From the NCBI GenBank assembly GCA_017510335.1, contig JAFWNM010000003.1, positions 1-49,155 on the forward strand: 49,155 bases of DNA, written 5' to 3'. The notes beneath the pieces are model-generated. The model did no database searches. It was given only the letters and a program-made list of their open reading frames with translations, and was not told the origin of the DNA. Every line of letters starts with the position of its first letter. The first letter of the stretch is position 1. The translations under genes were made by a program, and so were the position numbers. The stretch comes from Paracoccaceae bacterium. GTDB taxonomy: Bacteria; Pseudomonadota; Alphaproteobacteria; Rhodobacterales; Rhodobacteraceae. Positions 1 to 49,155 of the stretch are shown one piece after another.

Positions 1-2
1 GC

Positions 3-38
3 TGGATGCGCGACTGGCTGGCGCAGCGCGGGTATTGA
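3..38 (+). CDS. possible 3' end of a truncated upstream gene
   Basis: An open frame from base 3 ends at TGA 36-38 and would encode a C-terminus WMRDWLAQRGY. It is too short to identify. It converges on the DUF2793 gene, and both would end in a codon series containing GGTATTGA, which makes a 9-bp inverted repeat (31-39 and 104-112) around the hairpin between them. The other two forward frames give no better protein ending. Low confidence because only twelve codons are visible. Confidence 0.3.
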   Translation, partial: WMRDWLAQRGY

Positions 39-72
39 CAGCGCGCAGGCGCGCGCGCTGACCGGCGGGGGG

Positions 73-88
73 GGGGCGCATGCGCCCC
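73..88 (-). terminator. GC palindrome beside a G10 run, 3' of the DUF2793 gene
   Basis: GGGGCGCATGCGCCCC is a perfect 16-bp palindrome preceded by ten consecutive Gs (67-76). It lies 17 bases beyond the stop codon of the minus-strand DUF2793 gene. There is no T tract, so it is not a canonical intrinsic terminator. A near copy (GGGGGGCGC-CAT-GCGCCCCCC) sits in the same position 3' of trxB at 41705-41725. Confidence 0.4.
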
Positions 89-104
89 TGTGTTCTGGCG
101 CGGG

Positions 105-1388
105 TCAATACCATCGCCCCACAGCCGACAGGGCAACATTCACCCCGTTTGCACGCGCCCCGGCACTGGTCCATGCGTCAAACTGGCAGTTGGCGGGCGT
201 CGGGGAACTGATGGTTGCGCCATGAAAATCGGCCCCTTGGGCGCTGGCGGCGGCATGGGGCACGCTGGCAAAGGGCAGGGGGAATGTCCAGGATGTGGGC
301 GCGGAACTGCTTTGGGTGGGGCGTGTGGCCCAGACGCGCTGCACCCCGTTTGACAGGCGTTCAAACTGGCCCTGCGCGGTGCTGCCGGTTTCGGGTGCAC
401 GCTCCAGCACCCATTGGCCCGCGTGATGGCGCGCGCGCGTATCGCACTCGGGACGGATAAAGCCCGCGGGCAGCGCCGCGCCTGTGGGGGTGACACAGGG
501 CAGCGCAGGACCGGCATCCAGCGCCAGCGTGGCCGCGCCGGTATTGGCGAGCGTCGCGCGAAAGCGCAGTTCCAGCCCGTCGGGCAAGGGGGCTGCAAAT
601 CCCGCCCCGCTGGTCAGCGCCAGCGCATTGGCACTGCCCCCGACCGGCACGCGCAGAAGTGGCGTGGCCGCCAGCACTGCCGCACTGTCGCCCACCTTCA
701 GCAGGCGCCCCGGTGTTGTGTCGCCGGGGGTCTGGGTGACAGCCATACCGCTGGCCAACCCGCTGCCCGCATCCAGACGCAGCGCGTCGTGCCATGTGGT
801 GCCATCGGCACTGAGCTTGATGGTGAAATCATCATTGCCCGCCAGTCCCATTTCTGCCCGCCCCGACCAGTCGGACTGGAACAGCAGGCTTGCGGTCTGC
901 CCGGTCGCGGCCTTGTTGATCTTCATCTGATGGCCGGTGCCGTCATGGGTGAACAGGCTTGCATCCCCCGCCACGGCCAGCCGGTTGGTGGCATCTGCAC
1001 TGGTCCGAATTCCAAGGCTGTCCATCACCGGCGCAAGCACATCAGGCAGCCGCCAGTCGGTGCCGTCAAAAAACAGCAGGCGGCTTTCATCCAGCACCAT
1101 GGCAAGCCAGCCTGCGACAGGGGACAGGAAATCCCACGCCCCGCCATCGCGCAGCGCGATCTGCCCGGCCTGTCCCGCCCATTCGCCCCCCGCACCGGCA
1201 GGGACCAGATAGCAACTGCCGTTCAGCGCGGCCAGTGGTGGCAGGGTCAGCGTGCGACTGGCCACCGAAAGCTGGACCAGCACATCCAGCACGCGCAGCG
1301 CTTCGTTATGGGTGACGTGTTTCTGGGCCTGCGCGGGCTGGATATAGGGCAAAGACAACCGGGCAGAGTTTTCAGGGAGCGTGGGCAT
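105..1388 (-). CDS. DUF2793 domain protein, tail-fibre-like
   Basis: 427 residues. The N-terminus (LPYIQPAQAQKHVTHNEAL) is the typical start of DUF2793, a domain found in phage-like and gene-transfer-agent-associated proteins of Rhodobacteraceae. The middle is beta-rich with a fibre-type segment (FTIKLSADGTTWHDALRLD). The C-terminus (FPLPFASVPH, later VNVALSAVGRWY) resembles the C-terminal domain of phage tail fibres. ATG 1388 is chosen because DUF2793 starts there; the longer frame to 1451 adds 21 non-homologous residues. No other phage gene is in view, so it may be an unlinked fibre gene of a gene transfer agent. The domain call is firm; the role is inference. Confidence 0.75.
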   Translation of the reverse strand: MPTLPENSARLSLPYIQPAQAQKHVTHNEALRVLDVLVQLSVASRTLTLPPLAALNGSCYLVPAGAGGEWAGQAGQIALRDGGAWDFLSPVAGWLAMVLDESRLLFFDGTDWRLPDVLAPVMDSLGIRTSADATNRLAVAGDASLFTHDGTGHQMKINKAATGQTASLLFQSDWSGRAEMGLAGNDDFTIKLSADGTTWHDALRLDAGSGLASGMAVTQTPGDTTPGRLLKVGDSAAVLAATPLLRVPVGGSANALALTSGAGFAAPLPDGLELRFRATLANTGAATLALDAGPALPCVTPTGAALPAGFIRPECDTRARHHAGQWVLERAPETGSTAQGQFERLSNGVQRVWATRPTQSSSAPTSWTFPLPFASVPHAAASAQGADFHGATISSPTPANCQFDAWTSAGARANGVNVALSAVGRWY

Positions 1389-1539
1389 CGCGCAGACCTT
1401 TCTGACATGAACATGCCCAGACCATAGCGCGCGCGCCTTAACCCCAGCCAAGCACAGCGCACGGTCCCTTGGCGGATTGCAAATGTTTCACAGGTTCACT
1501 ACGCATAGGGCTGTTTTGCACAAGAATCGGGCGTGATGC

Positions 1540-2718
1540 ATGAAAATTGGCCTTTTCTTTTTGGTGGTCGGGTATCTGCTTAGCCAGTTCTACCGATCCT
1601 TTCTGGCGGTGCTGGCGGGGATGTTGCAAACCGATATCGGGGTCAGCGCCGATGATCTGGCGCTGTCATCGGGGCTTTGGTTTCTGGCCTTCGCGCTGAT
1701 GCAACTGCCGGTCGGTTGGGCGCTGGACCAATTCGGGCCGCGCCGCAGCACAGCGCTGGTTCTGGGCCTTGGGGGGACGGGCGGCGCGCTGGCTTTTGCG
1801 ATGGCGCAAAATGCGGTGCATGTGCATGTCGCAATGCTGTTTCTGGGGGTGGGTTGCGCGCCGGTGCTGATGGCAGCCTACTATATTTTCGCGCGCATCT
1901 ATCCGCCTGCGATTTTTGCAACCCTGGCAGGCGCGGTCATCGGATTTGGCAGTCTGGGCAATATTCTGGGGGCATTGCCGCTGGCATGGGCCGCAGAAGC
2001 GTTTGGCTGGCGCGAGACATTGTTTGCGCTGGCAGCGGGCACGGCGGTGATTGCAACAGTGTTGTGGTATGTGATCCAGGACCCCCCCGCAGTGACAGTC
2101 CCCGAAGGCGCGCGGGGCAGTTTGCTGGATTTGCTGAAAATTCCCGCGCTTTGGCTGATCCTGCCATTGCTGGCGGTGAATTACGCCCCGGCGGCGGGGT
2201 TGCGGGGCCTGTGGGCCGGGCCGTATTTCACGGATGTTTACGCAGCAGGTGCCACGCAGGTGGGGCAGATCACATTGCTGATGGCCTGTGCGATGATTGT
2301 GGGCAATTTTGCCTATGGGCCGCTGGACCGGCTGTTGGGGACACGCAAATGGGTCATTCTGGCGGGCAATACCCTGGGGGGGCTGTCGCTGCTGGCGCTG
2401 TGGCTGATGCCGGTGTCGGGGTTCTGGACCAGCGCGGTCCTGCTGGCGGCTGTGGGGCTGTTTGGTGCGTCCTTCCCGATGATGATGGCGCATGGGCGCA
2501 GCTTTTTTCCCGCCCATCTGATGGGGCGGGGGGTGACATTGCTGAACCTGTTTTCCATTGGCGGGGTGGGGGTGTTGCAGGTGCTGAGCGGGCGCGTGCA
2601 TTCTGCAGTGCCCGCCGTCCCGCCCGAGGCCCCCTATCAGGGGGTATTCCTGTTTTTTGGGCTGATCCTGCTGGCGGGCTGTGTGATCTTTGTTTTTGCC
2701 AGGGATCGCATGGATTGA
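1540..2718 (+). CDS. MFS permease
   Basis: 392 residues with about twelve hydrophobic segments, the length and pattern of a major facilitator superfamily transporter. The loop after the second helix carries a motif-A-like sequence (GWALDQFGPRRS). The N-terminus runs straight into the first helix (MKIGLFFLVVGYLL), and ATG 1540 is preceded only by a weak ribosome site. It is monocistronic, transcribed away from the DUF2793 gene and towards gabD. The substrate cannot be read from the sequence; nitrate/nitrite-type NNP signature motifs are absent. Confidence 0.8.
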   Translation: MKIGLFFLVVGYLLSQFYRSFLAVLAGMLQTDIGVSADDLALSSGLWFLAFALMQLPVGWALDQFGPRRSTALVLGLGGTGGALAFAMAQNAVHVHVAMLFLGVGCAPVLMAAYYIFARIYPPAIFATLAGAVIGFGSLGNILGALPLAWAAEAFGWRETLFALAAGTAVIATVLWYVIQDPPAVTVPEGARGSLLDLLKIPALWLILPLLAVNYAPAAGLRGLWAGPYFTDVYAAGATQVGQITLLMACAMIVGNFAYGPLDRLLGTRKWVILAGNTLGGLSLLALWLMPVSGFWTSAVLLAAVGLFGASFPMMMAHGRSFFPAHLMGRGVTLLNLFSIGGVGVLQVLSGRVHSAVPAVPPEAPYQGVFLFFGLILLAGCVIFVFARDRMD

Positions 2719-2754
2719 GGCTGCGCCAGGCGGGGTGGTTTGCCGTGACGTGGC

Positions 2755-2812
2755 TTGGGGGGCTGCAAGCCCCCCAAACCCCCCGCCTCAAGGGGGGCAC
2801 ACCCCCCTTGAG
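2755..2812. terminator. tandem G6/C6 hairpins between convergent genes
   Basis: Two perfect inverted repeats lie in tandem. The first is TTGGGGGGCT (2755-2764), loop GCA, AGCCCCCCAA (2768-2777). The second is CTCAAGGGGGG (2787-2797), loop CACA, CCCCCCTTGAG (2802-2812). They sit between the ends of the MFS gene (2718) and gabD (2874), so they could stop transcription from both sides. Neither has a clear T tract. Confidence 0.6.
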
Positions 2813-2873
2813 AAACCCCGGTGGATATTTGGGCCAGCGTGAAAGCACGATTGTCCGGTGTCTGCCCCGGTCG

Positions 2874-4361
2874 TCAGCCCCAGTCGCGGCAGACATATTT
2901 GATGTCGGTGAAGGCCTCCATGCCCCAGCGCGCGCCTTCGCGCCCGAGGCCGGATTGTTTCATGCCCCCGAAAGGAATGGGCGCGCCGGTAACCTTGGTG
3001 CGGTTGACCGCGACCATGCCAAATTGCAGCGCGCGCGTCATGCGGTAGATGCGGCGCGGGTCCAGTGTGTGGACATAGGCCACAAGCCCGAATTCGGTGG
3101 CGTTGGCGCGCGAGATGGCACAGGATTCGGACTCGAACGGGGTGACGGCGGCGACGGGGCCAAAGGTTTCTTCATGCATGATTCGGGCATCACCGGGGAC
3201 ATCGACCAGAAGGGTGGGTTTGTAGTAGAGCGGGCCTTGGGCATCGCGTGCGCCGCCCACCAGGCAGCGCGCGCCGCGGGCCATGGCGTCGGCCACATGG
3301 GATTCCTGTTTGGCCACTGCGCGTTCATGCATCAGGGGGCCGAGGTCGCAATCTTCCATGCCCGGGCCAAGCGTCAGTTTGCTGATGGCGGCGGCAAAGC
3401 GGGTGCAGAATTCGTCATAGACAGGGCGCTGCACCAAAAAGCGGTTGGCGCCCAGGCAATCCTGGCCGGTGGTGGCGAATTTCGCCTTGACGGCTTCGGC
3501 CACAGCGCGGTCGAGATCGGCATCGGCAAACACGATGAAGGGTGCATGTCCGCCCAGTTCCAGCACCAGCCGTTTGATGGTGTCGGCCGACTGGCGATAG
3601 AGAACCCGCCCCACTTCGGTGGAGCCGGTGAAGGACAGCGCGCGCACGCGGGTGTCTTGTGTCCATGTTCCGACGATTTCAGGCGCATCGCCGGGGACCA
3701 CGTTCAGGACGCCCGCAGGAATGCCCGCGCGTTCGGCCAGAACGGCCAGCGCCAGCGCTGATAGCGGGGTTTCCGCGGACGGGTGCACCACGCAGGTGCA
3801 ACCCGCCGCAAGCGCCGCGGCGGCCTTGCGGGTGACCATGGCGCAGGGAAAGTTCCATGGTGTGACAAGGGCCGCGACGCCCACAGGTTCGCGCCAGAGT
3901 TCGACCTCGGCATCGGGGAGGTGGGATGTCACGCCGCGAATATCGGGGCGCTTGGCTTCTTCAGCGTAGAATTCGACGAAGCCTGCGCCATATTCAATTT
4001 CACCGCGTGCCTCGGACAGGGGTTTGCCTTGTTCGGCGACCATGATCAGGGCCAGATCCTCGAGGTTGGCGATGATCAGGTCGAACCAGCGGCGCAGGGT
4101 GGTGCTGCGTGTCTGGGGCAGCGCGGCGGACCAGTCGGCGAAGGCGGCCTGTGCGGCGTCGACTGCGGCGCGTGCATCGGGGGCGCGCATGCGTGCCACG
4201 CGGGCGCAGTCCCTGCCAGTGGCCGGGTCGGTGACAGCGAAATCGGATGCCGCGCCGCGCCAGCCCGCGATATAGGCGTCACTGCGCAACAAGGAGGGGT
4301 CCGCGAGCAGCGAGGATAATTCGGGCGTGTGGGGGGCTGGGGCGCGGGCGGGGCGTGTCAT
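2874..4361 (-). CDS. gabD: NAD(P)-dependent succinate-semialdehyde dehydrogenase (GabD-type ALDH)
   Basis: 495 residues, the usual length for a class I aldehyde dehydrogenase of the GabD group, which oxidises succinate semialdehyde (or a related omega-semialdehyde) to the acid. Visible: TPWNFP with Asn170, FTGSTEVG (245-251), the base Glu268 in LELGG and the nucleophile Cys302 in TTGQDCLGANR. Oddity: the cofactor-ribose lysine of the family (KP..TP) is His193 here (VVHPSAETP). ATG 4361 begins the family-length protein; the frame runs further upstream without homology. The AsnC-type regulator lies upstream on the same strand, with repeat copy A between them. The same regulator-dehydrogenase order is known from ectoine-degradation clusters, so an aspartate-semialdehyde-type substrate is an alternative. 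Confidence 0.8.
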   Translation of the reverse strand: MTRPARAPAPHTPELSSLLADPSLLRSDAYIAGWRGAASDFAVTDPATGRDCARVARMRAPDARAAVDAAQAAFADWSAALPQTRSTTLRRWFDLIIANLEDLALIMVAEQGKPLSEARGEIEYGAGFVEFYAEEAKRPDIRGVTSHLPDAEVELWREPVGVAALVTPWNFPCAMVTRKAAAALAAGCTCVVHPSAETPLSALALAVLAERAGIPAGVLNVVPGDAPEIVGTWTQDTRVRALSFTGSTEVGRVLYRQSADTIKRLVLELGGHAPFIVFADADLDRAVAEAVKAKFATTGQDCLGANRFLVQRPVYDEFCTRFAAAISKLTLGPGMEDCDLGPLMHERAVAKQESHVADAMARGARCLVGGARDAQGPLYYKPTLLVDVPGDARIMHEETFGPVAAVTPFESESCAISRANATEFGLVAYVHTLDPRRIYRMTRALQFGMVAVNRTKVTGAPIPFGGMKQSGLGREGARWGMEAFTDIKYVCRDWG

Positions 4362-4540
4362 GGGCGAACCTTTGGCTAGAGGGATATGCCAGCAGTATAG
4401 CTGTGCCCTGGCAGAAGAAACGGTGCTGCGATCTGGTGCGCGGCAGGGGATTGTTCCGAATTCGGTGTGTCTTTCCGATGATCCGTCTGGGGATCGGGGG
4501 TGTGGGCGCGGGCATTGCGGGCGCCTTTGGCGTGAAGGGG

Positions 4541-4760
4541 GCGTTGGCGCTTGGATCAAGCCCGCGCACTCGGCGGGCCGGGGTCTGCCGATCCGGCGTC
4601 CTAGGGGAAGCGTATTATCCAGGCGGCGTATTCCTGACGTCAAAGGCCTGCACTTCCCGCAGGTCATCGGCAGGCTTAGGGACGGCCCGCCGATGGCGTG
4701 GGCCACCTGCGGTCTTGATTCCGCGCTTTGGGGGACTGCTTCCCGCCAGCCAGGTCCAGC
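4541..4760 (-). repeat. dispersed structured 3' element, copy A (full length)
   Basis: Read on the minus strand, this stretch aligns along most of its length with 20481-20690. Shared blocks are the GCGGAATCAAGACCGCAGG region, the ATCGGCGGGCCG / GCCTGCCGAT hairpin (4666-4694), TCAGGAATACGCCGCC, GGCAGACCCCGGCCCGCCG and GCGGGCTTGATCCAAGC. It starts about 19 bases after the stop of the Lrp/AsnC gene, in that gene's orientation, and fills most of the 417-base gap to gabD. Confidence 0.75.
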
Positions 4761-4778
4761 CTTGCCGAGCTGCGGCTT

Positions 4779-5255
4779 CTACAGCAGAACCTGCAAGGGC
4801 AAGGGGGCGTCCTTGACGTTTTTGGTGACAATATAGGTGAAGTATCGCTTCACACCCGCGCGCCGCGCCAGCAGCCCGTCCATAAGCACCTGATAGGCCG
4901 CGATATCGCAGGTGGTCACTTTCAACAGATAGTCGAAGCCCCCGCCAAGCGACCAGCAATCGGTAATTTCATCCAGCGCCGCGATGGCGCGTTCAAAGCG
5001 CTGGAAATCTTCGGATTTATGGCTGTCGAGTTCGATTGTCACGAATATGACGACATGGGGCGCAATACGTGCCAGTGCGATGTCGGCGCGGTAGCCCCGG
5101 ATCAGGCCGGCATCCTCCAGCCGCTTCAGGCGTTCCCAGCACGGCGCGGGCGACAGGTTGACGCGCCGGGCCAGTTCAGCCTTGGTGATCCGCCCTTCGC
5201 GTGAAAGGATGGACAGAATTGCAATATCGCGGGCATCAAGGGCGGGGCTGCGCAT
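4779..5255 (-). CDS. Lrp/AsnC family regulator (ectoine-cluster AsnC/DoeX-like)
   Basis: 158 residues. N-terminal helix-turn-helix (LDARDIAILSILSREGRITKAELARRVNLSPAPCWERLKRLEDAGLI, shown only in part by this description of residues 6-52) is followed by an AsnC/RAM ligand domain with GGGFDYLLKV and YFTYIVTKNVK. These C-terminal features recall AsnC/DoeX regulators of ectoine catabolism, from memory of the family. ATG 5255 is chosen because the helix-turn-helix begins a few residues later; the frame extends to 5378 with non-homologous sequence. It is divergent from the mnh operon and upstream of gabD on the same strand, so gabD and itself are plausible targets. Confidence 0.85.
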   Translation of the reverse strand: MRSPALDARDIAILSILSREGRITKAELARRVNLSPAPCWERLKRLEDAGLIRGYRADIALARIAPHVVIFVTIELDSHKSEDFQRFERAIAALDEITDCWSLGGGFDYLLKVTTCDIAAYQVLMDGLLARRAGVKRYFTYIVTKNVKDAPLPLQVLL

Positions 5256-5391
5256 TGTCCCAGCTTTCGAGAGCGGGCGCGCATTGTCAAGGGCAGGGGC
5301 GCTGCACCTGCGCCCGTGCAAACCGCGCTTGTGAGCGCAATCAGAAGGCGCAACAGGTTTATCCATGCGGAAACACAAATTTTTTGACCGA

Positions 5392-5416
5392 TTTGCGTTG
5401 CGAATTTTGGCGCAAA
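5392..5416. promoter_or_regulatory. inverted repeat, candidate AsnC-type operator
   Basis: TTTGCG (5392-5397) and CGCAAA (5411-5416) form a 6-bp inverted repeat with a 13-base spacer in an AT-rich patch between the divergent regulator and mnhA. Position and symmetry suit an Lrp/AsnC operator, but no consensus is tight enough to be sure. Confidence 0.35.
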
Positions 5417-5495
5417 ATGTGAAACAACGCGCGCCAAGCCGGTATCATGCGGCAGGGCAACCGACATAAGTGCAAATCAGGAGTCGACCGATCAG

Positions 5496-7790
5496 ATGGC
5501 AGAGCCTTCCGACCCGAACGCGCCCTGGGTGACGCCTGCGGGCATGATCACCGTAGCGTTGACCGCCGCATTATTCCTGTTTTTCCTGCAGTATCTGCCT
5601 GTTGTGCCCCGTGATGGTGCGGTGCAATGGGTCTGGGACTGGATACCCAGCCTGCAAGTGCGGCTGTCCTTCTGGCTGGACGGGTTAAGCCTGATGTTTG
5701 CGCTGCTGATCACGGGGATTGGCACGCTGGTGATGCTGTATGCCGCGCGTTATCTGGCCGGGCATCCGCAATATAACAGGTTTGCGCTGTATCTGTTCAG
5801 CTTCATGTTGTCGATGCTGGGGCTTGTTCTGGCCGATAACCTGATTGCGTTATTCGTGTTCTGGGAACTGACGACCTTCACATCCTATCTGTTGATCGGG
5901 TTTTCGCATACCGACCCCAAATCGCGGCGCAATGCGTTGCAGGCCTTGTTGCTGACGGCAGCAGGCGGGCTGGCGCTGCTGGCGGGGTTCATCCTGATCG
6001 GGATCACGCAAGGCACGTTCGAATTGTCGCAACTGAACGCGGCGGGCAGCATGGCCGAACATCCCATCTATCTGGGTATTCTGATTCTGGTGTTGTTGGG
6101 GGCGTTTACCAAATCGGCGCAGGTGCCGTTTCATTTCTGGTTGCCCAATGCCATGGCCGCGCCCACGCCGGTTTCGGCCTATCTGCATTCGGCCACGATG
6201 GTGAAGGCGGGGGTCTATCTGCTGGCGCGGATGCATCCCAGCCTGTCGGGCAGTGATGTCTGGGTCTATACGCTGACCATTTTTGGGGCGGTGACGGCGG
6301 TGTTTGCGTCCTTCATGGCGCTGCGCCAGACGGACCTGAAACAGACGCTGGCCTATACCACGCTGATGGCACTTGGCACACTGGTCATGTTTCTGGCCGG
6401 GTCATCGGGCTATGCAATTACGGCGGCGATGACATTCTTGCTGGTGCATTCACTGTATAAGGCGGGCTTGTTTCTGGTTATCGGGATCATTGACCACGAA
6501 ACGGGCACGCGGGACGCCAATGTTCTGGGCGGGTTGGCGCGGGCCATGCCGCTGACAGCGGTGGCGGCGGGGCTGTCGGGGTTGGCGATGGCGGGCATTC
6601 CGCCGTTTCTGGGCTTCATCGCCAAGGAAGTGGCCTATGCTGGCGCGCTGACCATGGCGATCAGCTGGTTTGTTGTCATCATGGGGATGGCTGCGTTTGC
6701 GCTGATGTTCGCGATCGCGCTGATCGTGGCATGGAAGCCGTTTTTCGGCCCGCAAGGGGATTTGCCGCGCACACCCCATGAGGGGCCTTGGGCCATGGTG
6801 CTGGGGCCTGTGACATTGTCTGTTATCGGGCTTCTGGCGGGGCTTTTGCCGGGGGTGACGGCCTATTATCTGGTGGAACCCGCAGTTGCCGCCGTGATGG
6901 GCGCGCCTGATACGGGCGGGCGGCTGAAGCTGTGGGCGGGGGTGAACCTGCCCTTGGGGCTTAGCCTGCTGACATTCGCATTGGGGTTTGTGCTGTATCT
7001 GGGGCATGGGCGGTTGCGCGCCATGCTGGCCGCCATGGAAGCGCGCGCCATCAACATGGATGCAAGCTGGGATGTCCTGCTTGAGCGCTTCATGGCTGTT
7101 GCCAAAGGCCAGACCCGCCTTATCCAGACGGGTGTTTTGCGCCACTACATGTTCGTGACATTCGCGGTTTTTGCGCTGACGGTTCTGGCGACATTGGTGC
7201 TGCGCCCCGCTGCTGTGCCGGTGCTGGATTTCGCGGGCACCGGCTTTGTGGAATGGGGCATTGCGGCACTGATTGGCGCGGGCACAGTGCTGGTGGTGCT
7301 GACATCATCGCGTATTGCCGCGCTGGTGGGGCTTGGCGTTGTGGGGATCGGCGTTGCGCTGATCTTCATCGCCTATTCCGCGCCTGATGTGGCGATCACG
7401 CAAATTCTGGTGGAATTGCTGGTGGTGGTGCTGCTGGCAGTGGCGTTGCTGAAAATGCCGCATCTGGACCGCACCGGCAAACAGACACATCGCCCGTTTG
7501 ATGCGGGACTGGCCGTTCTGGTGGGCGGGGTCACTGCGTGGGTGTTGCTGCGCGTGACCAACACCCCCTTCGACCGCCGCCTGACCGATTTCTTCGAGGC
7601 GTCGTCGTGGACCGAGGCGTTCGGGCGCAATATCGTCAATGTCATTCTTGTGGATTTCCGCACGCTGGACACATTTGGCGAAATCGCGGTCGTGATTGTT
7701 GCGGCGCTGGGGGCGTTTGCCTTGCTCAAAGGGGGGGCAAAGCGCGCCCCTGAAGGCACCCCCGATCCCAAAGAGGAGGAACGCCCATGA
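5496..7790 (+). CDS. mnhA: Mrp/Mnh cation:proton antiporter subunit A
   Basis: 764 residues, polytopic inner-membrane protein related to complex I NuoL. It forms, with MnhB-G, a Na+(K+)/H+ antiporter that acidifies the cytoplasm and exports sodium. Visible: the key Glu124 in FWELTTFTSYLL, Lys206 in TKSAQVPFHFWLP, the Proton_antipo_M core (about residues 115-400), and a C-terminal DUF4040/MbhD-like part (about 590-700). MnhB is a separate gene, so this is not the fused MnhAB form. ATG 5496 follows CAGGAG with a fairly long gap. First gene of a seven-gene operon; its stop overlaps mnhB (ATGA). Confidence 0.95.
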   Translation: MAEPSDPNAPWVTPAGMITVALTAALFLFFLQYLPVVPRDGAVQWVWDWIPSLQVRLSFWLDGLSLMFALLITGIGTLVMLYAARYLAGHPQYNRFALYLFSFMLSMLGLVLADNLIALFVFWELTTFTSYLLIGFSHTDPKSRRNALQALLLTAAGGLALLAGFILIGITQGTFELSQLNAAGSMAEHPIYLGILILVLLGAFTKSAQVPFHFWLPNAMAAPTPVSAYLHSATMVKAGVYLLARMHPSLSGSDVWVYTLTIFGAVTAVFASFMALRQTDLKQTLAYTTLMALGTLVMFLAGSSGYAITAAMTFLLVHSLYKAGLFLVIGIIDHETGTRDANVLGGLARAMPLTAVAAGLSGLAMAGIPPFLGFIAKEVAYAGALTMAISWFVVIMGMAAFALMFAIALIVAWKPFFGPQGDLPRTPHEGPWAMVLGPVTLSVIGLLAGLLPGVTAYYLVEPAVAAVMGAPDTGGRLKLWAGVNLPLGLSLLTFALGFVLYLGHGRLRAMLAAMEARAINMDASWDVLLERFMAVAKGQTRLIQTGVLRHYMFVTFAVFALTVLATLVLRPAAVPVLDFAGTGFVEWGIAALIGAGTVLVVLTSSRIAALVGLGVVGIGVALIFIAYSAPDVAITQILVELLVVVLLAVALLKMPHLDRTGKQTHRPFDAGLAVLVGGVTAWVLLRVTNTPFDRRLTDFFEASSWTEAFGRNIVNVILVDFRTLDTFGEIAVVIVAALGAFALLKGGAKRAPEGTPDPKEEERP

Positions 7791-8209
7791 ACTCCATCAT
7801 CTTTACGGCGGGTGCGCGCATTCTGGTGGCCCTGCTGTTCATCTTTTCGCTGTTCATGCTGCTGCGCGGGCACAACCTGCCCGGTGGCGGGTTTATCGGC
7901 GGGTTGCTGGGGGCGGTGGCGTTTATTGTCTATTCGCTGGCCTGCGGCCCGGCCGAGGCCAAATCCGCGCTACGTGTCAGTCCCGAGGGCATTGCCGCTG
8001 TGGGCCTTGGTATTGCGCTGGTGGCGGGGCTGGTGTCGTTTTTCTTCGGCGATCCCTTCTTTACCGGCCAATGGTATTGGGTGGGGGGCGACAGTTATGA
8101 AACATCGCTTTTCACCATAAACACTGTGCTGGTGTTCGACATTGGTGTGTATCTGGTGGTGCTGGGGTCGATCCTGTCGCTTGCCTATGCATTCGAGGAG
8201 GAAACCTGA
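7787..8209 (+). CDS. mnhB: Mrp/Mnh antiporter subunit B
   Basis: 140 residues with four hydrophobic segments and the MnhB signature LRGHNLPGGGFIGGL near residue 30, followed by FFFGDPFFTGQWYWVGG and a C-terminal helix. It starts in a 4-base overlap with mnhA, preceded by AGGAGG. In this antiporter family MnhB is a small membrane subunit needed for assembly and activity. Confidence 0.95.
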   Translation: MNSIIFTAGARILVALLFIFSLFMLLRGHNLPGGGFIGGLLGAVAFIVYSLACGPAEAKSALRVSPEGIAAVGLGIALVAGLVSFFFGDPFFTGQWYWVGGDSYETSLFTINTVLVFDIGVYLVVLGSILSLAYAFEEET

Positions 8210-8212
8210 CCC

Positions 8213-8580
8213 ATGGAAGCACTGACTGCCCTTGTCGTCGGCGTTCTGGTGGCCGCATCGGTCTATCTGATGCTGGCACGCAATTTCATGCGCTTCATGT
8301 TCGGACTGATCTTGTTGTCGAACGCGGCCAATCTGGTGATCTTCGCATCTGGCCGCATGACAAAAGGTGCGCCCGCGCTGGTGCCTTATGGTGCTGATAC
8401 ACCTGTTGGCGTGGTGGGCAATGCCCTGCCGCAAGCGCTGGTTCTGACTGCTATTGTTATTGGCTTTGGCTTGCTGGCCTTCACGCTGGCGCTGGCCTTT
8501 GAAACCTATCGCCGGTTGCGCACCATGGATACGGATAAAATGCGCATTGCCGAACCCAAAGATGCCGACGAGGACATGAA

Positions 8581-8584
<4 letters not shown>
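8213..8584 (+). CDS. mnhC: Mrp/Mnh antiporter subunit C (NuoK-like)
   Basis: 123 residues with three membrane helices, homologous to NuoK of complex I. Typical signatures: MLARNFMRFMFGLILLSNAANLVIF in the second helix area and a third helix TAIVIGFGLLAFTLAL. It starts three bases after mnhB with GAGGAGG upstream, and its end overlaps mnhD by 4 bases (ATGA). Confidence 0.95.
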
Positions 8585-10079
<1,495 letters not shown>

Positions 10080-10083
<4 letters not shown>

Positions 10084-10559
10084 ACGGTTTGCTGATTAAC
10101 CTGCTGCTGGCCTTTGCATGGGCGGCGATGACCGGCTCTTTCGGGTTGGGGACATTGGCGATGGGGGCGGTGCTGGGCTTTTTCGCGCTGTGGCTGTCTG
10201 CCCCGCTGACGGGCATTGACCGGCTGTATTTCCTGCGCAGTTACCGCGTGGTGCGGCTGGCGGTGTATTTCTTCTGGGAATTACTGTTGTCCTCGGTGCG
10301 GGTGGCATGGGATGTCATTCGCCCCTTGCCCCGAAACAAGCCCGCTATCATCGAAATGCCGCTAAGCGTGAAATCCGATATCGAGATTTTGCTGGTCACC
10401 AATCTGATTTCGCTGACGCCGGGCACGCTAAGTGTGGATGTCACGCCAGACCGCAGCACCTTGATGGTGCATGCCATGTTCGCGGATGATCCTGACGCAT
10501 TGGTGGCCGAGCTGAAAAACGGCATGGAACGCATGGTCGCGGAGGTATTTGAGAAATGA
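10080..10559 (+). CDS. mnhE: Mrp/Mnh antiporter subunit E
   Basis: 159 residues, two or three N-terminal helices followed by a soluble C-terminal domain. The MnhE signature VTNLISLTPGTLSVDV is present at about residues 101-116. Overlaps mnhD and mnhF by four bases each. MnhE is specific to Mrp complexes and absent from complex I. Confidence 0.95.
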
Positions 10560-10891
10560 GCGCCGCTGATTTTCTTGATCTGTCAATCCAGATTGGCCTT
10601 GGAATGATCCTGCTAGGGTTGGCTGTGGCCTTCATCCGGCTGGCCATTGGACCGACATTGGCCGACCGCGTGGTGGCGTTGGACATGATGAACATTACCA
10701 TCATCGCGTTTTGCGGTGTCTTTGCGATTGCCATTGACGACCCGTCGCTTCTGGATGTGGCGATTGTGGTGGCATTGGTGGGGTTTCTGGCCACAGTGGC
10801 GCTGGCGCGCTACGCCGAACGCTATTTCGAGCGTGAGAACAAGACCCCCCAAAGTGGTGGTGGCCAAACCAACGGGGACGGACATGATTGA
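10556..10891 (+). CDS. mnhF: Mrp/Mnh antiporter subunit F
   Basis: 111 residues with three helices and the family features RLAIGPTLADRVVALDMMN and IAIDDPSLLDVAIVVALVGF, the latter holding the conserved Asp of MnhF. The C-terminus is a short polar tail rich in Gly, Gln and Asn. Its last eight bases overlap the start of mnhG. Confidence 0.95.
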   Translation: MSAADFLDLSIQIGLGMILLGLAVAFIRLAIGPTLADRVVALDMMNITIIAFCGVFAIAIDDPSLLDVAIVVALVGFLATVALARYAERYFERENKTPQSGGGQTNGDGHD

Positions 10892-11186
10892 TGTTCTGAA
10901 GGGTATTCTTATTCTGGGGGGCGGCGCGTTCGTCCTTATTGCCGCCATTGGAATCGTGCGCCTGCCGGATTTGCTGACGCGGATGCATGCATCCACCAAG
11001 GCGGGCACATTGGGCAGTTTGCTGATTCTGGCTGCGCTGGCTGTCAATATCGGCACTGTGTCGGGCACCAGCAAGGTGTTGGCGACCGTGTTCTTTCTGT
11101 TGCTGACCGCGCCTATTGCCGCGCATATGATCGGGCGCGCCTATGCCAGAACCAGCGCCAAGGCCACTGACACCGACAAGGACTAG
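10884..11186 (+). CDS. mnhG: Mrp/Mnh antiporter subunit G
   Basis: 100 residues, three helices, with the MnhG hallmark IGIVRLPDLLTRMHASTKAGT followed by a hydrophobic C-terminal half. ATG 10884 lies inside the end of mnhF; longer frames upstream translate mnhF out of frame. Last gene of the operon; it converges on the SLC13 gene with only 24 bases between stops and no clear terminator. Confidence 0.93.
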   Translation: MIDVLKGILILGGGAFVLIAAIGIVRLPDLLTRMHASTKAGTLGSLLILAALAVNIGTVSGTSKVLATVFFLLLTAPIAAHMIGRAYARTSAKATDTDKD

Positions 11187-11210
11187 CTGCGCCTGCCCGC
11201 GGTGCGGGGG

Positions 11211-13073
11211 TTACAGCGGCCAGACCCATAGCAGCATGGGCAGGCTGACCGCTGTGACCAGTATTTCCATCGGCAGGCCCAGACGCCAGTAATCGCCGAA
11301 GCGAAAGCCGCCGGGGCCAAGGATCAGCGTGTTGTTCTGGTGCCCGATCGGTGTCAGGAATGCGCAGGACGCCCCGATGGCCACGGCCATCAGGAAGCTG
11401 TCGGGGTTGACCCCCAACGCGCCTGCAATACCAAGGGCAATCGGGCACAGAACCGCCGCAGTGGCCGCGTTGTTCATGACATCGGACAGGAACATTGTGA
11501 CGATCAGCACAACCGCCAGCGCAGCAATCGCGTTGCCCTGTGCGATGGTCTGCACCAGAAACACCGCCAGCATATCGGCCGCGCCTGTGGTCTGCATGGC
11601 GCCTGCCACTGGAATAAGGGCGGCCAACAGCACGATCACCGGCCAGTCAATAGCCGTGTAGACCTGCCGTGGCGGCACTGTGCGCAGCGCCATGGACACC
11701 AGAACCGCCAGCACAAACCCGATAGCCGCCGTCAGCACGCCAAGTGTTACCAGCGCGACCGCGCCCGCCAGAACAGCCCCGGCCAATATGGCCTTGCGTT
11801 TGTCGGGAATGCGCAGGTCGCGTTCACCAAGGGGCACGCAGCCCGTATCATTGATGAATTCGCTCAACACATCAGCGGGGCCTTGCAGCAACAGCAGATC
11901 GCCCGATTTCAGCGCCACCTCGCGCAGGCGTGTGCGGGGCGGGTTGGGGTCGCGCGACACTGCCAGCAGGTTCAGGCCATAGCGCGTGCGCAACCGCATG
12001 TCGCTGGCCGATCTGCCCACAATGCTGGACGCAGGCAGCACCGCCACTTCGCGCAGGACGATCTCGGGGTCGCGGGCGGCGCCCTTGTCGTCGCCAGTAT
12101 CCGTTTCGGGGCCAGTGGCGCTTTTGTCAGGGGCGGGGCTTTCTGAGGGGGGGCTGTCTGTCAGGTCGCCTGCATCGTCAGGGTCGACCTGTTCTTCCAG
12201 CTTCATGTCGAACACGGCCAGCGCTTCGGCAAGGGTGTCAACATCGGCTTCCAGCACCAGAATGTCATCAGGGCGGATGCGCCGCCCGCCATGGGGGGCA
12301 ATCATGCGCACCTCGTTGCGCACAAGGCCCGCAACCTGCGCGCCGCTGTCGTCGATTTCGCGTTCGAACGCGCGCAGCGTCAGGCCCACGGCCTTGCTTT
12401 TTTCGGGCACGCGCACTTCGGAAAAATAGGCCCCGGTTTCAAAGCCCCCTGCGCCGGCGGCCTTGCGCGCGGGCACCAGCCGCCAGCCGATCAGGGCCAC
12501 GAACACCACCCCCAGCACGGCGACAGTAACGCCCACTGGCGCGAAATCGAACATGCCAAACGCGCTGGACCCGGCCTGCGCGCGGAAGCCTGACACAATC
12601 AGGTTGGGGGGCGTGCCCACCAATGTTGTCATTCCCCCCAGAATGGTGCCGAAGGCCAGTGGCATCAGCACTTGCCCGGCCGTCATGTTCAACCGCCCCG
12701 ACAATTGCACTGCAACCGGCATCAACAGGGCCATGGCGCCCACATTATTCATGAAGCCCGACATGGCCGCACCAAGCCCCGTCAGCGCCAGCAAACTGGG
12801 GATGCGCCCAGCATTGCGCGGCAGCACGCTGCGCGCCAGCCAGTCCACAGCGCCGGTATTCTGCAACCCCTGACTTAGGATCAACACACAGGCCACAGTA
12901 ATGACAGCCGGGTGCGCAAACCCCGCAAACGCATCCGCCGCAGGCACCAGTCCCGCCAGCACACAGGCCAGCAGCGCTGTCAGGGCCACCACATCATGGC
13001 GCAGCTTACCCCATAGAAACAGGCCCATGGTCGCGGTCAGAATGGCGAGGATCAGCATCTGGGGGGGTGTCAT
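11211..13073 (-). CDS. SLC13-family (DASS) permease with two RCK_C domains
   Basis: 620 residues. The two membrane halves have the DASS signatures FMNNVGAMALLMPV and TPPNLI in the first and VMNNAATAAVLCPIA and TPIGHQNNTLIL in the second. Between them (about 200-400) lie two TrkA-C/RCK_C-type regulatory domains joined by an acidic Pro/Ser/Asp linker. Such proteins import anions such as sulfate or dicarboxylates, with the soluble domains probably sensing a ligand; the substrate is not readable. ATG 13073 (MTPPQM) is preferred because the first helix follows closely; ATG 13100 would add nine residues. Confidence 0.85.
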   Translation of the reverse strand: MTPPQMLILAILTATMGLFLWGKLRHDVVALTALLACVLAGLVPAADAFAGFAHPAVITVACVLILSQGLQNTGAVDWLARSVLPRNAGRIPSLLALTGLGAAMSGFMNNVGAMALLMPVAVQLSGRLNMTAGQVLMPLAFGTILGGMTTLVGTPPNLIVSGFRAQAGSSAFGMFDFAPVGVTVAVLGVVFVALIGWRLVPARKAAGAGGFETGAYFSEVRVPEKSKAVGLTLRAFEREIDDSGAQVAGLVRNEVRMIAPHGGRRIRPDDILVLEADVDTLAEALAVFDMKLEEQVDPDDAGDLTDSPPSESPAPDKSATGPETDTGDDKGAARDPEIVLREVAVLPASSIVGRSASDMRLRTRYGLNLLAVSRDPNPPRTRLREVALKSGDLLLLQGPADVLSEFINDTGCVPLGERDLRIPDKRKAILAGAVLAGAVALVTLGVLTAAIGFVLAVLVSMALRTVPPRQVYTAIDWPVIVLLAALIPVAGAMQTTGAADMLAVFLVQTIAQGNAIAALAVVLIVTMFLSDVMNNAATAAVLCPIALGIAGALGVNPDSFLMAVAIGASCAFLTPIGHQNNTLILGPGGFRFGDYWRLGLPMEILVTAVSLPMLLWVWPL

Positions 13074-13467
13074 CTGATAGGACCCTGCTTGCAGCCACAT
13101 GCGCCAGACAATCAGGAATGCCAGCAGTATTCAACGCGGATTTGGCGCTAGGGTTCCTTTCGGTGTGTGTTCAGGCGGATGATGTGCCAGCTGTAAGAAC
13201 GCGCCATCGGCGAGCCAGAACGGGAACTGGTTTTGCGTGTTCAAGACGTCAGGGGGCGCAAGCGTCTGGAAGGGCCGCAAGACTTGGCAGACTTTCGCGT
13301 GAAGGACTGGGATGAAGCCTGCGCTGTCGCAAGGCTACGGGATGGCCCGCGGAGTGTGCGGCGGCCTGCGGCCTTTGCTCCGCACCGGGGCATTCCTTCA
13401 ACGTGCCCTTCAGGCCAGAAAGCAGCCAGTCCTTCCATGCCACCTGACCTGATACGGCCAAAAAAAA
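13074..13467. other. non-coding gap between the SLC13 gene and katG
   Basis: No credible gene on either strand. It contains the SLC13 gene's upstream region, repeat copy B (13331-13416) and, at the right edge, the katG terminator. The translations found here are low-complexity shadows. Confidence 0.6.
13331..13416 (-). repeat. dispersed structured 3' element, copy B (5' part only)
   Basis: On the minus strand it shares with copy C the block GGCCTGAAGG..AC.TT..GGAATGCCC and then 31 identical bases from GGTGCGG to CCGCAC (13356-13386 on the plus strand). Similarity fades after the GCGGGCC.TCCCG block, so the 3' half is missing or diverged. It lies 116 bases after the katG stop, beyond katG's terminator, in katG's orientation. 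Confidence 0.7.
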
Positions 13468-13492
13468 CACCCCGCACATGATGTGCGGGGTG
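13460..13492 (-). terminator. intrinsic terminator of katG
   Basis: CACCCCGCACA (13468-13478), loop TGA, TGTGCGGGGTG (13482-13492): a perfect 11-bp stem. Read on the minus strand it is followed by a run of eight Ts (13467 to 13460). It lies 40 bases after the katG stop. Confidence 0.9.
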
Positions 13493-13531
13493 CAAGGGCC
13501 GGCGCAAAACTGCGCCTGCAAGATGTCAGTT

Positions 13532-15724
<2,193 letters not shown>

Positions 15725-15810
15725 TCAGAATTGGCTGTCGGGAAGGGGCGCGGTTTTGTGGATCGCTGAATGGTGTCGATTCCCGTCTATATGATGGGGG
15801 CATAGCATGC

Positions 15811-15871
15811 TGCATTCATAAGTAGAACTTGTATTTTCTTATTGTTTGCATCAGGTAATGTTATGAATGCA
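15811..15871. promoter_or_regulatory. 11-bp inverted repeat upstream of katG
   Basis: TGCATTCATAA (15811-15821) and TTATGAATGCA (15861-15871) are perfect inverted copies separated by 39 AT-rich bases, in the 346-base gap between divergent katG and the ABC gene. The size and the position about 110-170 bases from the katG start fit an operator pair or a looping site. It is not a recognisable OxyR, Fur or PerR consensus. Confidence 0.45.
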
Positions 15872-16001
15872 CGCGCATCCTGACCGCCCCCCGTCTTTCG
15901 GGGCAAAAGTGCCTTGCGCGCGATTTTGGGCGCGCGCGGCGCTGTCGTCAATGCGGCAATAAGGCTACGGGGCCTTTGGGGCTGCGCGCCACTCGCACCA
16001 C

Positions 16002-16015
16002 TTGACGCAGGTCAA
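16002..16015. promoter_or_regulatory. FNR/FixK-like box upstream of the ABC exporter
   Basis: TTGAC-GCAG-GTCAA is a perfect 5-bp inverted repeat with a four-base spacer. It matches the CRP/FNR-family anaerobox TTGAT-N4-ATCAA in 8 of 10 positions and shares the GCAG core with the box at 28820. Its centre lies about 41 bases before the chosen start codon of the ATPase gene. Activation would therefore imply a nearly leaderless transcript; a role as a repressor site is equally possible. Confidence 0.5.
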
Positions 16016-16049
16016 TGACCGCGCATTGCTTTGCCCGCAAGGTGGTCCC

Positions 16050-16775
16050 ATGCACAACACACGCGAACGCCCAATGTCTGTTTTCCGGCTGGTCGATGTG
16101 TCCCGCGTGTTTCGCACGGGCAGCGTTTCGGTGCATGCGCTGCGCGGGGTCACCCTGTCGCTGACCGAAGGCGAGGTTGTGGTGCTGTTGGGGGCGTCAG
16201 GGTCGGGCAAATCCACGTTGCTGAATATTCTGGGCGGGCTGGACCTGCCAACCGGGGGGCAGGTGTTCTTCCGCGACCATGACCTGACCCGCGCGCGCGA
16301 CGCGGAACTGACACGCTTCCGGCGCGACCATGTGGGGTTCGTGTTCCAGTTCTACAATCTGGTGCCCAGCCTGACCGCGCGCGAAAACGTGGCGCTGGTC
16401 ACCGAAATTGCGCGTGACCCGATGACCCCGGAAGATGCACTGGATATGGTCGGGCTGTCGGGGCGGATGGACCATTTCCCGTCCGAACTGTCAGGCGGCG
16501 AGCAACAGCGCGTGGCCATCGCGCGCGCCATCGCCAAGCGCCCCGAAGTGCTGTTATGCGATGAACCCACAGGCGCGCTGGACAGCAAGACCGGCGTGCA
16601 GGTTCTGGAAGCGCTGTGTGCGGTCAACCGTATGCTGGGCACGGCAACTGTGCTGATCACCCATAACGCCGATATCCAGCGCATTGCGCACCGCGTGGTT
16701 GTTCTGGCAGACGGGCAAGTGACGCGCGATCAGGTCAATCCCGACCGCGTATCGCCTGCGCAAGTGTCATGGTAA
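16050..16775 (+). CDS. ABC transporter ATP-binding protein (MacB/LolD type)
   Basis: 241 residues. Walker [10 protein letters not shown] (about 51-59), the Q-loop [13 protein letters not shown], signature [14 protein letters not shown], Walker [16 protein letters not shown] and the H-loop LITHN are complete. This is the MacB/LolD/FtsE subgroup that pairs with FtsX-type permeases. ATG 16050 is preceded by AAGGTGG and is preferred; ATG 16074 (MSVFRL) lacks a ribosome site, and the TTG at 16002 lies inside the FNR-like box. The stop overlaps the start of the permease gene, so the two are coupled. Confidence 0.9.
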
Positions 16776-19135
16776 GGGTGCTGGACCGCAAATTGCTGCG
16801 TGATCTGCGCCAGATCTGGGCGCAGACTGTGGCGATTGCCCTTGTTCTGGCCTGCGGGATTATGGTGATGGTGGCGGCCTTCGGCACACAGCGGTCCCTG
16901 GTGGGAACGCAGGCCGCCTATTATGACAGGCACCGCTTTGCCGATCTGTTTGTCGCGGCCACGCGCGCGCCGGTCACGCGACTGGCGGAACTGGCCGCGA
17001 TTGATGGTGTGGCGCAAGTGGACGGGCGCATCGGGTTTCATGCGGTGCTGGATATTGACGGGATGGCGGCGCCCGTCATGGGGCGTGTGCTGTCGCTGGC
17101 CCCCCAGGCAGGGCAGGGGTTGAATGTGCCGCTGCTGCGCCGCGGGCGTTTGCCCGACCCGCTGCAACTGGATGAAGTGGCGCTGAACGAACCCTTCGCG
17201 CAGGCGCATGGGCTGGTGCCGGGCAGCCGGTTTCGCGCCGTGCTTAATGGCCAGCTGCGCGAGTTGCAGGTAACAGGCTGGCTGTTGTCGCCCGAATTCA
17301 TTTACACCATCGCGCCCGGAACCCTGATGCCAGATGACAGCCGCTTCGGGCTGATCTGGGTGAACCCGGCCGCAGCTGCGGCGGTCAAGGATATGGATGG
17401 GGCCGTCAATGAAATTGCGCTGCGTCTGATGCGCGGTGCGGATGCGCGCGCGGTCATCGCGCAGGTCGATCATGTGCTGGACCCTTTCGGCGGGACGGGC
17501 GCACATGGACGGGATCGGCAGGTCAGCCATGCCTTTCTGGACAGCGAACTGACCCAGCTTGATGCGCTGGCGCGCTATCTGCCGCCGGTATTCCTGATTG
17601 TGGCGGCGTTTCTGGTGAATATGGTTCTTGGCCGCCTGATTGCGATGGAGCGCCCCCAGATTGGCCTGATGCGCGCGCTTGGCTATACGCGGCGCGAAAT
17701 CGGGCAGCATTACCTGAAACTTGCCGCCGCAATCGGGGGGCTGGGTGTCCTGATCGGGTGGGGCGGGGGCGTTTTGCTGCGCGAAGGGATGCTGGCGCTG
17801 TATGTGGACTTCTTCCGCTTTCCGTTCCTGATACGCGATCCGGCATTGGGGGCGATGGCGCTGTCGGGGGGGCTTGGGCTTCTGGCGGTTCTTGCAGGGG
17901 CGGCGCGCGCAGTGCTTGCCGCCATGCGCCTGCCCCCCGCTGAAGCCATGTCCCCGCCGGCCCCGCCCAGTTTTGCGCGCGGACGCATTGACCGGATGAT
18001 GGCCGCGCTGCGTTTGCGCCAGACCAGTATGATGATCCTGCGGTCCATCCTGCGCTGGCCAGGGCGCGCGGCCATCACACTGTTGGGGGTGTCCACATCA
18101 GTGGGGGTGCTGGTGGCGTCCTATTTCCTGTTTGACGCGATTGATCTGGTGCGCGACCGGGTGTTTGAACAGGGCAACCGCCAGCATGTGACCCTGACCC
18201 TTGCCACCGACACCCCAGAGGCGGCCTTGCTGGATGCGTGGGCATTGCCCGGGGTGATGGACGTGCAAGGGGCCTATGCGATGCCGGTGCGGTTGGTGAA
18301 CGGCCACCGCAGCCGCCAAAGCGCGCTTGTCGCGCAGTTTGACGGGGGTGTTCTGGCGCAGGTGACCGATGACATGCACGGGGTGGTGCGCCTGCCGGAC
18401 CATGGGCTTGTGCTGCCGGAACTGGTGGCGCGACATCTGGCCGTTTCGGCGGGTGACACCGTGCAGATGGAATTGTTGTCCCCCCCGCGCGAAACCCTGA
18501 CCCTGCCTGTCAGTGCGATTATCCGTCAGGGGTTGGGGGGGGACGCGCATATGTCGGCCCCCGCGCTGTTTGCCGCCATGCGCGCGGCCCCGCGTGTGAA
18601 CCAGATACATCTGCGCGTTGACCCGCTGCAGATGCCCGCCTTGCAAGCACAGATCAAGGCATTGCCCGCTGTGGCCGGGTTTTCGGACTGGACCGAATTG
18701 CGCCGACAATTCGACGCCGCGATGCAGGAAGGGATGCTGACCATGGTGATGATCTACACGCTGATCGGTGTGCTGATTGCCATTGGCGTGGTGTATAATG
18801 CGGCGCGCATTCAGGTGTCGGAACGCAGCCACGAACTGGCCAGCCTGCGCGTTCTGGGGTTCACCCGCACAGAGGTGGGGTTTGTGCTGGTCGGTGAAAT
18901 GATGCTTCTGACACTTGTTGCCCTGCCGCTGGGCTGGGGAATGGGATATGTCTTCGCACAGGGCATGGTGGATGCGGTGTCAACAGATGTGGTGCAACTG
19001 CCCTTCGTGATTTCGCGCAAAACATATGTCATGGCGGCGGTTGTGGTGGGGGTGGCGTCGCTGGCGGCAGTGCTGTTGGTGCGGCGCAGGTTGGACAAGG
19101 TTGATCTGGTCTCTGCGCTGAAGGCACGGACCTGA
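16769..19135 (+). CDS. FtsX-family ABC permease
   Basis: 788 residues, about twice the size of a single FtsX permease. There is an N-terminal helix (residues 19-41), a large periplasmic region, a first FtsX core of three helices around 265-385, then a second repeat beginning near 425 ([21 protein letters not shown]) with its own periplasmic region and a C-terminal FtsX core (650-775). This is the duplicated architecture of lipoprotein or drug exporters. It lies between its ATPase (7-base overlap) and the adaptor gene (17 bases). Confidence 0.9.
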
Positions 19136-19152
19136 CAAGGAAGGAAACGCAT

Positions 19153-20361
19153 ATGTCACGCGCACGCATCGCTTCGGGAACAGCGCTGGCCAGTGGTCTG
19201 GTGGCGGTCATTGTCTGGGCATTGTGGCCCGCCCCTGTGGCGGTCGATATGGGCATTGTCACCCAAGGCCCGATGCAGGTGACCCTTCTGGCTGAAGGGG
19301 TGACGCGGGTGCGCGACCCCTACACCATTACGGCACCCATTTCGGGCGCGACCACCCGCGCGCCGGTCCAGACGGGCGACCGCGTCGAGCAGGGCAAGAC
19401 GGTGGTGGCTGTCATCCAGCCCGCAGACCCCGCCTTGATGGATGCCCGCACCCGCGCGCAGGCCCAGGCCGCCGTGGCCGAGGCGCAGGCCGCCGTTCAA
19501 CTGGCGCAAACCAATGTTGCGCGCGCGTCCTCCAGTCTGGAGCATGCCCAAAGCCAGCTGGAGCGCGGACGCGGGCTTGCGCGCGCCGGCACCATTCCCC
19601 AGCGCATGCTCGAAGATCTGGAACAGGCTGTCAGAACGGCCGAACAGGTGCTGACCAGCGCACAGGCCGAACATGACCTGAGCGAAGCTGCCTTGATGCG
19701 CGCACGCGCCCAGCTTCTGGAACCCGGCCCCAGCTTGTTGCAAAACGGGCAGGCCGGGGAATGCTGTGTGCAGATCATCGCCCCGCTGACGGGCACTGTG
19801 CTGGATGTGCCCGACCGGAACGCGCGGCAGGTCGCGGCGGGCACGCCGTTGCTGAGCATTGGCGATCTGGCCGATCTGGAAATAGAAACCGATCTGTTGT
19901 CATCGGACGCTGTGCGCATCCGGCCTGGCGCATTGGCCAGTGTCGAACGCTGGGGGGGCGATGATGTGTTGCGCGCGCGTGTGCGCCGCGTGGAGCCGGC
20001 AGGGTTTACACGGGTGTCGGCGCTGGGCATTGAGGAACAGCGCGTGCGGGTGCAGATTGATCTGCTGACCCCGCCTGATGCGCGCCAGGGCTTGGGCGAC
20101 CAGTTCCGCGTGATGGTGCGCATTGTGGTTTGGGACGCAGAAAATGTGGTGCAACTGCCCCAAAGCGCCTTGTTCCGCCATGACGGAAACTGGGCCGTGT
20201 TTCGCAACAGCAATGGACGCGCCGAACTTGTGACTGTGACGCTGGGAAGGCGCAATGACCACACCGCCGAGGTGCTTGGTGGCGTGGTGCCCGATGATCA
20301 GGTTGTGGTGTTCCCCGCAAGCGGACTGGAAGACGGGGCGCGCATTACGCCGCGTTCTTGA
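19153..20361 (+). CDS. periplasmic adaptor (HlyD/MacA-type membrane fusion protein)
   Basis: 402 residues: one N-terminal membrane anchor (about 7-25), a split biotinyl-lipoyl domain (TITAPISGATTRAPVQTGD and IIAPLTGTVLDVPDRN), a long alanine/glutamine-rich helical hairpin (about 95-185), a beta-barrel and a membrane-proximal domain. AAGGAAGG precedes the start. With the two genes upstream it would form a MacAB-like tripartite exporter. No outer-membrane channel gene is nearby, so it would borrow a TolC-type partner or release substrate into the periplasm. Confidence 0.88.
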   Translation: MSRARIASGTALASGLVAVIVWALWPAPVAVDMGIVTQGPMQVTLLAEGVTRVRDPYTITAPISGATTRAPVQTGDRVEQGKTVVAVIQPADPALMDARTRAQAQAAVAEAQAAVQLAQTNVARASSSLEHAQSQLERGRGLARAGTIPQRMLEDLEQAVRTAEQVLTSAQAEHDLSEAALMRARAQLLEPGPSLLQNGQAGECCVQIIAPLTGTVLDVPDRNARQVAAGTPLLSIGDLADLEIETDLLSSDAVRIRPGALASVERWGGDDVLRARVRRVEPAGFTRVSALGIEEQRVRVQIDLLTPPDARQGLGDQFRVMVRIVVWDAENVVQLPQSALFRHDGNWAVFRNSNGRAELVTVTLGRRNDHTAEVLGGVVPDDQVVVFPASGLEDGARITPRS

Positions 20362-20826
20362 AGCGGCTGCGCGCCCCGGTCCCGGATGCGCGCCTGAGGG
20401 AACCCACTTGATGCCCGCCGGTATGAATGCTGAAAACCGGTGCCCGCGTCCTGCACCATGCTTGTGGTTTGGTTGGTGGTGGCCTGAAGGGGACATTGGG
20501 GAATGCCCAAGGTGCGGAGCAAAGGCCGCAGGCCGCCGCACCATCGGCGGGCCGTCCCGCGGCCTGCCGATTTCGCCAGTTCCACGCCAAGCCTTTGAAC
20601 TCAGGAGTATGCCGCCTGCATAAATTGCGCCCCTAAAACGTGGGACCGGCAGACCCCGGCCCGCCGCTGGTGCGGGCTTGATCCAAGCTCGAATGTCCGC
20701 TTCAGGTCAAACACACTGCTTCGCCTTGTGCCGGCCACGTCCCCCACAAAACGGCAAAGGGGGCGCGCCAGCCTTTACAGCCGACACGCCCCCCTCGCAA
20801 AGCTACAGGGAAAAAGGGCTGTGCCC
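20362..20826. other. 465-base gap between the adaptor gene and pnp
   Basis: No credible gene. It holds repeat copy C (20481-20690). The remainder is GC-rich with no matched pair of arms and T tract, so no terminator for pnp or the adaptor gene is confidently placed. Confidence 0.6.
20481..20690 (+). repeat. dispersed structured 3' element, copy C (full length)
   Basis: Reference copy. Block 1 GGCCTGAAGG; stem 1 GGTGCGG (20511-20517) with CCGCACC (20536-20542) enclosing AAGGCCGCAGGCC; stem 2 ATCGGCGGGCCG (20543-20554), loop TCCCG, CGGCCTGCCGAT (20560-20571), 11 of 12 paired; TCAGGAGTATGCCGCCTG; then GCCCGC / GCGGGC enclosing a 7-base loop and GATCCAAGC. It begins 120 bases after the adaptor stop, in the sense orientation of that gene. 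Confidence 0.8.
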
Positions 20827-22959
20827 TCAGTCCTCGGATTTCTCCGCAGCAAGTTCTTCGCCCGTGGCCTGATCCACCATTTTCATGGCCAGCCGGACCT
20901 TGCCGCGCTCGTCAAAGCCCAGAAGCTTGACCTTCACTTCCTGACCTTCCTTCAGCACGTCGGACGGATGGTTCAGACGACGGTTTTCGATCTGGCTGAC
21001 ATGCACCAGACCATCGCGCTTGCCAAAGAAATTCACGAACGCGCCGAAATCCACCAGTTTGACAACCTTGCCGGTATAGATCTTGCCGATTTCGGGTTCT
21101 GCCACGATGGAATAGATCATGTCATAGGCTGCCTTGATGGCCGCCTGATCGTTGGATGCGATCTTGATCATGCCGTCATCATTGATGTCGACCTTCGCCC
21201 CTGATGTTTCCACGATTTCGCGGATGACCTTGCCGCCGGACCCGATGACTTCGCGAATTTTGTCGGTCGGGATCTGCATGGTTTCGATCTTGGGCGCATA
21301 CTGGCTGAAGCTGCCTGCTTCGGTCAGCGCTTTGGACATTTCGCCCAGGATGTGCATACGCCCGTCCTTGGCTTGGGCCAGCGCCTGTTCCATGATCTCA
21401 AACGTGATACCGGCCACCTTGATGTCCATCTGCAGGCTGGTAATGCCCGCTTCGGTGCCCGCAACCTTGAAATCCATGTCGCCAAGGTGGTCTTCGTCGC
21501 CCAGAATGTCGGTCAGGACAGCGAATTTGCCGTCATTTTCCAAAATCAGGCCCATCGCAACACCCGCGACCGGCGCTTTCAGCGGCACGCCTGCATCCAT
21601 CATCGACAGCGACCCGCCGCACACAGTGGCCATGGAGCTGGAGCCGTTCGATTCCGTGATCTCGGACACGATGCGGATGGTATAGGGGAAGTCGGTTGCC
21701 GCAGGCAGCACGGCTTGCAGCGCGCGCCATGCCAGCTTGCCATGCCCCACTTCGCGCCGACCGGGAGGGCCGAAACGCCCCACTTCGCCAACCGAATAGG
21801 GGGGGAAGTTGTAGTGCAACAGGAAGTTGGATTTGCTGGTGCCGGTCAGCGCGTCGATGAACTGTTCGTCATCGCCCGTGCCCAGCGTGGTGACACATAG
21901 CGCCTGCGTTTCACCGCGGGTGAACAGCGAAGACCCGTGCGTGCGTGGCAACAGGCCCGTTTCCGAAACGATCTGGCGCACTGTCTTGGTGTCGCGTCCG
22001 TCAACGCGGGGTTCCCCGTTGATGATCGCACCGCGCAGGATGGAGGATTCCAGCTTCTTGAGCGCTGCACCCAGGTTTTCATCGGCAAGCTGGTCTTCGC
22101 TCAGCGTGGCCTTGATGGCGTCGCGGGCGGCGGAAATGGCGGCAACGCGTTCCTGCTTGTCACGCAGCGCGAAGGCTTCGCGCATCTGCGCCTCGCCTGC
22201 GGCCTTGATGGCGGCATACAGATCGGCGTAATCGGGCGCCTGGAAATTGAACGGTTCTTTTGCGGCGTCTTCGGCCAGATCAATGATCAGGTCGATGACG
22301 GGCTGATAGCTTTCATGGGCAAATTTCACTGCACCCAGCATTTCAGCTTCGGACAGTTCATAGGCTTCTGATTCGACCATCATCACGGCATCTTTTGTGC
22401 CCGCGACAACCAGATCAAGGCGCTGTTCAGCATTCTCGCGCAGCTTTTCCATGTCCTGGCATTCAGGGTTCAGGACATATTCACCATTGGAGTAGCCCAC
22501 ACGCGCGGCCGCGATCGGCCCCATGAACGGCACCCCCGAAATGGTCAGCGCCGCAGAGGCCGCAATCAGCGCCACGACATCGGGTTCATTGACCAGATCA
22601 TGGGACAGCACAGTGCAGATGACCAGAACTTCGTTCTTGAACCCATCGACAAACAGCGGGCGCAGGGGGCGGTCAATCAGGCGCGATGTCAGCGTTTCCT
22701 TGTCGGAAGGGCGCGCTTCGCGTTTCAGGAACCCGCCGGGAACCTTGCCTGCAGCATAATATTTTTCAACGTAATGCACGGTCAGCGGAAAGAAATCCTG
22801 ACCGGGTTTCGCCGCTTTGGCGAAGGTGACATTGGCCATGACACTGGTTTCGCCCAGCGTGGCAATGACAGACCCATCGGCCTGACGGGCAATCTTGCCT
22901 GTTTCCAGGGTCAGCGTTTCTTCGCCCCACTGGATGGATTTTTTAGTGATGTTGAACAT
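20827..22959 (-). CDS. pnp: polyribonucleotide nucleotidyltransferase (PNPase)
   Basis: 710 residues, full length. Two RNase PH-like domains (N-terminal core from about 8; second core with [11 protein letters not shown] and [19 protein letters not shown]), the helical linker between them, a KH domain with [10 protein letters not shown] (about 565-575) and a C-terminal S1 domain ([14 protein letters not shown]). It degrades RNA 3' to 5' with phosphate and is part of RNA turnover. ATG 22959 follows GAGGA at good spacing. rpsO, its usual upstream neighbour, is not here. Confidence 0.97.
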
Positions 22960-23163
22960 TCAGCGTATCCTCATGGGGGTCATCCGGCCCTCCGGCCCCC
23001 CGATTGCATAGCGGCCCCATTGCCGCCGACCCCCAATCCTGTGCATCACGCCGGGGTCAATGCGTCACGTCTCAGATGTGGTGGCCATACAGGAAAAACG
23101 ATGCTGTGAAAAGTGACGATTGCGCCAGTGGAAACCGCCACTGGCGGGGGGGCAGCCAAAAGA

Positions 23164-23200
23164 AAAAGCCCCACCCGCACTTTGTGCAGGAAGGGCTTTT
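23164..23200. terminator. terminator-like hairpin, 3' of the sugar transferase gene
   Basis: AAAAGCCC (23164-23171 region) pairs with GGGCTTTT (23193-23200), and an inner GCAC/GTGC pair surrounds a TTT loop. Flanking As and Ts on both sides would let it act in either direction. It lies 45 bases beyond the stop of the minus-strand sugar transferase gene. Confidence 0.6.
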
Positions 23201-23244
23201 GAATGGGTCTGACAGGACCCCGCGCCTTGTGGGGAAGCGCCCGA

Positions 23245-23937
23245 TCAGCGCCCCGTCATGCGCAGGATCGACAGGCCGGTTTTGACCATCAGGCTCAGGT
23301 CCCACAGCATGGATGCGTGCGACGCATATTGCACATCCAGCGCGACACGTTGCCGGTAGCTGATATCATTGCGCCCTGACACCTGCCACAGGCCGGTAAT
23401 ACCGGGGCGTTGTGACAGGTAGGCATCCTCATAGCCCGCATACATCGCCAGTTCGTCGCGCGTTACTGGACGGGGGCCAACGAAGCTCATCTCGCCTTTG
23501 AAAACATTCCAAAGCTGCGGCAATTCATCCAGACTGCTTTTGCGCAGGAATGCCCCCAGACGCGTGATGCGCGGGTCGTTTTCCAGCTTGAAATTCTCGC
23601 GCCATTCCTGGGCGGCGGCGGGGTTGGCATCCAGGTATTCTTTCAGCTTCTGTTCGGCATCGGGAACCATGGTGCGAATTTTCCAGCACTTGAACATCTG
23701 GCCATCGCGCCCCACGCGGTTGTGGCCGAAAAACCCCGGCCCCCCTTCGCGGCGCACCAACACCCACAAAACCGCAATCACCGGCGCAATAATGGGCACC
23801 AGCGCGATGGCGATCAGCAGGTCCAGAACGCGCTTTGCATAACGGCTGTAGGAATTCGAAGCTATGCTTGTGGCACCAACAGAAACGCCAACTTCTTGAG
23901 CGTCGTCAAAATATGCAGAGCCATCCAAATGTTTCAT
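23245..23937 (-). CDS. ExoY-like sugar transferase (undecaprenyl-phosphate hexose-1-P transferase)
   Basis: 230 residues. One N-terminal membrane helix (VLDLLIAIALVPIIAPVIAV) precedes the bacterial sugar transferase domain with KIRTMVPDAE, SSLDELPQLWNVFKGEMS, VGPRPVTRDEL and RPGITGLWQVSGRN. Such enzymes load the first sugar phosphate onto the lipid carrier in exopolysaccharide synthesis; ExoY of succinoglycan synthesis is the model. ATG 23937 is preferred over GTG 23943 because AGGGG lies at suitable distance. No other polysaccharide gene adjoins, so it is a stand-alone initiating transferase. Confidence 0.88.
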   Translation of the reverse strand: MKHLDGSAYFDDAQEVGVSVGATSIASNSYSRYAKRVLDLLIAIALVPIIAPVIAVLWVLVRREGGPGFFGHNRVGRDGQMFKCWKIRTMVPDAEQKLKEYLDANPAAAQEWRENFKLENDPRITRLGAFLRKSSLDELPQLWNVFKGEMSFVGPRPVTRDELAMYAGYEDAYLSQRPGITGLWQVSGRNDISYRQRVALDVQYASHASMLWDLSLMVKTGLSILRMTGR

Positions 23938-24574
23938 GTCCACTGTCCCCTATCGGGCAAATTTTATATAAGTTTTCGGGAACTAATGCTGAACTGGTTA
24001 CAAAATTCGTCGTTAAGGCCCTATTAGGGAATTGTGAAGGTTTTATCAACCATGACGTATAAAATCGTAGCAATCGCCCAAAAAACGGTCGCAGCGTCTT
24101 TCTGCAGCGCAGAAAAACACCACTTGCCGTGCGGCCTTCGGGACCGCTGACCTGGGCCGTGGCCATCGGCAGGGGTGCCGTCTTGCGGGCAGTTCGGGAC
24201 GGACGAATCACCCGATGGGTGTGACTGGGTGACCTGAAGGCGTGTCCGCACCACGCGCTAAGGGTTGCCATGACCGGGAAGATCGTTTGGCGCATGTGGC
24301 TTGCAGGGGTTTCTGGCTTGTGGGCGTCGTTGAAGGAGTGACCTGGCGCGGAACCAAGGCGCGCTTGTGCGCCGCCGCGCGGCACCCGACCACCCTGCGG
24401 GGCGGGCGCTATCGATCGTTCAGCGCCCTTCAGGCCCCTGCCTGCATCGCTGTGCCGCATGCTACAGGCGGGCTTGGGTGTAACTGCGCCGGTCCCCGAA
24501 ATGCAAAAGGCCCCGGAAATTGTCCGGGGCCTTTTACTTTCGTGCGGCGGGGTGGGACGATGGCGCGTCCCCCA
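23938..24574. other. 637-base gap between the sugar transferase and DUF1127 genes
   Basis: No convincing gene. 23950-24070 is strikingly AT-rich for this genome and is probably the promoter region of the sugar transferase gene; it includes the palindrome CCCTATTAGGG. 24100-24480 is GC-rich and holds short frames only. The right end contains the DUF1127 terminator. No loop of the CcsR small-RNA type (CUYYCCUCC), known to follow one DUF1127 gene in Rhodobacter, was seen. Confidence 0.5.
24505..24535 (-). terminator. intrinsic terminator of the DUF1127 gene
   Basis: AAAAGGCCCCGGA (24505-24517), loop AATTG, TCCGGGGCCTTTT (24523-24535): a perfect 13-bp stem with T-rich ends on either strand. It is 40 bases past the DUF1127 stop. 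Confidence 0.9.
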
Positions 24575-24784
24575 TCAGCGTCCCTTCAGGGCGACGCGGT
24601 CGATATCTGCGCGGATCAGGCCGATATCTTGCAATTCGCGGTCGGTCAGGGCGTTCAGTTCGCGGCGTGTCACGCGGGCTTCGTTCCAGTTGCGCAGGCC
24701 GTTGAAGAACGCGCCGAAGGTCAGGCTTTGGAAACCGCCAAGCACGCGATCTGCATGCGGACGGCTTTGGGCGTAGAAAGACAT
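24575..24784 (-). CDS. DUF1127 small protein
   Basis: 69 residues. The C-terminal half is the DUF1127/YjiS-like motif (WNEARVTRRELNALTDRELQDIGL) with the typical Leu-rich, Arg-rich helix pair. ATG 24784 follows CCGGAGAA at good spacing; the longer frame upstream has no homology. Such proteins are often stress-induced in Rhodobacteraceae, and some take part in small-RNA or phosphate metabolism, but no specific role can be assigned. Monocistronic with its own terminator, divergent from ruvC. Confidence 0.85.
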   Translation of the reverse strand: MSFYAQSRPHADRVLGGFQSLTFGAFFNGLRNWNEARVTRRELNALTDRELQDIGLIRADIDRVALKGR

Positions 24785-25014
24785 TGTATTCTCCGGTGGG
24801 ATAAGTTCACAAAGTGCCGCTGTATTGTGCGGACAACTGGCAGGTATGCTGTTTTCATGGGCGCAACAACTATGGGAATTCGCAATCCCCCTATGTCTTG
24901 GCTGCATGACTGGCGCGGATTTCGGGGTGTATCTGCCGAAAGGCTTGGCAGATGTTCGCGCTTCGTGCTAATGCGTGAAAAACTACAGGCCCCTAAATAC
25001 CGGAGTGGACAGGC

Positions 25015-25521
25015 ATGCGCGTGATCGGCATAGACCCAGGCTTGCGCAACCTTGGCTGGGGGGTCATTGATGTGGATGGGGTGCGCATGCGCCATATCGG
25101 CAACGGGATTTGCCATTCCGACCCGAAGGCCAGCCTGGCCGCGCGTTTGCTGGCGCTGCATATTGGCCTAAGCGCGGTTCTTGAACGCTACGCGCCCGAT
25201 ACCGCTGCGGTGGAACAGACATTCGTGAACAAGGACGCAGTTGCCACGCTGAAACTGGGCAGCGCGCGGGGAATTGCGTTGCTGGTGCCCGCACAGGCCG
25301 GGCTGGAGGTGGGCGAATATGCCCCCAATGCTGTCAAGAAAGCAGTAGTTGGTGTGGGCAAGGCCGCCAAGGAACAAGTGGAGCATATGGTGCGCATGCA
25401 ACTTCCCGGTGTGAAGATCGAAGGACCAGACGCCGCCGACGCGCTGGCGATTGCCATTTGCCATGCGTTCCATTGCCAGTCTGCGCGCCAGCTTGCGGTT
25501 GCCGCGGGGGGCGCGCGATGA
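25015..25521 (+). CDS. ruvC: crossover junction endodeoxyribonuclease RuvC
   Basis: 168 residues, full length. The four acidic catalytic residues are in place: Asp7 ([12 protein letters not shown]), Glu67 ([10 protein letters not shown]), Asp139 and Asp142 ([14 protein letters not shown]). It cuts Holliday junctions during recombination. First gene of ruvCAB; its stop overlaps the ruvA start (ATGA). Confidence 0.97.
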
Positions 25522-26186
25522 TCGGAAAACTGACGGGTGTGGTTGACATGCGCGGGCCGGATCATGTGCTGCTGGATGTGCGCGGTGTGGGGTATATTGT
25601 CTATGTTTCCGACCGCACGCTGATGGTCCTGCCGGGCCGGGGCGAGGTGGCTGCACTTTATACCGAACTGGTCGTGCGCGAGGATTTGCTGCAGCTTTAC
25701 GGCTTTCCCACCTTGCTGGAAAAGGAATGGCACCGTGTGCTGACATCGGTTCAGGGGGTGGGCGCGAAGGCGTCGCTGGCCATTCTGGGGGCGCTGGGGC
25801 CGGAAGGGGTGGCGCGCGCCATTGCCTTGGGCGACAGCAGCGCGCTGCGCAAGGCCCCCGGTGTGGGGCCGAAACTGGCGCTACGCATCGCCAATGAACT
25901 GAAGGACAAGGCACCTGCGCTGATGGGGATCGAAAGCGCCCCTGCCGCATTGCCCGCGCAAGGGGCCGTGATCGACGACGGGGCAGTGCCCGCCCCGGTG
26001 GCGCCCGCGCCCGCGCCTGTCATGCGGTCCAATGCCACATCGGACGCCATGTCGGCGTTGGCCAATCTGGGCTATGCGGGCAGTGATGCGGCGCGCGCGG
26101 TCGCAGAAGCGCAGGCCGCCACCCCCGATGCCGAAACACCTGCCCTGATCCGCGCAGCGCTGCGCCTGCTGGCCCCGAAAGGCTGA
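25518..26186 (+). CDS. ruvA: Holliday junction helicase subunit RuvA
   Basis: 222 residues. N-terminal OB fold ([21 protein letters not shown]), central helix-hairpin-helix region ([20 protein letters not shown] and [19 protein letters not shown]), a long Ala/Pro-rich acidic linker (about 145-180), and the C-terminal RuvB-binding three-helix domain ([20 protein letters not shown]). The linker is longer than in enterobacteria. ATG 25518 overlaps the ruvC stop; ruvB starts three bases after its end. Confidence 0.96.
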
Positions 26187-26189
26187 TGA

Positions 26190-27230
26190 ATGACAACACC
26201 TGACCCGACATTGCGCGGCGCGGATATGGCCAGTGACCCGCCCGAACTGGACAAGGCCCTGCGCCCGCAGGGCTTGGATGAATTCATCGGCCAGCACGAA
26301 GCGCGGTCCAATTTGCGGGTGTTCATCCAATCCGCGCGCATGCGGTCCGAAGCGATGGACCACACGCTGTTCTATGGCCCGCCCGGGCTGGGCAAGACGA
26401 CATTGGCGCAGATCATGGCGCGCGAACTGGGCGTGGGGTTTCGCATGACATCGGGGCCGGTTCTGGCCAAGGCGGGCGATCTGGCGGCCATTCTGACAAA
26501 TCTTGAAGCGCGCGATGTGCTGTTCATTGATGAAATCCACCGCCTGAACCCTGCGGTGGAAGAAGTGCTTTATCCCGCGATGGAAGATTACCAGCTTGAT
26601 CTGGTCATTGGCGAAGGGCCTGCCGCGCGCACTGTGCGCATTGAATTGCAGCCCTTCACACTGGTCGGGGCAACCACGCGGCTGGGCCTTCTGACAACAC
26701 CGCTGCGCGACAGGTTTGGTATTCCCACGCGGTTGCAGTTTTATACCGAGGCCGAACTGTGCCAGATTGTGGCGCGCGGTGCGCGTTTGCTGGGCATTCC
26801 AGCGCAGGAAGATGGCGTGCGCGAAATTGCGCGCCGTGCACGCGGGACACCGCGCATTGCGGGGCGGTTGCTGCGCCGCGTGGTTGATTTTGCGTTGGTC
26901 GAAGGGGATGGCAAGCTGACACAGGCACTTGCTGACAACGCGCTGACACGGCTGGGCGTGGACCATCTGGGCCTTGATGGGGCCGACAGGCGCTATCTGG
27001 TTTTGCTGGCGGAAAATTACGGCGGGGGGCCTGTGGGCGTGGAAACCATTGCCGCCGCATTGTCGGAATCGCGCGATGCGATTGAGGAAGTGATCGAGCC
27101 GTTCTTGCTGCAACAAGGTCTGATTGCGCGCACCCCGCGCGGGCGCATGCTGGCGGCCAAAGCATGGGCGCATCTGGGCCTGCCGGTTCCCGCCCCGCCA
27201 GAGGCACAAGGCCGCCTGTTCGAGGGGTAG
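26190..27230 (+). CDS. ruvB: Holliday junction branch migration ATPase RuvB
   Basis: 346 residues, full length. Walker A GPPGLGKT, Walker B LFIDEIHR, sensor 1 LVGATTR, arginine finger/sensor 2 region [13 protein letters not shown] and a C-terminal winged helix ([20 protein letters not shown]). It drives branch migration with RuvA. The operon ends here with no clear hairpin; the next gene converges 91 bases on. Confidence 0.97.
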
Positions 27231-27321
27231 CGGAATTTCAGGTATCGGTGTGGTGCTTTTCCAATGCGGAATTCCGATAAACCCTAAGGTAAGGCGCGGC
27301 ACGTTCCTGTGCCTTCGCGCG

Positions 27322-28764
27322 TCAGGCCAGCACTGCAAACCCCGCCACCAGCGCGGCAACACCCCCGCCCACGGCCATGATATTGCGGCTGCGCACACGG
27401 TCCTGTCGGGACTTCGCGCCTGTGGCATAGTCGAAACGTTCATAGATTACATTCGCCATGGGCAGGCCAAGGTCAAGCAGCGCATCGGATACGGCCACCA
27501 CCATGGGGCCGGGGCCACAGATCAGGGCCTTGGTCTGCGCGGGGTCCAGCCCCGCCAGCATGGCGCGCAGCCGTTCCTGTGTCAGGCGTCCGGCCAGAAT
27601 GTCGGGGGCAGACGCGCCATCTTCGCAGGTCAGCCATAGCTGCAAATCCAGCGTGCGGGTGGCGGCGCGCATCTCGTCTAGGCAGGCAAAATTCGGTTCG
27701 GACCCAACTGCATAGGCCAGTCGCACGGGCCGCTTGTCGCCGCGTGCCACCATATCGCGCAAAATGCCCAGAACCGGCGCAATGCCCACACCGCCGCCAA
27801 TCAGCAACACGGATTTGGGGTCATGGGCCTGCAGGCTGAATTCGCCATATGGGCCATCAATGCCAATGGTGCGCCCCTCGGGCAATGCGCCGATATGGTC
27901 CGTGAAATCGCCTGCTTCCTTGATCAGCAGGCTTAGCCCCGCGCGCGCAGGGCTGTCGGCAATGGAAAACGGATGGTCAAACAATGGAAAGCGGCGCGTG
28001 CCTTCGGTCATCCAGACGAACTGGCCCGCCTGATAGGGCAGGGCGGGCGTGCCCGGTGCGGGCTGGATGTCCAGTTCCCACATGCGGTCTGCGCGTTTGG
28101 TCACTGATGCCAGCCGCCATGGCTGGCGGTGCAGCCGCACCCAACGCCAGCCATACAGCGTAAGCATGACCATCAGCACCGCCGCGCCGATGCCCCACCA
28201 CAGCAGCGCAACCGGCCCTTGCGCGCTGAACCGCCCCACCGCGATGGCATGATGCAGCCCGCCAAACACGGCCACCAGCCCCAATACCACATGCACGCCG
28301 CGCCAACCCTCGTAGCGCCACGGCAGGCGGTCGCGTAAAACCGAACTGGCAATCAGCACCACCAGCGCACCCAAGGCCACCACCCCGGTCCGGTAGGTCG
28401 GGTCGGTCATGTAGAAATGCAGCCGCAACCACCCCAGTTCGGGGTTTTGTGCCCATGTGGGCCAGATATAGGCCAGCGGATGCAGCACCACCGCAAGCGC
28501 CACCCATGACGCGGCCAGTTTGTGAAACCCCATGATCTTGTCAATGCCCAGCTTGCCCGACACTGCTTCGAACCGCCCGGATGTGACGAATTGCACTGCC
28601 ATTCCCAGCAGGGCAATCATGCCCATTGCGGCAGCGGCATATTCCCAACGTGCGGCCGGGGCCACGTTCTGGCTTAGCGCCAGCACAAGCGGAAGGCCCG
28701 CACAGGCGACATACGCCAGCGCAAGGCCGGGACCGGGCAAACGGAAGGCATGCAAGTTGGACAT
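27322..28764 (-). CDS. ferric-reductase-like flavocytochrome b (FRD + FAD/NAD(P)H reductase)
   Basis: 480 residues. N-terminal membrane domain with two haem-ligand pairs of the ferric reductase type, His81/His95 and His158/His171-172. It is followed by an FAD-binding FR-type domain (HPFSIAD) and an NAD(P)-binding domain (IGGGVGIAP, ICGPGPMV). A further hydrophobic segment at the very C-terminus ([18 protein letters not shown]) is unusual. It would carry electrons from cytoplasmic NAD(P)H across the membrane. ATG 28764 has AGGAG upstream at a long gap. Divergent from a five-haem cytochrome c with an FNR-like box between, which suggests they are redox partners. Confidence 0.85.
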   Translation of the reverse strand: MSNLHAFRLPGPGLALAYVACAGLPLVLALSQNVAPAARWEYAAAAMGMIALLGMAVQFVTSGRFEAVSGKLGIDKIMGFHKLAASWVALAVVLHPLAYIWPTWAQNPELGWLRLHFYMTDPTYRTGVVALGALVVLIASSVLRDRLPWRYEGWRGVHVVLGLVAVFGGLHHAIAVGRFSAQGPVALLWWGIGAAVLMVMLTLYGWRWVRLHRQPWRLASVTKRADRMWELDIQPAPGTPALPYQAGQFVWMTEGTRRFPLFDHPFSIADSPARAGLSLLIKEAGDFTDHIGALPEGRTIGIDGPYGEFSLQAHDPKSVLLIGGGVGIAPVLGILRDMVARGDKRPVRLAYAVGSEPNFACLDEMRAATRTLDLQLWLTCEDGASAPDILAGRLTQERLRAMLAGLDPAQTKALICGPGPMVVAVSDALLDLGLPMANVIYERFDYATGAKSRQDRVRSRNIMAVGGGVAALVAGFAVLA

Positions 28765-28819
28765 GGGTTGATCTATACTCCTGAAAGGGGCAGACTGCGG
28801 GGGAACGATCACATCTACC

Positions 28820-28833
28820 ATGATGCAGATCAA
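28820..28833. promoter_or_regulatory. FNR (FnrL)-type box in a divergent promoter
   Basis: ATGAT-GCAG-ATCAA matches the FNR consensus TTGAT-N4-ATCAA at 9 of 10 positions. It is almost midway between the two divergent start codons (62 and 65 bases from centre), so one dimer could control both genes. A -10-like TATGAT follows at 28850-28855 on the cytochrome side. Confidence 0.65.
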
Positions 28834-28891
28834 GGGGTGTGGGCAGCATTATGATAGGCTTGTCACCATATACTGCATAACGGGGGGACAG

Positions 28892-29965
28892 ATGCGCCTT
28901 TTGTCGGTTCTTGTCATCGCCATGGTCGGTTTTGCACCATTGCATGCACGCGCCAGTGATCTGGTCGGGCTGGAACGGTTGATCGCCGCCTGGCTGAATT
29001 CCCCGCATGGGGATTACCATTCCCCGTCCTTCACCTATTGGAACGAACAGGGGCAGGTGCCTGAAAACTGTGCCATGTGCCATTCGGAAACGGGGTTTAT
29101 GGATTATCTTGGCGCGGATGGCAGCGCGGCAGGGGCGGTGCACAGCCCCGGCGTGATCAATTCGCCCATCGGCTGCGTGGCCTGCCACACAGAAGAAGCG
29201 CATGCACTGGATGCTGTTACATTCCCGTCCGGCGTGGAGGTTCAGGACCTGGGCGCATCGGCCACGTGCATGGTGTGCCATCAGGGGCGGCAATCGGGCA
29301 CGCAGATCACGGCACGCTTGGACGGGCTGGACCTTGACGCCGTGTCGGATGATCTGGCGTTTGTGAACATCCATTATGCGGCGTCTGCGGCCACGATGCT
29401 GGGCGCGCAGGCGGGGCCGGGCTATCACTATGCGGGGCGCAGCTATGCGGGGCGGTTCATGCATGTGCCGGGTGCCGATACCTGCGTGGCCTGCCACGAG
29501 CCGCACAGCACATCCGTTGAAACCGACGGCTGCCTGACCTGCCATCAGGGGGTAACGGATATTCGCGACATCCGCACCCAGCACCGCGATTTTGCGGGAA
29601 CGGGCGACAGGTCTGGTGGAATTCATAGCGAAATCATTGCATTGCAGGGCGAACTTCTAGCAGCGATCCGCGCCTATGCCGCGCAGGTTGCAGGCACGCC
29701 CATTGCCTATGTGTCGCGTCATCCGTATTTCTTTGTTGATCCCGATGGCACAGGGGATTTGCCCGTGGAACAGGCAACGCGCGACACCCGCTACCAGTCA
29801 TGGACGCCGCGTTTGCTGAAGGCGGCCTATAACTATCAGGTCGCGGTCAAGGACCCCGGCGGATATGTGCATAACCCGCGCTATATGCTGCAAATCCTGT
29901 ATGACAGCCTGCAAGACCTGTCGCAGCAGGTAGAGGTTGACATGTCAGGTATGGCGCGACCCTGA
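28892..29965 (+). CDS. exported five-haem cytochrome c
   Basis: 357 residues. Signal peptide MRLLSVLVIAMVGFAPLHARA, then five CxxCH haem sites: CAMCH (60-64), CVACH (95-99), CMVCH (126-130), CVACH (198-202), CLTCH (214-218). The haem-free C-terminal third has the segment AAYNYQVAVKDPGGYVHNP, seen in several multihaem cytochrome families. ATG 28892 follows GGGGGGA; the frame opens earlier, at 28820, but without a signal. A periplasmic electron carrier or terminal reductase is likely; no substrate is apparent. It ends five bases from the convergent ribF stop. Confidence 0.88.
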   Translation: MRLLSVLVIAMVGFAPLHARASDLVGLERLIAAWLNSPHGDYHSPSFTYWNEQGQVPENCAMCHSETGFMDYLGADGSAAGAVHSPGVINSPIGCVACHTEEAHALDAVTFPSGVEVQDLGASATCMVCHQGRQSGTQITARLDGLDLDAVSDDLAFVNIHYAASAATMLGAQAGPGYHYAGRSYAGRFMHVPGADTCVACHEPHSTSVETDGCLTCHQGVTDIRDIRTQHRDFAGTGDRSGGIHSEIIALQGELLAAIRAYAAQVAGTPIAYVSRHPYFFVDPDGTGDLPVEQATRDTRYQSWTPRLLKAAYNYQVAVKDPGGYVHNPRYMLQILYDSLQDLSQQVEVDMSGMARP

Positions 29966-29970
29966 GCGGG

Positions 29971-30900
29971 TCAGTCCAGTGCCGCAAGGATGGCGCGCGC
30001 CTGCGCGCTGTCGTCGTCCATTTGCACAATCAACCCCTCAAGGCTGTCGAATTTCACCTCGTCGCGCAGATGCTCCACAAGCGCCACAGACAGATGCGCA
30101 TCATACAGATCGCCTGTGAAATCGAACAGGAAGCTTTCCAGATTGGGCTGGTTTTCCCCGAACATCGGGCGCACGCCCATCGATGCAACGCCCCCATATC
30201 GCCCCTTATGCGCGCCAGTCAGCACATCGACCTGCACCGCATAAACCCCGAAGCGGGGCGGGTGCAGGCCGGTGATGGACATGTTTGCAGTCGGGTAGCC
30301 AAGCGCGCGCCCGCGCTTTTCGCCATGCAGAACCACCCCGTCAATGCGGTGCCAATGGCCCAGCATGCGCGCCGCGTCGCGCGCGCGCCCGTCGCTTAGC
30401 GCTGTGCGAATGGCAGTGGAGGAATAGACCGCGTCCCTGTCGCGCAGCAAGGGCGCGATGGTCACGTCAAACCCCAGTTCGCGGCCATATTGCGCCAGAT
30501 GGTCGGCGGTGCCTGTGCGGCCCTTGCCGAAACAGAAATCCGCCCCCACCACCACATGCGACACGCCAAGCCCTTCGTGTAGCACCACCTGCGCAAAGTC
30601 CTGCGGTGAAAAACCCGACAGTTCCGGCCCGAAGGGCAGTTGATACAGGCACCCCACCCCCATGCGGGCCAGACGGTTGGCGCGCGCTTCGGCATTCATC
30701 AGCCGGAAGGGCGGGGCTGCAGGGGCGAAATATTCGCGCGGGTGGGGTTCGAACGTAACAATACCCAAAGGCGCATCATCGCGCCGCGCAAGGTCAATAA
30801 CTGTCTGGTGGCCCAGATGCACCCCGTCGAAATTGCCCATTGCGACGGATGCGCCCTTGCAGGCTGTTTCCAGCGATGTCCAGTGATTTACAATACGCAT
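29971..30900 (-). CDS. ribF: bifunctional riboflavin kinase / FAD synthetase
   Basis: 309 residues. N-terminal nucleotidyltransferase domain with GNFDGVHLGHQ and SSTAIRTAL, C-terminal flavokinase domain with GRALGYPTANM and FGVYAV. It converts riboflavin to FMN and then FAD. ATG 30900 follows AGGGGACAG; the frame extends to 30981 with unrelated sequence. Downstream of the MaoC gene by 40 bases on the same strand, so probably cotranscribed. Confidence 0.96.
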   Translation of the reverse strand: MRIVNHWTSLETACKGASVAMGNFDGVHLGHQTVIDLARRDDAPLGIVTFEPHPREYFAPAAPPFRLMNAEARANRLARMGVGCLYQLPFGPELSGFSPQDFAQVVLHEGLGVSHVVVGADFCFGKGRTGTADHLAQYGRELGFDVTIAPLLRDRDAVYSSTAIRTALSDGRARDAARMLGHWHRIDGVVLHGEKRGRALGYPTANMSITGLHPPRFGVYAVQVDVLTGAHKGRYGGVASMGVRPMFGENQPNLESFLFDFTGDLYDAHLSVALVEHLRDEVKFDSLEGLIVQMDDDSAQARAILAALD

Positions 30901-30940
30901 CTGTCCCCTGCGGGACGCGATGGCGCGCATGCATCCCGAC

Positions 30941-31399
30941 TTAGTCGAATTTCCGGCTGGGTGCCAACACTGTGGCTTCACCCTTCAGAACAGTCGTATT
31001 GCCTACACTGCACCGACAATCAAGAGTGACGCGGCGCTTGGCGTAATCAATGGTCAGAACCGTGACTTCGGCCAGCACCACATCACCGGGGCGCACAGGG
31101 GCCATGAATTTCAGGCTTTGGCCCATGTAAATGGTGCCGTGACCGGGCAGTTGTTCACCAATTACGGCGGAAATCAAGCCGGCGGTCAGCATGCCATGGG
31201 CAATGCGCCCTTCAAAAATGGTGTCTTGTGCATAGGACTCGTCCAGATGCACGGGGTTGCGGTCTGTGGACACTTCGGCAAAAAGTTCGATATCGCGGTC
31301 GGTCACCTGTTTGCGCAGGTGGCGCGTCATGCCGATTTCAAGATCCTCGATACAGATTGTGCCGCGGGGAAAATTATCATTCATGGCATGGTCCAACAT
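30941..31399 (-). CDS. MaoC family (R)-hydratase-like protein
   Basis: 152 residues, a single hot-dog fold. The hydratase motif STDRNPVHLDE provides the catalytic-type Asp46 and His51, and is followed by AHGMLTAGLISAVIGEQLPG. The family hydrates (R)-specific enoyl-CoA or related thioesters; the exact substrate is unknown. Start ATG 31399 has AAAGGG nine bases upstream; GTG 31402 and ATG 31384 are alternatives. The pairing with ribF is a common arrangement in Rhodobacteraceae, to my knowledge without explained function. Confidence 0.88.
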   Translation of the reverse strand: MLDHAMNDNFPRGTICIEDLEIGMTRHLRKQVTDRDIELFAEVSTDRNPVHLDESYAQDTIFEGRIAHGMLTAGLISAVIGEQLPGHGTIYMGQSLKFMAPVRPGDVVLAEVTVLTIDYAKRRVTLDCRCSVGNTTVLKGEATVLAPSRKFD

Positions 31400-31563
31400 C
31401 ACTGCAACCCTTTTGTCGTGGCGAATCTGACGTGTTGTTGCGGTGCAGCGTTAGCCCAGATTGCAGGCGCGCGCAACAGGCTTTGGAATTTTAAGTCCAA
31501 ATAATGCAGTTCGTGGTAATTTTATTGCGGGGCCGTTTCGGGCTGCGCCGCCCTGAAATGCAG

Positions 31564-31589
31564 CAGGCCGGGCATTGCCGCCCGGCCTG
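31564..31589 (-). terminator. hairpin 3' of the HAD gene
   Basis: CAGGCCGGGC (31564-31573), loop ATTGCC, GCCCGGCCTG (31580-31589), a perfect 10-bp stem 22 bases after the HAD stop. No T tract follows, so termination may be partial and the MaoC-ribF pair may get some read-through. Confidence 0.6.
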
Positions 31590-31611
31590 TGTCTGGTAGT
31601 GCAAGGGTGTT

Positions 31612-32493
31612 TCAGCCCAGATAGGGGATTGCAAAAGTCGGGTGCAGCGCCTTGTCGTCCAGCCACGCTTGCAGGCGCTTGGGGTCGGGCGCGGCGGGGT
31701 CGGGGCCGAATTCGGCGGCGGCCAGACCACTGGTCACAAACAGCGTGTCAATCCCTTCGGAAATGCCGCCCTGAATGTCGGTATGAATGCCATCGCCAAT
31801 GGCGATGATCCGGTCATTGGCAAATTTCAGCCCCAGTTGTGCCGCATGCCTGCGTGCAAGGTCATAGACGGGCGGATGCGGTTTGCCGAAATACAAAACC
31901 TCGCCGCCCATGTCGGAATAAAGCTGCGCCAATGCGCCTGCACAGTAAATGCGCTTGTCCCCGTAATCCACAATCAGGTCGGGATTGGCGCATAGCATTT
32001 TCAACCCCCGCACCTTGGCCGACAGCAATCGCCCGCGGTAATCTTCGGGGGTTTCCGTCATGTCCTCGAACGGGCCAGTGCAGACAATCCCTTCTGCCTC
32101 GTCAAAGGGGACGCGCGTGATGGGCGTGTGCTCGGCAGCCCAATCGGGCAGGTCCAGAAACAGGTCGTCATCCTTGGGGGGGCCAAGATGCCAGACCTTG
32201 TGGCCCACGGCCCCTGTCAGCATGGCGTCTTGCGTGGCATCGCCGGATGTGACGATCCCATCATAGGCATCGTGCGACAGGCCCATTTCATCCAACCGGG
32301 CGCGCACGGACGCGGCGGTGCGCGGTGCGTTTGTCAGCAGCAGCACCCGCCCGCCATTTGCGCGAAACGCGCACAGCGCGGCCTGCGCGCGGCCATGGAT
32401 GGCGCGCCCGTTATGGACGCAGCCCCACAGATCCACCAGCGCCAGTTCATACTGTGCAGCGATCTGGTCAAACCCTGTCAGCAGGCGGGTCAC
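31612..32493 (-). CDS. TIGR01459-type HAD-IIA hydrolase
   Basis: 293 residues. The first HAD motif is DLWGCVHNG, where the family usually has DxWG; the second is LLTNAPRT; the last is IIAIGDGIHTDIQGG, typical of the NagD-like class IIA. Probably a phosphatase of unknown substrate. The start is GTG 32493, which overlaps the ppaC stop (GTGA), so the two are translationally coupled. Confidence 0.9.
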   Translation of the reverse strand: MTRLLTGFDQIAAQYELALVDLWGCVHNGRAIHGRAQAALCAFRANGGRVLLLTNAPRTAASVRARLDEMGLSHDAYDGIVTSGDATQDAMLTGAVGHKVWHLGPPKDDDLFLDLPDWAAEHTPITRVPFDEAEGIVCTGPFEDMTETPEDYRGRLLSAKVRGLKMLCANPDLIVDYGDKRIYCAGALAQLYSDMGGEVLYFGKPHPPVYDLARRHAAQLGLKFANDRIIAIGDGIHTDIQGGISEGIDTLFVTSGLAAAEFGPDPAAPDPKRLQAWLDDKALHPTFAIPYLG

Positions 32494-33407
32494 AGCGCCA
32501 GCACCGGAATGATCTGTTTCTTGCGGCTCATGACACCGGGCAGAACCACGCTGTCGCCTGTGGCCACAACCCCGAAGGATTTTTGCGCCACTATGCGTGT
32601 CAGCTCATTGGGCACCAGAAGCGTGGCTTCTTCGTTCAGAATATCCACGATGAACAACAGCACCTGATCCGCGCCATCCTCGCGCGCGACGGTTTCCATG
32701 CTTTCCATCAGGCTGGCCTTGCGCGCCAGAACCTGCGCGGGGGCCGTGGTTTCCAGAACCGAGACGCGGAATTTCTTGCCGCCCACGTCGAAATTCTTGG
32801 AATCCATGCGCAGCAATTCGGCATCGGTAAAACCCGACACATCGGATTTCGCAGCAAACATGGCGCTGACCAACTCGCCCATGTCCACGCCCAGATCATC
32901 GGCCAGCGCATGGGCAATGGCGCGGTCGGTCTGGGTGGTGGTGGGGGACCGGAATTCAAGCGTGTCCGACAGGATGCACGACAGCATCAACCCCTTGATG
33001 GCGCGCGGCGCCTGCGCCATGTGCTTGCCGATCAATTCATACATTATGGTGGCCGTGCAGGCCAGCGGGCGCATGGTAATGTCGATCGGCCCTTTGGTTT
33101 CCAGCCCGCCGACAAGTTTGTGGTGGTCGATGATGGCGCGAATATCGGCATCATTGATGGTGGCGGGCAGTTCTGCGGGGTTGTTTGTGTCCACAATCAC
33201 CACGGGCGTGCCTGCGGGCAGGTCGGTCAGGATGTCGGGCTGCGCGACGCCCCAATGCTCCAGCACGAATTTCGCTTCGGAATTGGGTTGCCCCAGTAGC
33301 ACCGCCTGCGCGGGTGTGTCCTGCACCTGCGACAGATACCACGCCCAGATCAGGGGCGAGCCGGTCGAATCGGTATCGGGGGAAAAATGGCCAAAGACTT
33401 TGATCAT
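32490..33407 (-). CDS. ppaC: manganese-dependent inorganic pyrophosphatase (family II)
   Basis: 305 residues, the normal family II length. The DHH-type metal ligands are visible: His7, Asp11 and Asp13 (GHFSPDTD), VDTNNPAEL, and IIDHHKLVGG; the C-terminal DHHA2 domain ends with SRKKQIIPVL. It hydrolyses pyrophosphate and needs Mn or Co. ATG 33407 is the only start that gives the family N-terminus MIKVFGH. First gene of a likely ppaC-HAD unit. Confidence 0.95.
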   Translation of the reverse strand: MIKVFGHFSPDTDSTGSPLIWAWYLSQVQDTPAQAVLLGQPNSEAKFVLEHWGVAQPDILTDLPAGTPVVIVDTNNPAELPATINDADIRAIIDHHKLVGGLETKGPIDITMRPLACTATIMYELIGKHMAQAPRAIKGLMLSCILSDTLEFRSPTTTQTDRAIAHALADDLGVDMGELVSAMFAAKSDVSGFTDAELLRMDSKNFDVGGKKFRVSVLETTAPAQVLARKASLMESMETVAREDGADQVLLFIVDILNEEATLLVPNELTRIVAQKSFGVVATGDSVVLPGVMSRKKQIIPVLAL

Positions 33408-33591
33408 GTTGAAAGGTCCGCATGTTGGGCTGCACAAAGGTCGCGCAGGCTTATAACGCCGCGCCGCCGCATTGTCACGCAAGCGCTGCCAAAAAAGGAT
33501 GGGGCGGCCCTGCCTTCGGATGTCGGCGCGTCTTAATGCGCTGTTTATGTATGTGCGGCATGCTGCCACACGAAGCCCATAACAGGTTGGT

Positions 33592-35460
33592 ATGGACAAC
33601 AGTATTGATATCCGGATCGTGGTCGCCACTGCGACTGTTGTGGTGATTGCATCGCTTGCGCTGACCAGTTTGGCAGGTGCGCGCAATCATGCGCGCCGCG
33701 ATACTGCGGCCTTCTTGTGGCTGGGGGCAATAAGTCTTGCGTTCGTCATCGCCGCTGTCGGGCTGGTGGCGTGGCACCTGCTGCCGGCCTGGCTGAGTGC
33801 GTCCATGGTGATTATGGGCATGCTGTTTGGCCTGATCAGCGGGTATATTGCACTTTCAATCGGTATCGGGGCCAATCCTGCGCCCTTGCCTTACATAGTC
33901 CTTGGGGCTGGTGCGGGGGTGCTTCAGGCCATCCTGGCCTATTTTACAGAAGAAATTGGCGTGCTTGTGGTCAGCAGTTCGATGATCAATGGTGTGCTGG
34001 GACTGCTTTTTGCCAAATGGATATATGGGTTGGCAATTGTGCATGGACGGCAACTTGCCATGCTGGCCAGCGCGCCGTTCGGGGCTATTGGTCTGGTCTA
34101 TCTGGGGCGGCTGGCGCTGGTGGTCCTGGGGTATGACGGGTTTGCGCTGGCGATTGCCACGATGGTGATCATGTTTCTTATCGCGTTTTCCGCCCTGCAA
34201 TGGAGTTTTGCGCTGATCGCGTTTCGTGTGGCCCGCCTTAACCGGTATTTGCTGGACGCCCGCGACAAGGCCGAACAGGCAAGCGCGCTGAAATCGCGGT
34301 TTCTGGCGAACATGAGCCATGAATTGCGCACGCCCCTGAATGGTATTCTGGGCATGGCGCAGGGGCTGGAAAATGTGGTGATGGAGCCGCAACAAGCCCA
34401 GATGCTGGCGACAATTCGTGATAGTGGTGACGGGTTGCTGATGCGGCTGAACGATGTTCTTGACCTGTCGGAACTGCAATCCGGCCAGCTGGACCTTGTC
34501 TGCACGGCGTTTGACCTGCCCGCAGCCATCGCGCAAACAGCAGCCCAACTTGCGGATGCGGCAGCAGGCAAGGGGGTTGCGTTTGAAATTGTGCTTGATC
34601 CGGCCATGGCGCGGCTGCGCCTGGGGGACGGGGCGCGCGTGGGCCGCATGGTGGGCAATGTGCTGCGCAATGCTGTGAATTTCACGCAAGCGGGGCATAT
34701 CGCGCTGACGGTGCAGGGCGGTGCGGATAATGTGCGGGTTGTGGTTTCCGATACTGGCATTGGCATGACCGAAGAGCAGCTTGCCAGCGTTTTTGAGCCC
34801 TTCGTGCAGGCCGATTCCAGTGCAACGCGCCGGGTTGACGGGGCAGGGCTTGGCATGCCTGTTGTGCGCGCCCTTGCGCAGGCGATGGGGGGCACGGTTA
34901 CAGTTGTGTCGCGCGTGGGGCAGGGGACATGCGTGACGCTGGACCTGCCCTTGGCGGCGGTGGGGCAGGTTCCCGACGCGCCGGTGGGGTTGGCTTGCGC
35001 GATGGGTCGTGACCGCGGCGCAGGCATAGCCCGCGACCCCGAGCAGGTAGTTCTGGTGGCAGAAGACAACAAGGTGAACCAGCGCGTGCTGAAAGCGCTT
35101 TTGCAAGGCGCCGGCCTGCGGCTTGTCATCGTGGAAAACGGCGCGCTGGCGCTTGAAATGGCACGCCAGCACAGTTTCGATCTGTTCCTGTTCGACGTGA
35201 TGATGCCGGAAATGGACGGGGTGACAGCGCTGCGCCAGATACGCGCGGAATATGGCGCCTGCGCAAAACCCGTGCCCCCCGCCATTGTGGTGACGGCCAA
35301 TGTCGCGTCTGGACAGGTGGTGCAATATCATGATGCCGGGTTTTGCGATGTGATTGCAAAACCTGTGCGCAAAGCGCGCCTGCTAGAGTGTCTGGCCGCG
35401 CATGGGGTGGTTGCTGGCACCGTGGTCGATGCACCCCGACAGCCCCAAGCAACCCCTTGA
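33592..35460 (+). CDS. membrane-bound hybrid histidine kinase / response regulator
   Basis: 622 residues. About six or seven helices fill residues 8-215 with no extracellular sensor domain. Then come HisKA with the phospho-acceptor His243 (FLANMSHELRTPLNG), HATPase_c (GNVLRNAVNFT, DTGIGM, FEPFVQ, GAGLGMPVV), and a C-terminal receiver with Asp535 (FDLFLFDVMMPEMDG), Thr568 and Lys590. The G2 box reads GLGM rather than the usual GLGL. No partner regulator gene adjoins. It may sense a membrane-soluble or membrane-state signal. Confidence 0.9.
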   Translation: MDNSIDIRIVVATATVVVIASLALTSLAGARNHARRDTAAFLWLGAISLAFVIAAVGLVAWHLLPAWLSASMVIMGMLFGLISGYIALSIGIGANPAPLPYIVLGAGAGVLQAILAYFTEEIGVLVVSSSMINGVLGLLFAKWIYGLAIVHGRQLAMLASAPFGAIGLVYLGRLALVVLGYDGFALAIATMVIMFLIAFSALQWSFALIAFRVARLNRYLLDARDKAEQASALKSRFLANMSHELRTPLNGILGMAQGLENVVMEPQQAQMLATIRDSGDGLLMRLNDVLDLSELQSGQLDLVCTAFDLPAAIAQTAAQLADAAAGKGVAFEIVLDPAMARLRLGDGARVGRMVGNVLRNAVNFTQAGHIALTVQGGADNVRVVVSDTGIGMTEEQLASVFEPFVQADSSATRRVDGAGLGMPVVRALAQAMGGTVTVVSRVGQGTCVTLDLPLAAVGQVPDAPVGLACAMGRDRGAGIARDPEQVVLVAEDNKVNQRVLKALLQGAGLRLVIVENGALALEMARQHSFDLFLFDVMMPEMDGVTALRQIRAEYGACAKPVPPAIVVTANVASGQVVQYHDAGFCDVIAKPVRKARLLECLAAHGVVAGTVVDAPRQPQATP

Positions 35461-35508
35461 AGCATGTCGGTTAGAACTGCGAACCGGCTTTAAGCGTCTT
35501 GAACATGT
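35461..35508 (+). repeat. AGCATG palindromic element, copy 1
   Basis: Starts at the base after the histidine kinase stop (TGA|AGCATG) and ends in GAACATGT. The middle reads GCGAACCGGCTTTAAGCG. It aligns with the copies at 37814 and 49035 over about 48 bases. Confidence 0.7.
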
Positions 35509-35631
35509 GAAATCCCTAAATCAGCGCGTGTCCCGTGGGCGGGAATGACCGCGGCATGCTCCTGGCGGCAGTATCTGGCGGGCGGTGCCGGTCCCTGTTC
35601 TGTGGCGTGCATTTTTTTGCTGAACGCGGTG

Positions 35632-35660
35632 TTGACAGCGCGGCTGGCTATGCCTACCTA
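35632..35660 (+). promoter_or_regulatory. groES promoter
   Basis: A perfect -35 box TTGACA (35632-35637), a 17-base spacer and a weak -10 TACCTA (35655-35660). This puts the start of transcription near 35667, right at the left arm of the CIRCE element, where a bound repressor would block initiation. Confidence 0.6.
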
Positions 35661-35668
35661 TGCGTTCG

Positions 35669-35695
35669 TTAGCACTCGACCTGTGTGAGTGACAA
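35669..35695. promoter_or_regulatory. CIRCE element (HrcA operator)
   Basis: TTAGCACTC-N9-GAGTGACAA. The left arm is the exact CIRCE consensus; the right arm keeps GAGTG but has ACAA in place of CTAA. It sits between the groES promoter and its start codon (36 bases from the ATG), the standard place for HrcA control of groESL. Confidence 0.88.
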
Positions 35696-35730
35696 CAAAT
35701 TTCAACCTGGAACCAAAGGAGCGTTCTCAG

Positions 35731-36018
35731 ATGGCATTCAAACCGCTGCATGACCGTGTTCTCGTCCGTCGCGTCGAAGGTGACGAAAAAACCAAGGGCG
35801 GTCTGATCATTCCCGACAGCGCCAAAGAAAAGCCCGCTGAAGGCGAAATCATCGCCACCGGCGACGGCGCGCGCAAGGATTCGGGCGAACTGATCGAGAT
35901 GGCTGTAAAAGCTGGCGATCGGGTCCTGTTCGGCAAATGGTCCGGCACCGAAGTCACCGTCGATGGTGAAGAGCTGCTGATCATGAAAGAAAGCGATATT
36001 CTGGGCATTCTGGCCTGA
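35731..36018 (+). CDS. groES: co-chaperonin GroES
   Basis: 95 residues, full length. [21 protein letters not shown] begins the family; the mobile loop [16 protein letters not shown] and the C-terminal ESDILGIL are present. ATG 35731 follows AAAGGAG; the frame extends to 35689 with no homology. It caps the GroEL ring. First gene of groESL behind a CIRCE operator. Confidence 0.98.
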
Positions 36019-36042
36019 TCGCTTCCGTTTTTCAAGAAATAG

Positions 36043-37716
<1,674 letters not shown>

Positions 37717-37744
37717 GCTGTCCTGCCCATACTGGCAGACATGG

Positions 37745-37773
37745 AAAGGGCCGCGCCTGTCGCGGCCCTTTTT
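37745..37773 (+). terminator. groESL terminator
   Basis: AAAGGGCCGCG (37745-37755), loop CCTGT, CGCGGCCCTTT (37761-37771), then further Ts. It lies 29 bases after the groEL stop. Confidence 0.9.
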
Positions 37774-37813
37774 GCGTTTCCGACGCGGCAATGCAGCATT
37801 GCGACAGCATTAA

Positions 37814-37863
37814 AGCATGTTGCTTAAAGTCGGGAACCGGTTTGGAGTTTTCCGAACATGCTC
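37814..37863 (+). repeat. AGCATG palindromic element, copy 2
   Basis: Best-preserved ends: AGCATGTT at the left and AACATGCT at the right are perfect 8-base inverted copies around GGGAACCGGTTTGGAG. It lies between the groESL terminator and the terminator of the opposing DUF1150 gene. Confidence 0.72.
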
Positions 37864-37888
37864 AAAAAAACGCCCCGAAAGGGGCGTT
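37864..37888 (-). terminator. terminator of the hsp20-DUF1150 unit
   Basis: AACGCCCC (37869-37876), loop GAAA, GGGGCGTT (37881-37888); on the minus strand the stem is followed by a run of Ts (complement of the seven As at 37864-37870). It lies 53 bases after the DUF1150 stop. Confidence 0.85.
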
Positions 37889-37940
37889 CTTGCGCGTTCA
37901 CAAAGCACTTTCAGGCAGCGCGCATCACAGTCCCCGCAGG

Positions 37941-38165
37941 TCAGTGCACACTGACAGGGGTGTAATCGTTCTGGCGCGCCATGACAAAGGCCAGTGTTCT
38001 GTCAGTGACCACAGCCATTTGTTCGCCTTCTTCATGGTGAATTGCATAAAGCTGCACGACATCAGGCAGTTGCGCGCGAATTTCTTCTGGCAGGTCGCTG
38101 GCCTTGATGGGCCGGACATAGACGATGGGCCGGTTTGACTGTTTCACGGGATAGGCGTTTTCCAT
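37941..38165 (-). CDS. DUF1150 family small protein
   Basis: 74 residues. The sequence IVYVRPIKASDLPEEIRAQLPD and LYAIHHEEGEQMAVVTDR matches the DUF1150 pattern of alphaproteobacteria. Function unknown; the gene regularly follows an IbpA/Hsp20 gene, as it does here (118 bases downstream), so a heat-stress role is likely. AAGGA precedes the start. Confidence 0.85.
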   Translation of the reverse strand: MENAYPVKQSNRPIVYVRPIKASDLPEEIRAQLPDVVQLYAIHHEEGEQMAVVTDRTLAFVMARQNDYTPVSVH

Positions 38166-38283
38166 AGGGGGTATCCTTTCCTTGGTGCATGGTGCGGAAC
38201 TGGGGCCGTTCTTTCAGAAATGCGCGCCTGCAAACTCAAGTGGTTAGGGCATAATCCTTAACGTCGCATGACACCGCGATACG

Positions 38284-38700
38284 CTAGCCCCGCCTGATTG
38301 CGATGGTCTGCACAGTATCTTCGGGTTCCTGCCGGATCAGGTCGATATGCAAAAGGCCGTTTTCCAGACAGGCTTGCTTCACATCGACACCTTCGGCCAG
38401 GGCAAAAACCCGCTGGAACTGGCGCGCGGCGATGCCACGGTGCAGGAAAACGCGGTCTTGCTTGGCGTCGTCTTGTTGTTGGCCGCGCACCATAAGCTGT
38501 CGTTTTTCAACCGTGATGGCCAGATCCTGTTCGCCAAACCCCGCCAGCGCCAGCGTGATACGAAAGCTGTTTTTGCCCGTCACTTCAATGTTGAAGGGCG
38601 GGTAGCCATCTGCGCCGGTGCGCGCGGTGCGTTCGACAAGGCGTTCAAGCTGGTCAAACCCCAACAACAAGGGATGGGAAGGAAATGTCAGTTTGCTCAT
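38284..38700 (-). CDS. Hsp20/alpha-crystallin family small heat-shock protein (IbpA-like)
   Basis: 138 residues. The class A small heat-shock pattern is clear: PPFNIEVTGKNSFRITLALAG, FLHRGIAARQFQRVFAL and the ENGLLHIDLIR beta-strand before a short tail with IAIRR. It holds unfolding proteins for the DnaK and GroEL systems. The start follows AAAGGG. A sigma-32-type promoter lies about 60 bases upstream. Together with groESL and DUF1150 it makes a heat-shock block. Confidence 0.93.
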   Translation of the reverse strand: MSKLTFPSHPLLLGFDQLERLVERTARTGADGYPPFNIEVTGKNSFRITLALAGFGEQDLAITVEKRQLMVRGQQQDDAKQDRVFLHRGIAARQFQRVFALAEGVDVKQACLENGLLHIDLIRQEPEDTVQTIAIRRG

Positions 38701-38759
38701 CAGCCCGGCCCTTTCATAAGCGACATTGCTGCAGGCCCCGTTCTGGCGGCCCTGCTAAA

Positions 38760-38788
38760 TATATGGGGCGGATATGCGAAATCGCAAG
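38760..38788 (-). promoter_or_regulatory. sigma-32 (RpoH) promoter of hsp20
   Basis: On the minus strand CTTGCG (38788-38783), a 14-base spacer, then CCCCATATA (38768-38760). The -10 matches the E. coli sigma-32 consensus CCCCATNTA fully and the -35 keeps CTTG. Initiation would fall near 38753, leaving a leader of about 53 bases. Confidence 0.75.
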
Positions 38789-38895
38789 ATATGCGCATCA
38801 TCAAAGATGAATCCGCGCGCACCTGCACAAAAGCTTTTGCGAACCGGAATTTATGGCTATTGTGACAGCAGGTTACATAAAGATGACGGGCAAAA

Positions 38896-39114
38896 ATGAA
38901 CTCTCCTCAGGAATTGGATCATGAAGACGTGCTGCGCGTCAAACTGGAAGTGCTGCGCCAGAAACACCGTGATCTGGACGAAGCGATCGACGCCTTGCAG
39001 GAAAAAGGCGCGTTGGAGCAATTGACCATCCAGCGCCTGAAGAAGGAAAAATTGCGCCTGAAGGACCATATTTCCCGCATCGAGGATGAACTGACCCCCG
39101 ATATCATTGCCTGA
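38896..39114 (+). CDS. YdcH/DUF465 family small protein
   Basis: 72 residues, almost wholly helical and charged (VLRVKLEVLRQKHRDLDEAI, IQRLKKEKLRLKDHISRIEDE), the DUF465/YdcH pattern. Function unknown. It precedes purE by 68 bases on the same strand, a neighbourhood common in alphaproteobacteria. Confidence 0.88.
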   Translation: MNSPQELDHEDVLRVKLEVLRQKHRDLDEAIDALQEKGALEQLTIQRLKKEKLRLKDHISRIEDELTPDIIA

Positions 39115-39182
39115 TGCAATTGCACCTGCGCGGCCCATCGCTATAGTGCGCGCAAATATTTTCTTCGGGGGCAAGGGCAACG

Positions 39183-39671
39183 ATGTCAGCTGTGAAGGTG
39201 GGAATCATCATGGGCAGCCAGTCCGACTGGCCAACCCTGCGCGAGGCAGCAGTTGTGCTGGATGAATTGGGCATTCCTTATGAATCCCGAATCGTATCCG
39301 CGCATCGCACGCCTGACCGTCTGTGGGACTATGGGCGCAGTGCTGTGGCGCGCGGTCTGCAGGTCATTATCGCCGGGGCGGGGGGGGCTGCGCATTTGCC
39401 CGGCATGATGGCGTCAAAAACCCGCGTGCCCGTCATTGGGGTGCCGGTTCAGACACGCGCCTTGTCGGGGGTCGACAGTCTGTATTCCATTTTGCAAATG
39501 CCGCGCGGCTTTCCAGTGGCGACAATGGCCATTGGTGCGGCGGGGGCGGCAAACGGGGCGCTATTGGCGGCGGGTATTCTGGCGCTGCATGATGCGGATA
39601 TTGCGGCCCGGCTGGACACGTGGCGCAGCGATTTGTCCGCATCCATACCAGAGGAACCCAGCGATGACTGA
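39183..39671 (+). CDS. purE: N5-carboxyaminoimidazole ribonucleotide mutase
   Basis: 162 residues. [24 protein letters not shown] and [12 protein letters not shown] are the class I PurE active-site segments. It moves the carboxylate of N5-CAIR to C4 to give CAIR in purine synthesis. AAGGG precedes ATG 39183. Its last eight bases overlap purK. Confidence 0.96.
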
Positions 39672-40740
39672 CGCGCTTGAACCGGGCCGGGTGATCGGCA
39701 TTCTGGGCGGCGGGCAGTTGGGGCGCATGCTGTCGGTGGCGGCGTCGCGGCTTGGTTATCGCTGCCATATATTTGACCCCGCACCGCAGCCGCCTGCGGG
39801 CCATGTCGCCGAAAAGGTGGTGACGGCCCCATGGGATGACGCGCGCGCCTTGCGCGATTTTGCCGCCGGTGTTGATGTCATTACCCTCGAGTTCGAGAAT
39901 ATTCCGACCGCCACGCTGGATTTGCTGGAACCGCTGCGCCCCATTCGTCCGGGCAGGCAGGCGCTGGCCGTGTCGCAGGACCGCTTGACCGAGAAGGATT
40001 TTCTGCGCGATCTGGGGTTGCAGACCGCGCCCTATGCCGCAGTCAGCAGCGCTGCCGACCTGACTGCCGCGCTGGCCGCGATTGGCACCCCGGCCATCCT
40101 GAAAACCCGCCGTCTGGGCTATGATGGCAAGGGACAGGCGCGGTTGCAAACCCCCGAAGACGCAGGCGCCGCATGGGACGCTGTGCAAGGCGCCCCCGCC
40201 ATTCTGGAAGGGTTCGTCAGCTTCAGCCATGAAGTGTCTGTGATTGCTGCGCGTGGCCTGTCGGGCGAGGTGGCCGCCTATGACCCCGGTGAAAACCTGC
40301 ATCAAGACGGGATATTGCGCGAAACCCGCGTGCCCGCGCGCCTTGTCCCCGCTTTGCGCAGTGATGCGGTGTTGATGGCTGCCAGAATTCTGAACGCGCT
40401 GGACTATGTGGGTGTTCTGGGGGTGGAACTGTTTGTTACGGCCGACGGGCTGGTGGTCAATGAAATTGCGCCGCGCGTGCATAATTCCGGCCATTGGACG
40501 CAGAATGGCTGTGCGGTGGACCAGTTTGAACAGCATATCCGCGCGGTTGTGGGCCTGCCCTTGGGGGATGGCGGGCGTCATGCGGATGTGGTCATGGAAA
40601 ACCTGATCGGCGATGACATGGACCGTGTGCCCGCATTGCTGAAAACGCGCGATGCGGCGGTGCATCTTTATGGCAAGCCCGAACGCCGCGCCGGACGCAA
40701 GATGGGGCATGTCAACCATATCCAGCGCCCGAAGGGTTAG
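39664..40740 (+). CDS. purK: N5-carboxyaminoimidazole ribonucleotide synthase
   Basis: 358 residues, ATP-grasp enzyme. N-terminal [15 protein letters not shown]-grasp core [13 protein letters not shown] and the metal-site [16 protein letters not shown] are intact. It makes the N5-CAIR used by PurE. ATG 39664 lies within the end of purE (ATGACTGA), so the genes are coupled; longer upstream frames are purE out of frame. Confidence 0.96.
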
Positions 40741-40754
40741 TCTGGCCCGCGCTG

Positions 40755-41630
40755 TCAGCCGCCGTTTTCGGGCGCGGGTGTCAGGTTGCGCAGGATATCG
40801 GGTTTTACCCAGCGGCTAAGCGCTTCAGAATCTGGGATATGCTGCAGCACATTGCGCTCCAGCATGGATTGGAACGCGCCCGGTTCGGTGAAGCTGCCCA
40901 ACGGGGTGGGCGTGGCCAGATAGCGCAGCGCGTCGGGCAAGGTCATGTCATGGTCGAACTGGCCATGCTCCAGAAATTCCAGCGTATGGGCAATAACAAG
41001 CGGGTTGTTCATGATGAAAGTATGCGTTGCCGCAATCACGATATGGTCGCGCATTCCGTCCAGACGCGTGCTTTCCACCGATACCTTGCCATCATCCGCC
41101 CCGTCGATCAGTGCAGATAAAAGCGGGTTCAGCGACACATCCCCCGCGATGATGCCAAGGTCATAGGTCGGAAAGGCGGGCAGCGTTAGCGGGGTGGAGT
41201 CGTCGCTGGTGCCAAGTTCCAAACCGGCGGGGCCGTTTATCCACGAAAACGCCTCGATATCGGAAAAGTAATCCACCAGTTCCGACCCGTGATTGGGCGG
41301 TGCCAGCATGACCACACGGCCCAGGATGTGTTGGGGGCGGTTTCGTGCCAGCCATCCGCGTGCCAGAATGCCGCCCATGGAATGGGTGACGAAATGCACA
41401 GGGCTAGCGTCGCAATCGTGCACAGCCAGCCCCACATGCTGCAACAGGTCCTTGATGGGTGCAGCCGTTGACGGGTAGCCGTGATTGACCGTCTGGTAGC
41501 CATGCAGTTGCAGCGCTTCTTCCATCACGGCCATGGAATGCTCGCTGCGCGCCAACCCGTGCAGAAGCACCACACACTCCGCCAGGGCGGGGGTGGGCAG
41601 AAGAAAAAGTGTCGTCAGAAGTTTTTTCAT
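40755..41630 (-). CDS. exported alpha/beta-hydrolase, lipase-like
   Basis: 291 residues. Signal peptide [17 protein letters not shown], then an alpha/beta-hydrolase with the oxyanion region [11 protein letters not shown], nucleophile Ser84 in THSMGG, and a DDGKVSVES...ATHTFIM region for the Asp/His pair. Cys19 and Cys73 could form a disulfide. The C-terminal 65 residues (from about [11 protein letters not shown]) extend past the usual fold. Probably a periplasmic esterase or lipase of unknown substrate. It converges on purK with 14 bases between. Confidence 0.82.
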
Positions 41631-41704
41631 GCCACCAGTATAGGCGCGCGGACTTTGCTGCACCAGTGGCCGCAAGCGCAGATGACGCAACTGCGATGTG
41701 GGGG

Positions 41705-41725
41705 GGGGGGCGCCATGCGCCCCCC
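41705..41725 (-). terminator. G-run hairpin 3' of trxB
   Basis: GGGGGGCGC (41705-41713), loop CAT, GCGCCCCCC (41717-41725), with four further Gs upstream. It lies 31 bases after the trxB stop and resembles the palindrome at 73-88. Confidence 0.5.
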
Positions 41726-41756
41726 ATCCTGGCCCGAATTGCGCCGGGGTTTGTTG

Positions 41757-42722
<966 letters not shown>

Positions 42723-42802
42723 TCAGGGGCAATGTAGGCATGTGGACTGCCAGCACAAGGGCCATTCCTTGCCGCAGTCACAGCTGCGGGCGTGCGAACA
42801 AT

Positions 42803-42832
42803 TTATTGCGCAACTTTGAAAGATTATTGCGC
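42803..42832. promoter_or_regulatory. direct repeats in the trxB-Lrp intergenic region
   Basis: TTATTGCGC occurs at 42803-42811 and 42824-42832, 21 bases apart, two helical turns. They lie in the AT-rich centre of the divergent promoter, so they are candidate sites for the adjacent Lrp regulator. Confidence 0.45.
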
Positions 42833-42881
42833 GCGCGCCTGCTTCGGCATACATAAGGCGCAAATATCAAGGAGTGTTCGC

Positions 42882-43382
42882 ATGTCAGGCAGCAAGCTTG
42901 ATCCCATTGACCGCAAGATTTTGGCGGAATTGCAGGCCGATGGCCGCATGACCAATGTCGAACTGGCCAAGCGGGTGGGAATTTCGGCGCCACCTTGTCT
43001 GCGGCGCGTGCGCACGCTGGAAGAAGCGGGTTATATTCGCGGCTATCATGCGCAGGTCAATGCGCGCGATCTGGGCTTCGAGGTGCAGGTCTTCGCCATG
43101 GTGGGCCTGAACAGCCAGGCCGAGGCCGATTTGTCGCGGTTTGAACAACGCTGCCGGAACTGGCCCTTCGTGCGCGAATGCCACATGCTGAATGGCGAGA
43201 TTGATTTCATCCTGAAATGCGTGGCCCCTGATTTGTCGAGTTTTCAGCGCTTCCTGACCGAAGACCTGCTGGCCGCCGACAATGTGGCAACAGTAAAGAC
43301 ATCGCTGGTCATTCGCTGCGCGAAAGCTGAACCGGGCGTGCCGTTTGACGTGCTCGAAGCGCGCGCGGTGGATGTCCGATAA
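42882..43382 (+). CDS. Lrp/AsnC family transcriptional regulator
   Basis: 166 residues. Helix-turn-helix in LDPIDRKILAELQADGRM and VELAKRVGISAPPCLRRVR, then a RAM domain with CHMLNGEIDFILKCVAPD. ATG 42882 follows AAGGAG at ideal spacing; the frame opens earlier, at 42792, without homology. Probably autoregulated and acting on divergent trxB. Repeat copy D follows its stop by 78 bases. Confidence 0.92.
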   Translation: MSGSKLDPIDRKILAELQADGRMTNVELAKRVGISAPPCLRRVRTLEEAGYIRGYHAQVNARDLGFEVQVFAMVGLNSQAEADLSRFEQRCRNWPFVRECHMLNGEIDFILKCVAPDLSSFQRFLTEDLLAADNVATVKTSLVIRCAKAEPGVPFDVLEARAVDVR

Positions 43383-43460
43383 GGCTGCGCGCGGCGTGCC
43401 ATCCGGGCCAGATGGTGCCCGTAACGGGATGACAGGATGGCCCACACGCGGGGCGGGGGG

Positions 43461-43580
43461 CTGAAGCAGTTACCCAAGGCGCGGAATCAAGGCCGCAGGT
43501 GGCCCGCGCCATCGGCGGGCCGGTCCGCGGCCTGCCGATGGGCTGAAGGTGTGCCAGACATTTTCAGTCAGGACTATGCC
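43461..43580 (+). repeat. dispersed structured 3' element, copy D
   Basis: Stem 1 GGCGCGG (43478-43484) with CCGCGCC (43504-43510) encloses AAGGCCGCAGGTGG. Stem 2 is ATCGGCGGGCCG (43511-43522), loop GTCCG, CGGCCTGCCGAT (43528-43539). TCAGGACTATGCC follows at 43567. Compared with copy C, the stem 1 T-A pair has become C-G on both sides. Sense orientation to the Lrp gene just upstream. Confidence 0.78.
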
Positions 43581-43630
43581 CCGCTTCAGGCCAAACCCCG
43601 CATTGTCCAATCGCGTAGCTTGTTGCGCAT

Positions 43631-45184
43631 CTACCCGAACGCGTCGGGTTCAGATGCCTTGCGCTTGTCCACGAAGACTTGCAGCGATTCCGCAATCGCC
43701 GGGTCAAGGGCGGGCTGCTGATAATCGCCCAGCATTTTTGCAACCCGCACACTGGCCAGCACCTGCGTGTCGCGCGCGCCTTCTTCGTCCCATGTCTCGA
43801 AGGGTTTGTAATCCAGCAGGTCCGAACGCCAGAACGCGGATTTGAAATTTTCCTGCGTGTGGTTGCACCCCAGAAAATGGCCGCCAGGACCGACTTCGCG
43901 CAGCGCGTCCATGGCCTGTCCGTTCTGGGACATGTCAATCCCGCGCGCCAGATGGTGCAGCGCGCCCAGCTGGTCGGCATCCATGACGAATTTTTCGTAG
44001 GATGACACCAACCCGCCTTCCAGCCAGCCGCAGGCATGCAGCATGAAATTCACACCTGCCAGAAGTGCCATGTTCAGGCTGTTTGCCGTTTCATAGGCGG
44101 CCTGCGCATCGGGCAGTTTTGACCCGCAAAACGACCCGCCCGACCGATACGGCAACCCCAGACGCCGCGCCAGTTGCCCCGCCCCATAGGTGATTAACGC
44201 CGCTTCGGGCGTCCCAAAAGTGGGCGCACCGGAGTTCATGTCGATGGATGTCACGAACGCGCCAAAGATGACCGGCGCACCGGGTCGCACAAGCTGGCTA
44301 TAGGCCACGCCCGCCAGCACTTCGGCCAGAACCTGTGTCAGGGTGCCTGCAACGGTGGTCGGGGCCATCGCGCCCCCCACAATAAAGGGCGAGATGATAC
44401 AGGCCTGATTTGCACGCGCATAGATTTCAAGCGCGCCCATCATCACGGAATCAAACGTAAGCGGGCTGTTGATATTGATCAGCGACGTCATGACCGTGTT
44501 CTGGTCCACGAAATCCGACCCGAACAGCAGCTTGGCCATGTCAACGGAATCCGCTGCGCGCACAGGTTCGGTGACCGACCCCATGAAGGGCTTGTCCGAA
44601 TACAGCATATGCGCCTGCAGCATGTCCAGATGGCGCTTGTTCACTGCCACGTCAGTGGGTTCGCACACAGTGCCGCCCGAATGGTGCAGCCATTTGGACA
44701 TATAGCCCAGTTTCACGAAATTGCGGAAATCCTCCATCGTGGCATAGCGCCGCCCGTTGGCCATGTCGCGCACGAAGGGCGGGCCATAGACTGGCGCCAG
44801 CACCAGATTGCGCCCGCCAATATCGACATTGCGCGCGGGGTTGCGGGCATGCTGGGTGAAGCTGGCAGGCGCAGTTGCACAAAGCTGGCGTGCCAGCCCG
44901 CGCGGTATGCGCACCCGTTCGCCCGAAACTTCCGCCCCCGCTGCGCGCCAGCGGTCCAGCGCTTCGGGGTTGTCCACGAAATTGACGCCGATTTCGGCCA
45001 ACACGGTTTCGGCGTTGGTTTCGATAATGGACAGGGCTTCTTCGTCCAGCACGTCAAAATTGGGAATGTTGCGGCTGATGAAGCGCGCGGTTTCCACGCT
45101 GACGGCACTGCGCGCAGCGCGCCGTGCCGCCCCCCCGCCGCCCCGCCCGCGCCGCGCTGCCGCTTGTTCTGCTGCTTCTGTCAT
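43631..45184 (-). CDS. MttB-superfamily methyltransferase, non-pyrrolysine type
   Basis: 517 residues, COG5598 family, related to trimethylamine methyltransferase MttB but with no in-frame amber codon inside the gene. Members such as MtgB demethylate quaternary amines with a corrinoid protein. The N-terminus is an unusual Arg/Gly/Ala stretch (ARRGRGGGGAARRAARSA). Core segments GGTVCEPTDVAVNKRHLDML, SGGSFCGSKLPDAQ and GPGGHFLGCNHTQENF are present. No corrinoid protein or activase gene adjoins, so the substrate is unknown. ATG 45184 is chosen for length; upstream sequence is unrelated. The stop is TAG. Confidence 0.85.
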   Translation of the reverse strand: MTEAAEQAAARRGRGGGGAARRAARSAVSVETARFISRNIPNFDVLDEEALSIIETNAETVLAEIGVNFVDNPEALDRWRAAGAEVSGERVRIPRGLARQLCATAPASFTQHARNPARNVDIGGRNLVLAPVYGPPFVRDMANGRRYATMEDFRNFVKLGYMSKWLHHSGGTVCEPTDVAVNKRHLDMLQAHMLYSDKPFMGSVTEPVRAADSVDMAKLLFGSDFVDQNTVMTSLININSPLTFDSVMMGALEIYARANQACIISPFIVGGAMAPTTVAGTLTQVLAEVLAGVAYSQLVRPGAPVIFGAFVTSIDMNSGAPTFGTPEAALITYGAGQLARRLGLPYRSGGSFCGSKLPDAQAAYETANSLNMALLAGVNFMLHACGWLEGGLVSSYEKFVMDADQLGALHHLARGIDMSQNGQAMDALREVGPGGHFLGCNHTQENFKSAFWRSDLLDYKPFETWDEEGARDTQVLASVRVAKMLGDYQQPALDPAIAESLQVFVDKRKASEPDAFG

Positions 45185-45566
45185 CTGTTGGACACCCCGC
45201 CCTTTTGCATGGCCGCCCTGTGCCACCGGGGCATGCCAAGGCAAACCGGCGGCACGGGGCGTGCTGATTCATGCCATCTTGATACTTGCCTTCGCGCTGT
45301 GCCAATCGCCGGTTTGCGGCGCAATAGGGTGCAAAGCGACATCGCGCTTTCGTGCTTGGCTGGACAGCGCAGGTGCAAAGGTTTAAGTGATGCCTCAAGA
45401 CCTTGGGTCAAAGGCCGCAGGAGGATACGCCACCCCCCCGAAGCCGCGGAACACTCTCCGCGCAGAATTCGGCCCCTCGGGCTTGATAATTCTTGAACCG
45501 CATCATCTTCTCACCATATCAAACCTTCTCGCCGGTGTCGGCGTGGATTGTGACCGGAGCCTTGCC
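45185..45566. other. 382-base divergent gap between the mttB-like gene and nadA
   Basis: Holds both promoters but no gene I can support. A 13-base match to repeat element 1 (CAAAGGCCGCAGG) occurs near 45410. TTGATAATTCTTGAA at about 45484 could be a -35 region or operator for nadA. No riboswitch fold was recognised. Confidence 0.5.
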
Positions 45567-46616
45567 ATGCTGGATATGCCTGCCATTCGTCAGGATTTGC
45601 GCGCGATTTACGATCTGGCCCCAAACCCCGAACTGGCCGCCAGCATGAGCGCGGAATATGCGCGCATGTCGCGGGTTGTCTCGCCCGTTGACTGGGCCAT
45701 TCACGCGCCCTATGTGGCTGCCATCAACACGTTGAAAAAACAGCGTAATGCCGCGATTCTGGCGCATAATTACATGACGCCCCAGATTTTCCATGGCGTG
45801 GCCGATGTGGTGGGCGACAGTCTGCAACTGGCGATCGAGGCAACGCGCACCAAGGCCGATGTCATCGTGCAATGCGGTGTCCATTTCATGGCCGAGACGT
45901 CAAAAATCCTGAACCCTGCGAAAACGGTTCTGATGCCCGATATGGCGGCGGGCTGTTCGCTGGCCGACAGCATTACCGCCGAAGGGGTTGCGCAGATGCG
46001 CGCGCGCTACCCCGGCGCGCCCGTGGTGACCTATGTGAACACCACCGCCGAGGTGAAGGCCGCATCTGACATTTGCTGCACATCGTCGAATGCGGTGCAG
46101 ATCATTCGCGGGCTGGATGCCGACACCATCATCATGACGCCGGATAAATATCTGGCGCAGAATGTGGCGGCACAGGTGCCCGAAAAGCGCATTGTGTGGT
46201 GGGACGGGTCGTGCATCGTGCATGAACAATATACCGCGCAGGATATTCGCGATTTCCGCGACTGGAACCCCGGCACCCGTATCATAGCCCACCCCGAATG
46301 CCCCCCCGATGTAGTGGCAGAGGCTGATTTCTCCGGCTCTACCGCAGGGATACTGGAGTATGTCAGCCGCGAACGCCCCGACCGCGCCATGTTGGTGACC
46401 GAATGTTCCATGGCGTCCAATATCTCGGATGCGCATCCGGATGTGGAATTCATAGGGCCGTGCAACATGTGCCCCTATATGAAAATGATCACGCTGGAAA
46501 AGGTGCTTTGGTCGCTGCACACCATGACCACCGCAATTGAAGTTGATGCGCAGGTGGCCGACAAGGCGCGTCTGGCCGTGCAGCGCATGATCGACCTTTC
46601 GGCGAAGAAGGCCTGA
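45567..46616 (+). CDS. nadA: quinolinate synthase
   Basis: 349 residues. It condenses iminoaspartate and dihydroxyacetone phosphate using a [4Fe-4S] cluster. The cluster-type cysteines are visible in VQCGVHFMAETSK (Cys103), DICCTSSNA (Cys170/171) and GPCNMCPYMK; ILAHNYMTP is the N-terminal signature. ATG 45567 is preceded by CGGAG and gives the normal N-terminus; the frame extends to 45387. First gene of nadABC, four bases before nadB. Confidence 0.96.
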   Translation: MLDMPAIRQDLRAIYDLAPNPELAASMSAEYARMSRVVSPVDWAIHAPYVAAINTLKKQRNAAILAHNYMTPQIFHGVADVVGDSLQLAIEATRTKADVIVQCGVHFMAETSKILNPAKTVLMPDMAAGCSLADSITAEGVAQMRARYPGAPVVTYVNTTAEVKAASDICCTSSNAVQIIRGLDADTIIMTPDKYLAQNVAAQVPEKRIVWWDGSCIVHEQYTAQDIRDFRDWNPGTRIIAHPECPPDVVAEADFSGSTAGILEYVSRERPDRAMLVTECSMASNISDAHPDVEFIGPCNMCPYMKMITLEKVLWSLHTMTTAIEVDAQVADKARLAVQRMIDLSAKKA

Positions 46617-46620
46617 ACGC

Positions 46621-48186
46621 GTGTTGCGCACAGACCGTGTGGTTATTGTGGGGGCAGGGCTTGGCGGGCTGTATGCCGCGCTGTCGCTTGCCCCGCACCC
46701 TGTGCTTGTCATCTCGCCCGAAGCGTTGGGCGAAGGGGCGTCATCGGCCTGGGCGCAAGGCGGGGTTGCCGCTGCCATGGCCGCCCATGACAGCCCCGAA
46801 GCCCATGCCAGCGACACGCTGGCTGCGGGTGCGGGCACAGTCGATGCGGGTGTGGCCAGCATGGTCACACAGGCCGCGCGCGACCATATTCTGGACCTTG
46901 CCGCGCGCGGCACCCCGTTTGACCGCGATGCAGACGGGCAGTTCCAGCTAAACCATGAAGCCGCGCATTCCACAGCGCGCGTTGTGCGCGTGAAGGGCGA
47001 TCAGGCTGGCAAGAAGATCATGGAAACCCTGATTGCCACAGTGCGCGCCACCCCGTCCGTGCAGGTCATGGAAGGTGTCGTGGCGCAGGCGCTGGAGGTT
47101 GCGGACGGGCGTGTGACAGGCATTTGGCTGGCGCGCGCGGCTGGCGGGTCGCAGGCAGTGCGGCTGCGCGCACCGGCCGTGTTGTTGGCCGGTGGCGGGT
47201 CGGGCGGGTTATACGCGCTGACCACCAACCCGCCGCGCATTCGCGGGCAGGTGATGGGCTTGGCCGCGCGGGCAGGGGCCATGATGGCGGATATGGAATT
47301 CATCCAGTTCCACCCCACTGCCATGGATCTGGGTCTGGACCCCGCCCCCCTTGCGACAGAAGCCTTGCGCGGGGCAGGGGCGCGGCTGGTGAATGCTCAG
47401 GGCGTATATTTCATGGAAGGCCAGCACCCGCTGGGCGACCTTGCGCCGCGCGATATTGTGGCGCGGGCCGTGTTTGCACAGACGCAGACAGGCCAGCGCC
47501 CCATGCTGGACATGCGGGCCGCAGCAGGAGGGGGGGGGGAGCTGTCCCTGCGTTACCCTGCGGTGTTTGAGGCGTGCAGGCGTGCAGGGCTGGACCCTTC
47601 GGCAGTGCCGGTACCTGTGGCGGCGGCGGCGCATTACCATATGGGCGGGGTCGCAACTGACCGGCAGGGGCGGTCCAGCCTGCCGGGGCTATGGGCCTGC
47701 GGCGAGGCGGCCTCAACAGGGTTGCACGGGGCCAACCGTCTGGCCTCGAACGGGGTTCTGGAAGCGCTGGTTTTCGCGCGTGCGGCTGCGGCCGATATGG
47801 CGCTTGGGCTGAACGGCCCGTCCGATGTGCCCGCAGTGGCGCTGGAATTTCCCACGGGCGGGGTGGCGCTGGATGGCGGGGCGGTCATGCAGTTGCGCCA
47901 GACCATGAGCGCGCATGTCGGTGTCCGGCGCACAGCGCAAGGGCTGTCACAGGCGCTTGCGGTGCTGGAAGATCTGGAAAACACCTATGCAGACAGCCCC
48001 GATTTCAGGAATATGTGTGCCACTGCGACCATGATTGCCGCCTGTGCCCATGCGCGCTGCGAAAGCCGCGGGGCACATTGGCGCGATGACTTCCCGCAGG
48101 CCGACCCCGCGCAGGCCCGGCGCAGCTTTATGACCTTTGAACAGGCGCGCGCCTTGCGCGCCACTGTCAGGATACCGCAGGAATGA
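46621..48186 (+). CDS. nadB: L-aspartate oxidase
   Basis: 521 residues, FAD flavoprotein that oxidises aspartate to iminoaspartate for NadA. FAD site VVIVGAGLGGLYAAL, GASSAWAQGGVAAA, FIQFHPTAM, HYHMGGV and the C-terminal GLHGANRLASN are the family hallmarks. The start is GTG 46621 four bases after the nadA stop; no ATG gives the FAD site at the right distance. Its end overlaps nadC (ATGA). Confidence 0.96.
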   Translation: MLRTDRVVIVGAGLGGLYAALSLAPHPVLVISPEALGEGASSAWAQGGVAAAMAAHDSPEAHASDTLAAGAGTVDAGVASMVTQAARDHILDLAARGTPFDRDADGQFQLNHEAAHSTARVVRVKGDQAGKKIMETLIATVRATPSVQVMEGVVAQALEVADGRVTGIWLARAAGGSQAVRLRAPAVLLAGGGSGGLYALTTNPPRIRGQVMGLAARAGAMMADMEFIQFHPTAMDLGLDPAPLATEALRGAGARLVNAQGVYFMEGQHPLGDLAPRDIVARAVFAQTQTGQRPMLDMRAAAGGGGELSLRYPAVFEACRRAGLDPSAVPVPVAAAAHYHMGGVATDRQGRSSLPGLWACGEAASTGLHGANRLASNGVLEALVFARAAAADMALGLNGPSDVPAVALEFPTGGVALDGGAVMQLRQTMSAHVGVRRTAQGLSQALAVLEDLENTYADSPDFRNMCATATMIAACAHARCESRGAHWRDDFPQADPAQARRSFMTFEQARALRATVRIPQE

Positions 48187-49034
48187 CCGATTTCCCCCCT
48201 TTGCCCGATCTGTTGCTGGAACCGCTGGTGCGTGCCGCCCTGCTGGAGGATCTTGGCCCCAATGGCGATGTGACAACGCGCGCGGTCATCGGGCAGGGCG
48301 TGCGCTACCGCGCGGCGGTGAATGCGCGCGATGACGGGGTGGTGTCGGGGGTGCAACTGGCCTGCATTGCCTTTCGTCTGGTGGACCCGGCGCTGAAGAT
48401 TGATGTTCTGGCACCCGACGGGACGCAGGTTGCGGCAGGCCAGACCATCCTGACACTTGACGGCGCGGCGGCATCCATCCTGTCGGGCGAAAGGGTGGCG
48501 CTGAATTTTGCCGGCCGCCTGTCGGGCATCGCTACATTGACAGCGGCCTTTGTTGCGCAGACGGCTGGAAGAAAAGCGCGCATCACCTGCACGCGCAAGA
48601 CAACACCGGGGCTGCGCGTGGTTGAAAAACAGGCCGTGCTGCATGGCGGCGGGTCCGCGCATCGGTTTGGGCTGTCCGATGCAATCCTGATCAAGGACAA
48701 CCATATCGCGGCGGCGGGGGGAATTGGCGCTGTGCTGACAGCCGCGCGCGCGCGCGCAAGTCACATGATGCGCATTGAAATTGAAGTGGACCGGCTGGAC
48801 CAGTTGCAAGAGGTGCTGGACACGGGCGGCGCGGATGTGGTGTTGCTGGACAATATGGACACACAAACGCTGTCGCGCGCGGTGGCAATGGTGGCGGGGC
48901 GTCTGGTGACCGAAGCATCGGGGAACATGCGGCTGGCCCGCATTCCCGAAGTGGCGGGCACCGGGGTCGATTACATTTCGGTGGGCGCGTTGACGCATTC
49001 GGCGCAAGTGCTGGATCTGGGGCTGGATTTCTAG
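48183..49034 (+). CDS. nadC: nicotinate-nucleotide pyrophosphorylase (quinolinate phosphoribosyltransferase)
   Basis: 283 residues. It joins quinolinate and PRPP to nicotinate mononucleotide. ARITCTRKTTPGLRVVEKQAV and HRFGLSDAILIKDNH are the active-site segments, with IEIEVDRLDQL and a C-terminal DYISVGALTHS. Coupled to nadB by ATGA. Completes the de novo NAD route. Confidence 0.97.
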   Translation: MTDFPPLPDLLLEPLVRAALLEDLGPNGDVTTRAVIGQGVRYRAAVNARDDGVVSGVQLACIAFRLVDPALKIDVLAPDGTQVAAGQTILTLDGAAASILSGERVALNFAGRLSGIATLTAAFVAQTAGRKARITCTRKTTPGLRVVEKQAVLHGGGSAHRFGLSDAILIKDNHIAAAGGIGAVLTAARARASHMMRIEIEVDRLDQLQEVLDTGGADVVLLDNMDTQTLSRAVAMVAGRLVTEASGNMRLARIPEVAGTGVDYISVGALTHSAQVLDLGLDF

Positions 49035-49082
49035 AGCATGCCGCTTAGAAATATGACCCTGTTTTGAGCTTCTTGAGCATGC
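49035..49082 (+). repeat. AGCATG palindromic element, copy 3
   Basis: Starts directly after the nadC stop (TAG|AGCATG) and ends in GAGCATGC. Middle TGACCCTGTTTTGAGC aligns with the ACCGG..TTT core of the other copies. The 70 bases after it to the window end are GC-rich with no feature I can name. Confidence 0.7.
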
Positions 49083-49155
49083 GAATGACCCCGAGCTGCC
49101 CGGGGCAGGGCGGGCGGCATTCTGCCCGCGCGACGGCACGCCCCACCCGCCCACC

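Follow-up and report, generated by a model that had tools for sequence, protein, structure and literature searches.

We describe a structured repeat that is interspersed, with patchy occurrence, in the genomes of one bacterial family, by its named carriers the Rhodobacteraceae, and in which a single polar hairpin occurs as a head-to-head pair. Copies are found between convergent genes more often than element-free gaps are. From location and polarity, we tentatively favor, with slightly less than even confidence, a REPIN/BIME-like repeat that is retained at the 3´ ends of genes, with hairpins that would form the ends of messages. The window, a 49,155 nt stretch of a Paracoccaceae bacterium genome (contig JAFWNM010000003.1), contains four copies, A to D, that had been noticed in an initial annotation.

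Copies of the repeat in the window and the family

Alignment and repeat comparison recovered a common element at all four window sites. In the repeat comparison within the window, A and D (118 nt, 78% identity), B and C (116 nt, 75% identity) and A and C (82 nt, 80% identity) match as inverted pairs, placing A and B on the minus strand and C and D on the plus strand. Copy C also folds more stably than all of its shuffles (0 of 200 equally stable; z = -4.47 and -3.61 for the two strands). The matches of 75-80% over these lengths, together with the folding of C, confirmed that the dispersed element is real and not due to chance. As the initial annotation stated, the copies do not lie within genes, since no called gene contains any of the four. 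Copy A is flanked by an AsnC-type regulator gene (Pfam) and a gene that, from its translation, we take to be aldehyde dehydrogenase-like; copy B by a presumed katG-like gene, also named from its translation, and a CitMHS-type permease gene (permease by Pfam); and copy D by convergent AsnC-type regulator and MTTB genes (Pfam).

Table 1. Positions of the four copies in the window and of the parts of copy C. R2 is a covariance model of the unit.
Feature	Position	Strand	Basis
Copy C, full element with outer inverted repeats	20480..20711	+	Ends common to copies with unrelated flanks
Copy C, 171-nt conserved core	20508..20678	+	Model R2, 154 bits
Copy C, left outer inverted repeat GGCCTGAAGGGGACATT	20481..20497	+	17-mer pattern, ≤2 mismatches
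Copy C, right outer inverted repeat	20692..20708	-	One mismatch to pattern
Copy C, hairpin 1 with inner hairpin	20512..20541	+	Covariation, helices 1 and 2
Copy C, hairpin 2, plus-strand polarity	20543..20571	+	Covariation; G-U:A-C 60:1, 85 copies
Copy C, CATAAA in middle	20619..20624	+	ATAAA nearly invariant, alignments A5 and A7
Copy C, hairpin 3, inverted counterpart of hairpin 2	20645..20668	-	Better minus-strand folding; G-U:A-C 8:85
Copy A, long form	4525..4742	-	R2 core 4559-4730, 125.5 bits
Copy B, short form	13302..13418	-	R2 13316-13389, 46 bits
Copy D, shortened form	43460..43592	+	R2 43475-43621, 74.3 bits

The unit is a structured core of ~171 nt, which in the lineage of this genome is enclosed by ~17-bp inverted repeats (GGCCTGAAGSGGACRTT) to give ~232 bp. 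Within the core, hairpin 1 (GCGCGGAATCAAGGCCGCAGGCCGCCGCGC) is followed by hairpin 2 (ATCGCCGGGCCG...CGGCGAT), a variable middle of ~75 nt with a near-invariant ATAAA (alignments A5 and A7, the truncated copy L079 being left out of A5), and hairpin 3. The sequence blocks noted initially are borne out: CAA(A)G.CCGCAGG falls in hairpin 1, ATCGGC..GCCGAT corresponds to hairpin 2, and TCAGGA.TAYGCC sits in the less conserved middle. The length of the unit is nearly fixed, being 165-175 nt in 18 of the 19 loci read from relatives (L079 is truncated) and 167-175 nt among the strong R2 matches listed. A further weak R2 match in the window (24342-24431, plus strand; 24.3 bits, E 0.0005) may be a remnant copy or chance.

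Long copies in the own genome share the ends TTGGCCTGAAGSGGACRTT ... AAYGTCCSCTTCAGGCCAA and have unrelated flanks. The outer 17-mer, with up to 2 mismatches, occurs at 53 places in this genome compared to 1 for a reversed control. As an exact degenerate pattern, it was found at 12 places in the relative G021 and at none in the copy-rich relatives G022 and G055; it is not evident in other genera, and a look-alike of its inner part adjoins copy L086. The inner tetramers of the outer repeat vary (GAAG, TTTT, GTTG), and the left and right ends of a copy need not carry the same one, as at L005 and L017. A selected stem formed by the outer repeats was rejected given that the variants differ within a copy (GGCCTTTTTCGGACATT on the left and GGCCTGAAGCGGACATT on the right of L005). 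A target duplication was not clear among 36 copies, for which several bounds are rough and short forms are included: the mean longest repeat was 1.25 compared to 0.92 for mismatched flanks, with ≥4 bases in 5 of the 36.

The initial annotation counted four copies; the sites stand, and the number was too low. BLAST with copy C matched at least 42 places in the own genome, which comprises 3.6 Mb in 43 contigs (40 of 89 candidates scored); 8 of these places extend to the end of a contig. A 64-nt core model gave at least 48 matches (150 of 6685 candidates scored). Both counts are floors, as A, B and D are missing among the 42 places listed and A among the 48 matches listed. The core model had matches in 38 of 148 relatives, a set that counts the own genome, and these span 15 of 111 genera; R2 matched 129 of 296 family genomes (128 of 295 genera), with 9 candidates scored per genome, such that per-genome counts are floors. 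In an even, class-wide sample, R2 matched 2 of 289 genomes, namely the own genome and one other of the same family. Among nine carriers searched, one holds at least 150 copies, with all 150 scored candidates matching, and the other eight gave 84, 47, 34, 31, 20, 19, 18 and 9 matches. Carriers include Roseinatronobacter sp. HJB301, Roseinatronobacter sp. S2, Roseibaca sp. Y0-43 and a Rhodobacteraceae MAG, as well as plasmids of Pseudosulfitobacter, Salipiger and Pacificitalea. On the Pacificitalea plasmid, three tandem copies ~203 bp apart occupy one convergent gap (L228 19789-20363).

The window has no Rfam match at gathering score, and the two matches obtained up to E 1 in eight loci of relatives are below the gathering score, lie outside the element and are only chance; a known Rfam family was therefore rejected. 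Phage origin also was not supported, as neither copy C nor the L196 copy matched any of 50,697 phage records. No description of this repeat was found among the literature listings searched; a term search of the main text of PMC2267715 did not return Rhodobacter, and the alphaproteobacteria named in one passage of it are Brucella and Rickettsia. Where the initial annotation had allowed for a repeat restricted to four places, devoid of structural support or already described, model searches of the own genome and its relatives returned many copies beyond those four, and neither of the other two outcomes was found.

Covariation and polarity of the hairpins

Hairpins 1 and 2 covary across genera. 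In an alignment of 20 rows, 97.7% of cells are paired and 7 pairs are changed on both sides, with a covariation score of 0.195 versus 0.070 in shuffles (0 of 500 as high). None of the 500 shuffles was as high for four of five measures, the fifth being further pair types (10 of 500), and controls with slid helices had 30-43% of cells paired and scores of 0.011-0.030. The signal emerged across genera; RNAalifold on the own-genome copies showed little covariation (3 pairs). Covariation is likewise seen for an alternative pairing, in which the hairpin 2 arms and the 3´ arm of hairpin 1 pair with the region of hairpin 3 (88.3% paired, 11 pairs, 0 of 500 shuffles; 111 of 500 for further pair types). 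For the plus strand, a local hairpin 3 was rejected: 80% of its cells are paired, but 398 of 500 shuffles match its both-side changes.

The departures from Watson-Crick pairing are polar. Across 85 copies (84 distinct; short forms, B, D and contig-edge copies left out), hairpin 2 on the left has 60 G-U and 1 A-C departures, hairpin 3 on the right has 8 G-U and 85 A-C, and hairpin 1 is without polarity (6 G-U versus 5 A-C). Folding energies favor the minus strand for hairpin 3 in 80 of the 85 copies and the plus strand for hairpin 2 in 54 of the 85, although per genome the advantage of hairpin 2 (23:16) does not go beyond that of a control from the middle (25:13). Since hairpin 3 is the inverted counterpart of hairpin 2, these ratios reflect one polarity and not two independent ones: the element contains two head-to-head copies of a single polar hairpin.

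Bias in base changes is by itself a poor explanation of the 60:1 ratio, given that G>A does occur in hairpin 2 (17, compared to 22 C>T), while the left unpaired columns (C>T 13, G>A 2) point to some bias in that direction. For hairpin 3, the right unpaired columns have no excess of G>A (17, compared to 33 C>T) that would account for the 8:85 ratio. The polarity could stem from single-stranded DNA instead of RNA. E. coli BIMEs contain gyrase or nucleoid-protein sites that relieve supercoils between convergent genes, and a palindromic element in this position might likewise be a DNA-level site of such a kind. We consider this improbable, as a role of double-stranded DNA binding gives no reason to expect departures from Watson-Crick pairing that are nearly all G-U on one strand.

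Position at gene ends and turnover of sites

In the own genome, 35 copies were entered with their flanks, and the 32 that could be classed comprise 25 convergent, 7 tandem and 0 divergent sites. Loci in other genomes gave 21 convergent, 8 tandem and 4 divergent (n = 33). The excess is weaker in further genera, with 9 convergent, 10 tandem and 2 divergent (n = 21, the classed loci among the 22 left after L231, L234, L235 and L245, from genomes already used, were removed from 26). By comparison, element-free gaps of ≥100 bp, taken from the window and from Pseudosulfitobacter, Pacificitalea and Roseinatronobacter plasmid stretches, include 7 convergent, 32 tandem and 23 divergent (n = 62). Against these 7 of 62 gaps, the convergent excess has Fisher p values of 1.3e-10 for the own genome, 2e-7 for other genomes and 0.003 for further genera. 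When element gaps were kept in, 22 of 92 gaps of ≥100 bp were convergent, for somewhat different stretches. With the deposited annotation of the plasmid stretches and one S2 place, 7 of 10 element gaps are convergent and 0 divergent. Two of the plasmid-stretch matches overlap a gene end, by ~11 and ~37 nt. The gene caller, trained in this work, predicted 35 genes for a stretch that has 35 annotated features; inspection by eye showed that it had missed one small gene and called one extra. The core spans the entire gap from stop codon to stop codon at three loci: L196 (ABC1 and TonB-type genes) and L207 (TauE and PIN genes), where 4-5 nt are left at either side and the flanking genes have Pfam matches, and L237, with 7 and 7 nt.

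Among the 81 classed copies, tandem sites are evenly oriented (13 co-directional, 12 anti-directional). A strong fold and a near-invariant unpaired motif could fit a family of trans-acting small RNAs, which the initial annotation had listed as an option, but we regard this as very improbable: there is no fixed orientation to neighboring genes, copies reach at least 150 in one genome, and the gaps at L196 and L207, with ~5 nt to either side of the core, leave no promoter room outside the element.

Location and polarity are what suggest to us the REPIN/BIME-like reading. Copies would have spread by some transposition or copying process and been retained where transcripts arriving from either side read a hairpin unit in its folding orientation. 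The folded hairpin would then be the 3´ end of the message, either ending transcription or blocking 3´ exonucleases, and between convergent genes one copy could serve both messages. A stronger version, that the repeat is a portable, two-sided 3´-end cassette across the family, with one polar RNA hairpin per strand, so that converging genes would share their 3´ ends and some sites would be the whole stop-to-stop gap, is a conjecture to which we give clearly less than even confidence.

Three observations weaken the 3´-end role. No run of ≥4 T directly follows hairpin 2 or 3 in alignments A5 and A7, which excludes an ordinary intrinsic terminator; of 15 terminator-like sites, none is within the cores of B or C. 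For pnp and the katG-like gene in the window, terminator-like hairpins already are present between the stop codon and the element. Finally, the half of the unit that would not be read is not relaxed in tandem sites, such that selection site by site was not seen: hairpin 3 mismatches were 0.92 at co-directional versus 0.75 at anti-directional sites (p = 0.74), and for hairpin 2 the same comparison gave p = 0.25.

Sites differ between relatives. In the three relatives that could be compared (G012, G018 and G021), site A is occupied and site B is empty by gap length; a fourth genome searched, G010, does not cover these two sites. Alignment of sites B and X did not reach single-base precision, and an insertion junction was therefore not obtained. 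BLAST with C located an element downstream of pnp in 2 of the pnp loci of 29 relatives (G018 and G021). In G025, G035, G019 and G029, an element is upstream and not downstream of pnp (L113, L115, L116 and L122). Copies at the same site share 73-78% (A) and 77-83% (C) identity in local alignments, compared to 82.7% to A and 98.8% to C for the best own-genome copies in global alignments; copies thus seem to turn over or convert while sites are stable.

Gene order breaks beside A and D in one relative. In G012, the alignment stops at copy A, and the neighbors of copy D are on separate contigs (L170 and L173), where both remain adjacent to an element, which may have mediated a change of gene order. 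In the region of window 19153-22959, pnp is inverted relative to an HlyD-type gene between the own genome and G018 (L111), and oppositely oriented element sequences border pnp on its two sides in G018, as would result if inverted copies had recombined and flipped it. The repeat may thereby serve as a substrate for rearrangement.

The main rival to a role at 3´ ends is a purely selfish, non-autonomous mobile element tolerated there, moved in trans by a transposase that needs single-stranded DNA hairpins or the outer repeats. We hold it to be a serious possibility, short of probable. It would account for the at least 150 copies in one genome, the presence of near-identical copies (98.8% to C) at separate sites, the outer inverted repeats in the own lineage, the empty site B, the tandem copies and the lack of relaxation by site context; according to a passage of PMC1525189, moreover, REPs often occur between convergent genes. 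On the other side, no autonomous partner in the form of facing outer repeats 0.5-5 kb apart was seen by eye among the 53 pattern-fitting places of the own genome, which also has no Y1 transposase match; no clear target duplication was seen; and the outer repeat, as an exact degenerate pattern, was not found in two copy-rich relatives, while the core is kept across genera.

Comparison with known repeats

A repeat that is found in 129 of 296 family genomes sampled and has no Rfam gathering match in the window or the eight loci of relatives would change the annotation of intergenic regions in this group. With it, one can ask directly if repeats persist between convergent genes because they make 3´ ends or are just tolerated there. 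Head-to-head repeats at gene ends are known from Neisseria and Haemophilus, where inverted DNA uptake sequences are used as terminators; the element described here differs in being much longer and in having three hairpins without a U-run.

MITEs, ERIC and RUP are short, intergenic elements with outer inverted repeats, as is the element in its own lineage, where terminal inverted repeats were found (53 places compared to 1 for the control). In contrast to these, its internal structure covaries across genera, there is no target duplication, and no outer repeats were found in two copy-rich relatives. An ordinary MITE, moved by a DDE transposase, is not supported, given the absence of target duplication and of a visible partner.

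REPINs and BIMEs are polar, imperfect palindromes in inverted pairs, intergenic and present in many copies. The element departs from them in its ~171-nt unit, its third hairpin, the conserved ATAAA in the middle and the lack of a RAYT (Y1) match in its own genome. The Y1 transposase family PF01797 has no match in the own genome, G007, G010, G012, G018 or G022, a fragment under the cut-off in G021, and matches in two element carriers, G052 and G081. A RAYT-driven REP was rejected by this one test, the own genome having no Y1 transposase match. Even so, the REP-like or 3´-processing reading in the initial annotation fits best: like REPINs and BIMEs, the element is an inverted pair of polar palindromic hairpins, intergenic, present in many copies and often placed between convergent genes.
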